The position numbers and the translations under genes were made by a program. The notes below the pieces were generated by a model that was not told the origin of the DNA, made no database searches, and saw only the letters and a program-made list of their open reading frames with translations. From Antrihabitans auranticaus (GTDB lineage Bacteria > Actinomycetota > Actinomycetes > Mycobacteriales > Mycobacteriaceae), in NCBI RefSeq assembly GCF_016481275.1, contig NZ_JAEMNW010000002.1:372001-436000 (forward strand): a stretch of DNA of 64,000 bases, read 5' to 3'. Positions 1 through 64,000 of the stretch are shown here, piece by piece; within the stretch, counting starts at the first letter, position 1, and each line of letters begins with the position of its first letter.

Positions 1-1
1 G

Positions 2-1177
2 CGCGACTACATCGAGCATCGAACCGAATTGCGTGCGGTTGTCGCGGCCGAGTTGGCAAGTCTGCGTTCGGAGTTCGACATGGTGATCTGCGAGGGCGCC
101 GGCTCGCCCGCTGAGATCAACCTCCGAGCGACCGATCTTGCGAACATGGGTTTGGCGCAGGCCGCGTCGTTGCCCGTGATCGTGGTCGGCGACATCGACC
201 GCGGGGGAGTGCTTGCACATCTCTACGGCACGCTCGCGGTCCTCGACCCTGCCGACCAGGCGTTGATCAAGGGTTTCGTGATCAACAAGTTCCGCGGCGA
301 CGTCTCGCTGCTCGAACCGGGCCTGGAACGGTTGCGCGAGTTGACCGGTCGGCCGACGTTCGGCGTCATCCCGTATTCCGATGAGTTGTGGATCGACGCG
401 GAAGACTCGTTGGGGACCGTCGGCGATGCAGCGGTCGGCCGACCGGGCCGGCCCGTCGGGTCCGACTGGTTGACCGTGGCGGCCATTCGTTTGCCGCGAG
501 TCTCCAACTCGACCGATGTCGAGGCCCTGGCCTGTGAGCCGGGTGTTGCGGTCCGCTGGGTCACCGAACCATCGCGACTGCTCGACGTCGACCTCGTCGT
601 CGTGCCGGGTAGCAAGTCGACCGTGACCGACCTGGACTGGCTGCGGCGCAGCGGAATTGCGGACGCGATCGGCAAGCGGGCCGCGGCCGGAAAACCCGTG
701 CTCGGAATCTGCGGTGGCTACCAGATGCTGGGCAGGTGCATCGTCGACGATGTCGAGTCCGCCGCCGGACGGGTCGACGGGTTGGGCTTGCTGGATCTGG
801 AGATCCGCTTCGAGTCCGAGAAGGTGCTGGCACAGGTCGCAGGATTTGCGGACGATATCCCTGTGCGGGGCTACGAGATTCATCACGGGCGCGTTGTGCG
901 GTCAGGAGACGGACCGCTACTACAGACCGTGGACGGCGGAGACGAGGGCAGCGTCGCGGGGTCCGTATTCGGTACCCATTGGCACGGTCTGCTGGAGAGC
1001 GACGAATTTCGCCGGAGGTTTCTTACCCGAGTCGCGGAACTCAGCGGACGGTCGGGATTCGTGGTCGCACCCGCTACATCGGTGGCGGCCGTTCGAACGG
1101 CTCAGCTGGATCTGCTTGCCGACCTCGTCGAGCAGAATCTCGACGTTGCCGCGATTCGCACCCACGCGCGCAGTTGA
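2..1177 (+). CDS. cobQ: Cobyric acid synthase, C-terminal part (5' end outside window)
   Basis: CobQ carries out the four glutamine- and ATP-dependent amidations that turn adenosylcobyrinic a,c-diamide into adenosylcobyric acid, in the cytoplasm. The frame is open from base 2, so about 391 C-terminal residues are present of a family length near 500. Visible parts are the end of the BioD-like ATPase domain (VGDIDRGG) and a class I glutamine amidotransferase domain with the nucleophile elbow [12 protein letters not shown] (about bases 697-732) and the catalytic His region GTHWHGLLE (about base 975). It converges on the L,D-transpeptidase gene through a shared hairpin. It lies about 11 kb from the riboswitch-led cob operon at 12459, so it is a separate cobalamin locus. 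Identification is firm; the start and its regulation are outside the window. Confidence 0.97.
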
Positions 1178-1195
1178 GGCGCGCGCAGGTGCGAA
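1155..1195. terminator. Likely bidirectional terminator hairpin between cobQ and L,D-transpeptidase
   Basis: TTCGCACC (1155-1162) pairs perfectly with GGTGCGAA (1188-1195), and the GC-rich interior is partly complementary. It overlaps the cobQ stop codon and lies between two converging genes. There is no long T run, as is common in actinobacteria, so terminator function is inferred from position and shape. Confidence 0.5.
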
Positions 1196-1208
1196 ACGTC
1201 AGTGCGGA

Positions 1209-1721
1209 CTATTCGATGACCTGGACGATGTCGCCGGGTTCGAGGTAGTCGTAGAACGCCTTCGCGCCGTCTTCGGTCATGCGGATGCAGCCATGCGACG
1301 GCAGATCTACGGGTCCGACGTGGAACGCGATGTCACCGTTGAAGAAGATTGCGTAGAACATGTCCGCGTGGTGCATGGTGCTCCAGTGATACGGCTTCTT
1401 GAACGCCACCTTGGTGATAGCGGCGGGCGTTTCGTATCCGGGCATGCCGTGCGAAATTCGGGTCGGGCCGTAGATCGTCCGGCCGTCGTCCATCAGCCAG
1501 GCTTCGTTCGTGGACTTCCGCAGGCACGCCTTGACACCCTGTGCCGTACACGGCGCCGGGGGCGGCGGCGGAGGTGGGATGATCGCCGGAATGCCGGGGA
1601 TGTCGGGGCCGCCGGGCCACAGCGGCTCAGCCTGGGCCGTGGACAGCATTCCGAGCGCAACGGATGCAACACCGACTAGGACGGCGGATCGTGCCGCCCA
1701 CGTGCGTAAACGATTCTTCAT
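1209..1721 (-). CDS. Secreted L,D-transpeptidase (YkuD domain)
   Basis: A 170-residue exported protein with an N-terminal signal peptide (basic start MKNRLR, then a hydrophobic stretch ending near AQA), a short proline run (seven prolines) as a wall-spanning linker, and a compact YkuD domain. The catalytic signature is FHVGPVDLPSHGCIRMT, containing the conserved His and the Ser-His-Gly-Cys active site. Such enzymes form 3-3 cross-links in peptidoglycan or attach proteins to it. It is much shorter than mycobacterial LdtA-type enzymes and lacks their Ig-like domains, so it may be a small accessory transpeptidase. The ATG at 1721 fits the signal peptide. It is transcribed alone, convergent with cobQ. 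Confidence 0.9.
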   Translation of the reverse strand: MKNRLRTWAARSAVLVGVASVALGMLSTAQAEPLWPGGPDIPGIPAIIPPPPPPPAPCTAQGVKACLRKSTNEAWLMDDGRTIYGPTRISHGMPGYETPAAITKVAFKKPYHWSTMHHADMFYAIFFNGDIAFHVGPVDLPSHGCIRMTEDGAKAFYDYLEPGDIVQVIE

Positions 1722-1953
1722 CAGGTTTTCGACCTCTCTACCCCGGGCCCACCACCCTGTGAAGCAATTGCAAAGGGGGAGGGGACGAACTTGACCATCA
1801 GTATGGGATCACATCCAGTGCCTGTGATCATTTCCGACGTTGGCTTCTGGGTCAAGAGTGGTGCGAGTGACAGATGGGACCATTGAGGTAACGATCTGAT
1901 CGCTACCCCAGCTGTTATCGCGTGCTCACTCTCGCGTCAGATGGTGAATCCCC

Positions 1954-3123
1954 TCATGCCGCGAACTCGGTGACAGCGTCGATGACGCGCGCGATCTGGT
2001 CGTCGGACATTGCAGGCCAGATCGGCAACCGGGTGACGGTGGCCGAAAAACGGGCGCTGCGGGTGCACTGGACCGGTGTGCGGCCCATCTTCAAGCCTGC
2101 GGGGCTGGCATCGAGCGGCACGTAGTGGAACGGTGTCGCGATGCCGCGGCCGCGCATGTGGTTGATGAAGTCGTCGCGGACGTCTTCGGTCGGCATCCGC
2201 AGGTAGTACAGATGCGCGGTATGTTCCCGATCCGGCGGAACGAACATCTGCGCGACGTCGTTGCGGGCGGCCCACGTCGGCAGCTCGCGCGCGTAGGCGT
2301 CCCACACACGGTGCCGTCCGGCCTGAATGGTCTCGAACGCGGCGAGTTGCGCGTCGAGGACAGCCGCGTTCAACTCACTCGGCAGATAGCTCGAGCCGAT
2401 GTCCTGCCAGCCGTACTTGTCGACCTGACCGCGGAGGAACCGGGCACGGTCGGTGCCCTTCTCCCGCATGATCTCGGCACGCAGCATCAGCACGTCGTCG
2501 GTGAGGAGCAGCGCGCCGCCCTCGCCGGCATGGATGTTCTTCGTGTCGTGGAAGCTCAGAGTCCCGATCGTGCCGATGGTGCCGAGCTGGCGCCCCATCC
2601 AGCTACCACCGAGCCCATGCGCATTGTCTTCGACGATCGCGATGCAGTGTTCTGCCGCGAGTTCGAGAAGCGGGCCCATATCGGCTGCCACGCCGCCGTA
2701 GTGCATGACGAAAATCGCCTTGGTGGCGTCGGTGATCGCTTCGGCTACCGCAGCGGGATCGATGTTGCCGGTCGTCTCGTCGATGTCGACGAACACGCAT
2801 GTCGCGCCACGCAACGCTACCGAGGTCGCGGGTGAGGGGAACGTGAAACTCGGCAGGATCACCTCGTCGCCGGGCTGCAACTCGAGCAGCAACGCGCCGA
2901 GTTCCAGTGCATGGGTGCACGACGTCGTGAGCAAGACGTGCGGTGCACCGGTGATCTGCCGAAGCTTGCGGGTGGCCGACGCCGTGAACTTGCCGTCACC
3001 GTGGACATGAGCCGACGCGAGTACGGCCGCGAGGTTGTCGAGTTCGAACGGCGCGCGGAAAGGAACGTTGAACGGAACGTTCTGCGTGAGTGAAGCGGCG
3101 GTGGATGAAACGTCGGCAGTAAT
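1954..3123 (-). CDS. DegT/DnrJ/EryC1-family sugar aminotransferase (WecE/RffA-like), probable ATT start
   Basis: PLP-dependent aminotransferase that would put an amino group on a dTDP-4-keto-6-deoxyhexose, as WecE does when making dTDP-4-amino-4,6-dideoxygalactose. Seen: GDGKFTASATRKL near the N terminus, the cofactor-binding stretch LLTTSCTHALEL, PSFTFPS, the DNAHG region and the Schiff-base lysine in SFHDTKNIHAGEGGA. The homologous protein clearly begins well before the first ordinary start (TTG 2934): the frame is open to a TGA at 3144-3142 and the upstream residues match the family. The only plausible initiator there is ATT at 3123, preceded by GGAGAGGA about nine bases upstream and placed 2 bases after the preceding glycosyltransferase gene stop, giving 389 residues against about 376 for WecE. 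It heads no operon but follows the GT2 gene in a four-gene glycan cassette. Function is well supported; substrate is inferred. Confidence 0.85.
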   Translation of the reverse strand: MTADVSSTAASLTQNVPFNVPFRAPFELDNLAAVLASAHVHGDGKFTASATRKLRQITGAPHVLLTTSCTHALELGALLLELQPGDEVILPSFTFPSPATSVALRGATCVFVDIDETTGNIDPAAVAEAITDATKAIFVMHYGGVAADMGPLLELAAEHCIAIVEDNAHGLGGSWMGRQLGTIGTIGTLSFHDTKNIHAGEGGALLLTDDVLMLRAEIMREKGTDRARFLRGQVDKYGWQDIGSSYLPSELNAAVLDAQLAAFETIQAGRHRVWDAYARELPTWAARNDVAQMFVPPDREHTAHLYYLRMPTEDVRDDFINHMRGRGIATPFHYVPLDASPAGLKMGRTPVQCTRSARFSATVTRLPIWPAMSDDQIARVIDAVTEFAA

Positions 3124-3125
3124 GG

Positions 3126-4109
3126 CTACTCGTCCTCTCCGTCAGGGCGCGGCGTGGGGGAGTCCACTGTCAAAAATAGGGGTCGGCCAGCCAAAACATG
3201 CAGCGCCACGCCGAGGTATTCGGCGATGAGACCGAGAGAGAACAGGATCGAGCCCGAGCAGAGGAGGATGGCGACGATCGTCGACGCCCAGCCTTCCGGG
3301 TCACCTTCACCGGTAAGCGCCTTCACGATGACGACCGCGGCGAGTATGCCGCCCGCCAAAGCGAGGGCGATGCCGAGCACGCTGACGATCCGCAGGCCGC
3401 GGGTGCCACTGCAGAGCACCATCTTCCAGAACAGCGAGAACAGGCGACGGTAGGTGTAGCCCGAGACCGGCCTACCCTCGGTGCGCAGTTCGATCGGCGC
3501 AGTCGCGGTCCGGCCGACCACCCAGGTCAGCGCGATGTCGAGATACACACCGGCGGCTGCCACCTGGGCGAGCTTGCGGCCGATGTCGCCGCGGATCAGC
3601 CGGTAGCTTTCGAACTGCGTGACGGCGGGGAACTGGAACAGAGTCGACAGCACCAGCTTTGCGCCGCGCGAGGTGATGTTGCGGACGAAGCCGTGCGGTG
3701 GCGAGTTGGTCGGCTTCGAGTACACGAGGTCGGCACGCTGGGCGAGCGCCGAGTCGAGGAAGTGGCCGATGAAAGCAGGATCGTGCTGCCCGTCCTCGTC
3801 GAGGGTCGCGATCCAGTCACCGCGGGATGCCGCCATACCGGCGATAGTCGCGGCGTCCTGCCCGTAGTTCCGGCTCAGCCAGACGACCTCGACGCGGTCC
3901 TTCGACTCGGCAAGCTCGGCGAGAACGACGTCGGACCGGTCGGGTCCGTTGTCGTGGACCAGGACGATTTCGTCGACCGTGAACCAGGAACCTTTCGGCG
4001 TCTCGGTCGGTCCCGCGTATTTGTCGAACTCCGAGACCAGGTTCGCAATCGTCGTCTCGCCCCGATACACCGGCACGACGACCGACACCGAATGGATTCG
4101 GTCACCCAT
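3126..4109 (-). CDS. GT2 glycosyltransferase, polyprenyl-phosphate sugar synthase type (GtrB/DPM1-like)
   Basis: A 327-residue family 2 glycosyltransferase. The N-terminal half shows the nucleotide-sugar fold (VSVVVPVYRGE, the acidic LVHDNGPD, and the metal/sugar motif DEDGQHDP), and two membrane helices sit near the C terminus (about residues 235-310). This is the layout of enzymes that load a sugar from a nucleotide donor onto polyprenyl phosphate at the inner face of the membrane, such as GtrB, DPM synthase and mycobacterial PpgS. The ATG at 4109 starts exactly at the conserved domain; an in-frame TTG at 4151 would add 14 unlikely residues. Two bases separate it from the aminotransferase, so the two are co-transcribed. 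The likely substrate is the amino sugar made by that neighbour; this is inference. Confidence 0.88.
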   Translation of the reverse strand: MGDRIHSVSVVVPVYRGETTIANLVSEFDKYAGPTETPKGSWFTVDEIVLVHDNGPDRSDVVLAELAESKDRVEVVWLSRNYGQDAATIAGMAASRGDWIATLDEDGQHDPAFIGHFLDSALAQRADLVYSKPTNSPPHGFVRNITSRGAKLVLSTLFQFPAVTQFESYRLIRGDIGRKLAQVAAAGVYLDIALTWVVGRTATAPIELRTEGRPVSGYTYRRLFSLFWKMVLCSGTRGLRIVSVLGIALALAGGILAAVVIVKALTGEGDPEGWASTIVAILLCSGSILFSLGLIAEYLGVALHVLAGRPLFLTVDSPTPRPDGEDE

Positions 4110-4253
4110 TGGCAACACCGATCCCGGTCGACCCTGCGCGCGCAGGCGCAAAGAGCAGCAGCGGCATCGGGTAGGTGACTTTCTTCGAGCGGTCGGCGCC
4201 TGAGGGCGCGGAGGGCAAGAGGCACGATAACACGCAGATAACGGTGACGCAGT

Positions 4254-6515
4254 TCAGCGACCGTCCGGTACGTGCGCTTCCGGCGTCGGCTCGCGGACTT
4301 CGGGCTGCGCAGCTTCGCCCTCTTCAGGCGAGTCCTTCTTGCGTCGGCGCAGGTAGAGCCATTGCAGAATGCCGACCCCGACGAAACCGAGAACCGCGGT
4401 GGTGATGCCGAGTTGCCAGCCCGGTGGCCGCCAGGTGACCTCGAGTTCCGCGTCTTTCGTGCCAGGGGGAATGTCGACCGCGAGGAAGCTGTCGAGCACG
4501 GTCCCGTACTCGACGTCTTTCCCGTCGAGGGTCACGTGATAGCCCGGCCACGGGATCCGGGCGAACACGACCCGCCCGCCGTTCTCTGAGCTCACGCGGG
4601 CGCGGCTGGTGTGGTTGGACTCGTCTTCCGACGTCGCGGTGACCCCCGGCGAGGTGTAGGAGATCCGGCCGTTTTCGGTCGAGACCGGGCCGTCGATCCG
4701 CTCGAGCACGTAGATGTAGTTCTCGTGGCCCGGGTAGTCGACCCATTTCCAGCCGGGCGGTGGTGGGTCGTTGCGGGCATCGGGGTACATCGCCCGCTGC
4801 AGGACGACGCGGTCGACCTTCATGAGGTCCACCAGGGGCTTACCGGTCGATTGCTCGTTGGTGAAGGCCCAGCGACGGGCGTCGGGGCACACGCTGCCGT
4901 CCCAGCGCATGCACATGTAGTACGAGAACCAGTAGTGGCCGATCGGGGTGTACCCGTTGACGTACTCCAGATCGAGGTCGTTGGCGTAGAACCCCACGAC
5001 CTCCGAGCCGTACACGCCGTCGAGGTTCTTCTCTTCCTTCGGCCAGCGCAGGCTGTCGGCCAATTGCAGCGTCGTACCGTCGAAGTCGGGGAAAGCGGCC
5101 TTCGCCTCGGAACGACGCTCGGGCAGGTTCCACGACATCGGGTGCGTGCCGACCGCGTTGACCATGTAATACGCGACCGGCGCCACGGAGACGACGAGCA
5201 GTGCGCACGCCATCGCAACGGTCTTCTTCGAGGCGACGAGCAGGACGACCGCACCCATGGCGGCCACGATCAGCGTTGCCTCGATATGGCTGTGGATCCG
5301 GCCGCTCGGAGCCGACGAGATCGAGCGACCCAGCAGGACAAGCAGTAGAACTGCCGCCGCCCCGCATCGCGCGCGCCAGCCGGCGAGAGTGCCGTGCCGG
5401 CTCAAGAGCACGCAGACCAGAATCAGCAGGCTCAGCGCAACCATCGGCAGGACGCGCGCGGGCCAGCGCAGCGGACCGATGACAGCGGGCCCGGCAGTCC
5501 AGAAGAGCGTTATGCCCGCGAAGATGGCGATGCCGCTCACCTCGCGCATCGATCGCGTGACTCTTTTCCAGTCGATGAACGCGAGGGCGGGAATGAGGAA
5601 CCAGGCGATGTAGACGATCGGGAAGGGCTGAATCAGCCCGAACCACGACGTGAACGACGGTCGGGTGCTCGGCAGGCTGGCATTCAGGGTTTCCGACCAC
5701 GGAATTGTCATGAAGCCGTCGTTCTTGAAGACGAACTCCGCGTCGCGCCACGTCACGTGCGACGAGAGGAAGCTCGGCAGGTAGGTCATCGCACCGACCA
5801 GGCCCGCGCATCCTGCAGCGAGCAGGATCTTCGCCGAGGGCAGCCACTTCCGCTGGTAGATGACCTCCCCAATGGCGACAGCGCCGATCATCAACGCGGA
5901 CTCGGTGCCCGGCCAGACGTAACCCACGCTGATCGCGAAGTACAGGAAGACGAACAACGGAATCGGCCCGCTGCGACCGCGCGCGTAGCGGACCGCCGAA
6001 GCCCACGCATGCGTCAGCCACGCGGTTCCCGCCAGTGCGAGGACCCAGCTGGCCTGGTCGAGAAAGAGGATGAAACCGGAGAACGGCACCGCGACACCGG
6101 CGACGGCAGCCCACTGAGCGCGGGCGCCGTAGGTCGTGCAAATCCGGAATACGCCGAGCGCCAGAATGATCGAGTACACGAGCTTGACGACTGTCGCGAG
6201 CACGAGCAGGTTGTCGACCGACGGTGCGATGAAGCTGACCAGCAACTGCGGCGGATTGAGCAGGCTGCCCTGCCCCTCGACCGCGAGGTTGCCTGCCATC
6301 CACTCTTCGGGAACGACGCCGGGCATCTTGCCCTGCCGCAGCAGTTCGCCGATGTGAATCCACAGCGGCACGTACTGGGACTCGGTGTCGTCGGTATAGA
6401 AGTGCCGAACGTCAGCCAGGAGTACCGCTACATAACTGACGACGACACCCAAGGCCGTAGCCGCTGCCCACAACCGCACCGTTTTCCGGGAGTCGAGTGT
6501 TTCGCTGTCACCCAC
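4254..6515 (-). CDS. Large polytopic membrane protein, YfhO-like (GT-C type) glycosyltransferase candidate
   Basis: A 753-residue integral membrane protein with about a dozen hydrophobic segments, then a long extracytoplasmic C-terminal part rich in aromatic and charged residues (about residues 440-690), a last membrane helix and a charged tail. The N-terminal loop after the first helix carries DDTESQYVPLW, the acidic loop expected of GT-C enzymes, and QGSLLNPPQLL, typical of the YfhO family, which includes enzymes that add sugars to wall polymers from lipid-linked donors. It begins with GTG at 6515, overlapping the gtrA stop by 8 bases, and precedes the GT2 gene by about 145 bases. In this setting it is the likely transferase that moves the sugar from polyprenyl phosphate to its acceptor. 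Family placement is from motifs; the acceptor is unknown. Confidence 0.75.
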   Translation of the reverse strand: MGDSETLDSRKTVRLWAAATALGVVVSYVAVLLADVRHFYTDDTESQYVPLWIHIGELLRQGKMPGVVPEEWMAGNLAVEGQGSLLNPPQLLVSFIAPSVDNLLVLATVVKLVYSIILALGVFRICTTYGARAQWAAVAGVAVPFSGFILFLDQASWVLALAGTAWLTHAWASAVRYARGRSGPIPLFVFLYFAISVGYVWPGTESALMIGAVAIGEVIYQRKWLPSAKILLAAGCAGLVGAMTYLPSFLSSHVTWRDAEFVFKNDGFMTIPWSETLNASLPSTRPSFTSWFGLIQPFPIVYIAWFLIPALAFIDWKRVTRSMREVSGIAIFAGITLFWTAGPAVIGPLRWPARVLPMVALSLLILVCVLLSRHGTLAGWRARCGAAAVLLLVLLGRSISSAPSGRIHSHIEATLIVAAMGAVVLLVASKKTVAMACALLVVSVAPVAYYMVNAVGTHPMSWNLPERRSEAKAAFPDFDGTTLQLADSLRWPKEEKNLDGVYGSEVVGFYANDLDLEYVNGYTPIGHYWFSYYMCMRWDGSVCPDARRWAFTNEQSTGKPLVDLMKVDRVVLQRAMYPDARNDPPPPGWKWVDYPGHENYIYVLERIDGPVSTENGRISYTSPGVTATSEDESNHTSRARVSSENGGRVVFARIPWPGYHVTLDGKDVEYGTVLDSFLAVDIPPGTKDAELEVTWRPPGWQLGITTAVLGFVGVGILQWLYLRRRKKDSPEEGEAAQPEVREPTPEAHVPDGR

Positions 6516-7014
6516 GAGTTTGTGACACTACAACCCCGGTGTCGCCCGACCGTGCAGGCGGACGCCGAAACGATACGTGGCGATGGCCGAAGTAGCTCGT
6601 GACAGCGACGATGCCGGTGACGACGAATTGCGACGGGATCGGTGGCAGGTCGAGTACGCCCACGGCAAGCGTCATCAACACGATGTTGAGCACGAATCCG
6701 CCGGAATTGACGCCGACGAACGCGACGAAGTCGCGCACGAGTCGCCCGCGCACACGAAAGACCAACGTCCTGTGCAGCACGAATGCGATGACAACGCTGA
6801 TGGAGTAGGCCAGCGCAACTGCGAGTTGGTAGAGGTGGTCACCGAGCACGGTGATCCAGACGACGAAGAGCAGGAATCCGATGGCGGTGTTCACGCAACC
6901 GACGAGCGTGTAGGCGAGCGACTGACTCCGCGCGAGGCGCACCAGAATTCCGGGCACGGGCACGTTCGAGGCACCGCTGGCGCGGCTGTCGTCGACCGAT
7001 TCGGGCTCGCTCAC
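6508..7014 (-). CDS. GtrA-family membrane protein
   Basis: A 168-residue protein with four membrane helices and the GtrA hallmarks LVGCVNTAIGF in helix 1, FVLHRTLVFR in the central loop and YFGHRHVSF near the C terminus. GtrA proteins are thought to flip or help present polyprenyl-phosphate sugars made by GtrB-type GT2 enzymes; mycobacterial Rv3632 plays such a role beside the GT2 enzyme PpgS. It starts at GTG 7014 and its stop overlaps the start of the YfhO-like gene, making it the first gene of the four-gene minus-strand cassette. No regulator lies beside it. Confidence 0.9.
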   Translation of the reverse strand: MSEPESVDDSRASGASNVPVPGILVRLARSQSLAYTLVGCVNTAIGFLLFVVWITVLGDHLYQLAVALAYSISVVIAFVLHRTLVFRVRGRLVRDFVAFVGVNSGGFVLNIVLMTLAVGVLDLPPIPSQFVVTGIVAVTSYFGHRHVSFRRPPARSGDTGVVVSQTRG

Positions 7015-7132
7015 GAACCGTATTGTCTCAGGCCGCGTGGGACGCGACTCGACACCCGTCCGGCGCGCCGTGGCACGGCCTCCTGACCTTGGATTTCACG
7101 CGTAAGTTGCCGGACTGGCGTACGGTCGCGCA

Positions 7133-7696
7133 ATGGAACTGATGCAGGTGGTTACCGGAAACGGCACTTGTAAGGTTCGGGTAGACGGGCCGGAAAGCCG
7201 GCACACGGTGGTGCTGCTGCCGGCAGTGCAGGAAGCGGCCGACGTCTACGACCAAGTCTGTGTGCGCCTGCACAATTCAGGTCTGCGGACGGTCGTGCCC
7301 GAATCGATCGAGGGGCTCGACGACACCGACATACTGACGATCCTCGACGAACTGAAACTGGGTTGGGCCAACCTGATGGGCAACCGCGAAGGTGCCGAGT
7401 TGGCCTGGCGGCTCGCAGCCAAGAGCTTCGGCCGGTTCGCAAGTCTCGTGGCGGTCGATCGGGGACATCCGGCGCTGGCGGACGCAGCCGGAAACGTCGC
7501 CGAGGCGGCATGCCCCGCCGTCGAGTTGCCGACCACCGTGATGGTCGGTGGCCCGAAGAATCGCAACTGGGCCGAGCTGAGCGGTCGGCACGTGTACGGC
7601 GAGTTTCGCGTCGTCGAGTTGGACGTGGACAACATCCCGGTGAAGGCAAGCCACGAACTCGCGACGGAGATCGTGTTGCGCACGAGTTCGTGGTGA
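7133..7696 (+). CDS. Degenerate alpha/beta-hydrolase-like protein of unknown function
   Basis: A 187-residue protein that looks like a shortened alpha/beta hydrolase: an early beta strand VVLLPAVQEA in the place of the HG oxyanion strand, GLRTVVPESIEGLDD, and a later strand TTVMVGGPKN. The position where active members have the nucleophile elbow GxSxG reads MGNREGAELA, with no serine, and no catalytic Asp/His pair is evident. It is therefore probably not a classical hydrolase and may be a binding or structural protein. It converges on mycothione reductase, with stops only 11 bases apart. No function is proposed. Confidence 0.7.
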   Translation: MELMQVVTGNGTCKVRVDGPESRHTVVLLPAVQEAADVYDQVCVRLHNSGLRTVVPESIEGLDDTDILTILDELKLGWANLMGNREGAELAWRLAAKSFGRFASLVAVDRGHPALADAAGNVAEAACPAVELPTTVMVGGPKNRNWAELSGRHVYGEFRVVELDVDNIPVKASHELATEIVLRTSSW

Positions 7697-7707
7697 GCGG
7701 CCGGCCG

Positions 7708-9102
7708 TCAGTGCTCCTTCTTCAGCGCGCCCAGTAGTGCATTTTCGACTACCTCCGGCAGTGCGGGATGGATCCAGTACTGCCCGCGGGCCATGGAACG
7801 GGCATCCAGCCCGAACTGCATGGCCTGAATCAGCGGCTGGATAATCGTCGGCGCCTGATAGCCGATGATGTGCGCGCCCAGGATCTTTCCGGTGCCACGT
7901 TCGAGCACGACCTTGCACAGGCCGGTGTCGTCCTCCATCGCCCATCCGTAGGCGACGTCCGCGTACTTGTGGATATTGACGACGACGTCGTAGCCGGCCT
8001 CGCGGGCAGCTTCTTCGGTGAGGCCGACATCGGCGATCTGCGGGTCGGTGAAGACCGCGGCGGGAACGAACTGGTGATCGGTGCGCGCCAACCCCACATC
8101 GGACTGCCACGCGTTGCGGAGCAGGTTGTCGCGCACGATTCGGGCCTCGTGGTTGGCGACGTGTTTGAGCTGATAGGGCGAGGAGATGTCGCCGAGCGCG
8201 AAGACGCCTTCCGCCGACGTGCGCTGATATTCGTCGACCTTGACGCGGCCGTCGTCGTGTAGCTCGATCCCACCCGCCGCGGCGTCGAGCCAGTCGCTGT
8301 TGGGCTGCCGACCGGTCGCGACAAGCATCGCGTCGCCCTCGATGCAGCTGCCGTCATCGAGCTCGACCGATACACCGGCGCCTGACTTTCGCATCGTCAC
8401 GGCCGTACGCCCAAGTCGCACATCCCATTTCGCCTGGGCCAGCGTGGTGAAATGTGCCGAGATGTCGGCGTCGAGGTGCCGTAGGAGTCGCTCGCCGCGC
8501 GCGATGATCGTGACGTCGACCCCGAATGCCGAGAACACGTGCGCGAACTCCGCGGCGATGAACCCCGCGCCGAGGATGATCAGCCGCTCGGGGAGGTCGC
8601 GGATTCGCATGATGTCGTCGCTCGTGTAGAACGGTTCGCCGCAGTTGCGGATTTCGTCGGGAACGATCGGCCGGGAGCCGGCCGCGACGACGATCTGATC
8701 GGCGGTGATCACCGACCCGGTGCCGGTATCGAGCGTCCGCGGACCGACGAAGTGGGCGCGGCCGGTGAAGAGCGTGGCGCCTTCGGTCCGATTGCGCCGG
8801 AAGTCCTCGGCGTCGGTCGTGATTGCATCGATGCGACCGAACACCCGGTCGACGATGTCGGGCCACCGAATCTTGTCGACGTGTGCGTCGATGCCGTACT
8901 TGCTCGACCTTGCGATGGTGGTCGCCACGTCTGCCGCGTAGACGAACATTTTGGTCGGGATGCACCCGACGTTGATGCAGGTGCCGCCGAAGGTCGCCGC
9001 TTCGAGGATCGCGACCTTCTTGCCGGCGAACTGCCTGGTGAGGATCGTGTTTCCCGAACCGGTGCCGATTATCGCGAGGTCGAAATGCGCACGGGCGCTC
9101 AC
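7708..9102 (-). CDS. mtr: Mycothione reductase
   Basis: NADPH-dependent flavoenzyme that reduces mycothiol disulfide, keeping the main actinobacterial thiol reduced in the cytoplasm. Seen: N-terminal FAD motif IIGTGSGNTIL, the redox-active pair in GGTCINVGCIPTK (Cys42 and Cys47 from the chosen start), an NAD(P)-binding strand LIILGAGFIAAEFA, the second FAD motif FALGDISSP, and the C-terminal His-Glu pair in IHPALPEVVENAL that activates the thiolate. The GTG at 9102 overlaps the upstream hydrolase stop as GTGA and gives 464 residues, close to the 459 of the M. tuberculosis enzyme; an in-frame start at 9144 would add 14 residues inside the upstream gene. Gene order matches Rv2854-Rv2855 (mtr). 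Confidence 0.97.
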   Translation of the reverse strand: MSARAHFDLAIIGTGSGNTILTRQFAGKKVAILEAATFGGTCINVGCIPTKMFVYAADVATTIARSSKYGIDAHVDKIRWPDIVDRVFGRIDAITTDAEDFRRNRTEGATLFTGRAHFVGPRTLDTGTGSVITADQIVVAAGSRPIVPDEIRNCGEPFYTSDDIMRIRDLPERLIILGAGFIAAEFAHVFSAFGVDVTIIARGERLLRHLDADISAHFTTLAQAKWDVRLGRTAVTMRKSGAGVSVELDDGSCIEGDAMLVATGRQPNSDWLDAAAGGIELHDDGRVKVDEYQRTSAEGVFALGDISSPYQLKHVANHEARIVRDNLLRNAWQSDVGLARTDHQFVPAAVFTDPQIADVGLTEEAAREAGYDVVVNIHKYADVAYGWAMEDDTGLCKVVLERGTGKILGAHIIGYQAPTIIQPLIQAMQFGLDARSMARGQYWIHPALPEVVENALLGALKKEH

Positions 9103-10145
9103 CGGGTTGCCGTATCGACGTGGGCCTGCAACCAGTCGAGCCACATGTCGACCTCGGCAAAGGCTTTGGCCAGGGGAGTCGGTGCAGACAGGAAAACGTC
9201 GTGCCGGGCATTTTCGATCGGCACGACCGTCGTGCGGTCACCGAGGCAACCGGCCCACCGCTGAATCTGCTTCACGTCCAGAACGGCGTCGGCGATGTCT
9301 ATCTCCGGACCGGTCGTACGGGCGAAGTGGCTCAGCTTGGAACGCAGGATCAACGTCGGTACGCCCACGTCGAGGCCGCGTTGCAACGTGTACTGACCGC
9401 GCCGGATCGCCCGGAGCCAACCGAACTGCACCGGGAAGCCGCCGAGCGGTTTCCAGTCGAGGTCGTAATCCCACGCACCGCGTCCGCTGACGTGGATGCT
9501 GGCGCCGTAGCGGTCGTCGATCTTGCTCGGCACGACGAGTCCGGCGCGGACCCAGCCTGCGACGTTGATCAGAGTGTTGACGATCACGCTGCGCATGTAG
9601 GCCGGTCCTTGGAGGTCGAAGAAGGGGCTGTTGAGGATCAGCCCGGCAACGCCGTCGTCGAGGCCGAGCCGGCGGCGCCGGTCCAGCCACAACGCCGTCG
9701 TGAGTCCGCCGGTCGAATGCGCGACGACGAGCGTCGGAACACCGGGGGTCTCGTTGCGAATGATGCGCAGTGCCTCGTTGAGTTCCGCATCGTAGTAGGC
9801 GAGGTTGGAGACGTAGTGGGGACTCTGGCCGGGCAGCGTCGACCGTCCGCATTTACGCAGGTCCAGAGCATAAAAGGCGTGGCCCCGGGCGTCGAAATGC
9901 TCCGCGACGTGCTTCTGGAAGAAGTAGTCGGACCGGCCGTGGACATAGAGCACGGACGCTGTGGCCGGCGTCGTGCGTTCGCCCCGGTGCCGAATGAGCG
10001 TGGCCTCGATGGCGCCTTCGCCGTCAGGGTCGGTGCCCAGCGGGATCGTCAACCGCTCGTAGGCCGGGCCGAGCATGTCGGCCTGCCACTGTGCTGGACC
10101 GCCTACCGCTCGCGTCGATGAACCCGCGTTTTGCGTCACAATCAC
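9099..10145 (-). CDS. Alpha/beta serine hydrolase (monoglyceride lipase/lysophospholipase-like)
   Basis: A 348-residue cytoplasmic hydrolase of the lysophospholipase family. Seen: oxyanion-hole strand [12 protein letters not shown], the DLRKCGRS turn, the nucleophile elbow VVAHSTGG (a Ser in A-H-S-T-G instead of the usual GxSxG), and a C-terminal His in [10 protein letters not shown]; the acid is probably in [11 protein letters not shown]. The GTG at 10145 is used, with a second in-frame GTG two codons later. The gene overlaps mtr by four bases, so both are made together; the ortholog Rv2854 sits next to mtr in mycobacteria too. Substrate unknown, probably a lipid ester. Confidence 0.85.
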
Positions 10146-10276
10146 AATCTAATGGCTCGGCGAACCCTGATGCGAGGGGCACAATCGGGGTATACGGACT
10201 CGTGGGTAACCTAACCCTGCGCAGTCCCCACAGCGGATCCGCTGCCCATGGCTATAAAGACGAGGAAATCGAATCA

Positions 10277-11815
10277 GTGGCGAAAGCAGCAGCAATCGAG
10301 AAAACCGACGTCGTGCTCGTTGGAGCAGGCATCATGAGTGCCACCCTGGGTGCGCTGCTGCGTCAGCTGCAGCCCGATTGGTCGATATCGCTGTTCGAGC
10401 GTCTCGACGCGGCTGCGGCGGAAAGCACCGACCCGTGGAACAACGCGGGCACCGGTCACTCCGCGCTCTGCGAGCTGAACTACACACCGGAGAACGCCGA
10501 CGGTTCGGTCGAGATCGCCAAGGCCGTGACCGTGAACGAGCAGTTCCAGGTGTCGCGTCAGTTCTGGGCACACGCGGTGGAAAACGGCGTCCTCACGGAC
10601 CCGAAGGACTTCATCAACCCGATTCCGCACGTCAGCTTCGTGCACGGCCGGGACAACGTGAATTACCTGCGCAAGCGCTACGAGGCGCTCGTCGACCATC
10701 CGCTGTTCGCTGGTATGGAGTTCATCGACAGCCCGGACGAGTTCACCAAGCGGCTTCCCCTGATGGCGCAGGGTCGCGACTTCAGCGATCCTGTCGCGCT
10801 GAACTGGTCCGCGGGTGGCACCGACGTCGACTTCGGCGCGCTCACCAAGCAGTTCCTCAACTACATCGGTTCGTCGGGCGGCAACGTCTACTTCGGCCAC
10901 GATGTTCGCGACATCTCCAAGCAATCCGACGGCACCTGGAACGTCAAGGTCCGCAACCGCAGGACGCTTCGCAAACGCGTGATCAACGCGCGCTTCGTCT
11001 TCGTCGGCGCGGGCGGCGGCGCGTTGCCGCTGCTGCAGAAGTCGGGCATCAAAGAGGCCAAGGGCTTCGGCGGGTTCCCCGTCAGCGGCCAATTCTTCCG
11101 CTGCACGAATCCCGCCCTGATCGAGGAGCACCGCGCGAAGGTGTACGGCAAGGCCGCGGTCGGAGCGCCGCCGATGTCGGTCCCGCACCTCGATACCCGC
11201 GTCATCGGCAACAAGCCGGGTCTGCTGTTCGGCCCGTACGCGGGCTGGTCGCCCAAGTTCCTCAAAGAGGGCAAGTACACAGACCTGCCGAAGTCCGTTC
11301 GCCCCAACAACCTGACCTCGCTCGTCGGTGTGGGCCTGACCGAGCTGGGCCTGACCAAGTACCTCATCAGCGAGCTGCTGCAATCGCGCGCCGGTCGCGT
11401 CGACACGTTGTCCGAGTTCGTTCCGGAAGCGATCTCGGAGGACTGGGAGCTCATCACCGCCGGCCAGCGCGTTCAGGTCATCCGGAAGAAGGGTATGGGC
11501 GGTGTGCTGGAGTTCGGCACCGCCGTCATCACCTCGGGTGACGGCAGCATCGCCGGGCTGCTCGGTGCGTCGCCCGGTGCATCGACCGCGGTGACCGCGA
11601 TGCTCGATGTGCTGAAGAATTGCTTCCCACAGGACTACAAGGGCTGGGAGCCTCGGCTCAAGGAGATGGTCCCGTCGCTCGGCATCAAACTGTCAAGTGA
11701 CACGGCGCTTTTCGACGAGGTCTGGCAGTGGACCTCGAAAGTCCTGCAGTTGGTCGAGCCGGTCGCTGACACACCGGCCCCGCCGACCGAGTTCGCGGAC
11801 TCCGCTCAGGTGTGA
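10277..11815 (+). CDS. mqo: Malate:quinone oxidoreductase
   Basis: Peripheral membrane flavoenzyme that oxidises malate to oxaloacetate and passes electrons to the quinone pool, a TCA-cycle step that feeds respiration. About 512 residues with the FAD-binding motif [17 protein letters not shown] at the N terminus, LSLFERLD-like acidic end of the second strand (SISLFERLD), the family signature [20 protein letters not shown], and the C-terminal [10 protein letters not shown] loop. The GTG at 10277 follows GACGAGGAAATC and starts just before the FAD strand; upstream in-frame codons overlap the divergent hydrolase promoter region and look non-coding. Order mqo-mtr matches Rv2852c-Rv2855. Confidence 0.96.
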
Positions 11816-11828
11816 TAGTCAAGGCGCC

Positions 11829-12287
11829 ATGATGGCAACGGCAACCCTCAAACGCTCGTGGGCTTCGGACCTGAGCACCGCCACGCTCTACGAGCTGCTC
11901 AAGTTGCGGGTCGAGGTGTTCGTCGTCGAGCAGTCGTCGGCGTATCCCGAGTTGGACGGCCGGGATCTGCTGACCGAAACGCGCCACTTCTGGCTCGAGG
12001 AGAACGGTCAGGTCATCGGCACCTGCCGCCTGGTCGAGGAGTACGACGAGGAGCGTAAGTCCTACCGGATCGGTCGGCTGTGCACCTCGCCGACCGCGCG
12101 TAACCGTGGCCACACGACGCGCCTGTTGCAGGCAGCGCTGGCCGAAACCGGTTCGTCGTCGTGCCGCATCAACGCGCAGGTGTACCTCGTCGACCTGTAT
12201 GCCAAGCACGGATTCAAGCCCGAAGGCGCCGAGTACACCGAGGCGGGCACCACCTATGTGCCCATGCGCCGTGCGGGCGGGTACTGA
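11829..12287 (+). CDS. GNAT-family N-acetyltransferase (ElaA-like)
   Basis: A 152-residue acetyl-CoA-dependent transferase. Seen: LKLRVEVFVVEQ near the N terminus (typical of ElaA), the strand HFWLEENGQVIGTCRL, the acetyl-CoA pyrophosphate loop as GRLCTSPTARNRGHTTRLL, and C-terminal LYAKHGFKPEGAEYTEAGT. ATG at 11829 is preceded by a short gap after mqo, so the two are likely co-transcribed. Corresponds by position to Rv2851c. Acceptor substrate unknown; cytoplasmic. Confidence 0.88.
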   Translation: MMATATLKRSWASDLSTATLYELLKLRVEVFVVEQSSAYPELDGRDLLTETRHFWLEENGQVIGTCRLVEEYDEERKSYRIGRLCTSPTARNRGHTTRLLQAALAETGSSSCRINAQVYLVDLYAKHGFKPEGAEYTEAGTTYVPMRRAGGY

Positions 12288-12298
12288 CCCGGTCGTAG

Positions 12299-12410
12299 AG
12301 TCATGGGCGACGTAATGCCCGTGGGGAAGCCTGTGTGAGTCAGGCGCGGTCCCGCCACTGTGACGATGCCTGACCGGCGTCGAAGCCAGATCGCCGCGGC
12401 TCGTCTGCCA
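12299..12410 (+). promoter_or_regulatory. Cobalamin (B12) riboswitch
   Basis: The core consensus GCGCGGTCCCGCCACTGTGA is at 12344-12363, preceded by GGGGAAGCCTGTGTGAGTCAG, the usual P3/P4 entry, and followed by the B12 box AGCCAGA at 12384-12390. The element ends about 50 bases before the chelatase start at 12459, with a further GC-rich stem-forming stretch between. Binding of adenosylcobalamin should block expression of the downstream corrin operon, either by terminating transcription or by hiding the ribosome site GAAGGGA near 12446. The precise ends are approximate. Confidence 0.93.
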
Positions 12411-12458
12411 AAGACATCGGTCCCGGCGTGGATACCGGGCAGCTGAAGGGACTCACTC

Positions 12459-14324
12459 ATGCCTCGCGACGACGACATCGGCTTTCCGTTCACGGCGGTC
12501 GTCGGACAGGACCGACTGCGCTTGTCGCTGGCGCTCTGCGCTGTTCATCCCGGCATCGGCGGTGTGCTGGTCCGTGGCGAGAAGGGCACCGCGAAGTCGA
12601 CGGTAGTTCGCGCGCTCGCGGCTCTGTTGCCACCGGTGACGACCGCCGCCGGAGCGCGGCGCGCACGGTTGGTCGAGTTGCCGGTCGGCGCAACCGAGGA
12701 CCGCGTCATCGGTTCGCTCGACCTCGGAAAGGTCCTGCGCGACGGCGAGCAAGCGTTCGCACCGGGTCTTCTGGCCGCCGCCCATCACGGCGTTCTCTAT
12801 GTCGACGAAGTCAATCTCCTGCACGACCACCTGGTCGACGTGCTCCTCGACGCTGCCGCCATGGGCCGGGTGTACATCGAGCGGGACGGCGTATCGCACA
12901 CGCACCCAGCGCGGTTCGTGCTGGTCGGAACGATGAACCCGGAAGAGGGCGAGCTGCGTCCGCAGCTGCTGGACCGCTTCGGCCTTGCCGTCGACGTCAC
13001 CGCCTCGCGGGACGTGGATGTGCGTATGGAGGTCGTCCGCCGGCGGCTCGATTTCGAGCGCGATCCCGCAGGGTTTGCCGAGCGCTACGAAGCGCAGGAC
13101 CGTGCGGTCGCCGACCGGATCGTCGATGCCCGCGGTCGTCTGGACTCGGTGGTGCTCGACGACGTCGAATTGCGCAGGATCGCGGCGTTGTGTGCAGCGT
13201 TCGATGTCGACGGCATGCGTGCGGACCTCGTCGTAGCACGCACTGCGACCGCGCATGCGGCGTGGCGAGGTGCGGAGGCGGTGCAGGAGCAGGACGTGCG
13301 AATCGCCGCCGAGCTTGCGTTGCCACACCGGCGGCGCAGAGACCCGTTCGACGAGCCGGGCCTCGATCCCGGGCAACTCGACGAGGCGATGGAACAGGCA
13401 GCGACCGAAGCGCAGCGCCGGCCGGAGACCGAGGAGCCGAGCGGTCCGCCGCCCGAGCCGGATCCCGACGGGCCCGAAGGTGGACCAGGCGGCGGCGCGC
13501 CGACCAGCGGGCCGTCCAGGACCAACGGGACCGGACCGGTCGGCAGTACGAAGCTGCTCCAGGTTCCGGGCGTGGGTGAGGGTGCACCGGGACGGCGTTC
13601 GCGGGCACAGGGCAGGCATGGACGCGTCGTGCGACCGACCACCGAGACCGGAACCGGCCTACACCTGGTCGGTACGCTGTTCGCGGCTGCGGTGCACCAG
13701 CAGGTGCGCGGCCGGACGGCGGGTCGGATCCTGCTCGAGCCCGTCGACCTTCGCGGTGCACACCGCGAGGGGCGCGAGGGCAACCTGGTCGTATTCGTCG
13801 TCGACGCATCGGGCTCGATGGCGGCGCGAGACCGGCTCGCCGCAGTCACAGGTGCCGTCGTGTCGCTGTTGCGCGATGCGTATCAGCGCCGGGACAAGGT
13901 CTGCGTCATCACGCTTCGGGGTAGCGAAGCGACACTGGTCTTGCCGCCTACGTCGTCGGTGGACATCGCCGTGCGCCGCCTCGGTTCGCTACGTACCGGC
14001 GGCAAAACTCCACTCGCGCAAGGCTTTCTGAAGGCCAGAGAAGTTGTCCTGCGGGAGCGCGCACGGGACCCGCGGCGCCGTCCGCTCGTCGTGACGCTGA
14101 CCGACGGCAAGGCAACGGGTGGCATCGAACCGGTCCGGCGGGCGAAGATCGCGGCCGGTCTGCTCGCCAGGGAAGGTGCCGCGTCAGTGGTCGTGGACTG
14201 CGAGCAGGGGATGGTTCGGCTCGGGTTGGCGGCCGACCTCGCCCGCGAGCTCGGCGGCACGTACCTGCGGTTGGCGGAACTGTCAGCCGACGCGGTCGCG
14301 GGCGTCGTGCGATCGGTGGCGTGA
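12459..14324 (+). CDS. Fused AAA+ / VWA metal chelatase subunit (ChlI-ChlD type, cobalt chelatase partner)
   Basis: A 621-residue protein joining the two ATPase subunits of Mg/Co chelatases. The AAA+ part (about residues 1-300) has Walker [10 protein letters not shown] (40-48) and Walker [10 protein letters not shown]; a Pro/Glu/Gly-rich linker (about 310-400) follows; the C-terminal von Willebrand A domain has the metal-site motif DASGS (about 449-453) and [10 protein letters not shown]. With a CobN-type large subunit, such proteins drive ATP-dependent cobalt insertion into the corrin ring. It is the first gene after the B12 riboswitch and its stop is one base before cobO, which supports cobalt rather than magnesium. 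It corresponds to Rv2850c. CobN is not in the window. Confidence 0.9.
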
Positions 14325-14325
14325 C

Positions 14326-14940
14326 GTGCCGAAAGGAATTCCCGAAGCCGTCCCCGAGGACGGCCTGACCACGCGCCAGCGGCGAAACCTGCCGATTCTG
14401 GCCGTGCACACCGGGCCCGGAAAAGGGAAGTCGACCGCTGCGTTCGGCATGGCACTGCGGGCCTGGAACCAGGGCTTCGACGTCGGTGTCTTTCAGTTCG
14501 TGAAGAGCGCGAAGTGGAAGGTGGGGGAGGAAGCAGCCTTTCGCGCGCTTGGCCACCTGCACGACGAGACCGGCGCCGGCGGCGAGGTCGAGTGGCACAA
14601 GATGGGCGAAGGCTGGTCCTGGACCCGGAAGAAGGGGAGCGACGAAGACCATGCCGCCGCGGCCCAGGAGGGTTGGCGCGAGATCGCCCGGCGACTCGGC
14701 GAGCAGACCCATCGCTTCTACGTGCTCGACGAGTTCACCTACCCGCTCAAATGGGGCTGGATCGACGTCGCCGAGGTCGTATCGGTGCTGGGAGACCGGC
14801 CCGGCAATCAACACGTGGTGATCACGGGTCGCGACGCGCCGCAAGCACTCCTCGACGTCGCGGACCTCGTGACCGAGATGACGAAGGTCAAGCACCCGAT
14901 GGACGCGGGCCGCAAGGGCCAGCGGGGTATCGAGTGGTGA
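14326..14940 (+). CDS. cobO: Cob(I)yrinic acid a,c-diamide adenosyltransferase
   Basis: CobO attaches the upper 5'-deoxyadenosyl ligand from ATP to the reduced cobalt of cobyrinic diamide. The 204-residue protein has the P-loop HTGPGKGKSTAAFG, FQFVKSAKWKVGE, the Trp-rich stretch EGWSWTRKK and the ITGRDAP segment, all typical of CobA/CobO-type enzymes. The GTG at 14326 is 2 bases after the chelatase stop, and the CobO stop overlaps the cobB start as GTGA, so the three are translated as a unit under the B12 riboswitch. Matches Rv2849c. Confidence 0.96.
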   Translation: MPKGIPEAVPEDGLTTRQRRNLPILAVHTGPGKGKSTAAFGMALRAWNQGFDVGVFQFVKSAKWKVGEEAAFRALGHLHDETGAGGEVEWHKMGEGWSWTRKKGSDEDHAAAAQEGWREIARRLGEQTHRFYVLDEFTYPLKWGWIDVAEVVSVLGDRPGNQHVVITGRDAPQALLDVADLVTEMTKVKHPMDAGRKGQRGIEW

Positions 14941-16328
14941 ACACCGTGCCGGCTGTGGTCATTGCCGCGCCCGCGTCCGGGAGCGGAAAAACCACTCTGG
15001 CAACAGGATTGATCGGTGCGCTGGCAGCAGCGGGTTCGCGCGTCGCGCCGTTCAAGGTCGGGCCCGACTACATCGACCCTGGTTATCACGGACTCGCGGC
15101 GGGCCGGCCCGGCCGCAACCTCGACCCGGTACTGGTCGGTGCCGACCGCGTGGTCCCGCTCTACAACCACGGCGCGCGTGGCTGCGATATCGCGGTCGTC
15201 GAAGGTGTGATGGGCCTGTTCGACGGCCGGATCGACAGCTCTGTGAGCGGACCGGCAGCAGAAGGTTCGACCGCCCATGTCGCGGCGTTGCTCGGCGCGC
15301 CGGTGATTCTGGTCGTCGATGCGCGCGGGCACAGTCAGAGTCTCGCGGCGACGCTGCACGGTTTTGCTACCTACGATTCGTCTGTACGGCTCGGCGGTGT
15401 GATCCTCAACCGGGTCGGCAGTGAGCGGCACGAAGAAGTCTTGCGCGACGCGGCCGCTCGGGTCGGTCTTCCGGTACTCGGGGCGCTACCGCGGATGGTC
15501 GAATTGGCAGTTCCATCAAGGCATCTGGGCTTGATACCGGCGGTCGAGCATGGTGCCGCAGCGCTGGACGCTGTCGATGCGATGACGAAACTCGTTGCCG
15601 CACATGTCGATCTGTCCGCAGTGGTGCGGATGGCGAACGCGTCGGCAGCCGGACCGGCATGGGATCCCGCGGAAGCGATCGGGACCGCGGCCACCGGTAG
15701 CCCGATCGTTGCGCTCGCCGGCGGACCCGCTTTCACGTTCGGGTATGCCGAGCATCGTGAACTGCTCGAAGCGGCCGGTGCGCAGGTTGTGGCGTTCGAC
15801 CCGTTGCGGGACTCGTTGCCCCCTGAGACAGCGGGTGTTGTGCTGCCCGGCGGATTTCCGGAGGAGCATGCGCCCGCACTGTCGTCGAACGAGCCGCTGC
15901 TCGAAGAGATCCGGCGGCTCGCGGACCGTGGCGCTCCGATCCACGCCGAGTGTGCGGGTCTGCTGTATCTGGCCCGAAGCCTGGACGGCCACACCATGGC
16001 AGGTGTGGTCGCCGCGGATGCGTTCTTCGGGCCCACACTCACGCTCGGCTACCGCGACGCGGTCGCCGTGCGCGATTCGGTGCTGTGGGCCGCGGGGGAG
16101 CGCGTACGCGGGCACGAGTTCCATCGGACGAAGTTGCACCCGTGCGCGGTTGACGAGTCCTTGGACTCCCTGAAGGCGCACGGGTCGGCGTGGGGTTGGC
16201 GTGCCGGCTCCCGCTCGTCGCAGGAAGGGTTCGTCGGACGCGGTGTGCACGCGTCCTACCTGCATACGCACCCCGCAGGCAACCCGGGCGCCATCGCCAG
16301 GTTCGTCGCGGCGTGTGCCGGTGGCTGA
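14937..16328 (+). CDS. cobB: Cobyrinic acid a,c-diamide synthase (hydrogenobyrinate-type), with palindromic insert
   Basis: CobB amidates the a and c side chains of (hydrogeno)cobyrinic acid using glutamine and ATP. The 463-residue protein has an N-terminal ATP site APASGSGKTTLATG, KVGPDYIDPGYH, VEGVMGLFDG, and a C-terminal class I amidotransferase domain with the nucleophile Cys in IHAECAGLLYLARS and a late catalytic His in HASYLHTHPAG. Between GHEFHRTKL and AWGWR lies a stretch of about 15 residues coded by a 46-bp palindrome (16139-16184), which looks like an in-frame insertion in a surface loop. Start is GTG 14937 overlapping cobO. The stop overlaps the start of the cysG fusion. Matches Rv2848c. 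Confidence 0.95.
   Translation: MNTVPAVVIAAPASGSGKTTLATGLIGALAAAGSRVAPFKVGPDYIDPGYHGLAAGRPGRNLDPVLVGADRVVPLYNHGARGCDIAVVEGVMGLFDGRIDSSVSGPAAEGSTAHVAALLGAPVILVVDARGHSQSLAATLHGFATYDSSVRLGGVILNRVGSERHEEVLRDAAARVGLPVLGALPRMVELAVPSRHLGLIPAVEHGAAALDAVDAMTKLVAAHVDLSAVVRMANASAAGPAWDPAEAIGTAATGSPIVALAGGPAFTFGYAEHRELLEAAGAQVVAFDPLRDSLPPETAGVVLPGGFPEEHAPALSSNEPLLEEIRRLADRGAPIHAECAGLLYLARSLDGHTMAGVVAADAFFGPTLTLGYRDAVAVRDSVLWAAGERVRGHEFHRTKLHPCAVDESLDSLKAHGSAWGWRAGSRSSQEGFVGRGVHASYLHTHPAGNPGAIARFVAACAGG
16139..16184. repeat. 46-bp palindromic element, copy 1 (inside cobB)
   Basis: CCCGTGCGC (16139-16147) pairs with GCGCACGGG (16176-16184), and GAGTCC (16155-16160) pairs with GGACTC (16163-16168) around a 2-base centre; the middle seven bases of each arm have drifted. 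The whole is symmetric about 16161.5. It has the same length as, and 37 of 46 bases identical to, the element at 45253-45298. It keeps the cobB frame open. Confidence 0.8.
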
Positions 16329-17898
16329 GCTCGTTGTCGGCATCGGCGTCCAGCGTGGCGTTGCCGTCGACGCGGTGCTCGCGGCCGTCGCTGACGTTCT
16401 CGGAGCGAACGTCGTCACCTGCCTGGCCACGATCGACCGCCGCGCGACCGAACCCGGCGTCGTCGGCGCCGCGGCCGCTCTCGGCGTATCGGTCGTGTCG
16501 TTCAGTGCCGCTCGACTCGGTGCTGTCGAGGTCCCGAATCCGTCGAACCACACATTGGCGGCATTGGGCACCGCAAGCGTTGCGGAGGCGGCGGCAATCC
16601 TGGCGGGCGGCGAGCTCGTCATAGAGAAACGTGTGGTGCGGGGGATCGTCGTCGCAGCTGCCCGTAATGTTTCTGCCGTGTCGTCGGACCTTGAAACCAA
16701 CTATCTCGTCGGCCTGAACCTCACCGGACGCCGGGTCGTCGTCATCGGTGGCGGCACCGTCGCGCAGCGGCGCCTCGGGCTGCTCATCTCCTCTGGGGCT
16801 GCCGTGCACGTCATCAGCCGGGCTGTCACGCCCGCTGTCGAGGGTATGGCGACAGCGGGCCAAATCACCGTCGACCTTCGGCCCTACGCCGTGGGCGATC
16901 TCGCGGGGGCCTGGTATGCGATCGCATGCACTGATGAGCCGGAGACGAACGCGGCGATCGTCGCCGAAGCCGAAGGACGTCGGATTTTCTGCGTGCGCGC
17001 CGATGTCGCCCGCCTCGGAACGGCTGTGACGCCTGCGACCGCACGATACGAGGGCCTCACCCTGGGCGTCCTGGCCGGTGGCGAGCATCGGCGGTCGGCG
17101 GCGGTGCGGACGGCCATTCTCGAGGCGCTGCAGTCCGGTGCAATCGTTCCCGAGTCCGATCCGGTGCTGCCGGGTGTAGCGCTCGTCGGCGGCGGACCGG
17201 GCGATCCCGACCTGATCACGGTTCGTGGCCGCAGACTGCTTGCGCGAGCCGACGTCGTGGTCGTCGACCGCCTTGCCCCGCCCGAACTGCTTGCCGAACT
17301 CGGTTCGCATGTCGACGTGATCGACGCCGCCAAGATCCCGTACGGGCGGGCCATGGCGCAAGAGGCGATCAACTCTGCGCTGATCGACGGTGCCAAGGCC
17401 GGGAAGTTCGTCGTCAGGCTCAAAGGCGGCGACCCCTACGTGTTCGGTAGGGGGTACGAGGAGGTCGAGGCGTGCGTCGCCGCGGGCGTTCCTGTGACCG
17501 TTGTGCCGGGAATCACCAGTGCAATCTCGGTGCCCTCGGCCGCGGGCATCCCCGTGACCCATCGCGGGGTGACGCACGAGTTCGTCGTCGTGAGCGGTCA
17601 CGTCGCGCCCGACCACCCGGATTCACTCGTCGACTGGCCCGCGCTCGCGCGGCTGCGCGGCACGTTGGTGCTGCTCATGGCGGTCGAGCGGATCGAGAAG
17701 TTCGCGGATGCCCTGATCGCGGGCGGCCGGGACGCGAGCACCCCGGCGACGGTGATCCAAGAGGGCACGCTGCGTTCGCAGCGCGTCGTGCGCGCCGACC
17801 TGAAATCGATCGCGGAGCGCGTCCGGGCCGAGGACATCAGGCCTCCGGCCATTGTCGTGATCGGGGCCGTTGCGGCGTTTTCGGGTGTCTCTGGGTAA
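16321..17898 (+). CDS. cysG: CbiG_C (CobE-like) + siroheme synthase (CysG-N) + uroporphyrinogen-III methyltransferase fusion
   Basis: Three domains in one frame. Residues 1 to about 110 (ELVVGIGVQRGV, VPNPSNHTLAALGTASVAEA) resemble CobE and the C-terminal domain of CbiG, used in corrin ring contraction steps. Residues about 120-270 form a Met8/CysG-N Rossmann domain (RRVVVIGGGTVAQRRL) for precorrin-2 oxidation and iron chelation. Residues about 285-525 are SUMT (VALVGGGPGDPDLIT, GGDPYVFGRG, VPGITSAISVPSAAGIP), which methylates uroporphyrinogen III to precorrin-2. M. tuberculosis CysG (Rv2847c, 405 residues) has only the last two. GTG 16321 overlaps the cobB stop; GTG 16315 is an alternative. 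An internal GTG at 16678 sits where a stand-alone CysG would begin. So the protein serves both siroheme and B12 supply; fusion could be checked for a sequencing error. Confidence 0.88.
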   Translation: MAELVVGIGVQRGVAVDAVLAAVADVLGANVVTCLATIDRRATEPGVVGAAAALGVSVVSFSAARLGAVEVPNPSNHTLAALGTASVAEAAAILAGGELVIEKRVVRGIVVAAARNVSAVSSDLETNYLVGLNLTGRRVVVIGGGTVAQRRLGLLISSGAAVHVISRAVTPAVEGMATAGQITVDLRPYAVGDLAGAWYAIACTDEPETNAAIVAEAEGRRIFCVRADVARLGTAVTPATARYEGLTLGVLAGGEHRRSAAVRTAILEALQSGAIVPESDPVLPGVALVGGGPGDPDLITVRGRRLLARADVVVVDRLAPPELLAELGSHVDVIDAAKIPYGRAMAQEAINSALIDGAKAGKFVVRLKGGDPYVFGRGYEEVEACVAAGVPVTVVPGITSAISVPSAAGIPVTHRGVTHEFVVVSGHVAPDHPDSLVDWPALARLRGTLVLLMAVERIEKFADALIAGGRDASTPATVIQEGTLRSQRVVRADLKSIAERVRAEDIRPPAIVVIGAVAAFSGVSG

Positions 17899-17909
17899 CG
17901 TGATCGACC

Positions 17910-19403
17910 GTGACTGAGCACAGTGTCGTGACCTATCCCGTGACTACGCGGGCTTTCGGTCTCGCATTGATCGTGCTCAGCGGCTTGCAGTTGATGGTGG
18001 TTCTCGACGGCACGGTCGCCAACCTCGCGCTCGCCAGGCTCCAGGACGAACTCGGGCTCTCCGATGCCGGCCGTAACTGGGTGCTGACGTCCTACGCTCT
18101 GGCCTTCGGCGGATTGATGCTGCTCGGTGGCCGCCTCGGCGACGCGTTCGGCCGCAAGAAGATGTTCATCGGCGGTGTCGCGCTCTTCACCGTGTCGTCG
18201 CTGCTGTGCGGACTTGCGTTCAACGAGGGCACGCTGATCGCAGCGCGCGCTCTGCAGGGCACCGGTGCGGCCATCGCCTCGCCGACCGCCTTCGCATTGG
18301 TTGCGACGACGTTCGCGCCCGGACCGGTCCGCAATCAGGCGATCGCCGTGTTCGCTGCCATGACCGGAATCGGCTCGATAACGGGCCTGATCATCGGCGG
18401 CGCCCTGACCGAATATTCGTGGCGGTGGATCTTCCTGATCAACGTCCCGATCGGTATCGCAATCGTCGCCCTCGCCATCGTCGCGCTTCGCGAGACCGCG
18501 CACGAACGGCTCTCGCTCGACATCCAGGGTGCGGTCCTCGCGACACTCGGCTGTACCTCGATCGTGTTCGGCATCAGCGAAGGTCCCGAGTTGGGCTGGC
18601 GCAGCATCGCCGTCGTCGGTTCGCTGATTCTCGGGTTCGTCCTGTTGGCGCTCTTCCTGCTCGTCGAACGTAAGGCGGACAACCCACTGCTGCCGTTCAG
18701 CCTGTTCGAGAACCGGGACCGCGTAGCGACGTTCGTGGCGATCTTCTTCGCCAGCGCAGTGATCTTCTGTATGGCCGCGTATGTCGCGCTCTTCGTACAG
18801 GACATCCTCGGATACAGCCCGCTCAAGGCGGGTCTGGCGTTCATCCCGTTCGCAGTCGGGTTGGGTACGGCGGCCTTCGTGTCGTCCAAGCTGGCGGTGC
18901 ACATTCAGCCGCGCTGGCTGGTCATCGCCGGCGCGATCATCATGGTCCCCGGCCTGATGTACGGCTCGACTCTCGACGGCACGGCGACCTACTTCGGCCA
19001 GCTGTTCATTCTCATCATCGGGATCGGTTTCGGTGTGGGACTCGCGGTCGTGCCGCTACCGCTGTGTGCGGTGGCCGGTGTCGGACCGAGCGAAATCGGT
19101 CCACTGACGGCCATCGCTCAGGTTGCGCAGACCCTCGGCGGACCGCTGGCGCTGGCTGTGATCGGAGCCGCGGCTACGTCGCGCACGCTGTCGCTCGGTG
19201 GCACGTCCGGCGCCGCGGCCGACATGAATCCGGTGCAGCTCGCCGCCCTCGGTGAGGGCTACACGTTCGCGCTGGTCGGTTGTGCGGGATGCGCCGTCAT
19301 AGCCGGTGTCGTGGCGTTGTTCATTCGCTTCACGCCGGCTCAGGTCGCTCAAGCTCATGCGGCACAGGAAGCGCAGCAGCGCGGCGAAGCCGCTATTTCT
19401 TGA
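17910..19403 (+). CDS. efpA: EfpA-type MFS multidrug exporter (DHA2 family, 14 helices)
   Basis: A 497-residue proton-driven exporter with 14 predicted membrane helices. Seen: the first-helix motif MVVLDGTVANLAL, the loop 2-3 motif GGRLGDAFGRKKMF, ARALQGTGAAIASPTA and the motif C segment GIGSITGLIIGGAL, which place it in the DHA2/QacA group; the high match to EfpA features and the position after cysG match Rv2846c. GTG 17910 lies 11 bases after the cysG stop with no terminator between, so the exporter may be partly under the B12 riboswitch. Its 3' end overlaps the converging TetR gene by 11 bases. Natural substrate unknown. Confidence 0.92.
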   Translation: MTEHSVVTYPVTTRAFGLALIVLSGLQLMVVLDGTVANLALARLQDELGLSDAGRNWVLTSYALAFGGLMLLGGRLGDAFGRKKMFIGGVALFTVSSLLCGLAFNEGTLIAARALQGTGAAIASPTAFALVATTFAPGPVRNQAIAVFAAMTGIGSITGLIIGGALTEYSWRWIFLINVPIGIAIVALAIVALRETAHERLSLDIQGAVLATLGCTSIVFGISEGPELGWRSIAVVGSLILGFVLLALFLLVERKADNPLLPFSLFENRDRVATFVAIFFASAVIFCMAAYVALFVQDILGYSPLKAGLAFIPFAVGLGTAAFVSSKLAVHIQPRWLVIAGAIIMVPGLMYGSTLDGTATYFGQLFILIIGIGFGVGLAVVPLPLCAVAGVGPSEIGPLTAIAQVAQTLGGPLALAVIGAAATSRTLSLGGTSGAAADMNPVQLAALGEGYTFALVGCAGCAVIAGVVALFIRFTPAQVAQAHAAQEAQQRGEAAIS

Positions 19404-20118
19404 CCGCTCCCGCTCCCGCAGCCGCGATCGTTGTGAGAATCGATGTGGCGGGGTCGGCGACGATGTTCTTGCGGCGCAGGAATCCATCGATCAGCTGCCA
19501 GACGAACTCGGTCGCTTGGTCGACGAACTCGGTGGTCCGGTCTTCGTCCGGCGTCCCGTCGCTCCCCAGCCACAGGTCTGCCGTGGAGACGAAGACACCC
19601 GCCACGGCACGCACGAGATAGTCGAGCCCGTTGGCGTCGACTGCAAGTCCGGCGAGCATGGGGCGCGCCCGCAGGGTGAGCTTCGCCGCCAAGTCCCGGG
19701 CCACGTCGAGCGGCAGACCGGATTCCCGCGAGTCGGCGCCGAACTGCGCTTGGGTCAGGAAGCGGAAGACGTTGGGATGTTCGCGAATCGTGCTCGCATA
19801 GGCGGCCACGAGTCGGCGGACCGCGGTTCGCGGCGGTTGCATCATGAGCGTGAAATCTGGCGCAGCGGTCTTCGCTGCGTCCTGCGTCATGCGATTAGCG
19901 ATCTCGTTGTAGAGATCAGCCTTGTCCGCGACCAACCGGTACAGCCGCGGCTTGGCGATGCCGGCTTCGCGGGCGATGGCGTCCATGCTCGGCCGCGGGC
20001 CGCCGTCGTCGATCACGCGAATTGCGGCATCGACGATGTCGTCGCGCGTCAGTGGCACGCGCCGGGACCGTTCGGCAAGTCGTGGCATGCCCTCACGGTA
20101 CTGCCGGTATAGCGGCAT
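19393..20118 (-). CDS. TetR-family transcriptional regulator
   Basis: A 241-residue regulator. The helix-turn-helix is SMDAIAREAGIAKPRLYRLV (about residues 44-63), followed by DKADLYNEIANRM; the ligand domain is unremarkable. The ATG at 20118 gives the longest form; ATG 20088 (starting MPRLAER) is an alternative and is the more usual distance to the HTH. It is divergent from an EphD-like hydrolase gene, with a palindrome in the gap, so it probably represses itself and that hydrolase. Convergent with efpA, and it could also affect it; that is less likely. Confidence 0.88.
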   Translation of the reverse strand: MPLYRQYREGMPRLAERSRRVPLTRDDIVDAAIRVIDDGGPRPSMDAIAREAGIAKPRLYRLVADKADLYNEIANRMTQDAAKTAAPDFTLMMQPPRTAVRRLVAAYASTIREHPNVFRFLTQAQFGADSRESGLPLDVARDLAAKLTLRARPMLAGLAVDANGLDYLVRAVAGVFVSTADLWLGSDGTPDEDRTTEFVDQATEFVWQLIDGFLRRKNIVADPATSILTTIAAAGAGAVKK

Positions 20119-20194
20119 GACCAGGACAATCGCGATGATATGGGTCGGTGCGCACCGACTGCTGTGGTGCCGAACACAGTCGTCTTCCGATACT

Positions 20195-20215
20195 CGGTAC
20201 CGCCGGTACTATATT
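20195..20215. promoter_or_regulatory. Candidate TetR operator and -10 box for the EphD-like hydrolase
   Basis: GTACCGCCGGTAC (20197-20209) is a 13-bp palindrome with 5-bp arms, and CGGTAC occurs as a direct repeat at 20195 and 20204. It runs directly into TATATT (20210-20215), a good -10 hexamer 33 bases before the hydrolase start. A repressor bound here would block the promoter. Confidence 0.45.
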
Positions 20216-20247
20216 TTGAACCAGCAGTACAACCGGAAGGACGCGTG

Positions 20248-21174
20248 ATGTCCGTGCGACAACTCGAAGGCGTTGCGCAGCGCCAGTGGACCGCGCGCAG
20301 CGGCGCGACGGAGTTGGCAGTCTTCGAGTGGGGCAATCCGGACGGTGAGCCGGTAGTTCTCGTGCACGGCTGGCCGGATACGCACGTCGTGTGGAGCAGT
20401 GTTGTGCCGCTGCTGAGCGACCGATTTCGCGTGATTGCGTACGACACTCGCGGCGCGGGCGGTTCCTCTGCGCCCAAGGCAGTGTCGGCCTACCGGCTCG
20501 ACAAGCTGGCGGCGGACTTCTTCGCCGTGATCGACGCGGCCAGCCCGAATGTGCCCGTGCATGTCGTGGCCCACGATTGGGGCTCGATCCAGGTGTGGGA
20601 AGCCGTCTGCACGCCGCGATCGAACCGGCGGGTTGCGTCGTTCACGTCGATCTCGGGTCCGAGTCTCGACCACCTCGCGATGTGGATGCGCGGCAAGCTC
20701 GCAGCTCCTACGCCGCGAAGTGTCCGCGCTCCCATTCTGCAACTCATCTCCTCGCTGTGCGCTCTGCTGCTCATCGTTCCGGTGCTCCCGCGCCTGCTGT
20801 TGAAGATCTTCGGTACAGAGCGCATGTGGACCTGGCTGCTCGGCCGGGTCGAGGGCATACCGGCCGACGACGTGCACGTCGCGGACACGCTGCAGCACGA
20901 CATGATCACCGGCTTGAAGATCTATCGTGCCAACGTTCTGCAGCACGTCCTGCGGCCGCGCCAGCAATACACGACTGTGCCGATTCAAATCCTCGTCAGC
21001 ACGCGCGACGTGGCGATCCGTCCGGCCGGTTACGACGCACTCGGCCGCTGGGCATCGTCGGTTCAGCGCCATGACATCCCCGCGGGGCACTGGCTTCCGT
21101 TCTCCGAACCGTTGGTCGTCGCCGAGGCGGCTGCCAATTTCATCGACTCGCTGACGTTGGCGACGGCCTCGTGA
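20248..21174 (+). CDS. EphD-like alpha/beta hydrolase lacking the SDR domain
   Basis: A 308-residue hydrolase like the N-terminal half of mycobacterial EphD, which joins an epoxide-hydrolase fold to a short-chain dehydrogenase. Seen: LVHGWPDTHVVWSSVVPLL, YDTRGAGGSSAP, the nucleophile elbow VVAHDWGSIQVWEA with the catalytic Asp, and the C-terminal His in IPAGHWLPF. The SDR half is absent; the gene ends where it would start and overlaps a DUF445 gene. ATG 20248 has a strong ribosome site GGAAGGA. Likely controlled by the divergent TetR. Substrate unknown, probably an epoxide or ester. Confidence 0.83.
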   Translation: MSVRQLEGVAQRQWTARSGATELAVFEWGNPDGEPVVLVHGWPDTHVVWSSVVPLLSDRFRVIAYDTRGAGGSSAPKAVSAYRLDKLAADFFAVIDAASPNVPVHVVAHDWGSIQVWEAVCTPRSNRRVASFTSISGPSLDHLAMWMRGKLAAPTPRSVRAPILQLISSLCALLLIVPVLPRLLLKIFGTERMWTWLLGRVEGIPADDVHVADTLQHDMITGLKIYRANVLQHVLRPRQQYTTVPIQILVSTRDVAIRPAGYDALGRWASSVQRHDIPAGHWLPFSEPLVVAEAAANFIDSLTLATAS

Positions 21175-22514
21175 GCTGGTCAGGGTTGGTCGTCGACTGG
21201 GAAGAGGTCACAGGCCAGTCGAGGTTCGTCATCGACATGCTCACGATCCCGATCTTCTCGGCGATCGCGGGACTGCTCACCAACTGGACCGGCGTCTGGA
21301 TGCTGTTCGCGCCGAACCAGTTTCGTGGCTTCGATGTGCCGGGCCTGCGGGTGATCTACCCGTACTTCCCGCGCCGTCTGCAGATCCTGCCGATCTTCGA
21401 GGGCGGCCACAGGCTGGGATTTCAGGGCTTCATTCCGGCCCGCACCGAGAAGATGGCGTCGCTGACCGTCGACCTCGCCATTTCCAAGATCGGTGGACCC
21501 AGCGACTTCTACTGCCAGCTCGAACCGGAGGCAATCGCCGCGCAGTTCGCCCAGGTGATCGGTCGGGATCTGCGCCCGCTGGTCGATTCGGTCATGGAGT
21601 CCGGCTATCCGCAGCTGTGGAACGACCTGCCGCAACAGGTCCGCGAGATGCTCTACGCACGGGTCGCCTCGGAGTTGCCCGACGTCGCCGGGCGGGCTTT
21701 CGATGAGATCGGGCGCCACATCGACGAGCTACTCGACGTGAAGTCGATGGTGATAGGCCACTTGCGCAAGCATCCCGCGATGATGAAGGACATCTTCTAC
21801 AGCATCGGTGCCCCCGAACTGCGCTTTATGGTTCGCAGCGGGCTCCTGGGTTTTCCGATGGGTGTGGCGCTGGCGCTGTATCTGCACTTCCATCCGCACC
21901 TCCCGCTCGTTGGGGCAGTGCCGTTGGCGCTCGTTGTGTTGTTCGGTGCCGCGATGATCGGTGTCATCGCCAACATCATCGCCATCAGGGTCGTGTTCAC
22001 GCCCGCTGTCCGCCGGCCGCGTTGGCAATGTCTGTGGGGCCAGGCGTTGCTCGCGCAGCGGCAGGAGGTCGCCGCCGCAGACTTCGGCTACTCGATCGCC
22101 CATCAGATCATCACGATGGACACCATCGTGGACCACTTGATGGAGGGCCCCAACCGCGACAAAACTCGCGGACTACTCGAGAACGTCCTCGTCGACGAGA
22201 TCGACCGGGCGCTCGGGGTGATCCGTCCTTTGGTGCGCGCAACGGTGGGCACCACGCGCTGGCAGGCGATCCAGGCGGGGTCCACGATGGCGGCAATCGA
22301 CTACGTCCCCGCACTCGTCGACGCCGATTTCTCACTGTCGCAGGCAGCGAAGATCGACAGGTTGTGCACAGAGAAACTGCAGGAGCTGCCGCCGGAAGAA
22401 TTCGTCGACCTCCTGTATTCGGCAATCGAGCAGGATGCGTGGTTGCTGTATGTGCACGGTGGCCTGCTCGGCATCGTTGTCGGTGCGGTGCACCTGATCG
22501 TCTTCGGCGTCTGA
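21171..22514 (+). CDS. DUF445-family membrane protein
   Basis: A 447-residue protein of unknown function. An N-terminal membrane helix (IPIFSAIAGLLTNWTGVWML) is followed by RGFDVPGLRVIYPYFPRR and the DUF445 block PARTEKMASLTVDLAISKIG, then a long, probably helical soluble region, a pair of helices (about residues 220-275), a second soluble part and a final C-terminal helix. GTG 21171 overlaps the hydrolase stop, so the pair is an operon. The DUF445 family includes YheB/YjiN-type proteins of the envelope; no reaction is known. Confidence 0.88.
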   Translation: MSWSGLVVDWEEVTGQSRFVIDMLTIPIFSAIAGLLTNWTGVWMLFAPNQFRGFDVPGLRVIYPYFPRRLQILPIFEGGHRLGFQGFIPARTEKMASLTVDLAISKIGGPSDFYCQLEPEAIAAQFAQVIGRDLRPLVDSVMESGYPQLWNDLPQQVREMLYARVASELPDVAGRAFDEIGRHIDELLDVKSMVIGHLRKHPAMMKDIFYSIGAPELRFMVRSGLLGFPMGVALALYLHFHPHLPLVGAVPLALVVLFGAAMIGVIANIIAIRVVFTPAVRRPRWQCLWGQALLAQRQEVAAADFGYSIAHQIITMDTIVDHLMEGPNRDKTRGLLENVLVDEIDRALGVIRPLVRATVGTTRWQAIQAGSTMAAIDYVPALVDADFSLSQAAKIDRLCTEKLQELPPEEFVDLLYSAIEQDAWLLYVHGGLLGIVVGAVHLIVFGV

Positions 22515-23318
22515 TCACCTGAACTGCTCAACGTTCGCCTCGGCCCATTCGGCGAATGTGGTTGCGGCGCGACCGGTTACCTCGGCAACCGTTGGAACGG
22601 CGAGTTGCGGGTGCTCGATCAGCGTCGCGACGCCCTCGAGGTACCAGCGCGCGTACTCGCCCATTGCAGGTTCGAGCGCCGCGACGGCCTCTTCAGGGTC
22701 GAGTTCGACGTAATCGATGTCGCGGCCGAGCGCGTGGGCGATTGCCTGCAGCTTCTCGTCTCGGCGTAAGCATTCAGGTCCGGTCAGTTCGAGGCGCTGG
22801 CCGACATAGGAATCGTCGAGAAGTGCCTGTGCGGCGACCGCTGCGATATCCGGCAGGGCGATTGCGGCATTGGCTGCCGCCGCGTAGCCGTCGCGGACCT
22901 GCCCGGTGGACCGAATCTGATCGGCCCACATCGTGTAGTTGTCCATGAACTCGCCCGGCTCCAGATGCGTCCAGGGAACTGCGGAAGTCTCCACGGCTTC
23001 CTCGATGACCTCCCAGCCTGTCCCGGCGCCACCGGCGAGGTCGACGATTCGCTGCACTCCTGCAGCTTCGGCGAGTGCGACTGCAGTGCCGACCGTAGGC
23101 GGATGCGGCGCGAGATAGAGCGTGTCGACGCCTTGCAGCGCGCGGTGCAACGACGCTGAGTTTCCGACGAACCCCGTTGCCACCTCGACTTCGACGGGCA
23201 GGGCAGCAGCCGTCGGGTCGGTAGTCAGTGCGCGAATGTCTGTGGCGCCCAGGCGTAGAAGCTCGTCGACGACGAGCCTGCCGATATTTCGAGTAGCGCC
23301 GGTAACCAGGATCTTCAT
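22515..23318 (-). CDS. NmrA-like NAD(P)-binding reductase (atypical SDR)
   Basis: A 267-residue atypical short-chain dehydrogenase. The N terminus ILVTGATRNIGRLVVDELL holds the TGxxxxxG cofactor site, and there is no classical YxxxK pair, as in NmrA/QOR2-like proteins that sense or use NADP. VDTLYLAPHP and LEPGEFMDNY are typical. ATG 23318 starts at the strand; ATG 23330 would add four residues. Divergent from a TetR gene, across two palindromic operators, so it is the likely target of that regulator and its product may deal with the inducing compound. Confidence 0.85.
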   Translation of the reverse strand: MKILVTGATRNIGRLVVDELLRLGATDIRALTTDPTAAALPVEVEVATGFVGNSASLHRALQGVDTLYLAPHPPTVGTAVALAEAAGVQRIVDLAGGAGTGWEVIEEAVETSAVPWTHLEPGEFMDNYTMWADQIRSTGQVRDGYAAAANAAIALPDIAAVAAQALLDDSYVGQRLELTGPECLRRDEKLQAIAHALGRDIDYVELDPEEAVAALEPAMGEYARWYLEGVATLIEHPQLAVPTVAEVTGRAATTFAEWAEANVEQFR

Positions 23319-23333
23319 GCCCACCCCCATTTT

Positions 23334-23372
23334 CGTATGGCATACGGATATCTGTTTATCGTATGGTATACG
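23334..23372. promoter_or_regulatory. Twin palindromic operators between NmrA-like gene and TetR gene
   Basis: CGTATGGCATACG (23334-23346) has 6-bp arms and CGTATGGTATACG (23360-23372) has 5-bp arms. Centres are 26 bases apart, and the flanking TTTT and AAAA extend the symmetry of the pair as a whole. Placement between divergent genes makes them binding sites for the neighbouring TetR protein. Confidence 0.7.
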
Positions 23373-23395
23373 AAAATTGGACGGAGTGGTCGGCG

Positions 23396-24160
23396 ATGAC
23401 AAAGCATGGGGACCCCGATCGGATCCTTGCGCTGTTGTGGCGGCATTCCGGTAAGGGCGATGGACGGCCCGTGCCTGGCCGCAAGCCCAAGCTGACCGTC
23501 GACGACGTCGTTGCGGCTGCCGTTGCCCTAGCCGACGCCGAGGGGTTGGCAGCCGTCTCGATGAATCGAGTCGCGACAGCACTCGGAGTCGGCACGATGA
23601 CGCTCTACACATATGCGCCGTCGAAGGCGGACCTGGTCGACCTGATGGTCGACGCGTTGCTCGTCGAAAAGGCTTTGCCGGGGCCGGGGGAGGCGCGTCC
23701 GGTGGGGTGGCGTGCTCAGGTCCGGCTGTATGCCGACGTCACAGTCGCGCAGTATCGAGCACACCCGTGGCTTCGGCACGTGTCCGTGGTGCGCCCGCCG
23801 GTGGGTCCTGGGATGCTCGCCGACAGCGAGTACGTGCTGTCGACTGTCTCCGGGCTTGGTTTGGTTGCGGCAGAGACGAACGCCGCCGCGGAGTCGATAA
23901 CCGCATTCGTCCTTGCGACGGCCGCGTTGGAAGCCGATGCTGCAGAACTGGAACGAACGACGGCGCAGACCAACGACTCGTGGTGGCACGACCGCGACCG
24001 TCTGTGGCAGGACTATTTCGACCCCGCTCGCTATCCGACCATGAACGCCGTCTGGCACGCGGGTGGCTTCGACTCGTCGACGCACGAGGCGATGGTCCGC
24101 TCGCACGCGTTCGGTTTGGCGCGGTTACTCGACGGAATCGAGTTGGGACGGGTCTATTGA
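23396..24160 (+). CDS. TetR-family regulator with TetR_C-type domain
   Basis: A 254-residue regulator with helix-turn-helix SMNRVATALGVGTMTLYTYA followed by SKADLVDLMVDALL, the form seen in tetracycline-repressor-like members. An earlier in-frame ATG at 23363 lies inside the second operator palindrome, so ATG 23396, with GGAG nine bases upstream, is preferred. It should repress the divergent NmrA-like reductase and itself. The last 36 bases overlap the converging TetR gene at 24125. Confidence 0.88.
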   Translation: MTKHGDPDRILALLWRHSGKGDGRPVPGRKPKLTVDDVVAAAVALADAEGLAAVSMNRVATALGVGTMTLYTYAPSKADLVDLMVDALLVEKALPGPGEARPVGWRAQVRLYADVTVAQYRAHPWLRHVSVVRPPVGPGMLADSEYVLSTVSGLGLVAAETNAAAESITAFVLATAALEADAAELERTTAQTNDSWWHDRDRLWQDYFDPARYPTMNAVWHAGGFDSSTHEAMVRSHAFGLARLLDGIELGRVY

Positions 24161-24679
24161 TGGCGCAACGAACAGCTCGAGCATCGCGCGTTCTTCCGCG
24201 TCGTCGGAGCCAGGCACGGTCAGCAGTGAAACGATAATGCGCACAGTCCATTTGGCGAGCAACACGTTTCCATCGAAGAATGCGGCGCTCAGTCCCTCGA
24301 TCACTTCCGAAGAGTGCGCAATTTCACTGGCGAGGCCGGCATCGCCGAGCTGAAACCACGCGATCATCGTCGGGTCGGCTCGGACCTCGCGGACCGCGGC
24401 GAGCATTGCCGCGACAGTGCGCTCCCTCAGGTCTGGAATGGTGCTGGTTTCGGCAAGGATCGTCTCGCCCACACGCCTCGCTTCGCGGTGCACGAACGCG
24501 AGTTGCAGCGATCGCCGGCTGTCGAAGTAGCGATACATCGTCGCGCGCGAACAGCCCGCTCGCCGCGCGATATCGGCCATTCCGACCGTCGCAACGCCGC
24601 GTTCGACGAACAACTGTGCTGCAGCGTCGAGAATTCGCTCGGCCGCAAGGTCGTTGCGGTCCTTTTCGAGCCAGTTCAT
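24125..24679 (-). CDS. TetR-family regulator co-transcribed with a P450
   Basis: A 184-residue regulator with HTH GMADIARRAGCSRATMYRYF after ERILDAAAQLF. Its ATG (24679) overlaps the P450 stop as ATGA, so it is the second gene of a P450-TetR operon and probably controls that operon. The ligand domain is short and unassigned. Confidence 0.88.
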   Translation of the reverse strand: MNWLEKDRNDLAAERILDAAAQLFVERGVATVGMADIARRAGCSRATMYRYFDSRRSLQLAFVHREARRVGETILAETSTIPDLRERTVAAMLAAVREVRADPTMIAWFQLGDAGLASEIAHSSEVIEGLSAAFFDGNVLLAKWTVRIIVSLLTVPGSDDAEERAMLELFVAPSIDPSQLDSVE

Positions 24680-25896
24680 TCGTTCACTCGGAACGGGACG
24701 CTGAGCGGTCGGCGGACGTATGGACCCTCGGCGTAGACGACCGCATCGATATCGACCGTGAAGTCGGGGCAGCGGGCCAGCAGTTCCTCGAGTGCGACGC
24801 GTGCCTGCATTCGCGCTGCGGCCGCGCCGAGGCAGTGGTGGTTGCCGTGGCTGAACGTCATGATCTGGCGCGGCTTGCGGAGGACGTCGAGTTCGCCCGC
24901 GTCGGAACCGTATTGGCGCTCGTCACGGTTCGCCGATCCGTAGAGCAGTAGGGTTCGGCGGCCTGCTGGAACGGTGGTGTCGCCGATCTGGACGTCCCGT
25001 GTAGTGCAGCGCGCAAGACCCTGCACCGGGGCGGTGAGTCGCAGCATTTCTTCGACGGCGTCGGTGATCAGTGCGGGGTTGTCGATGAGCTTGCGACGCT
25101 GGTCGCGATGCGTGGTCAGCAACTGGACGGCGCCGCCGAGATTGCCTGTCGTCGTGTCGTTTCCGCCGGTCACCATCGTGAAAGCGAAGCCGAGAATCGA
25201 CAGAATTCCTGCGACGTCACCGTCTGCACCCAGGCCAGATGCGAGCAGGTGCGAGATCGTATCGTCGGCAGGATCGGTCCGGCGCCGATCGATGAGCGCG
25301 GTGAAATACCCCATCAATTCCGTGACGGCCGTGGCGGCCTCGAGGATGTTTCCGCCGGCGCCCGCGGCGACGATGTTCTCGGACCACTCGTCGAAGCGCG
25401 ACCGGTCCTCCTCGGGAACGCCGAGGTAGTGCGCGACCACCATGCTCGGCAGCGGCTTGAAGAGGTCGACGACGATATCGCCCTCACCGGCCGCCTTGAG
25501 TCTTTCGATGCGGTCGACGACGAACTCGCGAACCGCCGGCTCGACCGAGCTGACGTGCCGGGGGGTGAAACCCGATGACACCGACCGCCTGAACGTCGTG
25601 TGGTCCGGTGGATCGGTGAAGACGAAGGGACGATTTTCCGTCATCCCGATCTTCTCGAGGTCGTGATAGTCGGTCGTGATTCCTTGCGCCGACGAGAAGG
25701 TCTCGGGATCACGCGCAGCCGCGAAGACGTCGGCGTACCGGGAGAGGACGTAGTAGTCCTCGTCCGGCGTCTCGGGTGGAACGACTCGGTGGACCGGGTC
25801 GTGGTCGCGCAGGTCGCGGTACATCTGCCAAGGGTCGCGCCAGGATTCCCCGGACCGAGGAACGAACTGAACCTGATGAGACGTCAGCGTCGACAT
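24676..25896 (-). CDS. Cytochrome P450
   Basis: A 406-residue soluble haem monooxygenase. Seen: oxygen-activation region MVTGGNDTTTGNLGG in the I helix, the K-helix EEMLRLTAPVQ with its Glu-x-x-Arg-type pair, and the haem loop FSHGNHHCLGAAAARMQ with the cysteine ligand. ATG 25896 (MSTLTSHQ) gives the normal bacterial length; an upstream in-frame start would run into the repeat array. It needs ferredoxin and reductase partners not found nearby. Its promoter must lie in or near the 25954-26506 repeat array. CYP family number cannot be given from sequence reading; substrate unknown. Confidence 0.93.
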   Translation of the reverse strand: MSTLTSHQVQFVPRSGESWRDPWQMYRDLRDHDPVHRVVPPETPDEDYYVLSRYADVFAAARDPETFSSAQGITTDYHDLEKIGMTENRPFVFTDPPDHTTFRRSVSSGFTPRHVSSVEPAVREFVVDRIERLKAAGEGDIVVDLFKPLPSMVVAHYLGVPEEDRSRFDEWSENIVAAGAGGNILEAATAVTELMGYFTALIDRRRTDPADDTISHLLASGLGADGDVAGILSILGFAFTMVTGGNDTTTGNLGGAVQLLTTHRDQRRKLIDNPALITDAVEEMLRLTAPVQGLARCTTRDVQIGDTTVPAGRRTLLLYGSANRDERQYGSDAGELDVLRKPRQIMTFSHGNHHCLGAAAARMQARVALEELLARCPDFTVDIDAVVYAEGPYVRRPLSVPFRVNE

Positions 25897-25953
25897 GGAT
25901 AGATCGTGAGACACATGGGCAGATGTGTCAAGGGGTGGTTGGGCTTGTCTTGG

Positions 25954-26506
25954 GTGATCACGAGCATGGGGTCGCCGGCGCGCCGTGTGGCCTCGCCATT
26001 TGGTCGTGATCACGGGGGATGGGAGTGGGGCTGTGCTGATCACGAGCATCGGGTCGACGACGCGCCGTGTGGCCTCGCCTTTTCGTCGTGATCACCGCGG
26101 TTGGGAGTGGGGATCTAGCCTTTTGGTCGTGATCACGGCGGGTGGAGGCTGGGGTCGCCGGTGATCACGAGCATCGGGTCACCGACACGCCGCCTGGCCT
26201 CGCCTTTTGGTCGTGATCACCGCGGTTCGGGGGTGGGATCGAACCATTCGCTCGTGATCACGGTGGTTGGAGGCTGGGGTAGCCGGTGATCACGAGCATC
26301 GGGTCACCGACACGCCGTGTGACCTCGCCTTTTGGTCGTGATCACCGCAGGGTGGGGATCGAGCCATTTGGTCGTGATCACGGTGGGTGGAGGCTGGGGG
26401 TTGCCGGTGATCACGAGCATCCGGTCACCGACATGCCGTGTGGCCTCGCCTTTTCGTCGTGATCACCGCGGGGTGGGTGGGGATCGAGCCATTCGCTCGT
26501 GATCAC
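25954..26506. repeat. Tandem array of five 60-bp GTGATCAC-bounded units with G-rich linkers
   Basis: Five near-identical units, each exactly 60 bp, at 25954-26013, 26036-26095, 26161-26220, 26286-26345 and 26407-26466. Each opens with GTGATCACGAGCAT (the second with CTGATCAC) and ends TCGTGATCAC, so the ends form 10-bp inverted repeats. Linkers are 22, 65, 65 and 61 bp; the longer ones and the tail carry one more GTGATCAC (26129, 26254, 26374, 26499) and runs such as GGTGGGTGGAGGCTGGGG. In all there are 13 perfect GTGATCAC and one variant. It lies upstream of the P450 start and downstream of yaaA. The 640-base gap (25897-26536) has no convincing gene. Not a CRISPR array. Confidence 0.9.
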
Positions 26507-26536
26507 GGGGGGTGAGTTGGGGCCGGACCGGACGAG

Positions 26537-27283
26537 TTAGTGGGTCAACACGACCAGTTCGGTGGGCGAGGCGACCTCGACCCTGAACCCCGCCTTCGCG
26601 GCCACCTGCGCGACACCTTTGATGTCGGACGGCTCCGCCCGGCTGACGACCAACGCACGGGCGAGCAGGCCCTTGTGGTGCTTGTTGAAATGGCTGACGA
26701 CGCTGCGGGTGCCGTCGGGCGCCTCGGTGACGACCGTCGCCGTCACTGCGCCGGGCACGCGGCCGAGTTGCTGGTAGATCCCGGACCGCAGGTCGACGAT
26801 CAAGCCGCCGTCGGCTTCGGCAACGAGAGCGGACGTGAGGTCCGTCTTCCACAGGGCAGAAAGCGTGGCGAGGCCCGGCAACTTGGAACCGCCGGACAAC
26901 CGGTAGGCGGGAATCGGATCTGTCGGCCGCACCGCACCGAACAGCGCCGAGCCGATTGCCAAGCGGGCGTTGGCCTTTGCCCGCTGGACACGCGTCAATG
27001 AGCGCGCGTCCAGAGCGTCGAACAGCACGCCCGTGTACCGCTCCAGAGCGGGCCGCGTCGGGCTGGTCCACAGTGTGGCGTTGCGCGCGACCTCATCGAG
27101 TTGACTCGGTCCGAGCCCCAATGCAGCACTGGTCGCGACTGGATCCGCCGCCAACGAGACCAGCGCGTCGACCAGCGACTCCCGGACGAGATTGAGCTTC
27201 GGCATCGACAACGCATCGAGTGTCAGCGGTGCCAACCTTCCGCCGTCCGACTTCGTCTCCGATGGAGGTAGCAGCACAAGCAT
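26537..27283 (-). CDS. yaaA: Peroxide stress protein YaaA (DUF328/UPF0246)
   Basis: A 248-residue protein of the YaaA family. Seen: the N-terminal signature [46 protein letters not shown], and the basic block [15 protein letters not shown]. In Escherichia coli YaaA lowers free iron during peroxide stress and binds DNA. ATG 27283 starts at the signature. Divergent from proS with only 46 bases between starts, so promoters overlap. Identification is firm; role here is by family. Confidence 0.93.
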
Positions 27284-27329
27284 GGGTAGAGGGTACTTGG
27301 GCCCGGAAAGGCAACTAGGCTGCTCACCT

Positions 27330-29075
27330 GTGATTACCCGCCTTTCCCAATTGTTCCTGCGCACTCTTCGTGACGACCCCGCCGATGCCGAGGTGCCGAG
27401 TCACAAGCTGCTGGTCCGCGCCGGTTATGTACGTCGCGTGGCCCCGGGTGTCTACTCGTGGCTGCCGTTGGGCTTACGGGTGTTGCGGCAGGTCGAGCGG
27501 GTCGTTCGCGAGGAGATGGACGCGATGGGCGCGCAGGAGATTTCCTTGCCGGCGCTGCTGCCGCGTGAGCCGTACGAAGCGACGAACCGCTGGACCGAGT
27601 ACGGCGACGCGCTCTTCCGCCTGAAGGATCGCAAGGGCGCCGACTACATGCTCGGGCCCACCCACGAGGAACTGTTCGCTCTGACGGTGAAGGCCGAGTA
27701 CAACTCGTACAAGGACCTCCCGGTCACGCTCTATCAGATCCAGAACAAGTACCGCGACGAAGAACGGCCCCGAGCGGGCATTCTGCGTGGCCGCGAGTTC
27801 GTGATGAAGGATTCGTACTCCTTCGATCTCGACGAGGACGGACTGAAGAAGTCCTACAACGCGCATCGCGAGGCTTACCAGCGAATCTTTGCCAGGCTCG
27901 GCGTGAAATACGTCATCGTCGCCGCGACCTCGGGTGCGATGGGCGGCAGCGCGTCGGAGGAGTTCCTCGCCGAGAGCGAGGTCGGCGAAGACACCTACGT
28001 CCGCTGCGTCGAGTCCGGCTACGCGGCAAACGTCGAAGCGGTCATCACCCATGCGCCGGACGCACGCCCGATCGAAGGCTTGCCCGCAGCCGTGGCTCAC
28101 GACACTCCGGATACGCCGACAATCGCGACCCTCGTCGACTGGGCGAACTCGGCCGATCTGGGCCGGACGGTTACTGCCGCCGACACGTTGAAGAACATCC
28201 TCGTCAAGGTTCGTACTCCCGGTAAGGACTGGGAGTTGCTCGGAATCGGCATACCCGGCGACCGTGAGGTCGACGAGAAGCGACTCGGTGCGTCGCTCGA
28301 ACCGGCGGAATACGAGTTGCTCACCGACGCGGATTTCGCTGCCAACCCGTTCCTCGTCAAGGGGTATATTGGACCGAAGGCATTGCTGGCCAACAAGGTT
28401 CGCTTCCTTGTCGATCCGCGTGTGGTCACCGGCACGTCGTGGATCACGGGCGCTGACCAGCAGGGCAAGCACTACGTCGACCTCGTCGCCGGGCGCGACT
28501 TCGAACCGGACGGCACCATCGAAGCCGCTGAAGTGCGCGACGGCGATCCGTCACCGGACGGCGCGGGCCCGCTGGTTTCGGCCCGCGGAATCGAGATCGG
28601 CCACATCTTCCAGCTCGGTTACAAGTACACCGACACTTTCAACGTCGACGTCCTGGGCGAGAACGGCAAACCGGTCCGACTGATCCAGGGCTCCTACGGC
28701 GTCGGTGTGTCACGCCTCGTAGCGGTGATCGCAGAGCAGAAGCACGACGACAAGGGTCTGCGCTGGCCGTCGGAGGTCTCGCCCTTCGACGCCTATGTCG
28801 TCATCGCAAACAAGGACGAGTCGGCCCGCGCGGGCGGCGAGCAGATCGCGGCCGAACTCGACTCGGTCGGGCTGAACGTCGTGCTCGACGACCGCAAGGC
28901 CTCACCGGGCGTCAAATTCAAGGACTCCGAGCTGATCGGTGTGCCCGTGATCGTGGTCGTCGGTCGCGGCTGGGCGAATGGCCTGGTCGAGCTTCGGGAC
29001 CGTTTCACCGGCGAGAGTCGCGAGCTGCCCGGCGACGAGGTTGTGGCTGCTGTGCAGGCTGCCGTCCGCGGTTAG
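27330..29075 (+). CDS. proS: Prolyl-tRNA synthetase (bacterial type, with editing insert)
   Basis: Class II synthetase that charges tRNA-Pro. 581 residues, matching the family. Motif 1 region near [20 protein letters not shown], motif 2 [20 protein letters not shown], the INS editing domain (about residues 220-400) that clears Ala-tRNA-Pro, motif 3 [13 protein letters not shown], and the C-terminal anticodon-binding domain ending in [17 protein letters not shown] 27330 gives the standard N terminus. Corresponds to Rv2845c; in mycobacteria it is close to efpA, whereas here about 8 kb of accessory genes lie between. Confidence 0.98.
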
Positions 29076-29141
29076 GCGGGGTTGTTCGCCCGATAAGTTA
29101 ATCATTGTTAGGGTGACTCGAATCCTACGAAAGGCAATGCT

Positions 29142-30875
29142 GTGGCGACCTCGGGCGAGCTGCTGTTCAACCCCCTCAAGAGCGACTTTTCGGTCTTCGA
29201 CGCGGAGACGCGCCGGCAACTGCAGGCGCTGATCGAATGGTTCGAGAGCCGCGGCAAGCGCCAGCTGCTGAAGGACGACATCGAAGCGGTGTGGGTCGCC
29301 GACTTCCTCGAGTTCATCAAGAAGGAACGCATCTTTGCCACCTTCCTGACCCCGTCGGCGTACGCGGACGGCGACCCGGACCGGCGCTGGGACGCCGCCC
29401 GCAACGCCGCGCTCAGTGAGATCTTCGGCTTCTACGGTCTTGCCTACTGGTACACCGAGCAGGTCACGATTCTCGGCCTCGGCCCGATCTGGCAGAGCTC
29501 GAACGAAGCTGCCAAGCGCAAGGCGGCACAGCAGCTCGCCGACGGTGGTGTCATGGCGTTCGGGCTCTCCGAACGTGACCACGGCGCCGACATCTACAAC
29601 ACCGACCTCGTGCTCACGCCGTCCGACGAAGAGGGCATCGCGTTCCGGGCAACCGGCAACAAGTACTACATCGGCAACGGCAACGTCGCAGGCATGGTCT
29701 CGGTGTTCTCGCGGCGCGACGACCTCGAGGGTCCGGATGCCTACGTCTGGTTCGCGGCCGACAGCGCACACGAGAACTACGAGCTGATCGACAACGTCGT
29801 CCATGGGCAGATGTACGTCAGCACGTTCCGGCTCGAGAACTACCCGGTGCGCGAGGAAGACATCCTGCACACCGGACCCGAGGCGTTCTCCGCGGCGCTG
29901 AACACGGTCAACGTCGGCAAGTTCAACCTGTGCTCCGGCGGTGTCGGCATGTGTGAGCACGCCTTCTACGAAGCGATCACGCACGCCCAGAACCGCATCC
30001 TGTACGGCAACCCGGTCACCGACTTTTCGCATGTGCGCGGGAACTTCGTCGATGCGTTCAGCCGCCTCATCGCGATGAAGGCGTTCAGCACGCGCGCGAT
30101 CGACTACTTCCGCAGTGCCAGCCTCGAGGACCGGCGCTACCTGCTCTTCAACCCGGTCACCAAGTCGAAGGTCACGTCCGAGGGCGAAATCGTCGTCACT
30201 CTGCTGCAGGATGTGCTCGCCGCCAAGAGCTTCGAGAAGAACACATATTTCTGTGAGGTCGCACGGCTGATCGGCACACTGCCCCGACTGGAGGGCACGG
30301 TCCACGTGAACGTGGCCCAGATCCTCAAGTTCATGCCGAATTACCTGTTCAACCCGGCCGAGTACCCCGAGATCGGTACGCGCAACGACCCGGCCGACGA
30401 CGTGTTCTTCTGGGCTCAGGGTCCGGCGCGGGGCGCGGGCAAGGTGCAGTTCGCGGATTGGACTCCGGTCTACGAGCGCAATAGCGAAATCCCTAACGTG
30501 GCACTGTTCTACGAGCAGGCCCAAGCGCTGAAGACGTTGCTGGCCACCGCGGGTCCGGACGCCGCGCAGCAGAAGGATCTCGACTTTCTGCTCAACGTCG
30601 GCCACCTCTTCACGCTCATCGTCTACGGCCAGTTGATCCTCGAGCAGGCCGAGCTGACCGGTCTCGACCGCGACATCGTCGACTCGATCTTCGACTTCCA
30701 GGTGCGGGATTTCTCCGCGTATGCCATTGCGCTGCATGGCAAGTCGTCGTCGACCCAGGCGCAGCAGGATTGGGCACTGGGTGCGGTCCGCAAGCCGGTC
30801 GTCGACGCCGAGCGCTTCGATCGTATGTGGCAGACTGTGCGGAGCTTCGATGGCGCATACGAGATGAGGCCCTGA
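29142..30875 (+). CDS. Acyl-CoA dehydrogenase (FadE-type, long form)
   Basis: A 577-residue FAD enzyme that would introduce the trans-2 double bond in acyl-CoA beta-oxidation. Seen: AFGLSERDHGADIYNTD in the middle domain (flavin/substrate loop), ATGNKYYIGNGNVAGMV, the helical C-terminal domain and RLEGTVHVNVAQ, the likely active-site Glu loop. It is longer than the usual 380-400 residues, like several actinobacterial FadE proteins. GTG 29142 follows GAAAGG-type ribosome site. Next gene begins 4 bases after its stop. Chain length and substrate are unknown. Confidence 0.85.
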   Translation: MATSGELLFNPLKSDFSVFDAETRRQLQALIEWFESRGKRQLLKDDIEAVWVADFLEFIKKERIFATFLTPSAYADGDPDRRWDAARNAALSEIFGFYGLAYWYTEQVTILGLGPIWQSSNEAAKRKAAQQLADGGVMAFGLSERDHGADIYNTDLVLTPSDEEGIAFRATGNKYYIGNGNVAGMVSVFSRRDDLEGPDAYVWFAADSAHENYELIDNVVHGQMYVSTFRLENYPVREEDILHTGPEAFSAALNTVNVGKFNLCSGGVGMCEHAFYEAITHAQNRILYGNPVTDFSHVRGNFVDAFSRLIAMKAFSTRAIDYFRSASLEDRRYLLFNPVTKSKVTSEGEIVVTLLQDVLAAKSFEKNTYFCEVARLIGTLPRLEGTVHVNVAQILKFMPNYLFNPAEYPEIGTRNDPADDVFFWAQGPARGAGKVQFADWTPVYERNSEIPNVALFYEQAQALKTLLATAGPDAAQQKDLDFLLNVGHLFTLIVYGQLILEQAELTGLDRDIVDSIFDFQVRDFSAYAIALHGKSSSTQAQQDWALGAVRKPVVDAERFDRMWQTVRSFDGAYEMRP

Positions 30876-30879
30876 CCCG

Positions 30880-31872
30880 ATGACGTTCACCGCACTGGTC
30901 GCCCGGGAAACCGACGGCGAGATCGTTCTGGCACCCGAATCCCTCGAGGAGTCGTTCCTCACCGACGGTGCCGTGACGATTCGCGTCACGCATTCGAGCG
31001 TGAACTACAAAGACGCCCTTGCTGTTACGCCGAAGGGTGGCGTGGTTCGCGAGTACCCGATCATCCCCGGCATCGACATCGCGGGTGAGGTCGTCGACGG
31101 CGGTGGCGTCTTCGCGGCCGGCGATCAGGTGGTGGCGCACGGCTACGACATCGGGACCGCCCAGCACGGTGGCTACAGTGAATTGGCGCGCGTACCGGCG
31201 GAGTGGGTGGTCAAGCTCGAGAGCATGACTCCGCGCGACGCGGCGGCAATCGGTACCGCCGGCTTCACCGCGGCAATGAGCGTGGAAGCGCTACTCGCTC
31301 GTGGTCTGACTCCCAGCGACGGTCCGGTGCTGGTTACCGGTGCCAGCGGTGGTGTCGGCACTGTGAGCGTCGACCTGCTCGCTGCCGCGGGCTTCGAGGT
31401 CGTCGCGTCGACCGGCAAGGAAGACGCGCACGAACTGCTGAAGTCGCTCGGCGCGGCAACGGTGATCGGTCGGCTTCCCGAGGACCCGGACGCGAAGCCG
31501 CGTCCGCTCGGCAAAGCCGAATGGGCGGCGGCAGTCGACTGCGTCGGCGGGAAAACCCTTGCGCACGTACTCAGTACCGTGAAGTACGGCGGCGCGGTGG
31601 CAGCGAGCGGCCTGACGGGTGGTGCGGCGTTGCCGACGACCGTTCTGCCTTTCATCCTGCGCGGTGTCGCCCTGCTCGGCATCGATTCGGTGCAGTTGCC
31701 GATCGAGAAGAGGCGCGCACTGTGGACTCGCCTCGAGAGCGACCTGCGTCCGGGTCATCTCGACGCACTCCTGAGCGAAGTGCCGGTCTCCGAGGTTGCG
31801 ACGGTGCTGGATCGCATTCGCGGTGGGGGAGTTTCGGGTCGTTCGGTCGTCACGGTCGCCGGCGGTTTCTGA
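30880..31872 (+). CDS. YhdH/AcuI-type zinc-free medium-chain reductase
   Basis: A 330-residue NADPH-dependent oxidoreductase of the YhdH/YhfP group; characterised members reduce acrylyl-CoA. Seen: SSVNYKDALAVTPKG, YPIIPGIDIAGEV, the cofactor site LVTGASGGVGTVSVDLLAAAGF, and RYGGAV-like VKYGGAVAASGLTGG near the C terminus; no structural-zinc cysteines. It starts 4 bases after the acyl-CoA dehydrogenase stop, so the pair may work on the same acyl-CoA or enoyl-CoA pathway, for example clearing acrylyl-CoA from odd-chain or propionate metabolism. That link is inferred. Confidence 0.88.
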   Translation: MTFTALVARETDGEIVLAPESLEESFLTDGAVTIRVTHSSVNYKDALAVTPKGGVVREYPIIPGIDIAGEVVDGGGVFAAGDQVVAHGYDIGTAQHGGYSELARVPAEWVVKLESMTPRDAAAIGTAGFTAAMSVEALLARGLTPSDGPVLVTGASGGVGTVSVDLLAAAGFEVVASTGKEDAHELLKSLGAATVIGRLPEDPDAKPRPLGKAEWAAAVDCVGGKTLAHVLSTVKYGGAVAASGLTGGAALPTTVLPFILRGVALLGIDSVQLPIEKRRALWTRLESDLRPGHLDALLSEVPVSEVATVLDRIRGGGVSGRSVVTVAGGF

Positions 31873-31977
31873 TCGGCCTATGATGTTGCGCGTTGCGCCC
31901 GGTCGTCCGACCTGGCGCAACGCGCTCCACTTCGATTCTGCGACAATTCAGTTCGACCTGTCAGGCACACTGGGAGT

Positions 31978-32646
31978 ATGACCACTCCGAGTTGGCAGGA
32001 CACCGATGCATACATCGTCGAGCAGTTGGTCGGCGATGATTCCGTACTCACGGACACTCTCCAAGCGAATGCGGACGGCGGCTTGCCTGCGATCGATGTG
32101 TCCGCGGCACAGGGCAAATTTCTGCACCTCCTCGCGCGCTCGGTGAACGCGATGCGGGTCCTCGAGATCGGCACACTCGGTGGCTACAGCACGATTTGGC
32201 TGGCGCGAGCGGTCGGTGAGTTCGGCCGGGTGGTCAGTCTCGAATTCAGCCCGAAGCACGCGGCTGTGGCGCGGGCGAATCTTGCGGCCGCGGGTGTCGG
32301 TGACCGCTGCGAGGTCCGCGTCGGTGCTGCCCTCGAAAGCTTGCCCGTCATCGCTGCCGAGGCCGGCGAACCGTTCGACCTCGTGTTCATCGACGCCGAC
32401 AAAGAGAACAACTCGAACTACGTGGAGTGGGCCTTGCGGCTGACCAAGCAGGGTTCGATCATCCTCGTGGACAACGTAGTTCGGGACGGCGCAGTCGCCG
32501 ACCCGGAGACCACCAACCCGCAGGCCCGGGCCGGGCGTGAACTCATCGACATGCTCAAGGCCGAGCCCCGCCTCGATGCGACGGTCCTGCAGACAGTCGG
32601 CGCGAAGGGGTGGGACGGCTTCGCGTACGCGCTGGTGACCAGCTGA
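31978..32646 (+). CDS. Class I SAM-dependent O-methyltransferase (catechol-type)
   Basis: A 222-residue cation-dependent O-methyltransferase. Seen: SAM motif VLEIGTLGGYSTIWLA, acidic VVSLEFSP, the metal and substrate region DLVFIDADKENNSNYVEWAL, and ILVDNVVRDGAV. ATG 31978. Convergent with the next hydrolase, stops three bases apart. Substrate unknown; related enzymes methylate catechols and natural-product phenols. Confidence 0.9.
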   Translation: MTTPSWQDTDAYIVEQLVGDDSVLTDTLQANADGGLPAIDVSAAQGKFLHLLARSVNAMRVLEIGTLGGYSTIWLARAVGEFGRVVSLEFSPKHAAVARANLAAAGVGDRCEVRVGAALESLPVIAAEAGEPFDLVFIDADKENNSNYVEWALRLTKQGSIILVDNVVRDGAVADPETTNPQARAGRELIDMLKAEPRLDATVLQTVGAKGWDGFAYALVTS

Positions 32647-32649
32647 CGC

Positions 32650-33495
32650 TCAGTCCAGGCTCGCGAGAAACCCGAGAAGCTTTTCGGTGAATGCCTCTTC
32701 GCCTTCGCGATGGGGCCAGTGGCCTGCGCCTTCGACGATCAAGACTTCGGATCCTGCGCCGAGCAGGGCCGCGGATTTCTCGAAGGCGTCCGCGGGCACG
32801 AGGTCCACGGTCCCGCCGACGACGAGTGCGCGTACCGCGGGCGTCTTGGTGAGCTCGCGTGGCAGGTTCGGGCTCAGTGCGCGGTAGTAGTCGAGCGCGC
32901 CTTCGAGAGATCGTGAATCGGCGTAGCAGGCTTTGACGTCGGCGATCGCTTTTTCCCGCTCGGGGCCGTCCCAGTTCGGTGCCCAGCGCCGGTAGAGCGC
33001 GTCGATGTACGCGAACGAATTGCGGCGTAGGTCCCATGCCGCCCACGGCAGTTTCATTCCGACGAAATGCCTTGCTTTCCACAGCGTTCCGGGGTCGCGG
33101 GGGAGATGGCGCGCGTGCGGAATTGCAATCGGCACAATCGCGCGAACTCGCTCGGGCGTCACTGCGGCTGCGCCCCACGTCAGCGATGCGCCCCAGTCGT
33201 GCCCGACGACGACCGCGGTCTCTTCGCCGAGTGCATCGAGCAGCGCGGCGGTTTCGGTTGCCAACGTCGCGGGGTCGTAGCTGCGTTCGGCCGTGATCGT
33301 GTCCGGGTGGTAGCCGCGCAACCACGGCGCGACCGCGCGGTAGCCGGCGCTTGCGAGTGCTTGGGCGATGCCCGCCCATCCGCTCGGGGTGTCGGGGAAG
33401 CCATGCCACAGGACGACGAGCGGCCCTTTTCCCTGGTCGGCGAAGACGAACGTCTGGCCGTCATCATTCGTAGCGCTCGACCACTCCTGGGACAT
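32650..33495 (-). CDS. Alpha/beta hydrolase, epoxide hydrolase/dehalogenase type
   Basis: A 281-residue hydrolase with LWHGFPDTPSGWAGIAQAL (HGxP-type oxyanion hole), the nucleophile Asp in VVGHDWGASLTWG, cap region rich in Trp/Tyr, and the catalytic His in VEGAGHWPHREG. The aspartate nucleophile points to epoxide hydrolase or haloalkane dehalogenase chemistry. Divergent from the FAD-enzyme operon, so it may share the inverted-repeat operator at 33559-33597. ATG 33495. Confidence 0.87.
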   Translation of the reverse strand: MSQEWSSATNDDGQTFVFADQGKGPLVVLWHGFPDTPSGWAGIAQALASAGYRAVAPWLRGYHPDTITAERSYDPATLATETAALLDALGEETAVVVGHDWGASLTWGAAAVTPERVRAIVPIAIPHARHLPRDPGTLWKARHFVGMKLPWAAWDLRRNSFAYIDALYRRWAPNWDGPEREKAIADVKACYADSRSLEGALDYYRALSPNLPRELTKTPAVRALVVGGTVDLVPADAFEKSAALLGAGSEVLIVEGAGHWPHREGEEAFTEKLLGFLASLD

Positions 33496-33542
33496 GCGCC
33501 GACTCTAAGCGGGGTTCGCAGCGCCGTCGAGCATTTCGGGTG

Positions 33543-33598
33543 TTGACATTCGCCTAGGCTCCGGTCATACACTTAAAGAAATTCTGTATGACCGGAGG
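33543..33598 (+). promoter_or_regulatory. Promoter and large inverted repeat covering -10 and ribosome site
   Basis: TTGACA (33543-33548) and TACACT (33568-33573) make a -35/-10 pair at 19-base spacing. CTCCGGTCATACA (33559-33571) pairs perfectly with TGTATGACCGGAG (33585-33597): 13-bp arms, 13-base spacer. The right arm contains the ribosome site GGAGG (33594-33598). It can be a TetR operator, and in RNA it could hide the ribosome site. Confidence 0.65.
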
Positions 33599-33604
33599 TT
33601 GGGC

Positions 33605-35104
33605 ATGGTGATCGGAAGACGTGCCGTCGTTCTCGGCGGCAGCGTGGCGGGATTGTGTGCCGCAGGCGCTGTTGCGCCGTACTTCGACGAGGTGATCGTG
33701 CTCGAGCGGGATTCGTTGCCCGCAGACGCCGAGCACCGCCGCGGGGTACCGCAGAGCAAGCACCCACACTTCATGCTCAATTCCGGTCGGCGGGCCATCG
33801 AGCAGCTGTTTCCGGGCTTCGAAGCCGCCCTGATCGCGGCCGGTGGGCGCAAGTTGAACCCCTCGCTCGACGCCGCATACTGCGAGGCCGTGGGGTGGGC
33901 GCCGCGCAAGTCGGGATCGATGACGATGGTCTACGGCTCGCGCATCCTCATCGAGCGGGTGCTGCGCGACATGGCCCGCACTCTTGCGAACGTGACGATC
34001 CGGGAGAACGTCGTCGTCAGCGGTATCGAGACAGCGGGCGCGGGTACCGCGGACGGCCGTGTGACGGGCGTCCGCGTGCAGGACGAGGTGCTCGCGGCGG
34101 ACCTCGTCATCGATGCCATGGGCAGGGGATCGTCTGTCCCTGCGTGGCTCGTCGCCGCGGGGTGGTCGGAGGCGCCTGTTCGGTCGCTCGATGCGAAGGT
34201 TGCCTACTCGTCGATGTGGTACCAACTACCGCCCGAACGCCCGGCCAGTTGGTGGTGGCAGCACCTCGCGATCATGCCGAACCAGAAGAAGGGCGCGCAC
34301 CCGGAAGAGCACGACTACCTGGTCAACTTCTTCCCGATCGAGGGTGACCGCGCGATCGCCTGCATGGGGGCGTGGGGCCTCGAACTCCCGAAGAAGACGG
34401 ATGCTTTCGTCGAAGCGGCGGAACGGATTCGGACGCCGGTGTTCGCGGCGGCGATGAAGCAGTGTGAGCAACTGTCGGAGGTGCATCTGACGCGCTCGAC
34501 CGGAAACAAGTGGCGGCGATACGACCTCGCGGTCGATGCACCGCTCGGCTTCGTCGCGATCGGCGATGCCATCTGCGCGTTCAATCCGTTCTACGGCCAA
34601 GGGATGAGCTCGGCGGCGCGCTCCGCTGTCATTCTGGCCGACCGGCTGAGCGAATCCACGGTTCTCGATCGTGGATTCTTCCGAAGCTTCCTCGACCGGC
34701 AGCGCAAGTCTCTGGACGTACCGTGGATGCTCGCCATTGCCCGGGACCAGGGCTACGAGCACGCGACCGGCACCGAAATCGCCTCTCCGCTGCGCCGACG
34801 GATCTCGGCTGCGCTGGTGTGGCCTGTCTTCAACCTCATTACGGCCGCCGCGCGTGAGGACGATGTCGTCGAAGACCACTTCGCCCGTGTGTTCAATCTC
34901 GACGAGTCGATGACGGACATGGCAAAGAATCCGCGAGTGCTCGCGGGCCTTCTCCGGTACAAGCTGAAGCTCATGTTCGGACGCGAGAAGATGCCGAGAA
35001 GTTTCGACATTCAGCTCGATCCGCCGGCGACCGACTACACGCCGGACACCACGGTCGGTCGAAAGAGCGCCACCGGCACACGGAAGAAGGCGATGGCGCG
35101 ATGA
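33605..35104 (+). CDS. FAD-dependent oxidoreductase (geranylgeranyl-reductase/halogenase-like fold)
   Basis: A 499-residue flavoprotein of the PHBH-fold group. Seen: FAD motif RAVVLGGSVAGLCAAGA, acidic end VIVLERDSLP, a conserved GVPQSKHPHFML stretch, ADLVIDAMGRGSSVP, and the second FAD motif GFVAIGDAICAFNPFYGQGM. GVPQ..H..ML and the GD..CAFNP.YG.GM form are seen in mycobacterial and rhodococcal oxidoreductases of unknown substrate. No tryptophan-halogenase WxWxIP motif. ATG 33605 has GGAGG six bases upstream; a TTG at 33599 is less likely. It overlaps the following membrane gene as ATGA. Substrate unknown, perhaps a lipid or polyketide. Confidence 0.85.
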   Translation: MVIGRRAVVLGGSVAGLCAAGAVAPYFDEVIVLERDSLPADAEHRRGVPQSKHPHFMLNSGRRAIEQLFPGFEAALIAAGGRKLNPSLDAAYCEAVGWAPRKSGSMTMVYGSRILIERVLRDMARTLANVTIRENVVVSGIETAGAGTADGRVTGVRVQDEVLAADLVIDAMGRGSSVPAWLVAAGWSEAPVRSLDAKVAYSSMWYQLPPERPASWWWQHLAIMPNQKKGAHPEEHDYLVNFFPIEGDRAIACMGAWGLELPKKTDAFVEAAERIRTPVFAAAMKQCEQLSEVHLTRSTGNKWRRYDLAVDAPLGFVAIGDAICAFNPFYGQGMSSAARSAVILADRLSESTVLDRGFFRSFLDRQRKSLDVPWMLAIARDQGYEHATGTEIASPLRRRISAALVWPVFNLITAAAREDDVVEDHFARVFNLDESMTDMAKNPRVLAGLLRYKLKLMFGREKMPRSFDIQLDPPATDYTPDTTVGRKSATGTRKKAMAR

Positions 35105-36252
35105 GCGCAACGTGTGACTCCGTGGCAGACCGCGTCACCGCCTATCTGGGCTTCTCGTGTCACGACGCGAATCCGATTGTCACGCTCCGTAACCCGGCGG
35201 ACCTGGCCAATGCAACATTGCCGGTGCTCGAGATCCTGATCATCGGTGGCGCGATCTTCGCGTTCGTGCACGCGTTGCGACGACTGCGCCGCGACGGTGA
35301 CCCGACGAACCTTGCGCTGTGGTTCGCATCGCTGGTCTATTTGTTCGTCATCGAACCGCCCCTCTATTTTCCGGGCTGGTTCGGTCTGGACGAGCAGGTC
35401 GGATTCATCTTCGCGCACAATGTGTTCAGCGTGCAGTTCATGTACGACAGGCTTCCGCTCTACATCGTGGCGATCTATCCCGCACTCAGCCAACTCGCAT
35501 ACGAACTCGTCCGATCGCTCGGCATCTTCCAGCGCAGGGGCGCGTTCGTCGGCGCGCTGTGTGTGGCGTTCGTCTGTCAGGTGTTCTACGAGATCTTCGA
35601 TCAGCTAGGCCCGCAACTGAAGTGGTGGGCCTGGAACCTCGACAACAAGGTGAACCACCCGCTGCTTGCGGCGGTGCCCATGAACAGCATCGTGCTTTTC
35701 GCGTCCGTGTCGTTCGGCGCGATCGTCTACCTCGTGGTCAAGCTGGTGGGGGAGCCGAGCTGGCGGGGTCGGCAGCTACGCGCTCGATCCTTGGTCCCGC
35801 GGATCGTCGTTGCCGGTGCGCTGGCGCCGATCGCGATGCCGATTGCGAGTATCCCGAGCGCGCTGTTCGGCGGTAGCGACCCCAACACGACCGCTCAGGC
35901 GATCGTGCTCGCCGCCGAAATGGTGGTGCTGTGGGTCGTGGGTGGGACGTTCCTGTTCCGGCAGTGGCTCGAATTGCGCGACACGAAAGAGCCCGTGACG
36001 CTCGATGCTTTCGTGCGAATCTATCCGGCGATCTACCTGATAGTGTTCGCTTTGCTGTGGGTCTATGCACTGCCGGACTTCGTCGGTGCGGAAGGTGGAA
36101 TGACCAGCGACGGAACGCCTATCGGCAACGCGCCGTACACGCTGGCATGCTTCCTCGCTGCCGGTGCGTGCGTAGCGGCGGTCCTGTTGCTACCGCGTCG
36201 CGGACCCGCGCAGCAGCCTCCGACCCGGCAAGTCGGCGCGTCCATGCGATGA
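35101..36252 (+). CDS. Polytopic membrane protein of unknown function
   Basis: A 383-residue protein with about eight to nine hydrophobic helices, starting IIGGAIFAFVHALRRL, with aromatic, proline-rich loops (EPPLYFPGWFG; QLKWWAWNLDNKVNHP). I do not recognise the family. ATGA overlap with the flavoenzyme means they are translated together, so it may bind or present that enzyme's lipid substrate at the membrane. A TetR gene follows 8 bases later. Ordinary codon use, no sign of decay. Confidence 0.8.
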   Translation: MSATCDSVADRVTAYLGFSCHDANPIVTLRNPADLANATLPVLEILIIGGAIFAFVHALRRLRRDGDPTNLALWFASLVYLFVIEPPLYFPGWFGLDEQVGFIFAHNVFSVQFMYDRLPLYIVAIYPALSQLAYELVRSLGIFQRRGAFVGALCVAFVCQVFYEIFDQLGPQLKWWAWNLDNKVNHPLLAAVPMNSIVLFASVSFGAIVYLVVKLVGEPSWRGRQLRARSLVPRIVVAGALAPIAMPIASIPSALFGGSDPNTTAQAIVLAAEMVVLWVVGGTFLFRQWLELRDTKEPVTLDAFVRIYPAIYLIVFALLWVYALPDFVGAEGGMTSDGTPIGNAPYTLACFLAAGACVAAVLLLPRRGPAQQPPTRQVGASMR

Positions 36253-36259
36253 TCCGCGA

Positions 36260-36871
36260 GTGAGAACTCGTGGCTGGCAAGGGGACTTGCCTCGGGACGA
36301 GAGCGAAGCGCGCGACCGGATTGTGGCCGCGGCGACTCGTTGCGTCGACAGGCTCGGGCCGAAGAAGACGAATATCGCCGCGGTCGCAACGGAACTCGGC
36401 GTCACGAGGCAGACCGTGTACCGATACTTTCCGACGCTGCCCGACCTGCTCGCCGCCGTCGCCGAAACCGGTGCAGAGCAGTTCCTGGTGCGCATGGGAG
36501 AACACCTCGCAGCGGTCACTACTCCGGAAGAAGCCGTCACGGAGTCGATCGTGTTCGCGTTGAACGCGATTCCGAGTGAGCCCTACATCGGCCTGCTACT
36601 GCAGGCCGGCGCGAACGACATGATGGGCCGCGGAGTGACGTCCGCTATCGGGATGTCCTACGGTGCGCAGATGTTGGGCCGAATGCCCGTCGACTGGAGT
36701 TCGGTAGGCGTCGCCGAGGACGACCTGGAACCGCTCGCCGAGATCATCATGCGACTGGTGTTCTCGTTCATGGAATATCCGGTCGATCCGCCACGCACCG
36801 ACGACGAAGTCAGGCTGCTGGTTCGGCGCTGGCTCGGTCCCGCGCTGGCCCGGCGGCCATTCGAAACCTAA
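36260..36871 (+). CDS. TetR-family regulator of the FAD-enzyme/membrane-protein operon
   Basis: A 203-residue regulator with HTH NIAAVATELGVTRQTVYRYF and FPTLPDLLAAVAETG. GTG 36260 lies 8 bases after the membrane-protein stop; third gene of the operon headed at 33605, whose promoter carries a 39-bp inverted repeat, the probable site of autoregulation. Its 3' end overlaps the converging TetR gene by 4 bases. Confidence 0.88.
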   Translation: MRTRGWQGDLPRDESEARDRIVAAATRCVDRLGPKKTNIAAVATELGVTRQTVYRYFPTLPDLLAAVAETGAEQFLVRMGEHLAAVTTPEEAVTESIVFALNAIPSEPYIGLLLQAGANDMMGRGVTSAIGMSYGAQMLGRMPVDWSSVGVAEDDLEPLAEIIMRLVFSFMEYPVDPPRTDDEVRLLVRRWLGPALARRPFET

Positions 36872-37479
36872 GCAGTCTTGACGGCAGCCTCGAGCGTTGC
36901 GCCGAAGGCGCAGACCGCCAGCTCGCCGAGAATCGGATCTTCTTCTGCGTGCTCGGGCGCCTGCATTGCGAGCAGTACGTTCATCAGCATGCCCTGCGCG
37001 ATGAATTCGCGCGCTCTTTCCGGCGTGCATCCGGTGCGATCGCGCAGTTGCTGGTAAATCGCTGACATGTTGGAACGCGCGATCGGCCCGATCTCCGGCG
37101 TCGACCCCGCGATGAAGCCGTGCATCATCACGAGCAGGATGTCGCGGTCGGTCACGAGTTCGCCGTACGCCTCGCCCAGGGCGTTCCAGAACTCCTCGCT
37201 GGCCGGATCGAGCGTCAGCGTGTCCAGTTCCGCATCGAAGGTCGCGCGGATGGCGTCACAGGCCCGGGTGAAGACCTCACGGAAGAGATCGGCCTTCGTG
37301 CCGAACATTCGGACCACGTAGGGCTGGGATACGCCTGCTTCCCTCGCGATCACATCTGTGCTGGTACCGGCGTATCCACCGACGGCGAACGCCCGCGACG
37401 CCGCAGCGAGGATCAGCTCTCGACGTTCGGCCGCGGGCATTCTCGTCTGAGGTTTTTCGGAAGTTTCCTGCGCTGGCAT
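36868..37479 (-). CDS. TetR-family regulator divergent from an MFS exporter
   Basis: A 203-residue regulator: ILAAASRAFAVGGY, HTH STDVIAREAGVSQPYVVRMF, then GTKADLFREVF. The C-terminal part MLMNVLLAMQAPEHAE resembles regulators of drug exporters. It is divergent from an MFS exporter with a strong 31-bp operator between, the classic repressor-pump pair in which the pump substrate releases the repressor. ATG 37479. Confidence 0.9.
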   Translation of the reverse strand: MPAQETSEKPQTRMPAAERRELILAAASRAFAVGGYAGTSTDVIAREAGVSQPYVVRMFGTKADLFREVFTRACDAIRATFDAELDTLTLDPASEEFWNALGEAYGELVTDRDILLVMMHGFIAGSTPEIGPIARSNMSAIYQQLRDRTGCTPERAREFIAQGMLMNVLLAMQAPEHAEEDPILGELAVCAFGATLEAAVKTA

Positions 37480-37496
37480 GTTGACATGTTATCACC

Positions 37497-37527
37497 TGAT
37501 TACTTACGGTGGGAACGTTAGTAATCA
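37497..37527. promoter_or_regulatory. Inverted-repeat operator between TetR and MFS genes
   Basis: TGATTACTTACG (37497-37508) and CGTTAGTAATCA (37516-37527) are 12-bp arms with one mismatch around a 7-base spacer. It lies 18 bases before the TetR start and 24 before the MFS start, covering the likely promoters of both. Confidence 0.75.
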
Positions 37528-37550
37528 TCCGATGCTTACAAGGAGTGACG

Positions 37551-39002
37551 ATGACCATCGTCTCAGATCCACCACAGTTGCTCGAACGGTCCGGCGAGCC
37601 TTCCGGCGTCACTCCGCTGCGCGAGAAGGCGGCAGTTCCGCTCGGGATCGCACTGGTAGCTGCGTCCTTGCCGATGTTCATGGCGACGCTCGACAACCTC
37701 GTCATGACGAGCGCACTGCCCGTCATTCAGGCTGACCTCGGCGCGAGCGTCGGTCAGCTGCAGTGGTTCGTCAACGCCTACACGCTTGCGTTCGCGACAC
37801 TGATGCTTCCCGCCGCGACCCTGGGGGACCGGTGGGGGCGGCGCAAGGTCTTCCTCGCCGGAATCGGCCTGTTCACATTCGGCTCGATCGCTTCGGCGCT
37901 GTCGACGATAGCGGGGCTACTCATCATTTCGCGCGTCGTCCAGGGCATGGGTGCGGCGGCCATCATGCCGCTGTCGCTCGCACTGCTCGCCAGCGCCGTT
38001 CCAGTGGCCAAGCGTGCGTTGGCAATCGGCGTGTGGGGCGGCGTGTCCGGCCTCGGTGTCGCGCTCGGTCCGGTGATCGGCGGCGCAGTGGTCGACGGCG
38101 TTTCATGGCAAGCCATTTTCTGGATCAACGTTCCGGTCGCTGTAGTCGCAATTCCGTTGGCGCTCTACGCATTGAAGGATTCGGTCGGGCGCAGGCAGCC
38201 GCTCGATCTGCTCGGTGTGCTGCTGGCCGGCGGCGCCGTATTCGTCGCGGTGTGGGCGATCGTCCACGGCAACGACGACGGCTGGACCTCGCCGTCGGTT
38301 CTCGGATCGCTGTTCGTGGCCGGAACTCTGCTGGCGGCATTCATCGTTCGTGAATCACGGGTGGCATTCCCCGTCTTGCCGCTACGGCTGTTCTCCTCCC
38401 GCAGCTTCTCCATGGCCAACATCATCGGGTTGACGTTCTCGCTCGGGATGATGGGTGCGGTGTTCTTGCTGTCGCAGTACTTGCAGATCGAAATGGGCTA
38501 CACCCCACTGGAAGCGGGTGTCCGCACGCTGCCGTGGACCGCGGCGCCGATGTTCGTCGCGCCGCTCGCGGGGTTCCTCGTGCCGCGGTTGGGTCTGCGC
38601 GTGCTGCTGGTGTCCGGCCTTGTGCTGCAGGCTCTTTCGCTCGGCTACATGGCAGCGGTGATCGTACCCGGTGTGCACTACGACCAGGTCGTGCCTGCGT
38701 TCGTCATGGCCGGAATCGGCATGGGCCTGACCTTCGCGCCCAGTACGACCGCTGTCCTGACCGACATGGCTGAAGACGACCATGCGACCGCCAGTTCGGC
38801 GAACGCCACGGTCCGCGAAATCGGCATCGCAATGGGCATCGCCATTCTGACGGCGGTGTTCCTGAGCTACGACGGTCAACTGGTTCCGGGCGGTTACGCG
38901 GACGCCTTGCGTCCGGCGCTACTGGTGGGGATGGCCGCCGTTGCGGTCGCGGTGATCGCCGCGCTGTTCGTCCCGAGCGGAAAGGGTGCGCAGGAACGGT
39001 AG
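37551..39002 (+). CDS. MFS drug exporter (DHA2/EmrB-QacA type)
   Basis: A 483-residue, 14-helix exporter. Seen: helix-1 motif MATLDNLVMTSALPVI, loop motif LGDRWGRRKVFL, SRVVQGMGAAAIMPLSLAL and motif C GVSGLGVALGPVIGG. Asp in helix 1 is usual for QacA-type pumps. ATG 37551 has AAGGAG six bases upstream. Controlled by the divergent TetR through 37497-37527. Drug substrate unknown. Confidence 0.93.
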   Translation: MTIVSDPPQLLERSGEPSGVTPLREKAAVPLGIALVAASLPMFMATLDNLVMTSALPVIQADLGASVGQLQWFVNAYTLAFATLMLPAATLGDRWGRRKVFLAGIGLFTFGSIASALSTIAGLLIISRVVQGMGAAAIMPLSLALLASAVPVAKRALAIGVWGGVSGLGVALGPVIGGAVVDGVSWQAIFWINVPVAVVAIPLALYALKDSVGRRQPLDLLGVLLAGGAVFVAVWAIVHGNDDGWTSPSVLGSLFVAGTLLAAFIVRESRVAFPVLPLRLFSSRSFSMANIIGLTFSLGMMGAVFLLSQYLQIEMGYTPLEAGVRTLPWTAAPMFVAPLAGFLVPRLGLRVLLVSGLVLQALSLGYMAAVIVPGVHYDQVVPAFVMAGIGMGLTFAPSTTAVLTDMAEDDHATASSANATVREIGIAMGIAILTAVFLSYDGQLVPGGYADALRPALLVGMAAVAVAVIAALFVPSGKGAQER

Positions 39003-39010
39003 CCGAACCG

Positions 39011-39448
39011 TCAAGGCTGACCTGGGAACGGCACCGTGGGTGGTGCCGTTCCCAGTATCGTGCGCCAGTTCGCAAGGCGGAGAGCGCATTCGGTCAGTGC
39101 ATCGAGACCCGTGCCGCGGGCGTGCTCGGACTGCGCCCGTTCGATGACCGAACGCCACGCAACCGCCGTATCCGTCTCGATCGTGACCGCGAGGTTCGCT
39201 GCCGCGATCGGGTCGCCGACGGGGAACGGCAGGTTGTAGCCCGCCTCGGGCGCAGGAATGTCGATACTCACCGCCGTCAGCGCATCGATCGTCGCGTCCC
39301 GGCGGGACCGGTGGGCGGCGGCGTCTGCCGCGACCATGCGGTCGCGATCGGGATTGGAGAAAGCGGCCACGACGCCGTAGGCGAATACGGCAGCGTACTC
39401 GGCGGCCAGTGCGTCCAGCAGCGCCTGTTGCTCGGGTCCCGGACTCAT
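39011..39448 (-). CDS. DUF4439 ferritin-like protein
   Basis: A 145-residue, four-helix ferritin-like protein: QQALLDALAAEYAAVFAYGVVAA with an early Glu/Tyr pair, then AHRSRRDATIDAL with His, and SEHARG. DUF4439 proteins keep the ferritin-like fold; metal binding is not shown for most. ATG 39448 overlaps the lipoprotein stop as ATGA. Corresponds to Rv2844. The last codons are part of the terminator hairpin at 39022-39055. Confidence 0.85.
   Translation of the reverse strand: MSPGPEQQALLDALAAEYAAVFAYGVVAAFSNPDRDRMVAADAAAHRSRRDATIDALTAVSIDIPAPEAGYNLPFPVGDPIAAANLAVTIETDTAVAWRSVIERAQSEHARGTGLDALTECALRLANWRTILGTAPPTVPFPGQP
39022..39055. terminator. Bidirectional terminator hairpin at the MFS/DUF4439 3' ends
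   Basis: CTGGGAACGGCACC (39022-39035) pairs perfectly with GGTGCCGTTCCCAG (39042-39055) with a 6-base loop. It is 19 bases after the MFS stop and inside the last codons of the converging DUF4439 gene, so one hairpin can serve both. No T run is present. Confidence 0.65.
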
Positions 39449-39966
39449 CGCAGCAGCACCCCGACCTCCGTGGTGCACGCGGCGCTGATCGAGCCGAGCA
39501 GACCGGCGCGGTAGCCGGACAGTGACCGCGCCAACGCCGCGGCCGTGCGGCCCGACTCGGTCAGTCGCGCACGCAATTCATCGAGGGAGGGAGGCGCGAC
39601 GGGTGCGGGCGGTGCACTCGTCGTAAGCGAACGCGTCGTCGGCGCGGAACCGTCCTCGAGGACTCCTACCAGCCGAGCTATTTCTGCAGCCAGCGCGTCT
39701 GCATGTGCGGTGCGTTCGGCGGTGATGAGGTTGAGTGCGCCGGACCGGTCGGGCATCGCTGCCACTGCCGCCGTCGCGAGCGCCGCGTCGTTCCGGGCGC
39801 GATCTGCTTGTGCGATAAGCGGATCCGGCGGTTCGAGCGAAGCGGTGTCGTCGCCACCCGAACACCCCGCCAGCCCACTGACCGCAACAGCGCCGACGGC
39901 AGCGAAACCTGCTATTCGAAATGTCGATCGCCGCGTATGCGTTGCAGAGGTGAGCGGGGTCGGCAC
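39445..39966 (-). CDS. Probable Tat-exported lipoprotein of unknown function (Rv2843-like)
   Basis: A 173-residue protein with twin arginines (THTRRSTFRIAG), a hydrophobic stretch and lipobox SGLAGC, so it is probably exported and lipidated at Cys. The mature part is Ala-rich, helical and has a Ser/Pro/Thr-rich loop. GTG 39966 gives a normal signal peptide; GTG 40002 is an alternative adding 12 residues. Overlaps the DUF4439 gene. Position matches Rv2843, next to rimP. No known function; the pair may act together at the membrane. Confidence 0.75.
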   Translation of the reverse strand: MPTPLTSATHTRRSTFRIAGFAAVGAVAVSGLAGCSGGDDTASLEPPDPLIAQADRARNDAALATAAVAAMPDRSGALNLITAERTAHADALAAEIARLVGVLEDGSAPTTRSLTTSAPPAPVAPPSLDELRARLTESGRTAAALARSLSGYRAGLLGSISAACTTEVGVLLR

Positions 39967-40144
39967 CGCTCCATCGTGCCAGGCGCCGGGGCGTGCGTGC
40001 ACCGAGGTCCGACGCGTGTCGTCGGATGGCGCTCCGTGGGCGTTGCTTCGCGCACCCTCTCCGGCGCGTTAGGCTTGTTATCCCACCGAACGCAGAAGTC
40101 AGTCGACCGATCCGCAGGAAGACAACTGAACCAGGAGCCCCGAG

Positions 40145-40705
40145 ATGCCGATTCCTTCCCTGGAAAGGGTGAGCAAGCTCGTCGCAGATCCCGTTACGCG
40201 ACGCGGTTTCGATCTCGAGGACGTGGCCGTTGTGGCGGCCGGGAAACATTCCACGGTCCGTGTGACGGTGGACAGTGACTCCGGGGTGACGCTCGACGAC
40301 ATTGCGGGCCTGACCCGTGACATCTCCGAAGCGCTCGACGAGATAACGGATACCGGCGAGGCGCCGTACACGCTGGAAGTGACGACTCCCGGCATCGGGC
40401 GTCCGCTCACGCTCGAACGGCACTGGCGACGGGCGCGCGGTCGCAAGGTCAAGATCGAGACGCCGACCGAGAAGTTCGTCGGGCGTATCGGTGAGGCAAA
40501 AGACGGCGGCGTCGCGATCGTCGTGCCCGGCAGGGAGCCCACGTTGCGGACCGTGTCGCTCGACGATGTCACCAAGGCGGTTGTCGAGGTGGAGTTTTCG
40601 CCGCCGAATCCCCGGGAACTGGAACTCGCCGGCGGAATCGCGCCGGGGCGTCCGGTGCCGGGTGCAGAGGTAGAACCGATCGAAGTAGAGGAATCAGACA
40701 AATGA
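40145..40705 (+). CDS. rimP: Ribosome maturation factor RimP
   Basis: RimP assists assembly of the 30S subunit. 186 residues: [32 protein letters not shown], the [12 protein letters not shown] signature and the C-terminal SH3-like part. A family-typical acidic C-terminal tail follows. ATG 40145 with GGAGCC upstream; its stop overlaps nusA as ATGA. First gene of the rimP-nusA-ylxR-infB block, as in most bacteria. Confidence 0.97.
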
Positions 40706-41730
40706 ATATCGACATTGCGGCGCTGCGCGCCATAGAGGCCGAGAAAGGGATCACCATCGAGGCGGTGATCTCGACGATCCAGTCGGCGCTGCTGACCGCC
40801 TACCGCCACACCGAGGGCCATCAGCCCAACGCGCGAATCGACGTGAATCGCAAGACGGGTGTCGTCCGGGTGATGGCGATGGACACCGACGTCGACGGCA
40901 ACCTGATCTCCGAGTGGGACGACACCCCGGAGGGCTTCGGGCGCATCGCCGCGACGACGGCCCGCCAAGTAATCCTGCAGCGCCTGCGTGACGCCGAGCA
41001 CGAGAAGGCGTTCGGTGAGTTCTCGACACACGAGGGTGAAATCGTCGGCGGTGTCATCCAGCGCGACACGCGAGCGAACGCGCGCGGCACGATCGTCGTC
41101 CGGATCGGTTCCGATGCGAACGGTGCCGACGGCCTGATTCCTGCCGCCGAGCAGGTGCCGGGGGAGACCTACGAGCACGGCGAGCGCCTCAAGTGCTACG
41201 TCGTCGGTGTCTCCCGTGGCCAGCGCGGACCGCAGATCACGTTGTCGCGCACGCACCCGAATCTGGTCCGCAAACTGTTCGCGCTCGAGGTGCCCGAGAT
41301 CGCCGACGGGTCCGTCGAGATCGTCGCAGTAGCTCGCGAATCCGGCCATCGCTCCAAGATCGCCGTGAAATCCAACGTCAGCGGCCTGAACGCCAAGGGC
41401 GCATGCATCGGCCCGATGGGTCAGCGGGTGCGCAATGTAATGAGCGAACTTGCCGGCGAGAAGATCGACATCATCGACTACGACGCCGACCCCGCGAAGT
41501 TCGTCGGGAATGCGCTGTCGCCTTCGAAGGTTGTCTCGGTGACCGTCGTGGACCCCGATGCGCGCGCCGCACGCGTGGTCGTTCCGGACTTCCAGTTGTC
41601 GCTCGCCATCGGTAAGGAAGGCCAGAATGCGCGCCTCGCGGCACGCCTGACGGGATGGCGAATCGACATCAGAAGCGACGCCGCACAGGGTAGCGATCGA
41701 CCGGTCGGGCCCGAGGCGAACCGCGTCTAG
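40702..41730 (+). CDS. nusA: Transcription termination/antitermination protein NusA
   Basis: NusA binds RNA polymerase and nascent RNA, setting pausing and termination. 342 residues: N-terminal polymerase-binding domain ([15 protein letters not shown]), S1 domain ([24 protein letters not shown]), KH1 ([21 protein letters not shown]) and KH2 ([20 protein letters not shown]). Lacks the C-terminal acidic repeats of enterobacterial NusA, as usual in actinobacteria. Confidence 0.98.
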
Positions 41731-41773
41731 GGACACGATGCGGAGATCGGGCCGAACAGCGGTAGAGTGGACG

Positions 41774-42157
41774 ATGGTTCAGCACGAGCCCTCGATTTCA
41801 GATGTGCCCAGCAGCCGATTGTCCTCCGACGGTCGACCTGTGCGGATGTGCATCGGATGCCGGGAGCGAGTGCTGACTGCCGACCTGCTCAGGATTGTTG
41901 CGCTGAAGATCGGGACATCGGAGAACGCTGCCGATGGCTACGAGCTTCAGCCGGATCCACGGCACAGACTCCCCGGTCGGGGTGCGTGGCTGCACCCGGA
42001 TCCGAGCTGTCTGCGACTTGCAGAGCGGCGCCGAGCATTCGGCAGAGCGTTGAGAGTGTCCGGACATCTGGACATCTCTGGGTTGGTGCGGCTGATAGAG
42101 CCGGACCGCACAGGGCACGAGTTGTACCTCGAGAAGAACAGGCACGAGCACTCATGA
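41774..42157 (+). CDS. ylxR: YlxR-family protein (DUF448)
   Basis: Small RNA-binding-like protein encoded between nusA and infB in many bacteria. 127 residues with RMCIGCRERV near the N terminus, GRGAWLHPDPSC with a second Cys, and RRAFGRALRVSG. YlxR has been described as a nucleoid-associated or RNase P-related regulator in some firmicutes. ATG 41774; start at 41738 would add unlike residues. Matches Rv2840c. Confidence 0.92.
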   Translation: MVQHEPSISDVPSSRLSSDGRPVRMCIGCRERVLTADLLRIVALKIGTSENAADGYELQPDPRHRLPGRGAWLHPDPSCLRLAERRRAFGRALRVSGHLDISGLVRLIEPDRTGHELYLEKNRHEHS

Positions 42158-42262
42158 GCACACCGTGAAGCACCAGCGATGAACGTCCATCGGAGATAAC
42201 CCGAGGTCGTGCGGGCCCCCGTGAGAGGGGACGCCATGCTCGACCTCTCAGTGAGGAGAGCA

Positions 42263-45238
<2,976 letters not shown>

Positions 45239-45252
45239 CTAGGCGCTGCGCG

Positions 45253-45298
45253 CCTGTGCGCGGTTGGCGAGTCCAGGGACTCGCCAACCGCGCACGGG
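45253..45298. repeat. 46-bp palindromic element, copy 2 (infB-ylxP gap); possible terminator or processing site
   Basis: GTGCGCGGTTGGCGAGTCC (45256-45274) pairs perfectly with GGACTCGCCAACCGCGCAC (45277-45295), 19-bp arms around a 2-base centre, and the outer CC/GG add two more pairs past a wobble. 37 of 46 bases match the element in cobB (16139-16184). Located 15 bases after the infB stop, it will form a very stable RNA hairpin, without a T run. It could slow read-through into ylxP or be cut by RNase III. Confidence 0.85.
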
Positions 45299-45317
45299 GC
45301 AACCGGAGGGAGGCCTG

Positions 45318-45608
45318 TTGTACGTCGGCGCACTCGAGCTGGATGTCCTGCTCGGTGACGTGCACTCGTTGAAAGAGAAGCGGTCCTTCGTCAAACCGGT
45401 ACTCGCCGAACTGAAGAAGTTCGGCGTATCGGCTGCAGAGACCGGTGATCAAGACAGGCACCGCAGAGCGCTGCTCGGAGTCGCAATTGCGAGTTCGGGC
45501 GTCGACCACATCAACAACATCCTCGACGAGTGCGAGCGTGCGGTCGCACGGCGACCGGAGCTGGACCTGCTCGCTGCACGCAGGCGAATCTTCGGCCCAC
45601 AAGACTGA
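45318..45608 (+). CDS. ylxP: YlxP-like protein (DUF503)
   Basis: A 96-residue protein of the DUF503 family, common beside infB and rbfA. Seen: YVGALELDVLLGDVHSLKEKRS, VAIASSGVDHINNILDECERAV. TTG 45318 is chosen: it starts exactly at the family N terminus and has GGAGGGAGG 6 to 14 bases upstream. A GTG/ATG-type start further up would place the start inside the hairpin element. Function not established; a role in ribosome assembly has been suggested from context. Confidence 0.88.
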   Translation: MYVGALELDVLLGDVHSLKEKRSFVKPVLAELKKFGVSAAETGDQDRHRRALLGVAIASSGVDHINNILDECERAVARRPELDLLAARRRIFGPQD

Positions 45609-45626
45609 GGACGGTAGGAGAAAATC

Positions 45627-46088
45627 ATGGTGGATCAGGCGAGGGCACGAAAGCTCGCAAAGCGCATCGCGACGATCGTCGCGTCGGCTATCGAGCACGA
45701 GATCAAGGATCCGCGGCTGGGTTTCGTCACGGTCACCGATGCGAAGGTGACCGGTGATCTGCGCGATGCGACGGTGTTCTACACCGTGCTCGGGGAGAAC
45801 CTGGAGACCGAGCCCGATTATCAGGGCGCGGCGCTCGGCCTCGAGAAGGCGAAGGGTGTCCTGCGATCGAAGGTGGGCGAAGGAACCGGTGTACGGTTCA
45901 CGCCCACGCTGGCGTTCGTGCTCGACACCGTTCCCGACACGGCGCGCCAAATGGAGGAGTTACTTGCCAAGGCCCGAGCTGCAGACGACGAGGTTGCCCG
46001 CGCGCGTGCGGGTGCCAAACATGCAGGCGACCCGGATCCGTACAAAGTCGACAACGATCGGGCTGCCGGCGCCGATGACGACGACTAG
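45627..46088 (+). CDS. rbfA: Ribosome-binding factor A
   Basis: KH-domain protein that helps mature the 5' end of 16S rRNA and the 30S subunit, in part during cold adaptation. 153 residues: [36 protein letters not shown] and [10 protein letters not shown] are typical; the conserved hydrophobic Ala-kink site is in [15 protein letters not shown] (in two parts). ATG 45627. A charged, Asp-rich C-terminal tail follows. Next gene 12 bases after. Confidence 0.97.
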
Positions 46089-46100
46089 GCCGGTATCCCG

Positions 46101-47120
46101 ATGACAGTATTGGGCCCGTCCCACGACGGAGTCGAGCATGCGTCGCGTTGCAGCGATCTCGATCTCGCTCCGGCCCTCGCGGCACTGGAAGCCGCAACGT
46201 CGGTCACGATCCTCTGCCACGTCCAGCCCGATGCCGACTCGCTCGGTAGTGGCCTCGCGCTCGCCTATGCGCTGAGCCGGCGCAGCGTCCCAGTCCAGGT
46301 GTCGTTCGCCGAGCCTGCAGAACTGCCGCAATCCCTGCGGTCGTTGCCGGGACGCGACTTCGTCGTACCGGCGGAGATCGTCGCCGACGAAGTAGATCTG
46401 CTCGTAACGGTCGATTGCGGGAGTGTCGCCCGGCTGGGTGCCCTCGCCGACCGTTTGAAGGGCGCGCACCAAACACTCGTCATCGACCATCACCGATCGA
46501 ACACGCGCTTCGGATCGATCAACATCGTCGACGAGACGGCGGAGTCGACCGCGAGCGTGATCGCCCGCATCCTGGACCTCCTGGGTACCGACGTCGACAG
46601 CGACATCGCACACTGCCTGTACGCCGGACTGGTCACCGATACGGGCTCGTTCCGCTGGGTGCGGCCAGGCACGCACCGACTCGCGGACCGACTGCTCGCC
46701 ACGGGTATCGACGGTGCGCGGATCGCTCGCACGTTGCTCGACACGCACCCGTTCGGTTGGCTGCCCATGCTTGCGAAGGTGCTCGACACCGCGGAACTCG
46801 TTCCCGACGCTGCGCGCGGCGCGGGGCTCGTCTACGCGGTCGTGCGGCGAAGCGACGTCGACGGCTTGCGATCCGAAGAGGTCGAGAGCGTGATCGACAT
46901 CGTCCGCACGACGACGGAAGCCGAGGTTGCGGCGGTCTTCAAGGAGGCTGCGGCAGACTCCGACGAGCGTTGGTCGGTCTCGCTGCGGTCGAAGGAACTC
47001 GTCGACGTGAGCGCTGTCGCTATCTCGCTCGGGGGCGGTGGCCACAGTTTTGCGGCGGGCTATACCACCAACGGCCCGATCGAGGACCTGGTCAGTTCGC
47101 TGGTAGCCGCTCTGGCGTGA
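46101..47120 (+). CDS. nrnA: DHH-DHHA1 phosphoesterase (NrnA/CnpB-type)
   Basis: A 339-residue Mn-dependent phosphodiesterase. Seen: ILCHVQPDADSLGSGLALA (DxDxxGS metal motif), VTVDCGS, the DHH motif LVIDHHRSN, TGLVTDTGSFRW-like AGLVTDTGSFRW, and the DHHA1 signature GGGGHSFAAG. Family members cleave nanoRNA and 3'-phosphoadenosine-5'-phosphate, and the M. tuberculosis ortholog (Rv2837c, CnpB) also cleaves cyclic di-AMP. ATG 46101; stop overlaps dinF. Position follows rbfA as usual. Confidence 0.95.
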   Translation: MTVLGPSHDGVEHASRCSDLDLAPALAALEAATSVTILCHVQPDADSLGSGLALAYALSRRSVPVQVSFAEPAELPQSLRSLPGRDFVVPAEIVADEVDLLVTVDCGSVARLGALADRLKGAHQTLVIDHHRSNTRFGSINIVDETAESTASVIARILDLLGTDVDSDIAHCLYAGLVTDTGSFRWVRPGTHRLADRLLATGIDGARIARTLLDTHPFGWLPMLAKVLDTAELVPDAARGAGLVYAVVRRSDVDGLRSEEVESVIDIVRTTTEAEVAAVFKEAAADSDERWSVSLRSKELVDVSAVAISLGGGGHSFAAGYTTNGPIEDLVSSLVAALA

Positions 47121-48433
47121 TGCGCCGAATCTTTGCCCTCGCCCTCCCGGCGTTCGGCGTCTTGGTTGCCGAGCCGATGTACGTGCTGTTCGATATCGCT
47201 GTCGTCGGTCGGCTCGGCGCGCTGCCATTGGCAGGTCTTGCGGTCGGCGGCCTGATTCTGACGATCGTGAGTACTCAACTCACTTTTCTGTCCTACGGCA
47301 CTACCTCGCGTGCGGCTCGGCGGCACGGGGCGGGGGAGCGTGCCGGCGCAGTCCGCGAGGGCGTATCCGCGACCTGGCTGGCACTGCTGCTCGGCGTCGC
47401 GATCGTGGTCGTGATGCAGATCTTCGCGGCTCCGATCGCGAGAGCCGTGGCGGGTGGAACCGACATTGCCGACACGGCCGAAAGCTGGTTACGCACCGCA
47501 CTTTTCGGAGTCCCGCTGATTCTGGTCGGGATGGCCGGGAACGGGTGGATGCGCGGCGTGCAGGACGTGCTGCGGCCGTTGCGCTATGTGGTTGCGGGGC
47601 TGGTTCTTTCCGCGCTGCTGTGTCCGTTCCTGGTGCACGGCTTGCTTTTTGCGCCGAATCTCGGCGTGCGCGGGTCTGCGGTGGCGAACGTCGCCGGCCA
47701 GGCCGTGACCGGCTCATTGTTCGTTGCGGCATTGGTTCGCGAACGGGTTCCGCTGCGGCCGGAGCCTGCTGTGATGCGGGCGCAGGTTGTGCTGGGCCGT
47801 GATCTCGTCGCGCGAAGTCTGGCATTCCAGCTGTGTTTCCTCTCGGCGGCGGCGGTCGCCGCACGCTTCGGGGCGGCATCCGTCGCAGCACATCAGCTTG
47901 TGCTGCAACTCTGGAACCTCGTGACGCTGGCGCTGGACTCGTTGGCGATTGCTGCTCAGACGATGGTCGGCGCGGCGCTCGGGGCCCGCCAGGCGAAGCA
48001 GGCCCGCGATCTCGCCTGGCAGATAACCAGACTGTCCACGGTATTCGGGCTCGGTTTGGCTGTGGTGTTCGGCATCGGCGTCGAACTGATTCCAGCGCTG
48101 TTCACCTCGGACGCGGGCGTCATCGAACAAGCACACATCGCGTGGTGGTTCTTCGTCGCGATCGTTCCGATCGGCGGCGTTGTCTTCGCTCTCGACGGCG
48201 TGCTGCTCGGGGCGGGCGACGCGAGTTTCCTGCGCAATGCCACGCTGGGTAGCGCAATCGTCGGATTTCTTCCGCTCGTGTGGCTCTCGCTCGTTTTCGA
48301 CTGGGGGCTGGCGGGAATCTGGATGGGGTTGACGCTGTTTATGGTTTTGCGGATGGGTGCGGTAGTTGCACGGACTGTCTCGGGGCGCTGGGCGGTAGTG
48401 GGGTCGGATATCTCGGTGGATACGGAAAGGTAG
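47120..48433 (+). CDS. dinF: MATE-family efflux protein (DinF-like)
   Basis: A 437-residue, 12-helix cation/drug antiporter. The N terminus RRIFALALPAFGVLVAEPMYVLFDIAVVGRLG (in two motifs) and VRGSAVANV, VVARFGAASVAAHQL (here AARFGAASVAAHQL) are MATE/DinF features. ATG 47120 overlaps the NrnA stop as TGATG. Corresponds to Rv2836c. Substrates unknown; some DinF proteins are linked to oxidative or SOS stress. Confidence 0.93.
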   Translation: MRRIFALALPAFGVLVAEPMYVLFDIAVVGRLGALPLAGLAVGGLILTIVSTQLTFLSYGTTSRAARRHGAGERAGAVREGVSATWLALLLGVAIVVVMQIFAAPIARAVAGGTDIADTAESWLRTALFGVPLILVGMAGNGWMRGVQDVLRPLRYVVAGLVLSALLCPFLVHGLLFAPNLGVRGSAVANVAGQAVTGSLFVAALVRERVPLRPEPAVMRAQVVLGRDLVARSLAFQLCFLSAAAVAARFGAASVAAHQLVLQLWNLVTLALDSLAIAAQTMVGAALGARQAKQARDLAWQITRLSTVFGLGLAVVFGIGVELIPALFTSDAGVIEQAHIAWWFFVAIVPIGGVVFALDGVLLGAGDASFLRNATLGSAIVGFLPLVWLSLVFDWGLAGIWMGLTLFMVLRMGAVVARTVSGRWAVVGSDISVDTER

Positions 48434-48438
48434 TGGTC

Positions 48439-49368
48439 GTGACCCGCAAGTTGATGGCAGTCAGCGATATTCACGTCGGACACCGAGGGAACCGCCCGAT
48501 CACGGAACAGATCTTTCCGGACTCACCGGACGATTGGCTGATCGTTGCCGGGGACGTCTCCGAGAAGACCGACGACATTCGCTGGGCGCTGCAACTGTTG
48601 CGATCGCGCTTCGCCAAGGTCATCTGGGTGCCGGGCAATCACGAATTGTGGACGACGGCCAAGGATCCGGTCCAGATGTACGGTGCCGCCCGGTACGACT
48701 ACCTGGTCAATATGTGCCGCGAGATCGACGTCGTCACACCCGAAGACGAGTTTCCGGTGTGGGACACCATCGAGGGACCGGTAACACTCGTGCCGATGTT
48801 CCTGCTCTACGACTACTCGTTCCTGCCTGCGGGAACCCAGACGAAGGCCGAGGGGCTAGCGGTAGCTCGCGAGCGCAACGTGGTCGCCACCGACGAATTT
48901 CTGCTCAAGCCCGACCCCTATGTCACGCGGGACGCGTGGTGCCAGGTCCGGGTTGCCGCGACCAAGAAGCGACTCGACGAGTTGCATCCGGACATGCCGC
49001 TCGTCCTCATCAACCACTTCCCGCTGGTCCGCCAACCCACCGAGGTCTTGTTCTATCCGGAGTTCTCGCTGTGGTGCGGCACGACCATGACCGCGGACTG
49101 GCACAAGAAGTACAACGTCATCTGCTCGGTGTACGGGCACCTGCACATTCCGCGCACGACCTACTACGACGGTGTCCGGTTCGAGGAAGTCTCGCTCGGC
49201 TACCCACGCGAATGGCAGCGCCGGGGTCTGCCCGACAAGCTGTTGCGCCAGATCCTGCCCGTGCCCGACTATCCGCCCGGCTCGCTCAACAAATGGGGTG
49301 GCCATTTCAAGGTCACTCCCGAGATGGAAGCCGAAGCCGAGAAAATGCGTGCGCAGCACCAGCGCTGA
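48439..49368 (+). CDS. Calcineurin-like metallophosphoesterase
   Basis: A 309-residue phosphoesterase: metal-binding motifs AVSDIHVGHRGN (DxH), VAGDVSEK (GDxxE variant), VWVPGNHELW (GNHE), VLINHFPL and the GHLH motif VYGHLHIPRTT. Natural substrate unknown. GTG 48439 has GGAAAGG eight bases upstream; GTG 48433 is an alternative overlapping dinF stop. It sits just before pptT, as Rv2795c does before pptT in mycobacteria, where its product has been linked to PptT action. Confidence 0.92.
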   Translation: MTRKLMAVSDIHVGHRGNRPITEQIFPDSPDDWLIVAGDVSEKTDDIRWALQLLRSRFAKVIWVPGNHELWTTAKDPVQMYGAARYDYLVNMCREIDVVTPEDEFPVWDTIEGPVTLVPMFLLYDYSFLPAGTQTKAEGLAVARERNVVATDEFLLKPDPYVTRDAWCQVRVAATKKRLDELHPDMPLVLINHFPLVRQPTEVLFYPEFSLWCGTTMTADWHKKYNVICSVYGHLHIPRTTYYDGVRFEEVSLGYPREWQRRGLPDKLLRQILPVPDYPPGSLNKWGGHFKVTPEMEAEAEKMRAQHQR

Positions 49369-49381
49369 CAGGACGACAACG

Positions 49382-50035
49382 TTGATCGAGAAGATCCTCC
49401 CGGCGGGTATGGCCGCCGCCGAATTGTTCACCGACCCACCGGGTCTGAAGCCCCACCCGCTCGAGGAGTCGATGATCTCGCGCGCGGTCGAGAAGCGGCG
49501 CCGGGAGTTCATCGGCGCTCGCCATTGCGCGCGCGAGGCAATGGCGAAACTCGGCGTCGAGCCAGGGCCGGTGTTGCGCGGCGATCGCAACGTGCCGGTG
49601 TGGCCCAGGGGACTGGTCGGCAGCTTGACGCACTGCGAAGGCTATCGCGGTGCGGCGCTGGGATACTCGATGCAGTTTCGGTCGGTGGGGATCGATGCCG
49701 AGCCGCACGGTCCGCTGCCGGAAGGCGTGCTCGACCACGTCAGCCTGCCCGAGGAACGCACGTGGCTCGCTGCGCAGGGCGGTGAAATCCATTGGGACCG
49801 CTTGCTTTTCTGTGCGAAGGAAGCAACCTACAAAGCGTGGTTTCCCTTGACCGGCCGATGGCTGGGATTCGAAGACGCACACATAACGTTCACCGCCGAC
49901 GGTGTAACGGGCACGTTCCACAGCGAGTTGCTCATTTCGGGCGAGGTCACAGACGGCGGAACGCCGCTGCGGACGTTCGATGGCCGCTGGCTGATGTCCG
50001 ACGGCCTCGTCCTGACGACGATTGCGGTGTCCTAG
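49382..50035 (+). CDS. pptT: 4'-phosphopantetheinyl transferase (PptT type)
   Basis: Transfers 4'-phosphopantetheine from CoA to carrier domains of polyketide synthases, NRPS and type I FAS, including those for mycolic acids and siderophores. 217 residues: RRREFIGARHCAREAM, VGSLTHCEGYRGAAL, the Mg site SVGIDAEPH (GxDxE) and FCAKEATYKAWFPLTGRWLGFEDA (in parts), closely like mycobacterial PptT. TTG 49382 with AGGA 8 bases upstream; no ATG fits. Overlaps truB by one base (TAGTG). The preceding metallophosphoesterase is probably co-regulated. Confidence 0.94.
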   Translation: MIEKILPAGMAAAELFTDPPGLKPHPLEESMISRAVEKRRREFIGARHCAREAMAKLGVEPGPVLRGDRNVPVWPRGLVGSLTHCEGYRGAALGYSMQFRSVGIDAEPHGPLPEGVLDHVSLPEERTWLAAQGGEIHWDRLLFCAKEATYKAWFPLTGRWLGFEDAHITFTADGVTGTFHSELLISGEVTDGGTPLRTFDGRWLMSDGLVLTTIAVS

Positions 50036-50931
50036 TGTCGCGAATTGCCGGTGCGGGGCTGCTCATCGTCGACAAAGATCCCGGAATGACCAGCCACGAC
50101 GTGGTTGCCCGCTGTCGAAAGTTGCTGCACACGAAGAAGATCGGTCATGCAGGCACGCTCGATCCGATGGCTACCGGTGTGCTGGTTCTCGGCGTCGAGC
50201 GGGCAACGAAGATGCTCGGTCTGCTCTCGCTGACGACGAAGGCGTACAGCGCGACGATCCGGTTGGGCCAGTCGACGACCACCGACGACGCCGAGGGTGA
50301 AGTCGTGTACGCCGCGTCTGCCTTCGGCGTCACCGAAGCCGAACTCGCAGCCGAGGTTTCGGTGCTGACCGGCGACATTCGACAGGTTCCCGCGAGCGTC
50401 AGCGCGATCAAGGTCGACGGGCAGCGTGCGCATGCGCGGATCCGCGCCGGCGAGGAAGTGGTGCTCGAGGCGCGTCCGGTCACCGTCTCGCAGTTCGACG
50501 TCCTCGAAACCCGTCAGGCCGACGAGTTCCTAGATGTCGACGTCGCAGTCGAATGTTCCTCCGGCACTTACATTCGCGCGTTGGCTCGCGACCTCGGAGC
50601 AGCGCTCGGCACCGGCGGGCATCTGACCGCGTTGCGGCGCACGCGCGTTGGTCCGTTCACCCTGGAACACGCGCGCACCCTCGACGACCTCGCCGAAGAG
50701 CCCGGCGTGAGTATGGATATCGACGCGGCCGCGCTGACATCGTTTCCACACCGGGCGGTTTCGGCCGAGGAGGCCGAGTCGCTCAGTCAGGGTCGGTGGC
50801 TGGACCCGATCGGCATGACTGGTGTCTACGTCACGATCGACCCTGCCGGCCGAGCGATCGCGCTGCTCGAGGAGCGCGGTAAGCGGGCGGCCTCGGTGAT
50901 GGTGGTCCGCCCGGCGAACCTAGTGCACTGA
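50035..50931 (+). CDS. truB: tRNA pseudouridine-55 synthase
   Basis: Makes pseudouridine 55 in the T loop of tRNAs. 298 residues: LLIVDKDPGMTSHDVV, KIGHAGTLDPMATGVL with the catalytic Asp, KAYSATIRLG, VECSSGTYIRALARDLG. A C-terminal PUA-like part follows. GTG 50035 overlaps the pptT stop. The end overlaps the converging VOC gene by 12 bases. Ortholog of Rv2793c. Confidence 0.97.
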   Translation: MSRIAGAGLLIVDKDPGMTSHDVVARCRKLLHTKKIGHAGTLDPMATGVLVLGVERATKMLGLLSLTTKAYSATIRLGQSTTTDDAEGEVVYAASAFGVTEAELAAEVSVLTGDIRQVPASVSAIKVDGQRAHARIRAGEEVVLEARPVTVSQFDVLETRQADEFLDVDVAVECSSGTYIRALARDLGAALGTGGHLTALRRTRVGPFTLEHARTLDDLAEEPGVSMDIDAAALTSFPHRAVSAEEAESLSQGRWLDPIGMTGVYVTIDPAGRAIALLEERGKRAASVMVVRPANLVH

Positions 50932-51321
50932 CCGATCCTGCGGCCACCCGCCGTACGGCACGGTGATGATCTCGAGGCGATGCCCGGACGGATCGTTGAA
51001 ATACACCCCGCGACCACCGTCGTTGTGGTTGATCGTGCCCGACCGGCCACTGTGCGGATCAGGCCAATGCTCCAGTCCGGCAGCGACTATCCGTCCGTAG
51101 ATGGCGTCGAAGTCGGCCTCCGAAACCAGGAATGCGTAGTGCTGGGGGAAGACCTCGCCGTCGAGCTGCGCGAAATCGAGTGTTGCTCCGTGCTCGAGCT
51201 GTACGGCCAGGAACGGACCGGCCTGCACCGGATCCGGAAGACCGAAGTACGTGGTGAAGAACCAGGCGGATTCTTGCCTGTCCTTTGCGAAGACGATGGT
51301 GTGGTTGAACGAGATACCCAA
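50920..51321 (-). CDS. VOC-family protein (glyoxalase/dioxygenase fold)
   Basis: A 133-residue vicinal-oxygen-chelate protein. Seen: FNHTIVFAKDRQESAWFFTTYFGLP (in two parts) with the first metal His, HYAFLVSEADFDAIYGRI with the second, and the C-terminal GRGVYFNDPSGHRLEIIT with Glu. TTG 51321 with AAGGGG five bases upstream starts at the family N terminus; ATG 51348 would add nine residues. Could be a glyoxalase-like or extradiol-type enzyme, or a resistance/binding protein. Transcribed alone, convergent with truB. Confidence 0.83.
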   Translation of the reverse strand: MGISFNHTIVFAKDRQESAWFFTTYFGLPDPVQAGPFLAVQLEHGATLDFAQLDGEVFPQHYAFLVSEADFDAIYGRIVAAGLEHWPDPHSGRSGTINHNDGGRGVYFNDPSGHRLEIITVPYGGWPQDRSVH

Positions 51322-51422
51322 GATGACCCCTTGGTACGGCGCCTCCATGCCTGACGCTGTCCGCCACCGGCACGCGACGCTGCTGCCAGCAAATCACGAC
51401 TGTGCGGCAAGTCGCAAGGCGT

Positions 51423-52127
51423 TCAGTCGGATACAAGCCAAATCGACTGTGCTGCAGGACTTCCAAGGTCGATCGGGGCGCTGGAGTCGCCGCCGATGCG
51501 GACGGATATCGTCCCGGCGAAGTCGCGTCGCTCCAGGACTTCCACATGGGTGTCGAGCGCGATTCCGACCGAATCGAAGTAGCGCAACATCGCTGGGTCC
51601 GAGTCGGAAATTCGCGCGATATGACCGGATTCCTGATCGACGAAATCGCTCAACTGCTTGGCGCGGGGAGCGGGCACGGCGCCGTCCGGTGATGGAATCG
51701 GGTCGCCGTGCGGATCGCGCTCGGGATGGCCGAGCTTGGCATCGATGCGCGACATGAGCAGATCCGAGACCGCGTGCTCGAGCACTTCAGCCTCGTCGTG
51801 AACCTCGTCCCAGCGGTAGCCGAGCTCCTGGACCAGGAACGTCTCGATCAGGCGGTGCCTGCGAACCATGGCAACGGCCGCCAACCGGCCCTCTTCGGTG
51901 AGGGTGATCGAGCCGTACTTTGCGTGATCGACGAGCCCTTGATCGGCGAGCTTTCGCACGGCCTCCGACACCGTCGAGGCGGAAACGCCGATGCGTTCGG
52001 CGAGCAACTTGGTCGACACTCGTTCGGCGGACCACTCCTGGGCGGTCCAGATAACTTTGAGATAGTCCTGCGCGACAGGCGTCAGCACCGGTGTGCCCTC
52101 GCTCGGATCGCCATCTCGTTTGTCCAC
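51423..52127 (-). CDS. DtxR/MntR-family metal-dependent repressor (SirR-like)
   Basis: A 234-residue iron- or manganese-dependent repressor: winged HTH LLAERIGVSASTVSEAVRKL, dimer and metal-site region RHRLIETFLVQELGYRWDEVHDEAEVLEHAVS, and a C-terminal SH3-like domain (ARISDSDPAMLRYFDSVGI). The metal ligands of the E/H-rich region are present. GTG 52127 is the best fit, with a weak ribosome site. Homolog of Rv2788 (SirR). It could control the metal ABC genes at 53491-56074; no consensus IdeR box is seen next to it. Confidence 0.9.
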   Translation of the reverse strand: MDKRDGDPSEGTPVLTPVAQDYLKVIWTAQEWSAERVSTKLLAERIGVSASTVSEAVRKLADQGLVDHAKYGSITLTEEGRLAAVAMVRRHRLIETFLVQELGYRWDEVHDEAEVLEHAVSDLLMSRIDAKLGHPERDPHGDPIPSPDGAVPAPRAKQLSDFVDQESGHIARISDSDPAMLRYFDSVGIALDTHVEVLERRDFAGTISVRIGGDSSAPIDLGSPAAQSIWLVSD

Positions 52128-52205
52128 ACATACGAGCTTAGGTAACACTGCCCGAAAGTACACATCGACGGGCTGACCGGAAGCGCAGAGGTCTAAGGTG
52201 CGGCA

Positions 52206-53498
52206 ATGGACGTCTCGATGGTGAGTCTCCGGATGTTGGCCTGTGCCGTCGCAGTCGTAGTCGTGTCGCCGGCGCGCGCCGAGGCCCGCGAGCTGCCGAA
52301 CCTCGGCGCCGACTTCTTGTGGGGCGTGAGCTCTTCGGGGTACCAGTCCGAGGGCTACGCGCCGGACAGCAATTGGAGCCGCTACGCCGCGTCTGGTGCG
52401 ACCGCGGATCCCTACCTGAATTCGGTCGACTTCTTGCACCGGGCCAGTGGCGATATCGCCCTCGCCGACAGCCTCGGTGTCGACGTGTACCGAACTTCCG
52501 TCGAGTGGTCACGGGTGCAGCCGCAGCCCGGAGTGTGGAGCGAGGGCGGATTCGCGTTCTACGACAGCGTGTTCGCGCACATCGCCGCAGCGGGGATGCG
52601 GCCGATGATCACCCTCGACCACTGGGTGTATCCGGGCTGGGAAGTCGACCGCGGCGGTTGGCGGAATCCGCAGATGGTCATGGACTGGTTGGCGAACATG
52701 CGCAGGGTCGTGGACCGCTACGCCCACTACGACCCGCTGTGGGTCACCATTAACGAGCCGGTCGCCTACGTCGGACAGGAAATTCGCACGGGTGGCGTCG
52801 GACCGGCAGATGTGCCGTCGATGTTCGACCGACTTGTCCAGGCGCACAACGGCATCTACGACTACATCCACGCGGTGCAACCTGGCGCTCTGGTGACGAG
52901 CAACGTCGCCTACATTCCGGGCGGCGCCGAACCGGTGCTCGATACACAATTCGAGGACCGCGTGAAGCTGGATTTCGTCGGCATCGACTTCTACTACGCC
53001 GCTTCGACGACCCGCCCGCCGACACTCGATCCGCTCTTCGGCAGGCACTGGGACGCCGAACTCGAAGCCGACGGAATCTATTACGCGCTGCGCCACTATT
53101 CGCGGAAGTTTCCCGGCAAACCGCTCTACATCGTCGAGAACGGCATGCCGACCGAACACGGGCAGCCGCGGCGCGACGGCTATACCCGCGGCGATCACCT
53201 GAGCGATATCGTCTACTGGCTGCAGCGGGCGCGCGCGGACGGCATGAACCTGCTCGGCTACAACTACTGGAGTCTCACCGACAACTACGAGTGGGGCAGT
53301 TACGCACCACGATTCGGGCTGTATTCCGTCGACGTCCGCACCGATCCCACGCTGACCAGGCGGCCGACCGACGCAGTGCCGGTGTATCGGGGAATCGTCG
53401 CCGGCGACGGTGTTGCACCGGGCTACGTGCCGACCAGACCGGCGGCGCCGTGTTCGCTGATGGATCCGCCGTCGAGCTGTGCGGAACCGGTCAGGTAG
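52206..53498 (+). CDS. Secreted family 1 glycoside hydrolase (beta-glucosidase-like)
   Basis: A 430-residue GH1 enzyme with a signal peptide (hydrophobic core ACAVAVVVVSP, probable cleavage after ARA). Seen: FLWGVSSSGYQSEG (family N-terminal motif), the acid/base Glu in WVTINEPVAYV and the nucleophile Glu in LYIVENGMP, plus YWSLTDNYEWG. Loop lengths near the active site are shorter than in large GH1 enzymes. The C-terminal tail has two cysteines (APCSLMDPPSSC). Divergent from the metal repressor, and its stop overlaps the ABC permease by 8 bases. Substrate may be a wall or plant glucoside. Confidence 0.92.
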   Translation: MDVSMVSLRMLACAVAVVVVSPARAEARELPNLGADFLWGVSSSGYQSEGYAPDSNWSRYAASGATADPYLNSVDFLHRASGDIALADSLGVDVYRTSVEWSRVQPQPGVWSEGGFAFYDSVFAHIAAAGMRPMITLDHWVYPGWEVDRGGWRNPQMVMDWLANMRRVVDRYAHYDPLWVTINEPVAYVGQEIRTGGVGPADVPSMFDRLVQAHNGIYDYIHAVQPGALVTSNVAYIPGGAEPVLDTQFEDRVKLDFVGIDFYYAASTTRPPTLDPLFGRHWDAELEADGIYYALRHYSRKFPGKPLYIVENGMPTEHGQPRRDGYTRGDHLSDIVYWLQRARADGMNLLGYNYWSLTDNYEWGSYAPRFGLYSVDVRTDPTLTRRPTDAVPVYRGIVAGDGVAPGYVPTRPAAPCSLMDPPSSCAEPVR

Positions 53499-54357
53499 CT
53501 GGGACCGACAGACGCTGCCGCGCGAAACGGGTGATCAGACCCTGGCTCGGACTGAACAGGTACGCGGCAGTGAAGACCGCACCCTGAGCGAGGACCACGC
53601 AGCCGCCCGAGGACACGTCGGCGTAGTAACTCACGTAGATACCGACGATCGCGCACGCAGCCGAAATCGCTGGTGCCAGCAGCATCATTCGACCGAACCG
53701 GTCGGTCAGCAGATAGGCGGTCGCGCCGGGTGTGATCAGCATTGCCACCACGAGGATGACGCCGACCGCCTGCAGTGTGACGACCGTGGTGAGCGCGAGC
53801 AGGCCGAGCAGCAGGCCCGAAAGCACCGGCGGTGACATTCCGACCGCGCGGGCATGGGTCTGGTCGAATGCGTAGAGGATCAGGTCGCGGCGTTTGGCGA
53901 CGAGGACAGCCAGTGCCAGCAGGCCGAGACCGAGCACCTGGTAGAAGTCCTCGCGCGTGACACCGAGCAGGTTGCCGAAAAGGATGTGGTTGAGGTCGAT
54001 CTGGCTCGGAAACTTCGAGACGAGCACGATGCCGAATGCGAACAGGGTCGTGAAGACGACACCGATGGCGGCGTCCTCCTTCACTCGGGACGTGTTGCGG
54101 ACGACGCCGATTGCCGACACTGCGATAACGGCGAAGACGATCGCGCCGACCGCGAACGGCAGGCCCAGGAGGTAGGCCAGGGCAACGCCGGGCAGCACCG
54201 CGTGCGAGATGGCGTCGCCCATCAGGGACCAGCCGATGAGGACGAGCCAGCAGCTGAGTACCGCGCCGACGATGGCCGCGGTGACAGTCACGAGCATCGC
54301 CCGCTGCATGAACGTGTACTGCAAAGGTTCGACGAGGACGTCGACGAGGTGGTTCAC
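53491..54357 (-). CDS. Metal ABC transporter permease (ZnuB/MntB type)
   Basis: A 288-residue permease with about eight to nine helices, as in Mn/Zn/Fe cluster 9 importers. Seen: MQRAMLVTVTAAIVGAVLSCWLVL, LMGDAISHAVLPGVALAYLLG (in two motifs; the ISHAVLPG segment is the family signature), and MLITPGATAYLLTDR. GTG 54357 overlaps the ATPase stop as GTGA. Third gene of a SBP-ATPase-permease operon on the minus strand. Confidence 0.95.
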   Translation of the reverse strand: MNHLVDVLVEPLQYTFMQRAMLVTVTAAIVGAVLSCWLVLIGWSLMGDAISHAVLPGVALAYLLGLPFAVGAIVFAVIAVSAIGVVRNTSRVKEDAAIGVVFTTLFAFGIVLVSKFPSQIDLNHILFGNLLGVTREDFYQVLGLGLLALAVLVAKRRDLILYAFDQTHARAVGMSPPVLSGLLLGLLALTTVVTLQAVGVILVVAMLITPGATAYLLTDRFGRMMLLAPAISAACAIVGIYVSYYADVSSGGCVVLAQGAVFTAAYLFSPSQGLITRFARQRLSVPAT

Positions 54358-55151
54358 AGCTGGGTTCCGTTCTCGGCTGTGCGTCCATACCGGTTGCGGT
54401 TGGTCAGTGGGTCGGCTCCGAAGGCGAGCGCCAGGTTCTCGGGGCGCAGGACTTCGTCGGGGGTCCCGTGCATCAGCACGCGGCGCTGGATGAGCACGGC
54501 CTCGTCGCACAGCTCGGGCAGACCGTGCAGGTCGTGGGTGGAGATCAGCACTGCCGCACCGTCGGCCGCCAGCCGCTGCAACAGCCGGGTGATCGTGGCT
54601 TCGGTGCGCTTGTCCACGCCGGCGAATGGCTCGTCGAGCAGCAGGACCGATGCCTGCTGGGCGATCGCGCGCGCGACGAACGCACGCTTGCGCTGGCCAC
54701 CGGACAGTCGGCCGATCTGCCGATCGGCGAGGTCGCTGAGTTCGACCTCGGCAAGCGCGGCGTCCACAGCGGCACGATCCTCCGGACGCGTGCGCCGCAG
54801 CCAGTTCTGCGTGCCGTAGCGGCCCATCATGACCACTTCTCGGACGCTCACCGGGAACGTCCAGTCGACCGATTCACTCTGCGGGACATAGCTGACGATT
54901 GCGCGCTTTCGGGCTGCGGCGGGTTCGAGACCGCGGATCACGACCTCGCCGGCGCTCGGCTTGACCACGCCCATGATGGCTTTGAACATGCTGGATTTGC
55001 CGGATCCGTTCATGCCGACGAGCCCGCAGATTCGTCCGGGCGCGAGTGTGAGATCGGCGCTGTCGAGCGCGAGCACCTCGCGGTAGCGGACTGTGAGCCC
55101 ACTGATGCGCAGCGCAGGCTCGATCGACGTCTTGGGCACGGTTGTCGTCAT
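54354..55151 (-). CDS. Metal ABC transporter ATP-binding protein
   Basis: A 265-residue ATPase with Walker A GMNGSGKSS, signature LSGGQRKRAFVARAIAQ, Walker B LLLDEPFAGVD and switch His in STHDLHG. Type fits MntA/ZnuC/SitB. ATG 55151 overlaps the binding-protein gene as ATGA and the permease gene as GTGA. Powers the importer. Confidence 0.96.
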   Translation of the reverse strand: MTTTVPKTSIEPALRISGLTVRYREVLALDSADLTLAPGRICGLVGMNGSGKSSMFKAIMGVVKPSAGEVVIRGLEPAAARKRAIVSYVPQSESVDWTFPVSVREVVMMGRYGTQNWLRRTRPEDRAAVDAALAEVELSDLADRQIGRLSGGQRKRAFVARAIAQQASVLLLDEPFAGVDKRTEATITRLLQRLAADGAAVLISTHDLHGLPELCDEAVLIQRRVLMHGTPDEVLRPENLALAFGADPLTNRNRYGRTAENGTQL

Positions 55152-56074
55152 CTTCCGGTCAGTCCTTGGGCGATCGTACGAGTGTCGAATGCGAGCAGGT
55201 CCAGGTAGGTCGGTACGGGTCCGTCGGCGGGGGAGAGCGAATCCACGTAGAGCTTTCCGGCGAGCCGGGCGCCGGTGTCTTCGGCTACTGCCTGCTGGGC
55301 TTTGTCCGACACGGTCGACTCGCAGAACACGGCGGGCACATCGTTCGAGTCGACGAAATCGATCGCTCCGACGACCTGCCGCGGTGTTCCTTCGCGTTCG
55401 GCGTTCACTGGCCAGAGGTAGGCCTCGGAGAGCCCGATGTCGCGGGCCAGGTAGGAGAACGCGCCCTCGCAGGTGACCAGCGCGCGCTGCTGGGGTGGAA
55501 CCGGTTCGAGCTGCCGGACCAGAGTGTCGCGGACGTCACGGATCTGAGCTTTGTATGAGTCCGCATTCGACCGGTAGTCCGCGGCGTGTGCGGGATCGAG
55601 TTCGGCGAACGCGTTCGCAATGTTGTCGACGTAGATCATCGCGTTGGTCGGTGACATCCACGCGTGCGGATTCGCCTTGCCGGAGTACGCGCCGTTCGAG
55701 ATGGTGATCGGTTCGACGCCTGCACTGAGTACCGCGTGCGGCACATCGAGTTCCGTGACGAACTGCGCGAACCAGGACTCGAGACCGAGCCCGTTGTCGA
55801 GGATCAACGCGGCATCGGCTGCGGTCTGGAGGTCGCCCGGAGTCGGTTCGTAACCGTGGATCTCGGCGCCGATCTTCGTGATCGACTCGACCCGGAGATG
55901 TTCGCCCGCAACATTTCTCGCGATGTCTGCCAGCACCGTGAAGGTCGTCAGGACCAGTGGTCGCGGATCGTCGGTCTGCGCGGCCTTCGTCGTGGGCAGC
56001 GTGCAGCCGGACGCGAGGGCGAGTGCAGCGATGCCCGCGAGAAGCATCGAAAGCGGCGAACCGATGCGACTGAT
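55148..56074 (-). CDS. Metal ABC transporter substrate-binding lipoprotein, probable ATC start
   Basis: A cluster 9 (ZnuA/MntC/SitA) binding protein with lipobox LALASGC, GYEPTPGDLQTAADAALILDNG-type first His region, KANPHAWMSPTNAM (second His), and TPRQVVGAIDFVDSNDVPAVFCESTVSD (Glu and Asp side). ATC 56074 is the best start: GGAGGA lies six bases upstream and the resulting 308 residues begin ISRIGSPLS (initiator-read), a normal signal peptide. The first ATG (56047) gives a signal with no basic N-region and no nearby ribosome site; earlier in-frame codons run into the ribF promoter. Binds Mn, Zn or Fe; which is not clear. Confidence 0.83.
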   Translation of the reverse strand: MSRIGSPLSMLLAGIAALALASGCTLPTTKAAQTDDPRPLVLTTFTVLADIARNVAGEHLRVESITKIGAEIHGYEPTPGDLQTAADAALILDNGLGLESWFAQFVTELDVPHAVLSAGVEPITISNGAYSGKANPHAWMSPTNAMIYVDNIANAFAELDPAHAADYRSNADSYKAQIRDVRDTLVRQLEPVPPQQRALVTCEGAFSYLARDIGLSEAYLWPVNAEREGTPRQVVGAIDFVDSNDVPAVFCESTVSDKAQQAVAEDTGARLAGKLYVDSLSPADGPVPTYLDLLAFDTRTIAQGLTGR

Positions 56075-56096
56075 TTCTCTTCCTCCAAGATAAAAG

Positions 56097-56110
56097 TTCG
56101 GTGTCCCGAA
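56097..56110. promoter_or_regulatory. Weak candidate operator of the metal ABC operon
   Basis: TTCGGTGTCCCGAA has 5-bp arms around TGTC. It lies 23-36 bases upstream of the binding-protein start, between it and divergent ribF. Too short to assign to a known regulator. Confidence 0.25.
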
Positions 56111-56201
56111 TTCTGACTCACGTCGAGACGAAAGTCCAGTAGCCGTCGCGTAGTCGGTACTGGGCTGACCTCGCCGAGAGGTTTCACCTAGGCTTCGTCC
56201 T

Positions 56202-57167
56202 GTGCAGAGATGGCGTGGTCTCGACGAAATTCCAGCCGACTGGGGTCGCTGCGTTCTCACCATCGGCGTTTTCGACGGCGTGCATCGCGGACACAGGGAA
56301 CTGATCTCCCGCGCGGTGGATTACGCGAAGGGGCGTGGCGTCCCGAGCGTTCTCATGACTTTCGACCCGCATCCGATGGAAGTTGTTCGGCCCGGCAGTC
56401 ATCCGGCGCAGCTGACGACCCTTACCCGGCGTGCGGAACTTGCCGAGGAACTGGGGATCGACGTTTTCTGCGTCATGCCGTTCACACACGAATTCATGAA
56501 GCTGACGGCTGCGCGATACGCGCACGAGGTGCTCGTCGAGCGCATGCACGTGGTCGAGGTCGTGGTGGGGGAGAACTTCACCTACGGCAAGAAGGCGCTC
56601 GGCAACATCGCCACCCTGGAGGAAGCGGGTCAACGCTTCGGGTTCGAGGTCGACGCCGTCAAACTGCTCGGTGAGCACGCGGTGACGTTCTCGTCGACCT
56701 ACATCCGGGCCTGCGTGGACGCCGGTGATGTCTCCGCCGCTGCCGAGGCGCTCGGCCGGCCGCACCGAGTCGAGGGCGTCGTCGTGCACGGCGACGGTCG
56801 CGGCAGGGCGCTCGGATTCCCGACGGCCAACGTCGCCCCGCCCATGTATGCAGCCATTCCGGCGGACGGTGTGTACGCGGGGTGGTTCACCGTGCTGGGC
56901 CCCGGCCCGACGATCGGCACCGTCATTCCGGGCGACCGAGCGCGAGCCGCGATCTCGGTCGGGACGAATCCCACCTTCTCCGGTCGGACGCGCACTGTGG
57001 AGGCCTACGTTCTCGACGGCGAGGCGGATCTGTACGGCCAGCACGTTGCCGTCGACTTCGTCGAACACGTGCGTGGCATGGAGAAGTTCGACTCGATCGA
57101 CGACCTCGTCGTCGCCATGAACAAGGACGTCGAGATCGCGCGCGAGGTGCTGACCAGATACCAGTGA
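56202..57167 (+). CDS. ribF: Bifunctional riboflavin kinase / FAD synthetase
   Basis: Makes FMN and FAD from riboflavin. 321 residues: FAD synthetase domain with TIGVFDGVHRGHREL (HxGH motif) and FSSTYIR-like SSTYIRACV, then flavokinase domain with GRALGFPTANVA and GVYAGWF. GTG 56202. Ends about 127 bases before rpsO. Ortholog of Rv2786c. Confidence 0.97.
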   Translation: MQRWRGLDEIPADWGRCVLTIGVFDGVHRGHRELISRAVDYAKGRGVPSVLMTFDPHPMEVVRPGSHPAQLTTLTRRAELAEELGIDVFCVMPFTHEFMKLTAARYAHEVLVERMHVVEVVVGENFTYGKKALGNIATLEEAGQRFGFEVDAVKLLGEHAVTFSSTYIRACVDAGDVSAAAEALGRPHRVEGVVVHGDGRGRALGFPTANVAPPMYAAIPADGVYAGWFTVLGPGPTIGTVIPGDRARAAISVGTNPTFSGRTRTVEAYVLDGEADLYGQHVAVDFVEHVRGMEKFDSIDDLVVAMNKDVEIAREVLTRYQ

Positions 57168-57293
57168 GTGCCGCCTGTGGTCAGGTAGAGGCATAACCCC
57201 TGGTAGAGTGTTCGTTTGGTGTGTGCTGCGGTCTGCGGTGGCCACACCGGCCTACATCATGTGCGCAGACGTCAACACCAGGAGATAAAGCAA

Positions 57294-57563
57294 GTGGCAT
57301 TGACCACCGAACAGAAGAGCACGATCCTTTCCGAGTACGGGTTGCACGAAAAGGACACGGGTTCGCCCGAGGCGCAGGTTGCGATGCTGACGAAGCGCAT
57401 CGTGGATCTCACCGAGCACCTCAAGAAGCACAAGCACGATCACCACTCCCGCCGCGGCCTGTTGCTGCTGGTCGGACGTCGTCGTCGTCTGCTCAAGTAC
57501 GTCCAGAAGGTCGACATCGCGCGTTACCGCTCGCTGATCGAACGACTCGGACTGCGTCGCTGA
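57294..57563 (+). CDS. rpsO: 30S ribosomal protein S15
   Basis: Primary 16S rRNA-binding protein of the platform. 89 residues: [56 protein letters not shown] (in parts). GTG 57294 with AGGAGA eight bases upstream. Precedes pnp, as in most bacteria. Confidence 0.98.
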
Positions 57564-57929
57564 TAGAAGTCGCACCAGGACTGATCGGCATCGCCCGTCA
57601 GAACAAGCGATCTTGTCGAGAAGCCAACGAGGCTATGCATAGACTTGCCTCGTTGGCTACTCGTATTTGTAGACCGAACTCGCACTAGCGAGTAGCAACA
57701 CCGTGAAGTACAAGATGGCCGTATGTACCTGCCAAACGTGGCGTCGGTCTTCGGTAGTGGCTTGTCGGGAGCGTTCTGGGAGAACGCACCAACCGGCGAG
57801 CTTCGATCGATGACCGCCACCGCGCAGCCGCGTCCAAGGGGACGCGAGCCAGGTGCGCGCGGCGTAGCCAGGAGGGTTACGTCGCGTCCGCGCTGGTACG
57901 GCGAAGACGAGAGGTAAGAGAAGAAGAAC
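57564..57929 (+). other. rpsO-pnp intergenic leader
   Basis: 366 bases without a convincing gene. It holds the rpsO terminator (57622-57658) and, nearer pnp, a hairpin CGCGTCC/GGACGCG (57829-57846) and a weaker GTAGCC/GGTTAC stem (about 57864-57880). In other bacteria the pnp leader is cut by RNase III and PNPase degrades its own message; these hairpins would fit that. A 64-codon open frame at 57723 lacks coding character. Confidence 0.5.
57622..57658 (+). terminator. Terminator hairpin after rpsO
   Basis: AGCCAACGAGGC (57622-57633) pairs perfectly with GCCTCGTTGGCT (57647-57658), 13-base loop, followed by ACTCGTATTTGTAG, a partly T-rich tail. It starts 58 bases after the rpsO stop. Confidence 0.65.
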
Positions 57930-60236
57930 ATGTCAGAAACACCTGTAACAGGCGCGGTCGAGGTCGAAGAGGGAGTCTTCGAAACGACCGCCGTGATCGA
58001 CAACGGCAGCTACGGCACCCGCACCATCCGCTTCGAGACCGGCCGCCTTGCGCGACAGGCCGCCGGCGCGGTCGTCGCCTACCTCGACGACGACACCATG
58101 CTTTTGTCTGCGACCACAGCAAGCAAGCAGCCGAAGGAGCACTTCGACTTCTTCCCGCTCACGGTCGATGTCGAAGAGCGCATGTACGCCGCAGGCCGCA
58201 TCCCCGGATCGTTCTTCCGTCGCGAGGGCCGCCCCTCCACGGACGCGATCCTGACCTGTCGCCTGATCGACCGGCCGCTGCGCCCGTCGTTCGTCGACGG
58301 ACTGCGTAACGAGATCCAGGTCGTCGTCACCGTGCTGAGCCTCGATCCCAAGGATCTGTACGACGTGGTCGCGATCAACGCCGCGTCCGCATCGACGCAG
58401 ATCGCGGGCCTGCCGTTCTCCGGTCCGGTCGGTGGCGTGCGGGTTGCGCTCATCACCTCCGACGAGAACAAGACCGGCCAGTGGGTCGCATTCCCGACCA
58501 ACGAGCAGCTCGAGACCGCCGTGTTCGACATGGTCGTCGCGGGTCGCGTCGTCAGTGGTTCGGGCGACGGCGCCGATGTCGCGATCATGATGGTCGAGGC
58601 CGAGGCCACCGACAACGTGATCGCCCTGATCGACGGAGGCGCACAGGCGCCGACCGAGGCGATCGTGGCCGAAGGCCTCGAGGCCGCCAAGCCGTTCATC
58701 GCCCGCCTGGTCAAGGCGCAGCAGGACCTTGCTTCTGCTGCCGCGAAGCCGACCGGCGACTACCCGGTCTTCCCGGCCTACCAAGACGACGTCTTCGCAG
58801 CTGTCGATGCCGCGGCGTCTGCCGACCTGTCGGCGGCACTGACGATCGCGAGCAAGCACGAGCGCGAAGACAAGATCGACGAAGTCAAGGCCGCTGTCCT
58901 GAGCAAGGTCGGCGAGAGCTTCGAGGGCCGCGAGAAGGAAATCGGCGCCGCGTTCCGCTCGCTGACCAAAAAGCTTGTGCGCCAGCGCATCCTGCGCGAC
59001 CAATTCCGCATCGACGGCCGTGGCATCACCGACATCCGGTCGTTGTCGGCCGAGGTTGCGGTTATCCCGCGGGCACACGGCTCGGCCATCTTCGAGCGTG
59101 GCGAGACCCAGATCATGGGTGTCACGACCCTGGACATGGTCAAGATGGCGCAGCAGGTCGACAGCCTCGGACCCGAGACAAGCAAGCGCTACATGCACCA
59201 CTACAACTTCCCGCCGTACTCGACCGGTGAGACCGGTCGTGTCGGTTCGCCGAAGCGTCGCGAAATCGGCCACGGCGCGCTCGCCGAGCGTGCGCTCATG
59301 CCGGTGCTCCCAAGCCAGGACGAGTTCCCGTACGCGATCCGTCAGGTCTCCGAGGCGCTGAGCTCGAACGGCTCGACGTCCATGGGCTCTGTCTGTGCCT
59401 CGACCCTGTCGCTGCTCAACGCCGGTGTGCCGCTGAAGGCGCCGGTTGCCGGCATCGCCATGGGCCTGGTCTCCGACCAGGTCGACGGTGAGACCCGCTA
59501 CGTCGCACTGACCGACATCCTCGGCGCCGAAGATGCGTTCGGCGACATGGACTTCAAGGTCGCGGGCACCAAGGACTTCGTCACGGCGCTCCAGCTGGAC
59601 ACGAAGCTCGACGGCATCCCCTCGCAGGTTCTGGCGGGCGCGCTGTCGCAGGCGCACGACGCCCGCGTCACGATCCTCGAGGTCATGGCCGAGGCCATCG
59701 ACAGCCCGGACGAGATGAGCGCGCACGCGCCACGAGTCACGGCGATCAAGGTCCCGGTCGACAAGATCGGCGAGGTCATCGGACCCAAGGGCAAGATGAT
59801 CAACTCGATCACCGAGCAGACCGGTGCGAACATCTCCATCGAGGACGACGGCACCGTGTTCGTCGGCGCCACCGATGGCCCGTCTGCGCAGGCCGCGATC
59901 GACATGATCAACGCCATCGCCAACCCGCAGCTCCCGAAGGTCGGCGAGCGATTCCTCGGCACGGTCGTCAAGACGACCGCGTTCGGTGCCTTCGTCTCGC
60001 TGCTCCCCGGTCGCGACGGCCTGGTGCACATCTCCAAGCTCGGCAACGGCAAGCGCATCGCCAAGGTCGAAGACGTCGTCAACGTCGGCTCGAAGCTTCG
60101 GGTCGAGATTGCCGACATCGACAACCGCGGCAAGATCTCGCTGATCCCGGTCCCCGAAGAGGATGCTGCAGACACGGCCGCAGCTGCTCCGGCGGCGTCC
60201 GAGGCCGAGGTTCCCGCGGAGACGTCGGCTGAGTAA
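57930..60236 (+). CDS. pnp: Polynucleotide phosphorylase
   Basis: 3'-5' exoribonuclease and RNA-tailing enzyme. 768 residues: two RNase PH domains ([36 protein letters not shown]-like [16 protein letters not shown]), helical linker, KH domain with [14 protein letters not shown], and S1 domain with [21 protein letters not shown]; acidic/Ala-rich tail. ATG 57930. In actinobacteria the same gene is called gpsI. Likely post-transcriptionally self-regulated via the leader. Confidence 0.98.
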
Positions 60237-60291
60237 GAAATCTGGCTCACGCCTGCGTGGGGCGGTCCGCGAAGCACATCCCGATGCGGGT

Positions 60292-61569
60292 GTGCGGCGG
60301 ACCGTCCTACCGGGCGGTCTCCGCGTGGTCACCGAGCACGTGCCGGGCGTTCGTTCGGCTTCGGTCGGTATCTGGGTCGGCGTCGGTTCGCGCGACGAAG
60401 GCCCGACCGTCGCGGGAGCGGCTCATTTCCTGGAGCACCTGCTGTTCAAGTCGACGCCGACTCGGTCTGCCCTCGACATTGCGCAGGTGATGGATTCCGT
60501 CGGCGGCGAACTGAACGCTTTCACGTCGAAGGAACACACGTGCTTCTACGCGCACGTTATCGATGAAGATCTGCCGCTGGCAGTCGATCTCGTTGCCGAC
60601 GTGGTCCTCAACGGTGAATGCCGGACGGCCGACGTCGAGATCGAACGGCAGGTCGTCCTCGAAGAAATCTCGATGCGCGACGACGATCCCGAGGATCTCG
60701 GCGGCGATGCGTTTCTGACCGCCCTTTTCGGCGATCACCCGATCGGGCGACCGGTCATCGGGACGGTCGAATCGATCGAGCACATGACACGCGCGCAACT
60801 GCACTCGTTCCACGTCCGCCGGTACACCCCGCAACGCATGGTGGTTGCGGTCGCAGGCAACGTGGAGCACGAGCACACCGTCGAGTTGGTCAGCCGGGCA
60901 TTCCACGACCGCCTGGCGCCGGATCTGGACGCCGTGCCGCGGCGTGAGGGGAAGATTCGGCTCGCGGCAGCACCGACGTTGAGTTTGACCAAGCGCGACA
61001 GTGAGCAGGTGCATCTCACCCTCGGTGTCCGCGCGTTCGGCCGCCACGAAGGCCACCGCCGCTGGCCGCTTTCGGTGCTGAACACCGCGGTCGGCGGGGG
61101 CCTGAGTTCACGTCTCTTCCAACAGGTAAGGGAAGAACGCGGACTCGCGTACTCGGTGTACTCCAGCATCGACACCTTCGCGGACACCGGAGCTTTTTCG
61201 GTGTATGCGGGATGTCAGCCGGAGAACTTGGCCGAAGTCGCAACCTTGGCGAGGGAAATTCTTACCGACGTTGCGCACAACGGCATCACCGACGCCGAAT
61301 GCGCTCGCGCGAAGGGCTCGCTGCGCGGCGGCTTGGTGCTCGGCCTCGAGGATTCGGGTTCGCGAATGAACAGGATCGGGCGCAGTGAACTGAGCTACGG
61401 CAATCACCGCAGCGTCTCCGAAACGCTCACGCGAATCGATGCTGTGACCACCGATCAAGTGCGTGAGGTCGCCGCAGAACTGCTCGCGCGCCCGTTCGCC
61501 GCAGCCGTCGTCGGACCGTACAAACGGGTCCGCGATCTGCCTGCCGCAGTGCGCGGGATCGTCTCCTAG
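60292..61569 (+). CDS. pepR: M16-family zinc protease (PepR-like)
   Basis: A 425-residue insulinase-type peptidase. Zinc site AAHFLEHLLFKST (HxxEH), downstream Glu in VLEEISMRDDDPED, and the C-terminal M16 half with GGGLSSRLFQQVREERGLAYSV (in parts). GTG 60292 is the first conventional start matching the family N terminus; CTG 60229, with GGAG seven bases upstream, would add 21 residues and is the more natural ribosome site. Ortholog of Rv2782c, following pnp. Confidence 0.92.
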   Translation: MRRTVLPGGLRVVTEHVPGVRSASVGIWVGVGSRDEGPTVAGAAHFLEHLLFKSTPTRSALDIAQVMDSVGGELNAFTSKEHTCFYAHVIDEDLPLAVDLVADVVLNGECRTADVEIERQVVLEEISMRDDDPEDLGGDAFLTALFGDHPIGRPVIGTVESIEHMTRAQLHSFHVRRYTPQRMVVAVAGNVEHEHTVELVSRAFHDRLAPDLDAVPRREGKIRLAAAPTLSLTKRDSEQVHLTLGVRAFGRHEGHRRWPLSVLNTAVGGGLSSRLFQQVREERGLAYSVYSSIDTFADTGAFSVYAGCQPENLAEVATLAREILTDVAHNGITDAECARAKGSLRGGLVLGLEDSGSRMNRIGRSELSYGNHRSVSETLTRIDAVTTDQVREVAAELLARPFAAAVVGPYKRVRDLPAAVRGIVS

Positions 61570-61672
61570 CGCAGCGCGAATGCGGCCTTCGCCGTGGCGT
61601 TTCCCATTGTCGATTCGAGAGTAACTCCGGCCTGGGACCTCACATTCGAACTGCCAGAACCCAGGTGCGTAG

Positions 61673-62461
<789 letters not shown>

Positions 62462-62472
62462 GGGAGCGTTCG

Positions 62473-62940
62473 GTGAACGCGGAGGTTGCGCGCCGAGTGG
62501 GGTTCATCGCGGCGCTCGTTCTCGCCCTCGGGTTCTACTTCCTGCTTCTCGGCTTCCGTGGCATCGACCTGATTCGCGACGGCAGGCCCGCCAGCATCGG
62601 GCTCGGGCTCGGCGTCCTGATTCTGCCGATCCTCGGCATCTGGATAGTCACCGCGACGATTCGCGCGGGTCTGCAGCATCAGCATCTAGCTCGCCGGATT
62701 CACGAGGAAGGCCGTGAACTCGACGTGTCCGGCCTGCCGCTACGGCCGTCGGGCCGAATTCAACGCGACGCCGCCGACGCACTCTTTGTGCAGGTCAAAG
62801 CCGAATGGGAGGCAGATCCAGACGACTGGCGCAACTCTTACCGGCTCGCGAGGGCATACGACTACGCCGGTGATCGCGGGCGTGCGCGCGACACGATGCG
62901 GCGCGCCGTCCGGTTGGAACGACTCGAATCGCAGAACTGA
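62473..62940 (+). CDS. Small two-helix membrane protein (Rv2772c-like)
   Basis: A 155-residue protein with two N-terminal membrane helices (FIAALVLALGFYFLLLGF; LGVLILPILGIWIVTATI) and a soluble C-terminal part that looks like a single TPR-type helix pair (WRNSYRLARAYDYAGDRGRARDTMRRAV). GTG 62473 has GGGAG eight bases upstream; GTG 62458 would overlap dapB stop. Corresponds to Rv2772c by position. Function unknown. Confidence 0.85.
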   Translation: MNAEVARRVGFIAALVLALGFYFLLLGFRGIDLIRDGRPASIGLGLGVLILPILGIWIVTATIRAGLQHQHLARRIHEEGRELDVSGLPLRPSGRIQRDAADALFVQVKAEWEADPDDWRNSYRLARAYDYAGDRGRARDTMRRAVRLERLESQN

Positions 62941-63401
62941 TGACGAAGACACTGCTCGTGGTGCATCACACGTCGTCACCCGCCACGCGGGAACTCCTCG
63001 AATCGGTGCTGGCCGGTGCACGGGATCCCGAAATCGACGGTGTCGACGTCCGAGCGGTCCCCGCGCTGTCGGCGACCGCATCCGACGTGCTCGCGGCCGA
63101 CGGGTACCTCTTCGGTACGTCCGCCAATTTCGGGTACATGTCGGGCGGTCTCAAGGTCTTCTTCGATTCGGTGTACTACCCGTGCTTGGATGCCGTGGCC
63201 GGCCGGCCCTACGGTTTGTGGGTGCACGGCAACAACGACGTGGTCGGCGCGGTGAAGTCGGTTCGGACGATCGTGTCCGGGCTCGCGCTGGAGCAGGTCG
63301 CGCACACGGTCGAGGTGACCGGGCCGATCGACGCCGCGGTGCGGGAGAACTGCTACGAGCTGGGTGCGACTGTCGCCGTGACCGTTGCAGGCGCGGCATG
63401 A
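62940..63401 (+). CDS. Flavodoxin-like / NAD(P)H-dependent FMN reductase-like protein
   Basis: A 153-residue flavodoxin-fold protein: N-terminal FMN-phosphate loop LLVVHHTSSPATRELL (T/S-rich), DGYLFGTSANFGYMSGGLKVFFDSVYY (in parts) and the hydrophobic core of the C-terminal half. ATG 62940 overlaps the previous stop as TGATG. Corresponds to Rv2771c. Electron partner unknown. Confidence 0.88.
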   Translation: MTKTLLVVHHTSSPATRELLESVLAGARDPEIDGVDVRAVPALSATASDVLAADGYLFGTSANFGYMSGGLKVFFDSVYYPCLDAVAGRPYGLWVHGNNDVVGAVKSVRTIVSGLALEQVAHTVEVTGPIDAAVRENCYELGATVAVTVAGAA

Positions 63402-63533
63402 GCAACGGTGCCCCTACTTTTCGCGGGTTCAGTTCGGCATGCTCCACCGCAATACTCGTACGCAGGGTCGGGCGAACGCCGCGTCGACCGGCGCAAAGCT
63501 GTCGGCGCGGCGTTTTCGAGCGGAGAAGAGTAG

Positions 63534-64000
63534 ATGAGCGCCGGACTGGGTGAGGAAGTGGTGAGTCAGGCGACGCGTCGAATCGGGCTGGTCGAGGACC
63601 ACGAATCGGTCGTCATCGGGTTGTCGACGATACTGTCGCGGGAGCCGGACCTGGAGGTCGTGGCAACAGCAGCGACGGTTGCCGAGTTGCTGGCGCAGAC
63701 CGACGACCTGGATCTCGTCGTGCTGGACCTCCGGCTCGCGGACGGGTCCACGCCGGAGGAGAACGTCCGCGCCGTGCGGGAGCGGGATGTCGAGGTACTC
63801 ATCTTTACCGGCGCGGAGAACGCCTTTCTCGTTCGTTCGGCTGCCCGTGCCGGCGTGCTCGGCGTTGTCCGGAAGTCGCAGGACGCCGCGACGGTCGTCG
63901 CTGCTGTCCGTACGGCGGCTTCCGGCCGGCAGGTCGTGACAGCGGACTGGGCGGCCGCAATCGACGGGGACCCGGGTCTGTCCGATGTCGGTCTAAGTCC
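63534..64000 (+). CDS. Response regulator (receiver domain), 3' end outside window
   Basis: At least 155 residues, cut by the window end. The receiver domain is complete: acidic pair in GLVEDHESVV, phosphoacceptor Asp in LVVLDLRLADG, Thr in LIFTGAENA and Lys in GVVRKSQD. The continuing linker suggests a NarL/LuxR-type DNA-binding domain beyond the window. ATG 63534 with GGAG eight bases upstream; GTG 63561 is an alternative. The sensor kinase is not in the window. Confidence 0.87.
   Translation, partial: MSAGLGEEVVSQATRRIGLVEDHESVVIGLSTILSREPDLEVVATAATVAELLAQTDDLDLVVLDLRLADGSTPEENVRAVRERDVEVLIFTGAENAFLVRSAARAGVLGVVRKSQDAATVVAAVRTAASGRQVVTADWAAAIDGDPGLSDVGLS

What the first reader, a model, noticed from the sequence alone, without database searches (positions are those of the whole stretch)
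25954..26506. Tandem array of 60-bp units bounded by GTGATCAC, upstream of a P450
Seen: five units of exactly 60 bp whose ends are 10-bp inverted repeats (GTGATCACGA... TCGTGATCAC), with linkers that each hold one further GTGATCAC (except the first). There are 13 perfect copies and one CTGATCAC in 553 bp; the word is otherwise scattered singly (for example in cobO near 14817). The exact 60-bp length and drift between copies indicate selection or recent amplification. It is not a CRISPR array and contains no gene. Possible roles: a clustered binding site for a DNA-binding protein, a nucleoid/partition-type site, a regulatory platform for the P450-TetR operon, or a small non-autonomous repeat family. 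None is established.
Basis: partly seen in the sequence, partly recalled or inferred. Interest (0 to 1): 0.78.

Follow-up and report, generated by a model that had tools for sequence, protein, structure and literature searches.

The report
Palindrome array tied to nuclease gene
The array is a local pile-up of a 60-base palindromic repeat scattered between genes in a small group of soil bacteria, and the repeat looks paired with a nuclease gene that is bracketed by the same repeat, much as in the known REP-RAYT systems but with an unrelated enzyme.

Summary
In detail: five 60-bp units with inverted ends, 13 perfect GTGATCAC plus one CTGATCAC. It is not local. The window's genome (same genus as Antrihabitans cavernicola) holds at least 12 loci with three or more such sites. 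The unit also occurs as dispersed copies in A. cavernicola, two Aldersonia and Skermania sp. ID1734; of 301 family genomes searched, these five alone gave 15 or more matches. Length is nearly fixed: 99 of 118 half-site pairs are 58-61 bp. None of 80 rows lay wholly inside a called gene; convergent gene ends are enriched.

The new result: genes for nucleases with an AbiEi-like N-terminus and a DUF559/MTES_1575-like C-terminus tend to be bracketed by gene-specific ~60-bp palindromes. Upstream and downstream repeats match in 22 of 30 genes against 8 of 200 controls, and palindrome likeness follows protein likeness. In the window's genome one such gene lies between two arrays of the window's own repeat. 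Best reading: a REPIN-like repeat paired with a different enzyme; the window array is a local amplification. Mobilisation is inferred, not shown.

The parts
25954..26013 (+). 60-bp palindromic unit 1
26036..26095 (+). 60-bp palindromic unit 2 (left end CTGATCAC)
26119..26136 (-). single half-site in the linker (arm CCTTTTGGTC before GTGATCAC)
26161..26220 (+). 60-bp palindromic unit 3 (best match of model R1 in the genome)
26244..26261 (-). single half-site in the linker
26286..26345 (+). 60-bp palindromic unit 4
26364..26381 (-). single half-site in the linker
26407..26466 (+). 60-bp palindromic unit 5
26489..26506 (-). last single half-site of the array
26537..27364 (-). YaaA (peroxide stress protein) ORF; the array lies 30 bp beyond its stop codon. 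With start choice by codon use the gene is 26537-27235
24676..25896 (-). cytochrome P450; its probable start is 57 bp from the array. A neighbour, not shown to be functionally linked

Best explanation
The array is a tandem cluster of a dispersed 60-bp palindromic element (called F60 here): two inverted half-sites of about 18-23 bp (GTGATCACGAGCAAATGG...) with a variable middle. F60 behaves like a REPIN: short, palindromic, intergenic, often at gene ends, copied within genomes and sometimes piled into arrays. Its likely cognate enzyme is an AbiEi-like plus DUF559/MTES_1575-like nuclease, encoded in this genome at contig C1:677761-678660 between two F60 arrays; close homologs in four relatives are flanked by F60 or by a variant of it. 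Proposed mechanism (inferred): the N-terminal winged helix binds two inverted half-sites as a pair at fixed spacing, the nuclease domain nicks or cuts, and repair or copying places new elements at neutral intergenic sites; repeated local copying or unequal exchange then builds arrays. Shown by sequence: the family, its nearly fixed length, its placement, and the pairing of nuclease gene and palindrome. Not shown: binding, cutting, transposition, or any effect on the P450.
For: Recurrence in one genome: 12 loci with three or more sites. Five genomes of 301 in the family gave 15-18 matches each (at most 18 candidates per genome were scored, so these are lower bounds). Scan of the 84,980-species collection with total lengths of 38-68 bp allowed: 25 of 32 stretches are Antrihabitans/Aldersonia/Skermania records and 21 of these 25 are exactly 58 bp (60 with the outer bases); the 7 others are 44-66 bp. 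Two copies 1.6 kb apart in A. cavernicola share 70 bp with one mismatch and nothing beyond. Nuclease link: all 7 close homologs found (50% identity or more, 5 genomes) have F60-like repeats or half-sites beside them: full or nearly full 60-bp elements on both sides in five, half-sites on both sides in one (L232), downstream only in one (L231). Four of the seven share no neighbour genes with the others in the stretches compared. For the 30 examined of 41 family members: 58-62 bp inverted repeats on 25 of 60 sides against 10 of 400 control sides, both sides 7 of 30 against 0 of 200; matching repeats up and down in 22 of 30 against 8 of 200; palindrome likeness follows protein likeness, 0 of 5000 permutations as high; within a gene 15 or more of 18 in 15 of 17. 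Residues that look catalytic by analogy recalled from Vsr-like nucleases (E193, E195, D226, E237, D241, H244) are invariant in the 7. AbiEi family proteins bind pairs of 23-bp inverted repeats; for Rv2827c the gap is 13 bp, 59 bp in all (PMC7319586, passages).
Against: Aldersonia kunmingensis has 18 listed F60 matches but only one nuclease homolog at E 1e-10, partial and 34% identical. The palindromes of two close homologs (A. cavernicola L235, G002 L232) were not seen dispersed in 396 kb and 481 kb of those genomes. In A. cavernicola and two congeners dispersed palindromes also sit upstream of some DUF222-HNH genes, so a second enzyme may be involved. The excess of inverted repeats beside the nuclease genes is not sharp in length: 54-57 bp gives 22 of 60 and 63-66 bp 21 of 60 sides, in part the same palindromes measured at other trims. 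No empty site with target duplication was looked at. The AbiEi and MTES_1575 scores are below Pfam's cut-offs, and the PDB profile search found nothing relevant.
Confidence: 0.55

Rival explanations
1. F60 half-sites are operators of a DNA-binding protein (perhaps the same AbiEi-like protein, acting as a regulator or architectural protein); arrays are selected for clustered, phased binding, with no transposition.
For: Spacings between successive cores fit the helical repeat: 109 spacings (distinct within each cluster) give R=0.73 at 10.4 bp with phase near 0; without the 50-54 class n=64, R=0.57. The 31-33 bp linker recurs in four of the five genomes. Paired bases are in general no better kept than in shuffles, so each half seems constrained as duplex DNA. 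At shared places in two Aldersonia species the arms stay while much of the middle changes.
Against: Counting each spacing value once and leaving out the two main classes (n=31), the best period is not significant (0.15 of simulations as good). Placement leans to gene ends rather than promoters: divergent gaps 14 of 80 rows against 89 of 298. The array is absent near the YaaA gene in six relatives. Fixed spacing is also seen in mobile REPINs (71 and 110 bp; PMC3116915, passages).
Confidence: 0.22
2. F60 is a miniature element moved by another enzyme, the DUF222-HNH family (REP13E12-like), some of whose genes also start next to palindromes.
For: In A. cavernicola four DUF222-HNH units share homology that begins at or within a few bases of F60's left end; the three complete ones end at about the stop codon, the fourth runs off its contig. 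Of 24 DUF222 matches there, 6 were fetched by that search and 5 of the 6 have F60 83-84 bp upstream. In G001 3 of 6 fetched (of 13) have another palindrome at 117-118 bp; in G002 3 of 20 fetched F40 loci lie 84-86 bp upstream of DUF222 genes.
Against: The window's genome has large arrays but only two DUF222 matches, neither near F60; none of the 13 fetched DUF222 loci of G000, G021, G044 and G062 and none of the 5 of G002 fetched by protein search has one of the three palindromes next to it. The link is one-sided.
Confidence: 0.1
3. RNA-level role: hairpins at gene ends acting as terminators or mRNA stabilisers, spread by duplication.
For: Units fold better than shuffles (z -3.5 to -7.6 for the six units folded); convergent 24 of 80 rows against 30 of 298 background gaps.
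Against: No excess of compensatory change in A1 nor in four of five genomes tested apart; only the outer arm in G044 reached 0.0125 of shuffles. One terminator-like match around the array against 0.6 expected. No Rfam match in 7 loci. The nearly fixed 60-bp length is not needed for a hairpin.
Confidence: 0.08
4. Chance expansion or assembly artefact.
For: The assembly is in 24 contigs. About half of the 284 GTGATCAC in the genome may be chance: the shuffle mean, scaled to 6.5 Mb, is about 147.
Against: Drifted copies, many loci, five genomes in three genera.
Confidence: 0.02

Closest known systems
REPINs / REP sequences with RAYT transposases (PMC3116915 abstract and passages; PMC3733652 abstract and passages)
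   Same: Dispersed intergenic palindromic doublets with conserved ends and less conserved spacer; fixed spacing; some tandem arrays; mostly downstream of genes; an enzyme gene flanked by the same repeat; particular repeats near particular enzymes.
   Different: No Y1/RAYT match in the seven genomes searched; no GTAG or CGTC foot seen on F60; the paired protein is an AbiEi-like plus DUF559/MTES_1575-like nuclease; half-sites are about 18-23 bp and the doublet is 60 bp.
AbiEi / Rv2827c antitoxin operators (PMC7319586, passages)
   Same: AbiEi-like N-terminal domain (weak scores); paired inverted repeats, about 23 bp each with a gap of about 13 bp; several pairs can stand in tandem.
   Different: An AbiEii toxin gene beside the nuclease was not searched for; the repeats lie on both sides of the gene and are dispersed elsewhere.
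BIMEs of enterobacteria (recalled; named in an abstract)
   Same: Arrays of palindromic units with regular linkers between genes.
   Different: Sequence and unit length differ; binding of gyrase or IHF was not tested.
REP13E12 / DUF222-HNH repeats of mycobacteria (named in PMC10589994, passages)
   Same: DUF222-HNH genes multiply in A. cavernicola with F60 as the left end of the repeated unit.
   Different: That link is absent at the two DUF222 matches of the window's genome.

Membership tests
REP/REPIN with RAYT | RAYT (Y1 transposase) gene in the genome | tested here: not met
   PF01797: 0 of 7 genomes; 5 of 14 control genomes ring
REP/REPIN with RAYT | unpaired GTAG or CGTC foot | tested here: not met
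   F60 units begin and end with the paired GTGATCAC
REP/REPIN with RAYT | inverted doublet at fixed spacing, intergenic, dispersed | tested here: met
REP/REPIN with RAYT | excision or transposition intermediates | not testable with these tools
   no reads held
AbiEi-type operator | AbiEi-like N-terminal domain in the paired protein | tested here: inconclusive
   Pfam AbiEi_4 24.1 bits (cut-off 25) in one of five proteins, 14.7 in another, none in three; PADLOC AbiEi weak, E 0.002, in the G000 protein
AbiEi-type operator | binding to paired inverted repeats | not testable with these tools
   geometry alike only
DUF559/MTES_1575 nuclease | Pfam score over the cut-off | tested here: inconclusive
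   MTES_1575 28-34 bits (cut-off 38.2) in five of five; DUF559 over its cut-off (20.6) in two of five
CRISPR array | fixed repeat with unrelated spacers | tested here: not met
MITE / insertion sequence | target-site duplication at an empty site | not tested
   no empty site was looked for
known RNA family | Rfam gathering score | tested here: not met
   0 matches in 7 loci

The most novel reading that the evidence does not exclude
A new class of bacterial selfish unit: an AbiEi-like/DUF559-like nuclease gene bracketed by two copies of its own ~60-bp palindrome, with specificity changing together in enzyme and palindrome, and with palindromes that can escape as solo copies and arrays. It would be the counterpart of RAYT-REPIN built on an unrelated nuclease, seen here among genes of the seven Nocardiaceae genomes examined and possibly common beyond them.
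Probability: 0.5. Interest if true: 0.87.

Novelty: new variant of a known kind. Interest (0 to 1): 0.74.

Why it matters
Short palindromic repeats are common in bacteria. A 2013 survey tied a dedicated enzyme to GTAG REPs and found none for CGTC REPs (PMC3733652, abstract and passages). A second, unrelated enzyme tied to its own palindrome would suggest that such repeats arise more than once from nuclease genes, would give DUF559/MTES_1575-like proteins (up to 10 matches per genome here; Pfam lists DUF559 as of unknown function) a substrate to test, and makes the question testable with one purified protein and one 60-bp DNA.

Tried and rejected
CRISPR, Rfam RNA and RAYT were tested and dropped. 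Phage, plasmid and IMG/VR origin: the two-armed pattern had no exact match in IMG/VR, one other array of the genome no match in phages, the window array no match in plasmids; the nuclease gave one weak match in 'plasmids' and none in 'phages'. Around that one match (Nonomuraea) the only 40-70 bp inverted repeat in the stretch was a 49-bp one about 1.9 kb away: no support there. RNA hairpin by covariation: not supported. Phasing by unique spacing values: not significant. V2/V3 palindromes as dispersed families: not seen in the samples. Literature: ten searches (GTGATCACGA; DUF222+palindromic; 13E12 repeat+HNH+mobile; REP13E12; REP+actinobacteria+HNH endonuclease; AbiEi+inverted repeats; RAYT/REPIN; DUF559+palindrom; DUF559/AbiEi/endonuclease; Antrihabitans+repeat) listed no title or abstract start that reports this repeat or pairing; one search listed 20 of 65 papers and 20 of 22. 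Passages of four papers were read, no paper in full; subscription journals are mostly not held.

Rows dropped before counts: the duplicate copy of one locus (L059 = L099) and chance pairs at L058, L113:9924 and L064:6450; L053 is counted twice. Only 30 of 41 nuclease matches and 30 of 73 DUF222 matches were examined; of 26 F40 places, 20 stretches were fetched. Control genes came from two genomes (G002, G003) only, while the 30 nuclease genes come from seven. In one search the palindrome threshold was looser, so some calls may be chance, and five genes had hand-picked palindromes, some of them half ones; with all sides compared, 1 of 323 gene pairs under 45% protein identity reached 15 of 18 (0 of 646 with one side against the other gene's). 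G000 pattern counts: the reversed control word (12 hits) is a weak control because it holds CTAG.

Full report
What is there. The window holds five 60-bp units with 10-bp inverted ends between 25954 and 26466, and single sites at 26129, 26254, 26374 and 26499. GTGATCAC occurs 15 times in the window against 1.44 expected, 13 of them in this array. The array lies between the stop of YaaA and the start of a P450.

It is a family. GTGATCAC occurs 284 times in the 6.5-Mb genome; scaling the shuffle mean would give about 147, so single copies in genes may be chance and the clusters carry the signal. DNA, pattern and profile searches and a site count give at least 12 loci with three or more sites, up to 16 sites in 632 bp. 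An alignment of 23 units from two genomes shows the half-site GTGATCACGAGCAAATGG in inverted pairs and a middle that often reads CGACACGCCG. With a sequence-only model, of 301 genomes of the family 11 had a match at E 0.001 and 5 had 15-18 (at most 18 candidates per genome were scored): G000 (own), G003, G021, G044, G062; the other six have one or two weak matches each. Contig lengths identify G003 as Antrihabitans cavernicola, G021 as Aldersonia kunmingensis, G062 as Aldersonia sp. NBC_00410 and G044 as Skermania sp. ID1734. Two other members of the window's own genus, G001 and G002, gave no match. No match to the pattern in IMG/VR, to one array in phages or to the window array in plasmids.

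Length is the most constant feature. A scan of the 84,980-species collection that allowed 38-68 bp found 32 stretches: 25 in these genera, 21 of them exactly 58 bp (two 59, one 57, one 56), and 7 elsewhere at 44-66 bp. Among 118 half-site pairs of 36-110 bp in the fetched loci, 88 are 60 bp and 99 are 58-61 bp. Spacings between successive cores cluster near multiples of the helical repeat: R=0.73 at 10.4 bp for 109 spacings, 0.57 without the 50-54 class (n=64), 0.49 without the 30-33 class as well (n=42). This test suffers from shared descent of array units: with each value counted once and the main classes left out (n=31), 0.15 of simulations did as well. Base pairing between the two halves is in general not kept better than in shuffles (the exception is the outer arm in G044, 0.0125), so duplex DNA rather than an RNA hairpin seems to be the constrained form.

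Placement. Of 80 element rows (one locus counted twice; genes called by my own script) none lay wholly inside a called gene and one had its midpoint inside; 24 were between convergent genes, 40 tandem, 14 divergent and 2 at edges; other gaps of 40 bp or more in the same loci were 30 convergent, 179 tandem and 89 divergent. In several rows the element overlaps the neighbouring stop codon by 3 bp. In three loci both flanking genes are shared between the two Aldersonia species, and some one-flank matches exist, four of them between genera; in the aligned pairs the arms largely stay while much of the middle and of the surrounding DNA changes. No element was found around the YaaA gene of six relatives. 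Two copies 1.6 kb apart in A. cavernicola share 70 bp, the element plus 4 and 6 bp. So copies come and go, but kept ones keep their ends.

The nuclease. One G000 array pair encloses a gene for a 300-aa protein (L048:6759-7661, -) with an MTES_1575/DUF559-like C-terminus and, in two relatives, a weak AbiEi-like N-terminus. Seven close homologs (50% identity or more, the G000 protein counted) exist in G000, G002, G003 (two), G044 (two) and G062. With the F60 half-site at up to 4 of 18 mismatches, 5 of the 7 have it within 0-225 bp. The flanks of the other two carry palindromic repeats of their own: L235 a full 60-bp one upstream and one with a degenerate half downstream, L232 a half-site on each side. 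The second G044 copy carries a variant with the same change on both sides. L231 has only the downstream one. Three of the seven are in the same gene neighbourhood; the other four share no neighbours in the stretches compared. Of 23 distant homologs, one had an F60-like half-site, 775 bp away.

Generality. For the 30 examined of 41 family members in seven genomes, inverted repeats of 58-62 bp lie within 300 bp on 25 of 60 sides against 10 of 400 sides of 200 control genes drawn from 515 (Fisher 3e-17); both sides 7 of 30 against 0 of 200. Neighbouring length classes are raised too (54-57 bp 22 of 60, 63-66 bp 21 of 60). Independently of any palindrome, upstream and downstream DNA share a 20-mer at 17 or more identities in 22 of 30 against 8 of 200 (9e-18). 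With looser palindrome calls in 29 genes, five of them partly hand-picked, the palindromes match within a gene (15 or more of 18 in 15 of 17) but hardly between genes under 45% protein identity (0 of 646 one-side comparisons, 1 of 323 pairs over all sides), and 13 of 82 pairs at 45-70% identity match; palindrome likeness follows protein likeness (Spearman 0.22, 0 of 5000 permutations as high). In 14 of 17 genes with a downstream call the palindrome starts within -23 to +11 bp of the stop codon, which is also where many solo F60 copies stand. An operator upstream and a terminator downstream would not be expected to share one sequence; a mobile or REPIN-like unit would.

Mechanism. AbiEi and Rv2827c bind two 23-bp inverted repeats 3 and 13 bp apart (PMC7319586, passages); 23+13+23 is 59 bp. 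I infer that the nuclease binds the two halves of its palindrome as a pair, which would explain the nearly fixed length, and that its nuclease domain promotes copying. Arrays would follow from repeated copying or unequal exchange. Binding, cutting and movement are untested.

Against this. A. kunmingensis has many F60 copies but no close nuclease gene found in a 330-contig assembly; two nuclease-linked palindromes are not seen dispersed in 396 and 481 kb samples; the one nuclease match outside the family, in Nonomuraea, has no such palindrome beside it; and DUF222-HNH genes are also tied to palindromes in three Antrihabitans species. In A. cavernicola four repeat units of about 1.5 kb begin at or within a few bases of F60's left end, and the three complete ones end at about the DUF222-HNH stop codon, with F60 83-84 bp upstream in 5 of 6 copies fetched of 24; in G001 another palindrome lies 117-118 bp upstream in 3 of 6 fetched of 13; in G002 a third lies 84-86 bp upstream of three, while 5 other G002 copies have none. 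Whether these genes use the palindromes, or only travelled with them, is open.

Verdict. The finding is real and larger than described. The array itself is most likely a by-product of a REPIN-like repeat; I found no evidence that it governs the P450. The valuable part is the pairing of DUF559/MTES_1575-like nuclease genes with gene-specific palindromes, for which the listings of the ten literature searches made here showed no report.

Noticed in passing
G001 and G002 genomes; L201, L207, L213: Another dispersed palindrome (CTCGTGAGTCTTTTCGG..., arms mostly 26 bp apart in G002): 151 half matches in G001, 76 in G002, no exact match in the five other genomes; 117-118 bp upstream of three DUF222-HNH genes in G001.
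   Followed up: partly
G002 genome; L258-L277: A third palindrome (GTGCGTGAGTTTGGCC..., half-sites mostly 21 bp apart), 35 half matches in G002; three of 20 fetched loci are 84-86 bp upstream of DUF222-HNH genes; one lies just beyond YaaA (L190), where the window's genome has its array.
   Followed up: partly
L107, L108, L111:3222, L116 (A. cavernicola): DUF222-HNH repeat units of about 1.5 kb, 80-90% alike, that begin at or within a few bases of the F60 element; the three complete ones end at about the gene's stop codon, L108 runs off its contig.
   Followed up: partly
L182, L183, L185, L153, L151, L161, L171 (Aldersonia, Skermania): Several F60 copies have one outer end replaced by forms such as GCGAGACC or GCGACAAC while the inner arm CGAACAAATGG stays, as if there were two kinds of end.
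   Followed up: no
L131:6970-7020 (Streptosporangium) and L150:5872-5922 (Nonomuraea cypriaca): The same 51-bp inverted repeat in reverse complement, one mismatch, in two genera; perhaps inside a conserved gene.
   Followed up: no
L300:13745 (G002): A lone palindrome TGATCACGGGGAAAAGTACC... of F60 length but with other arms.
   Followed up: no
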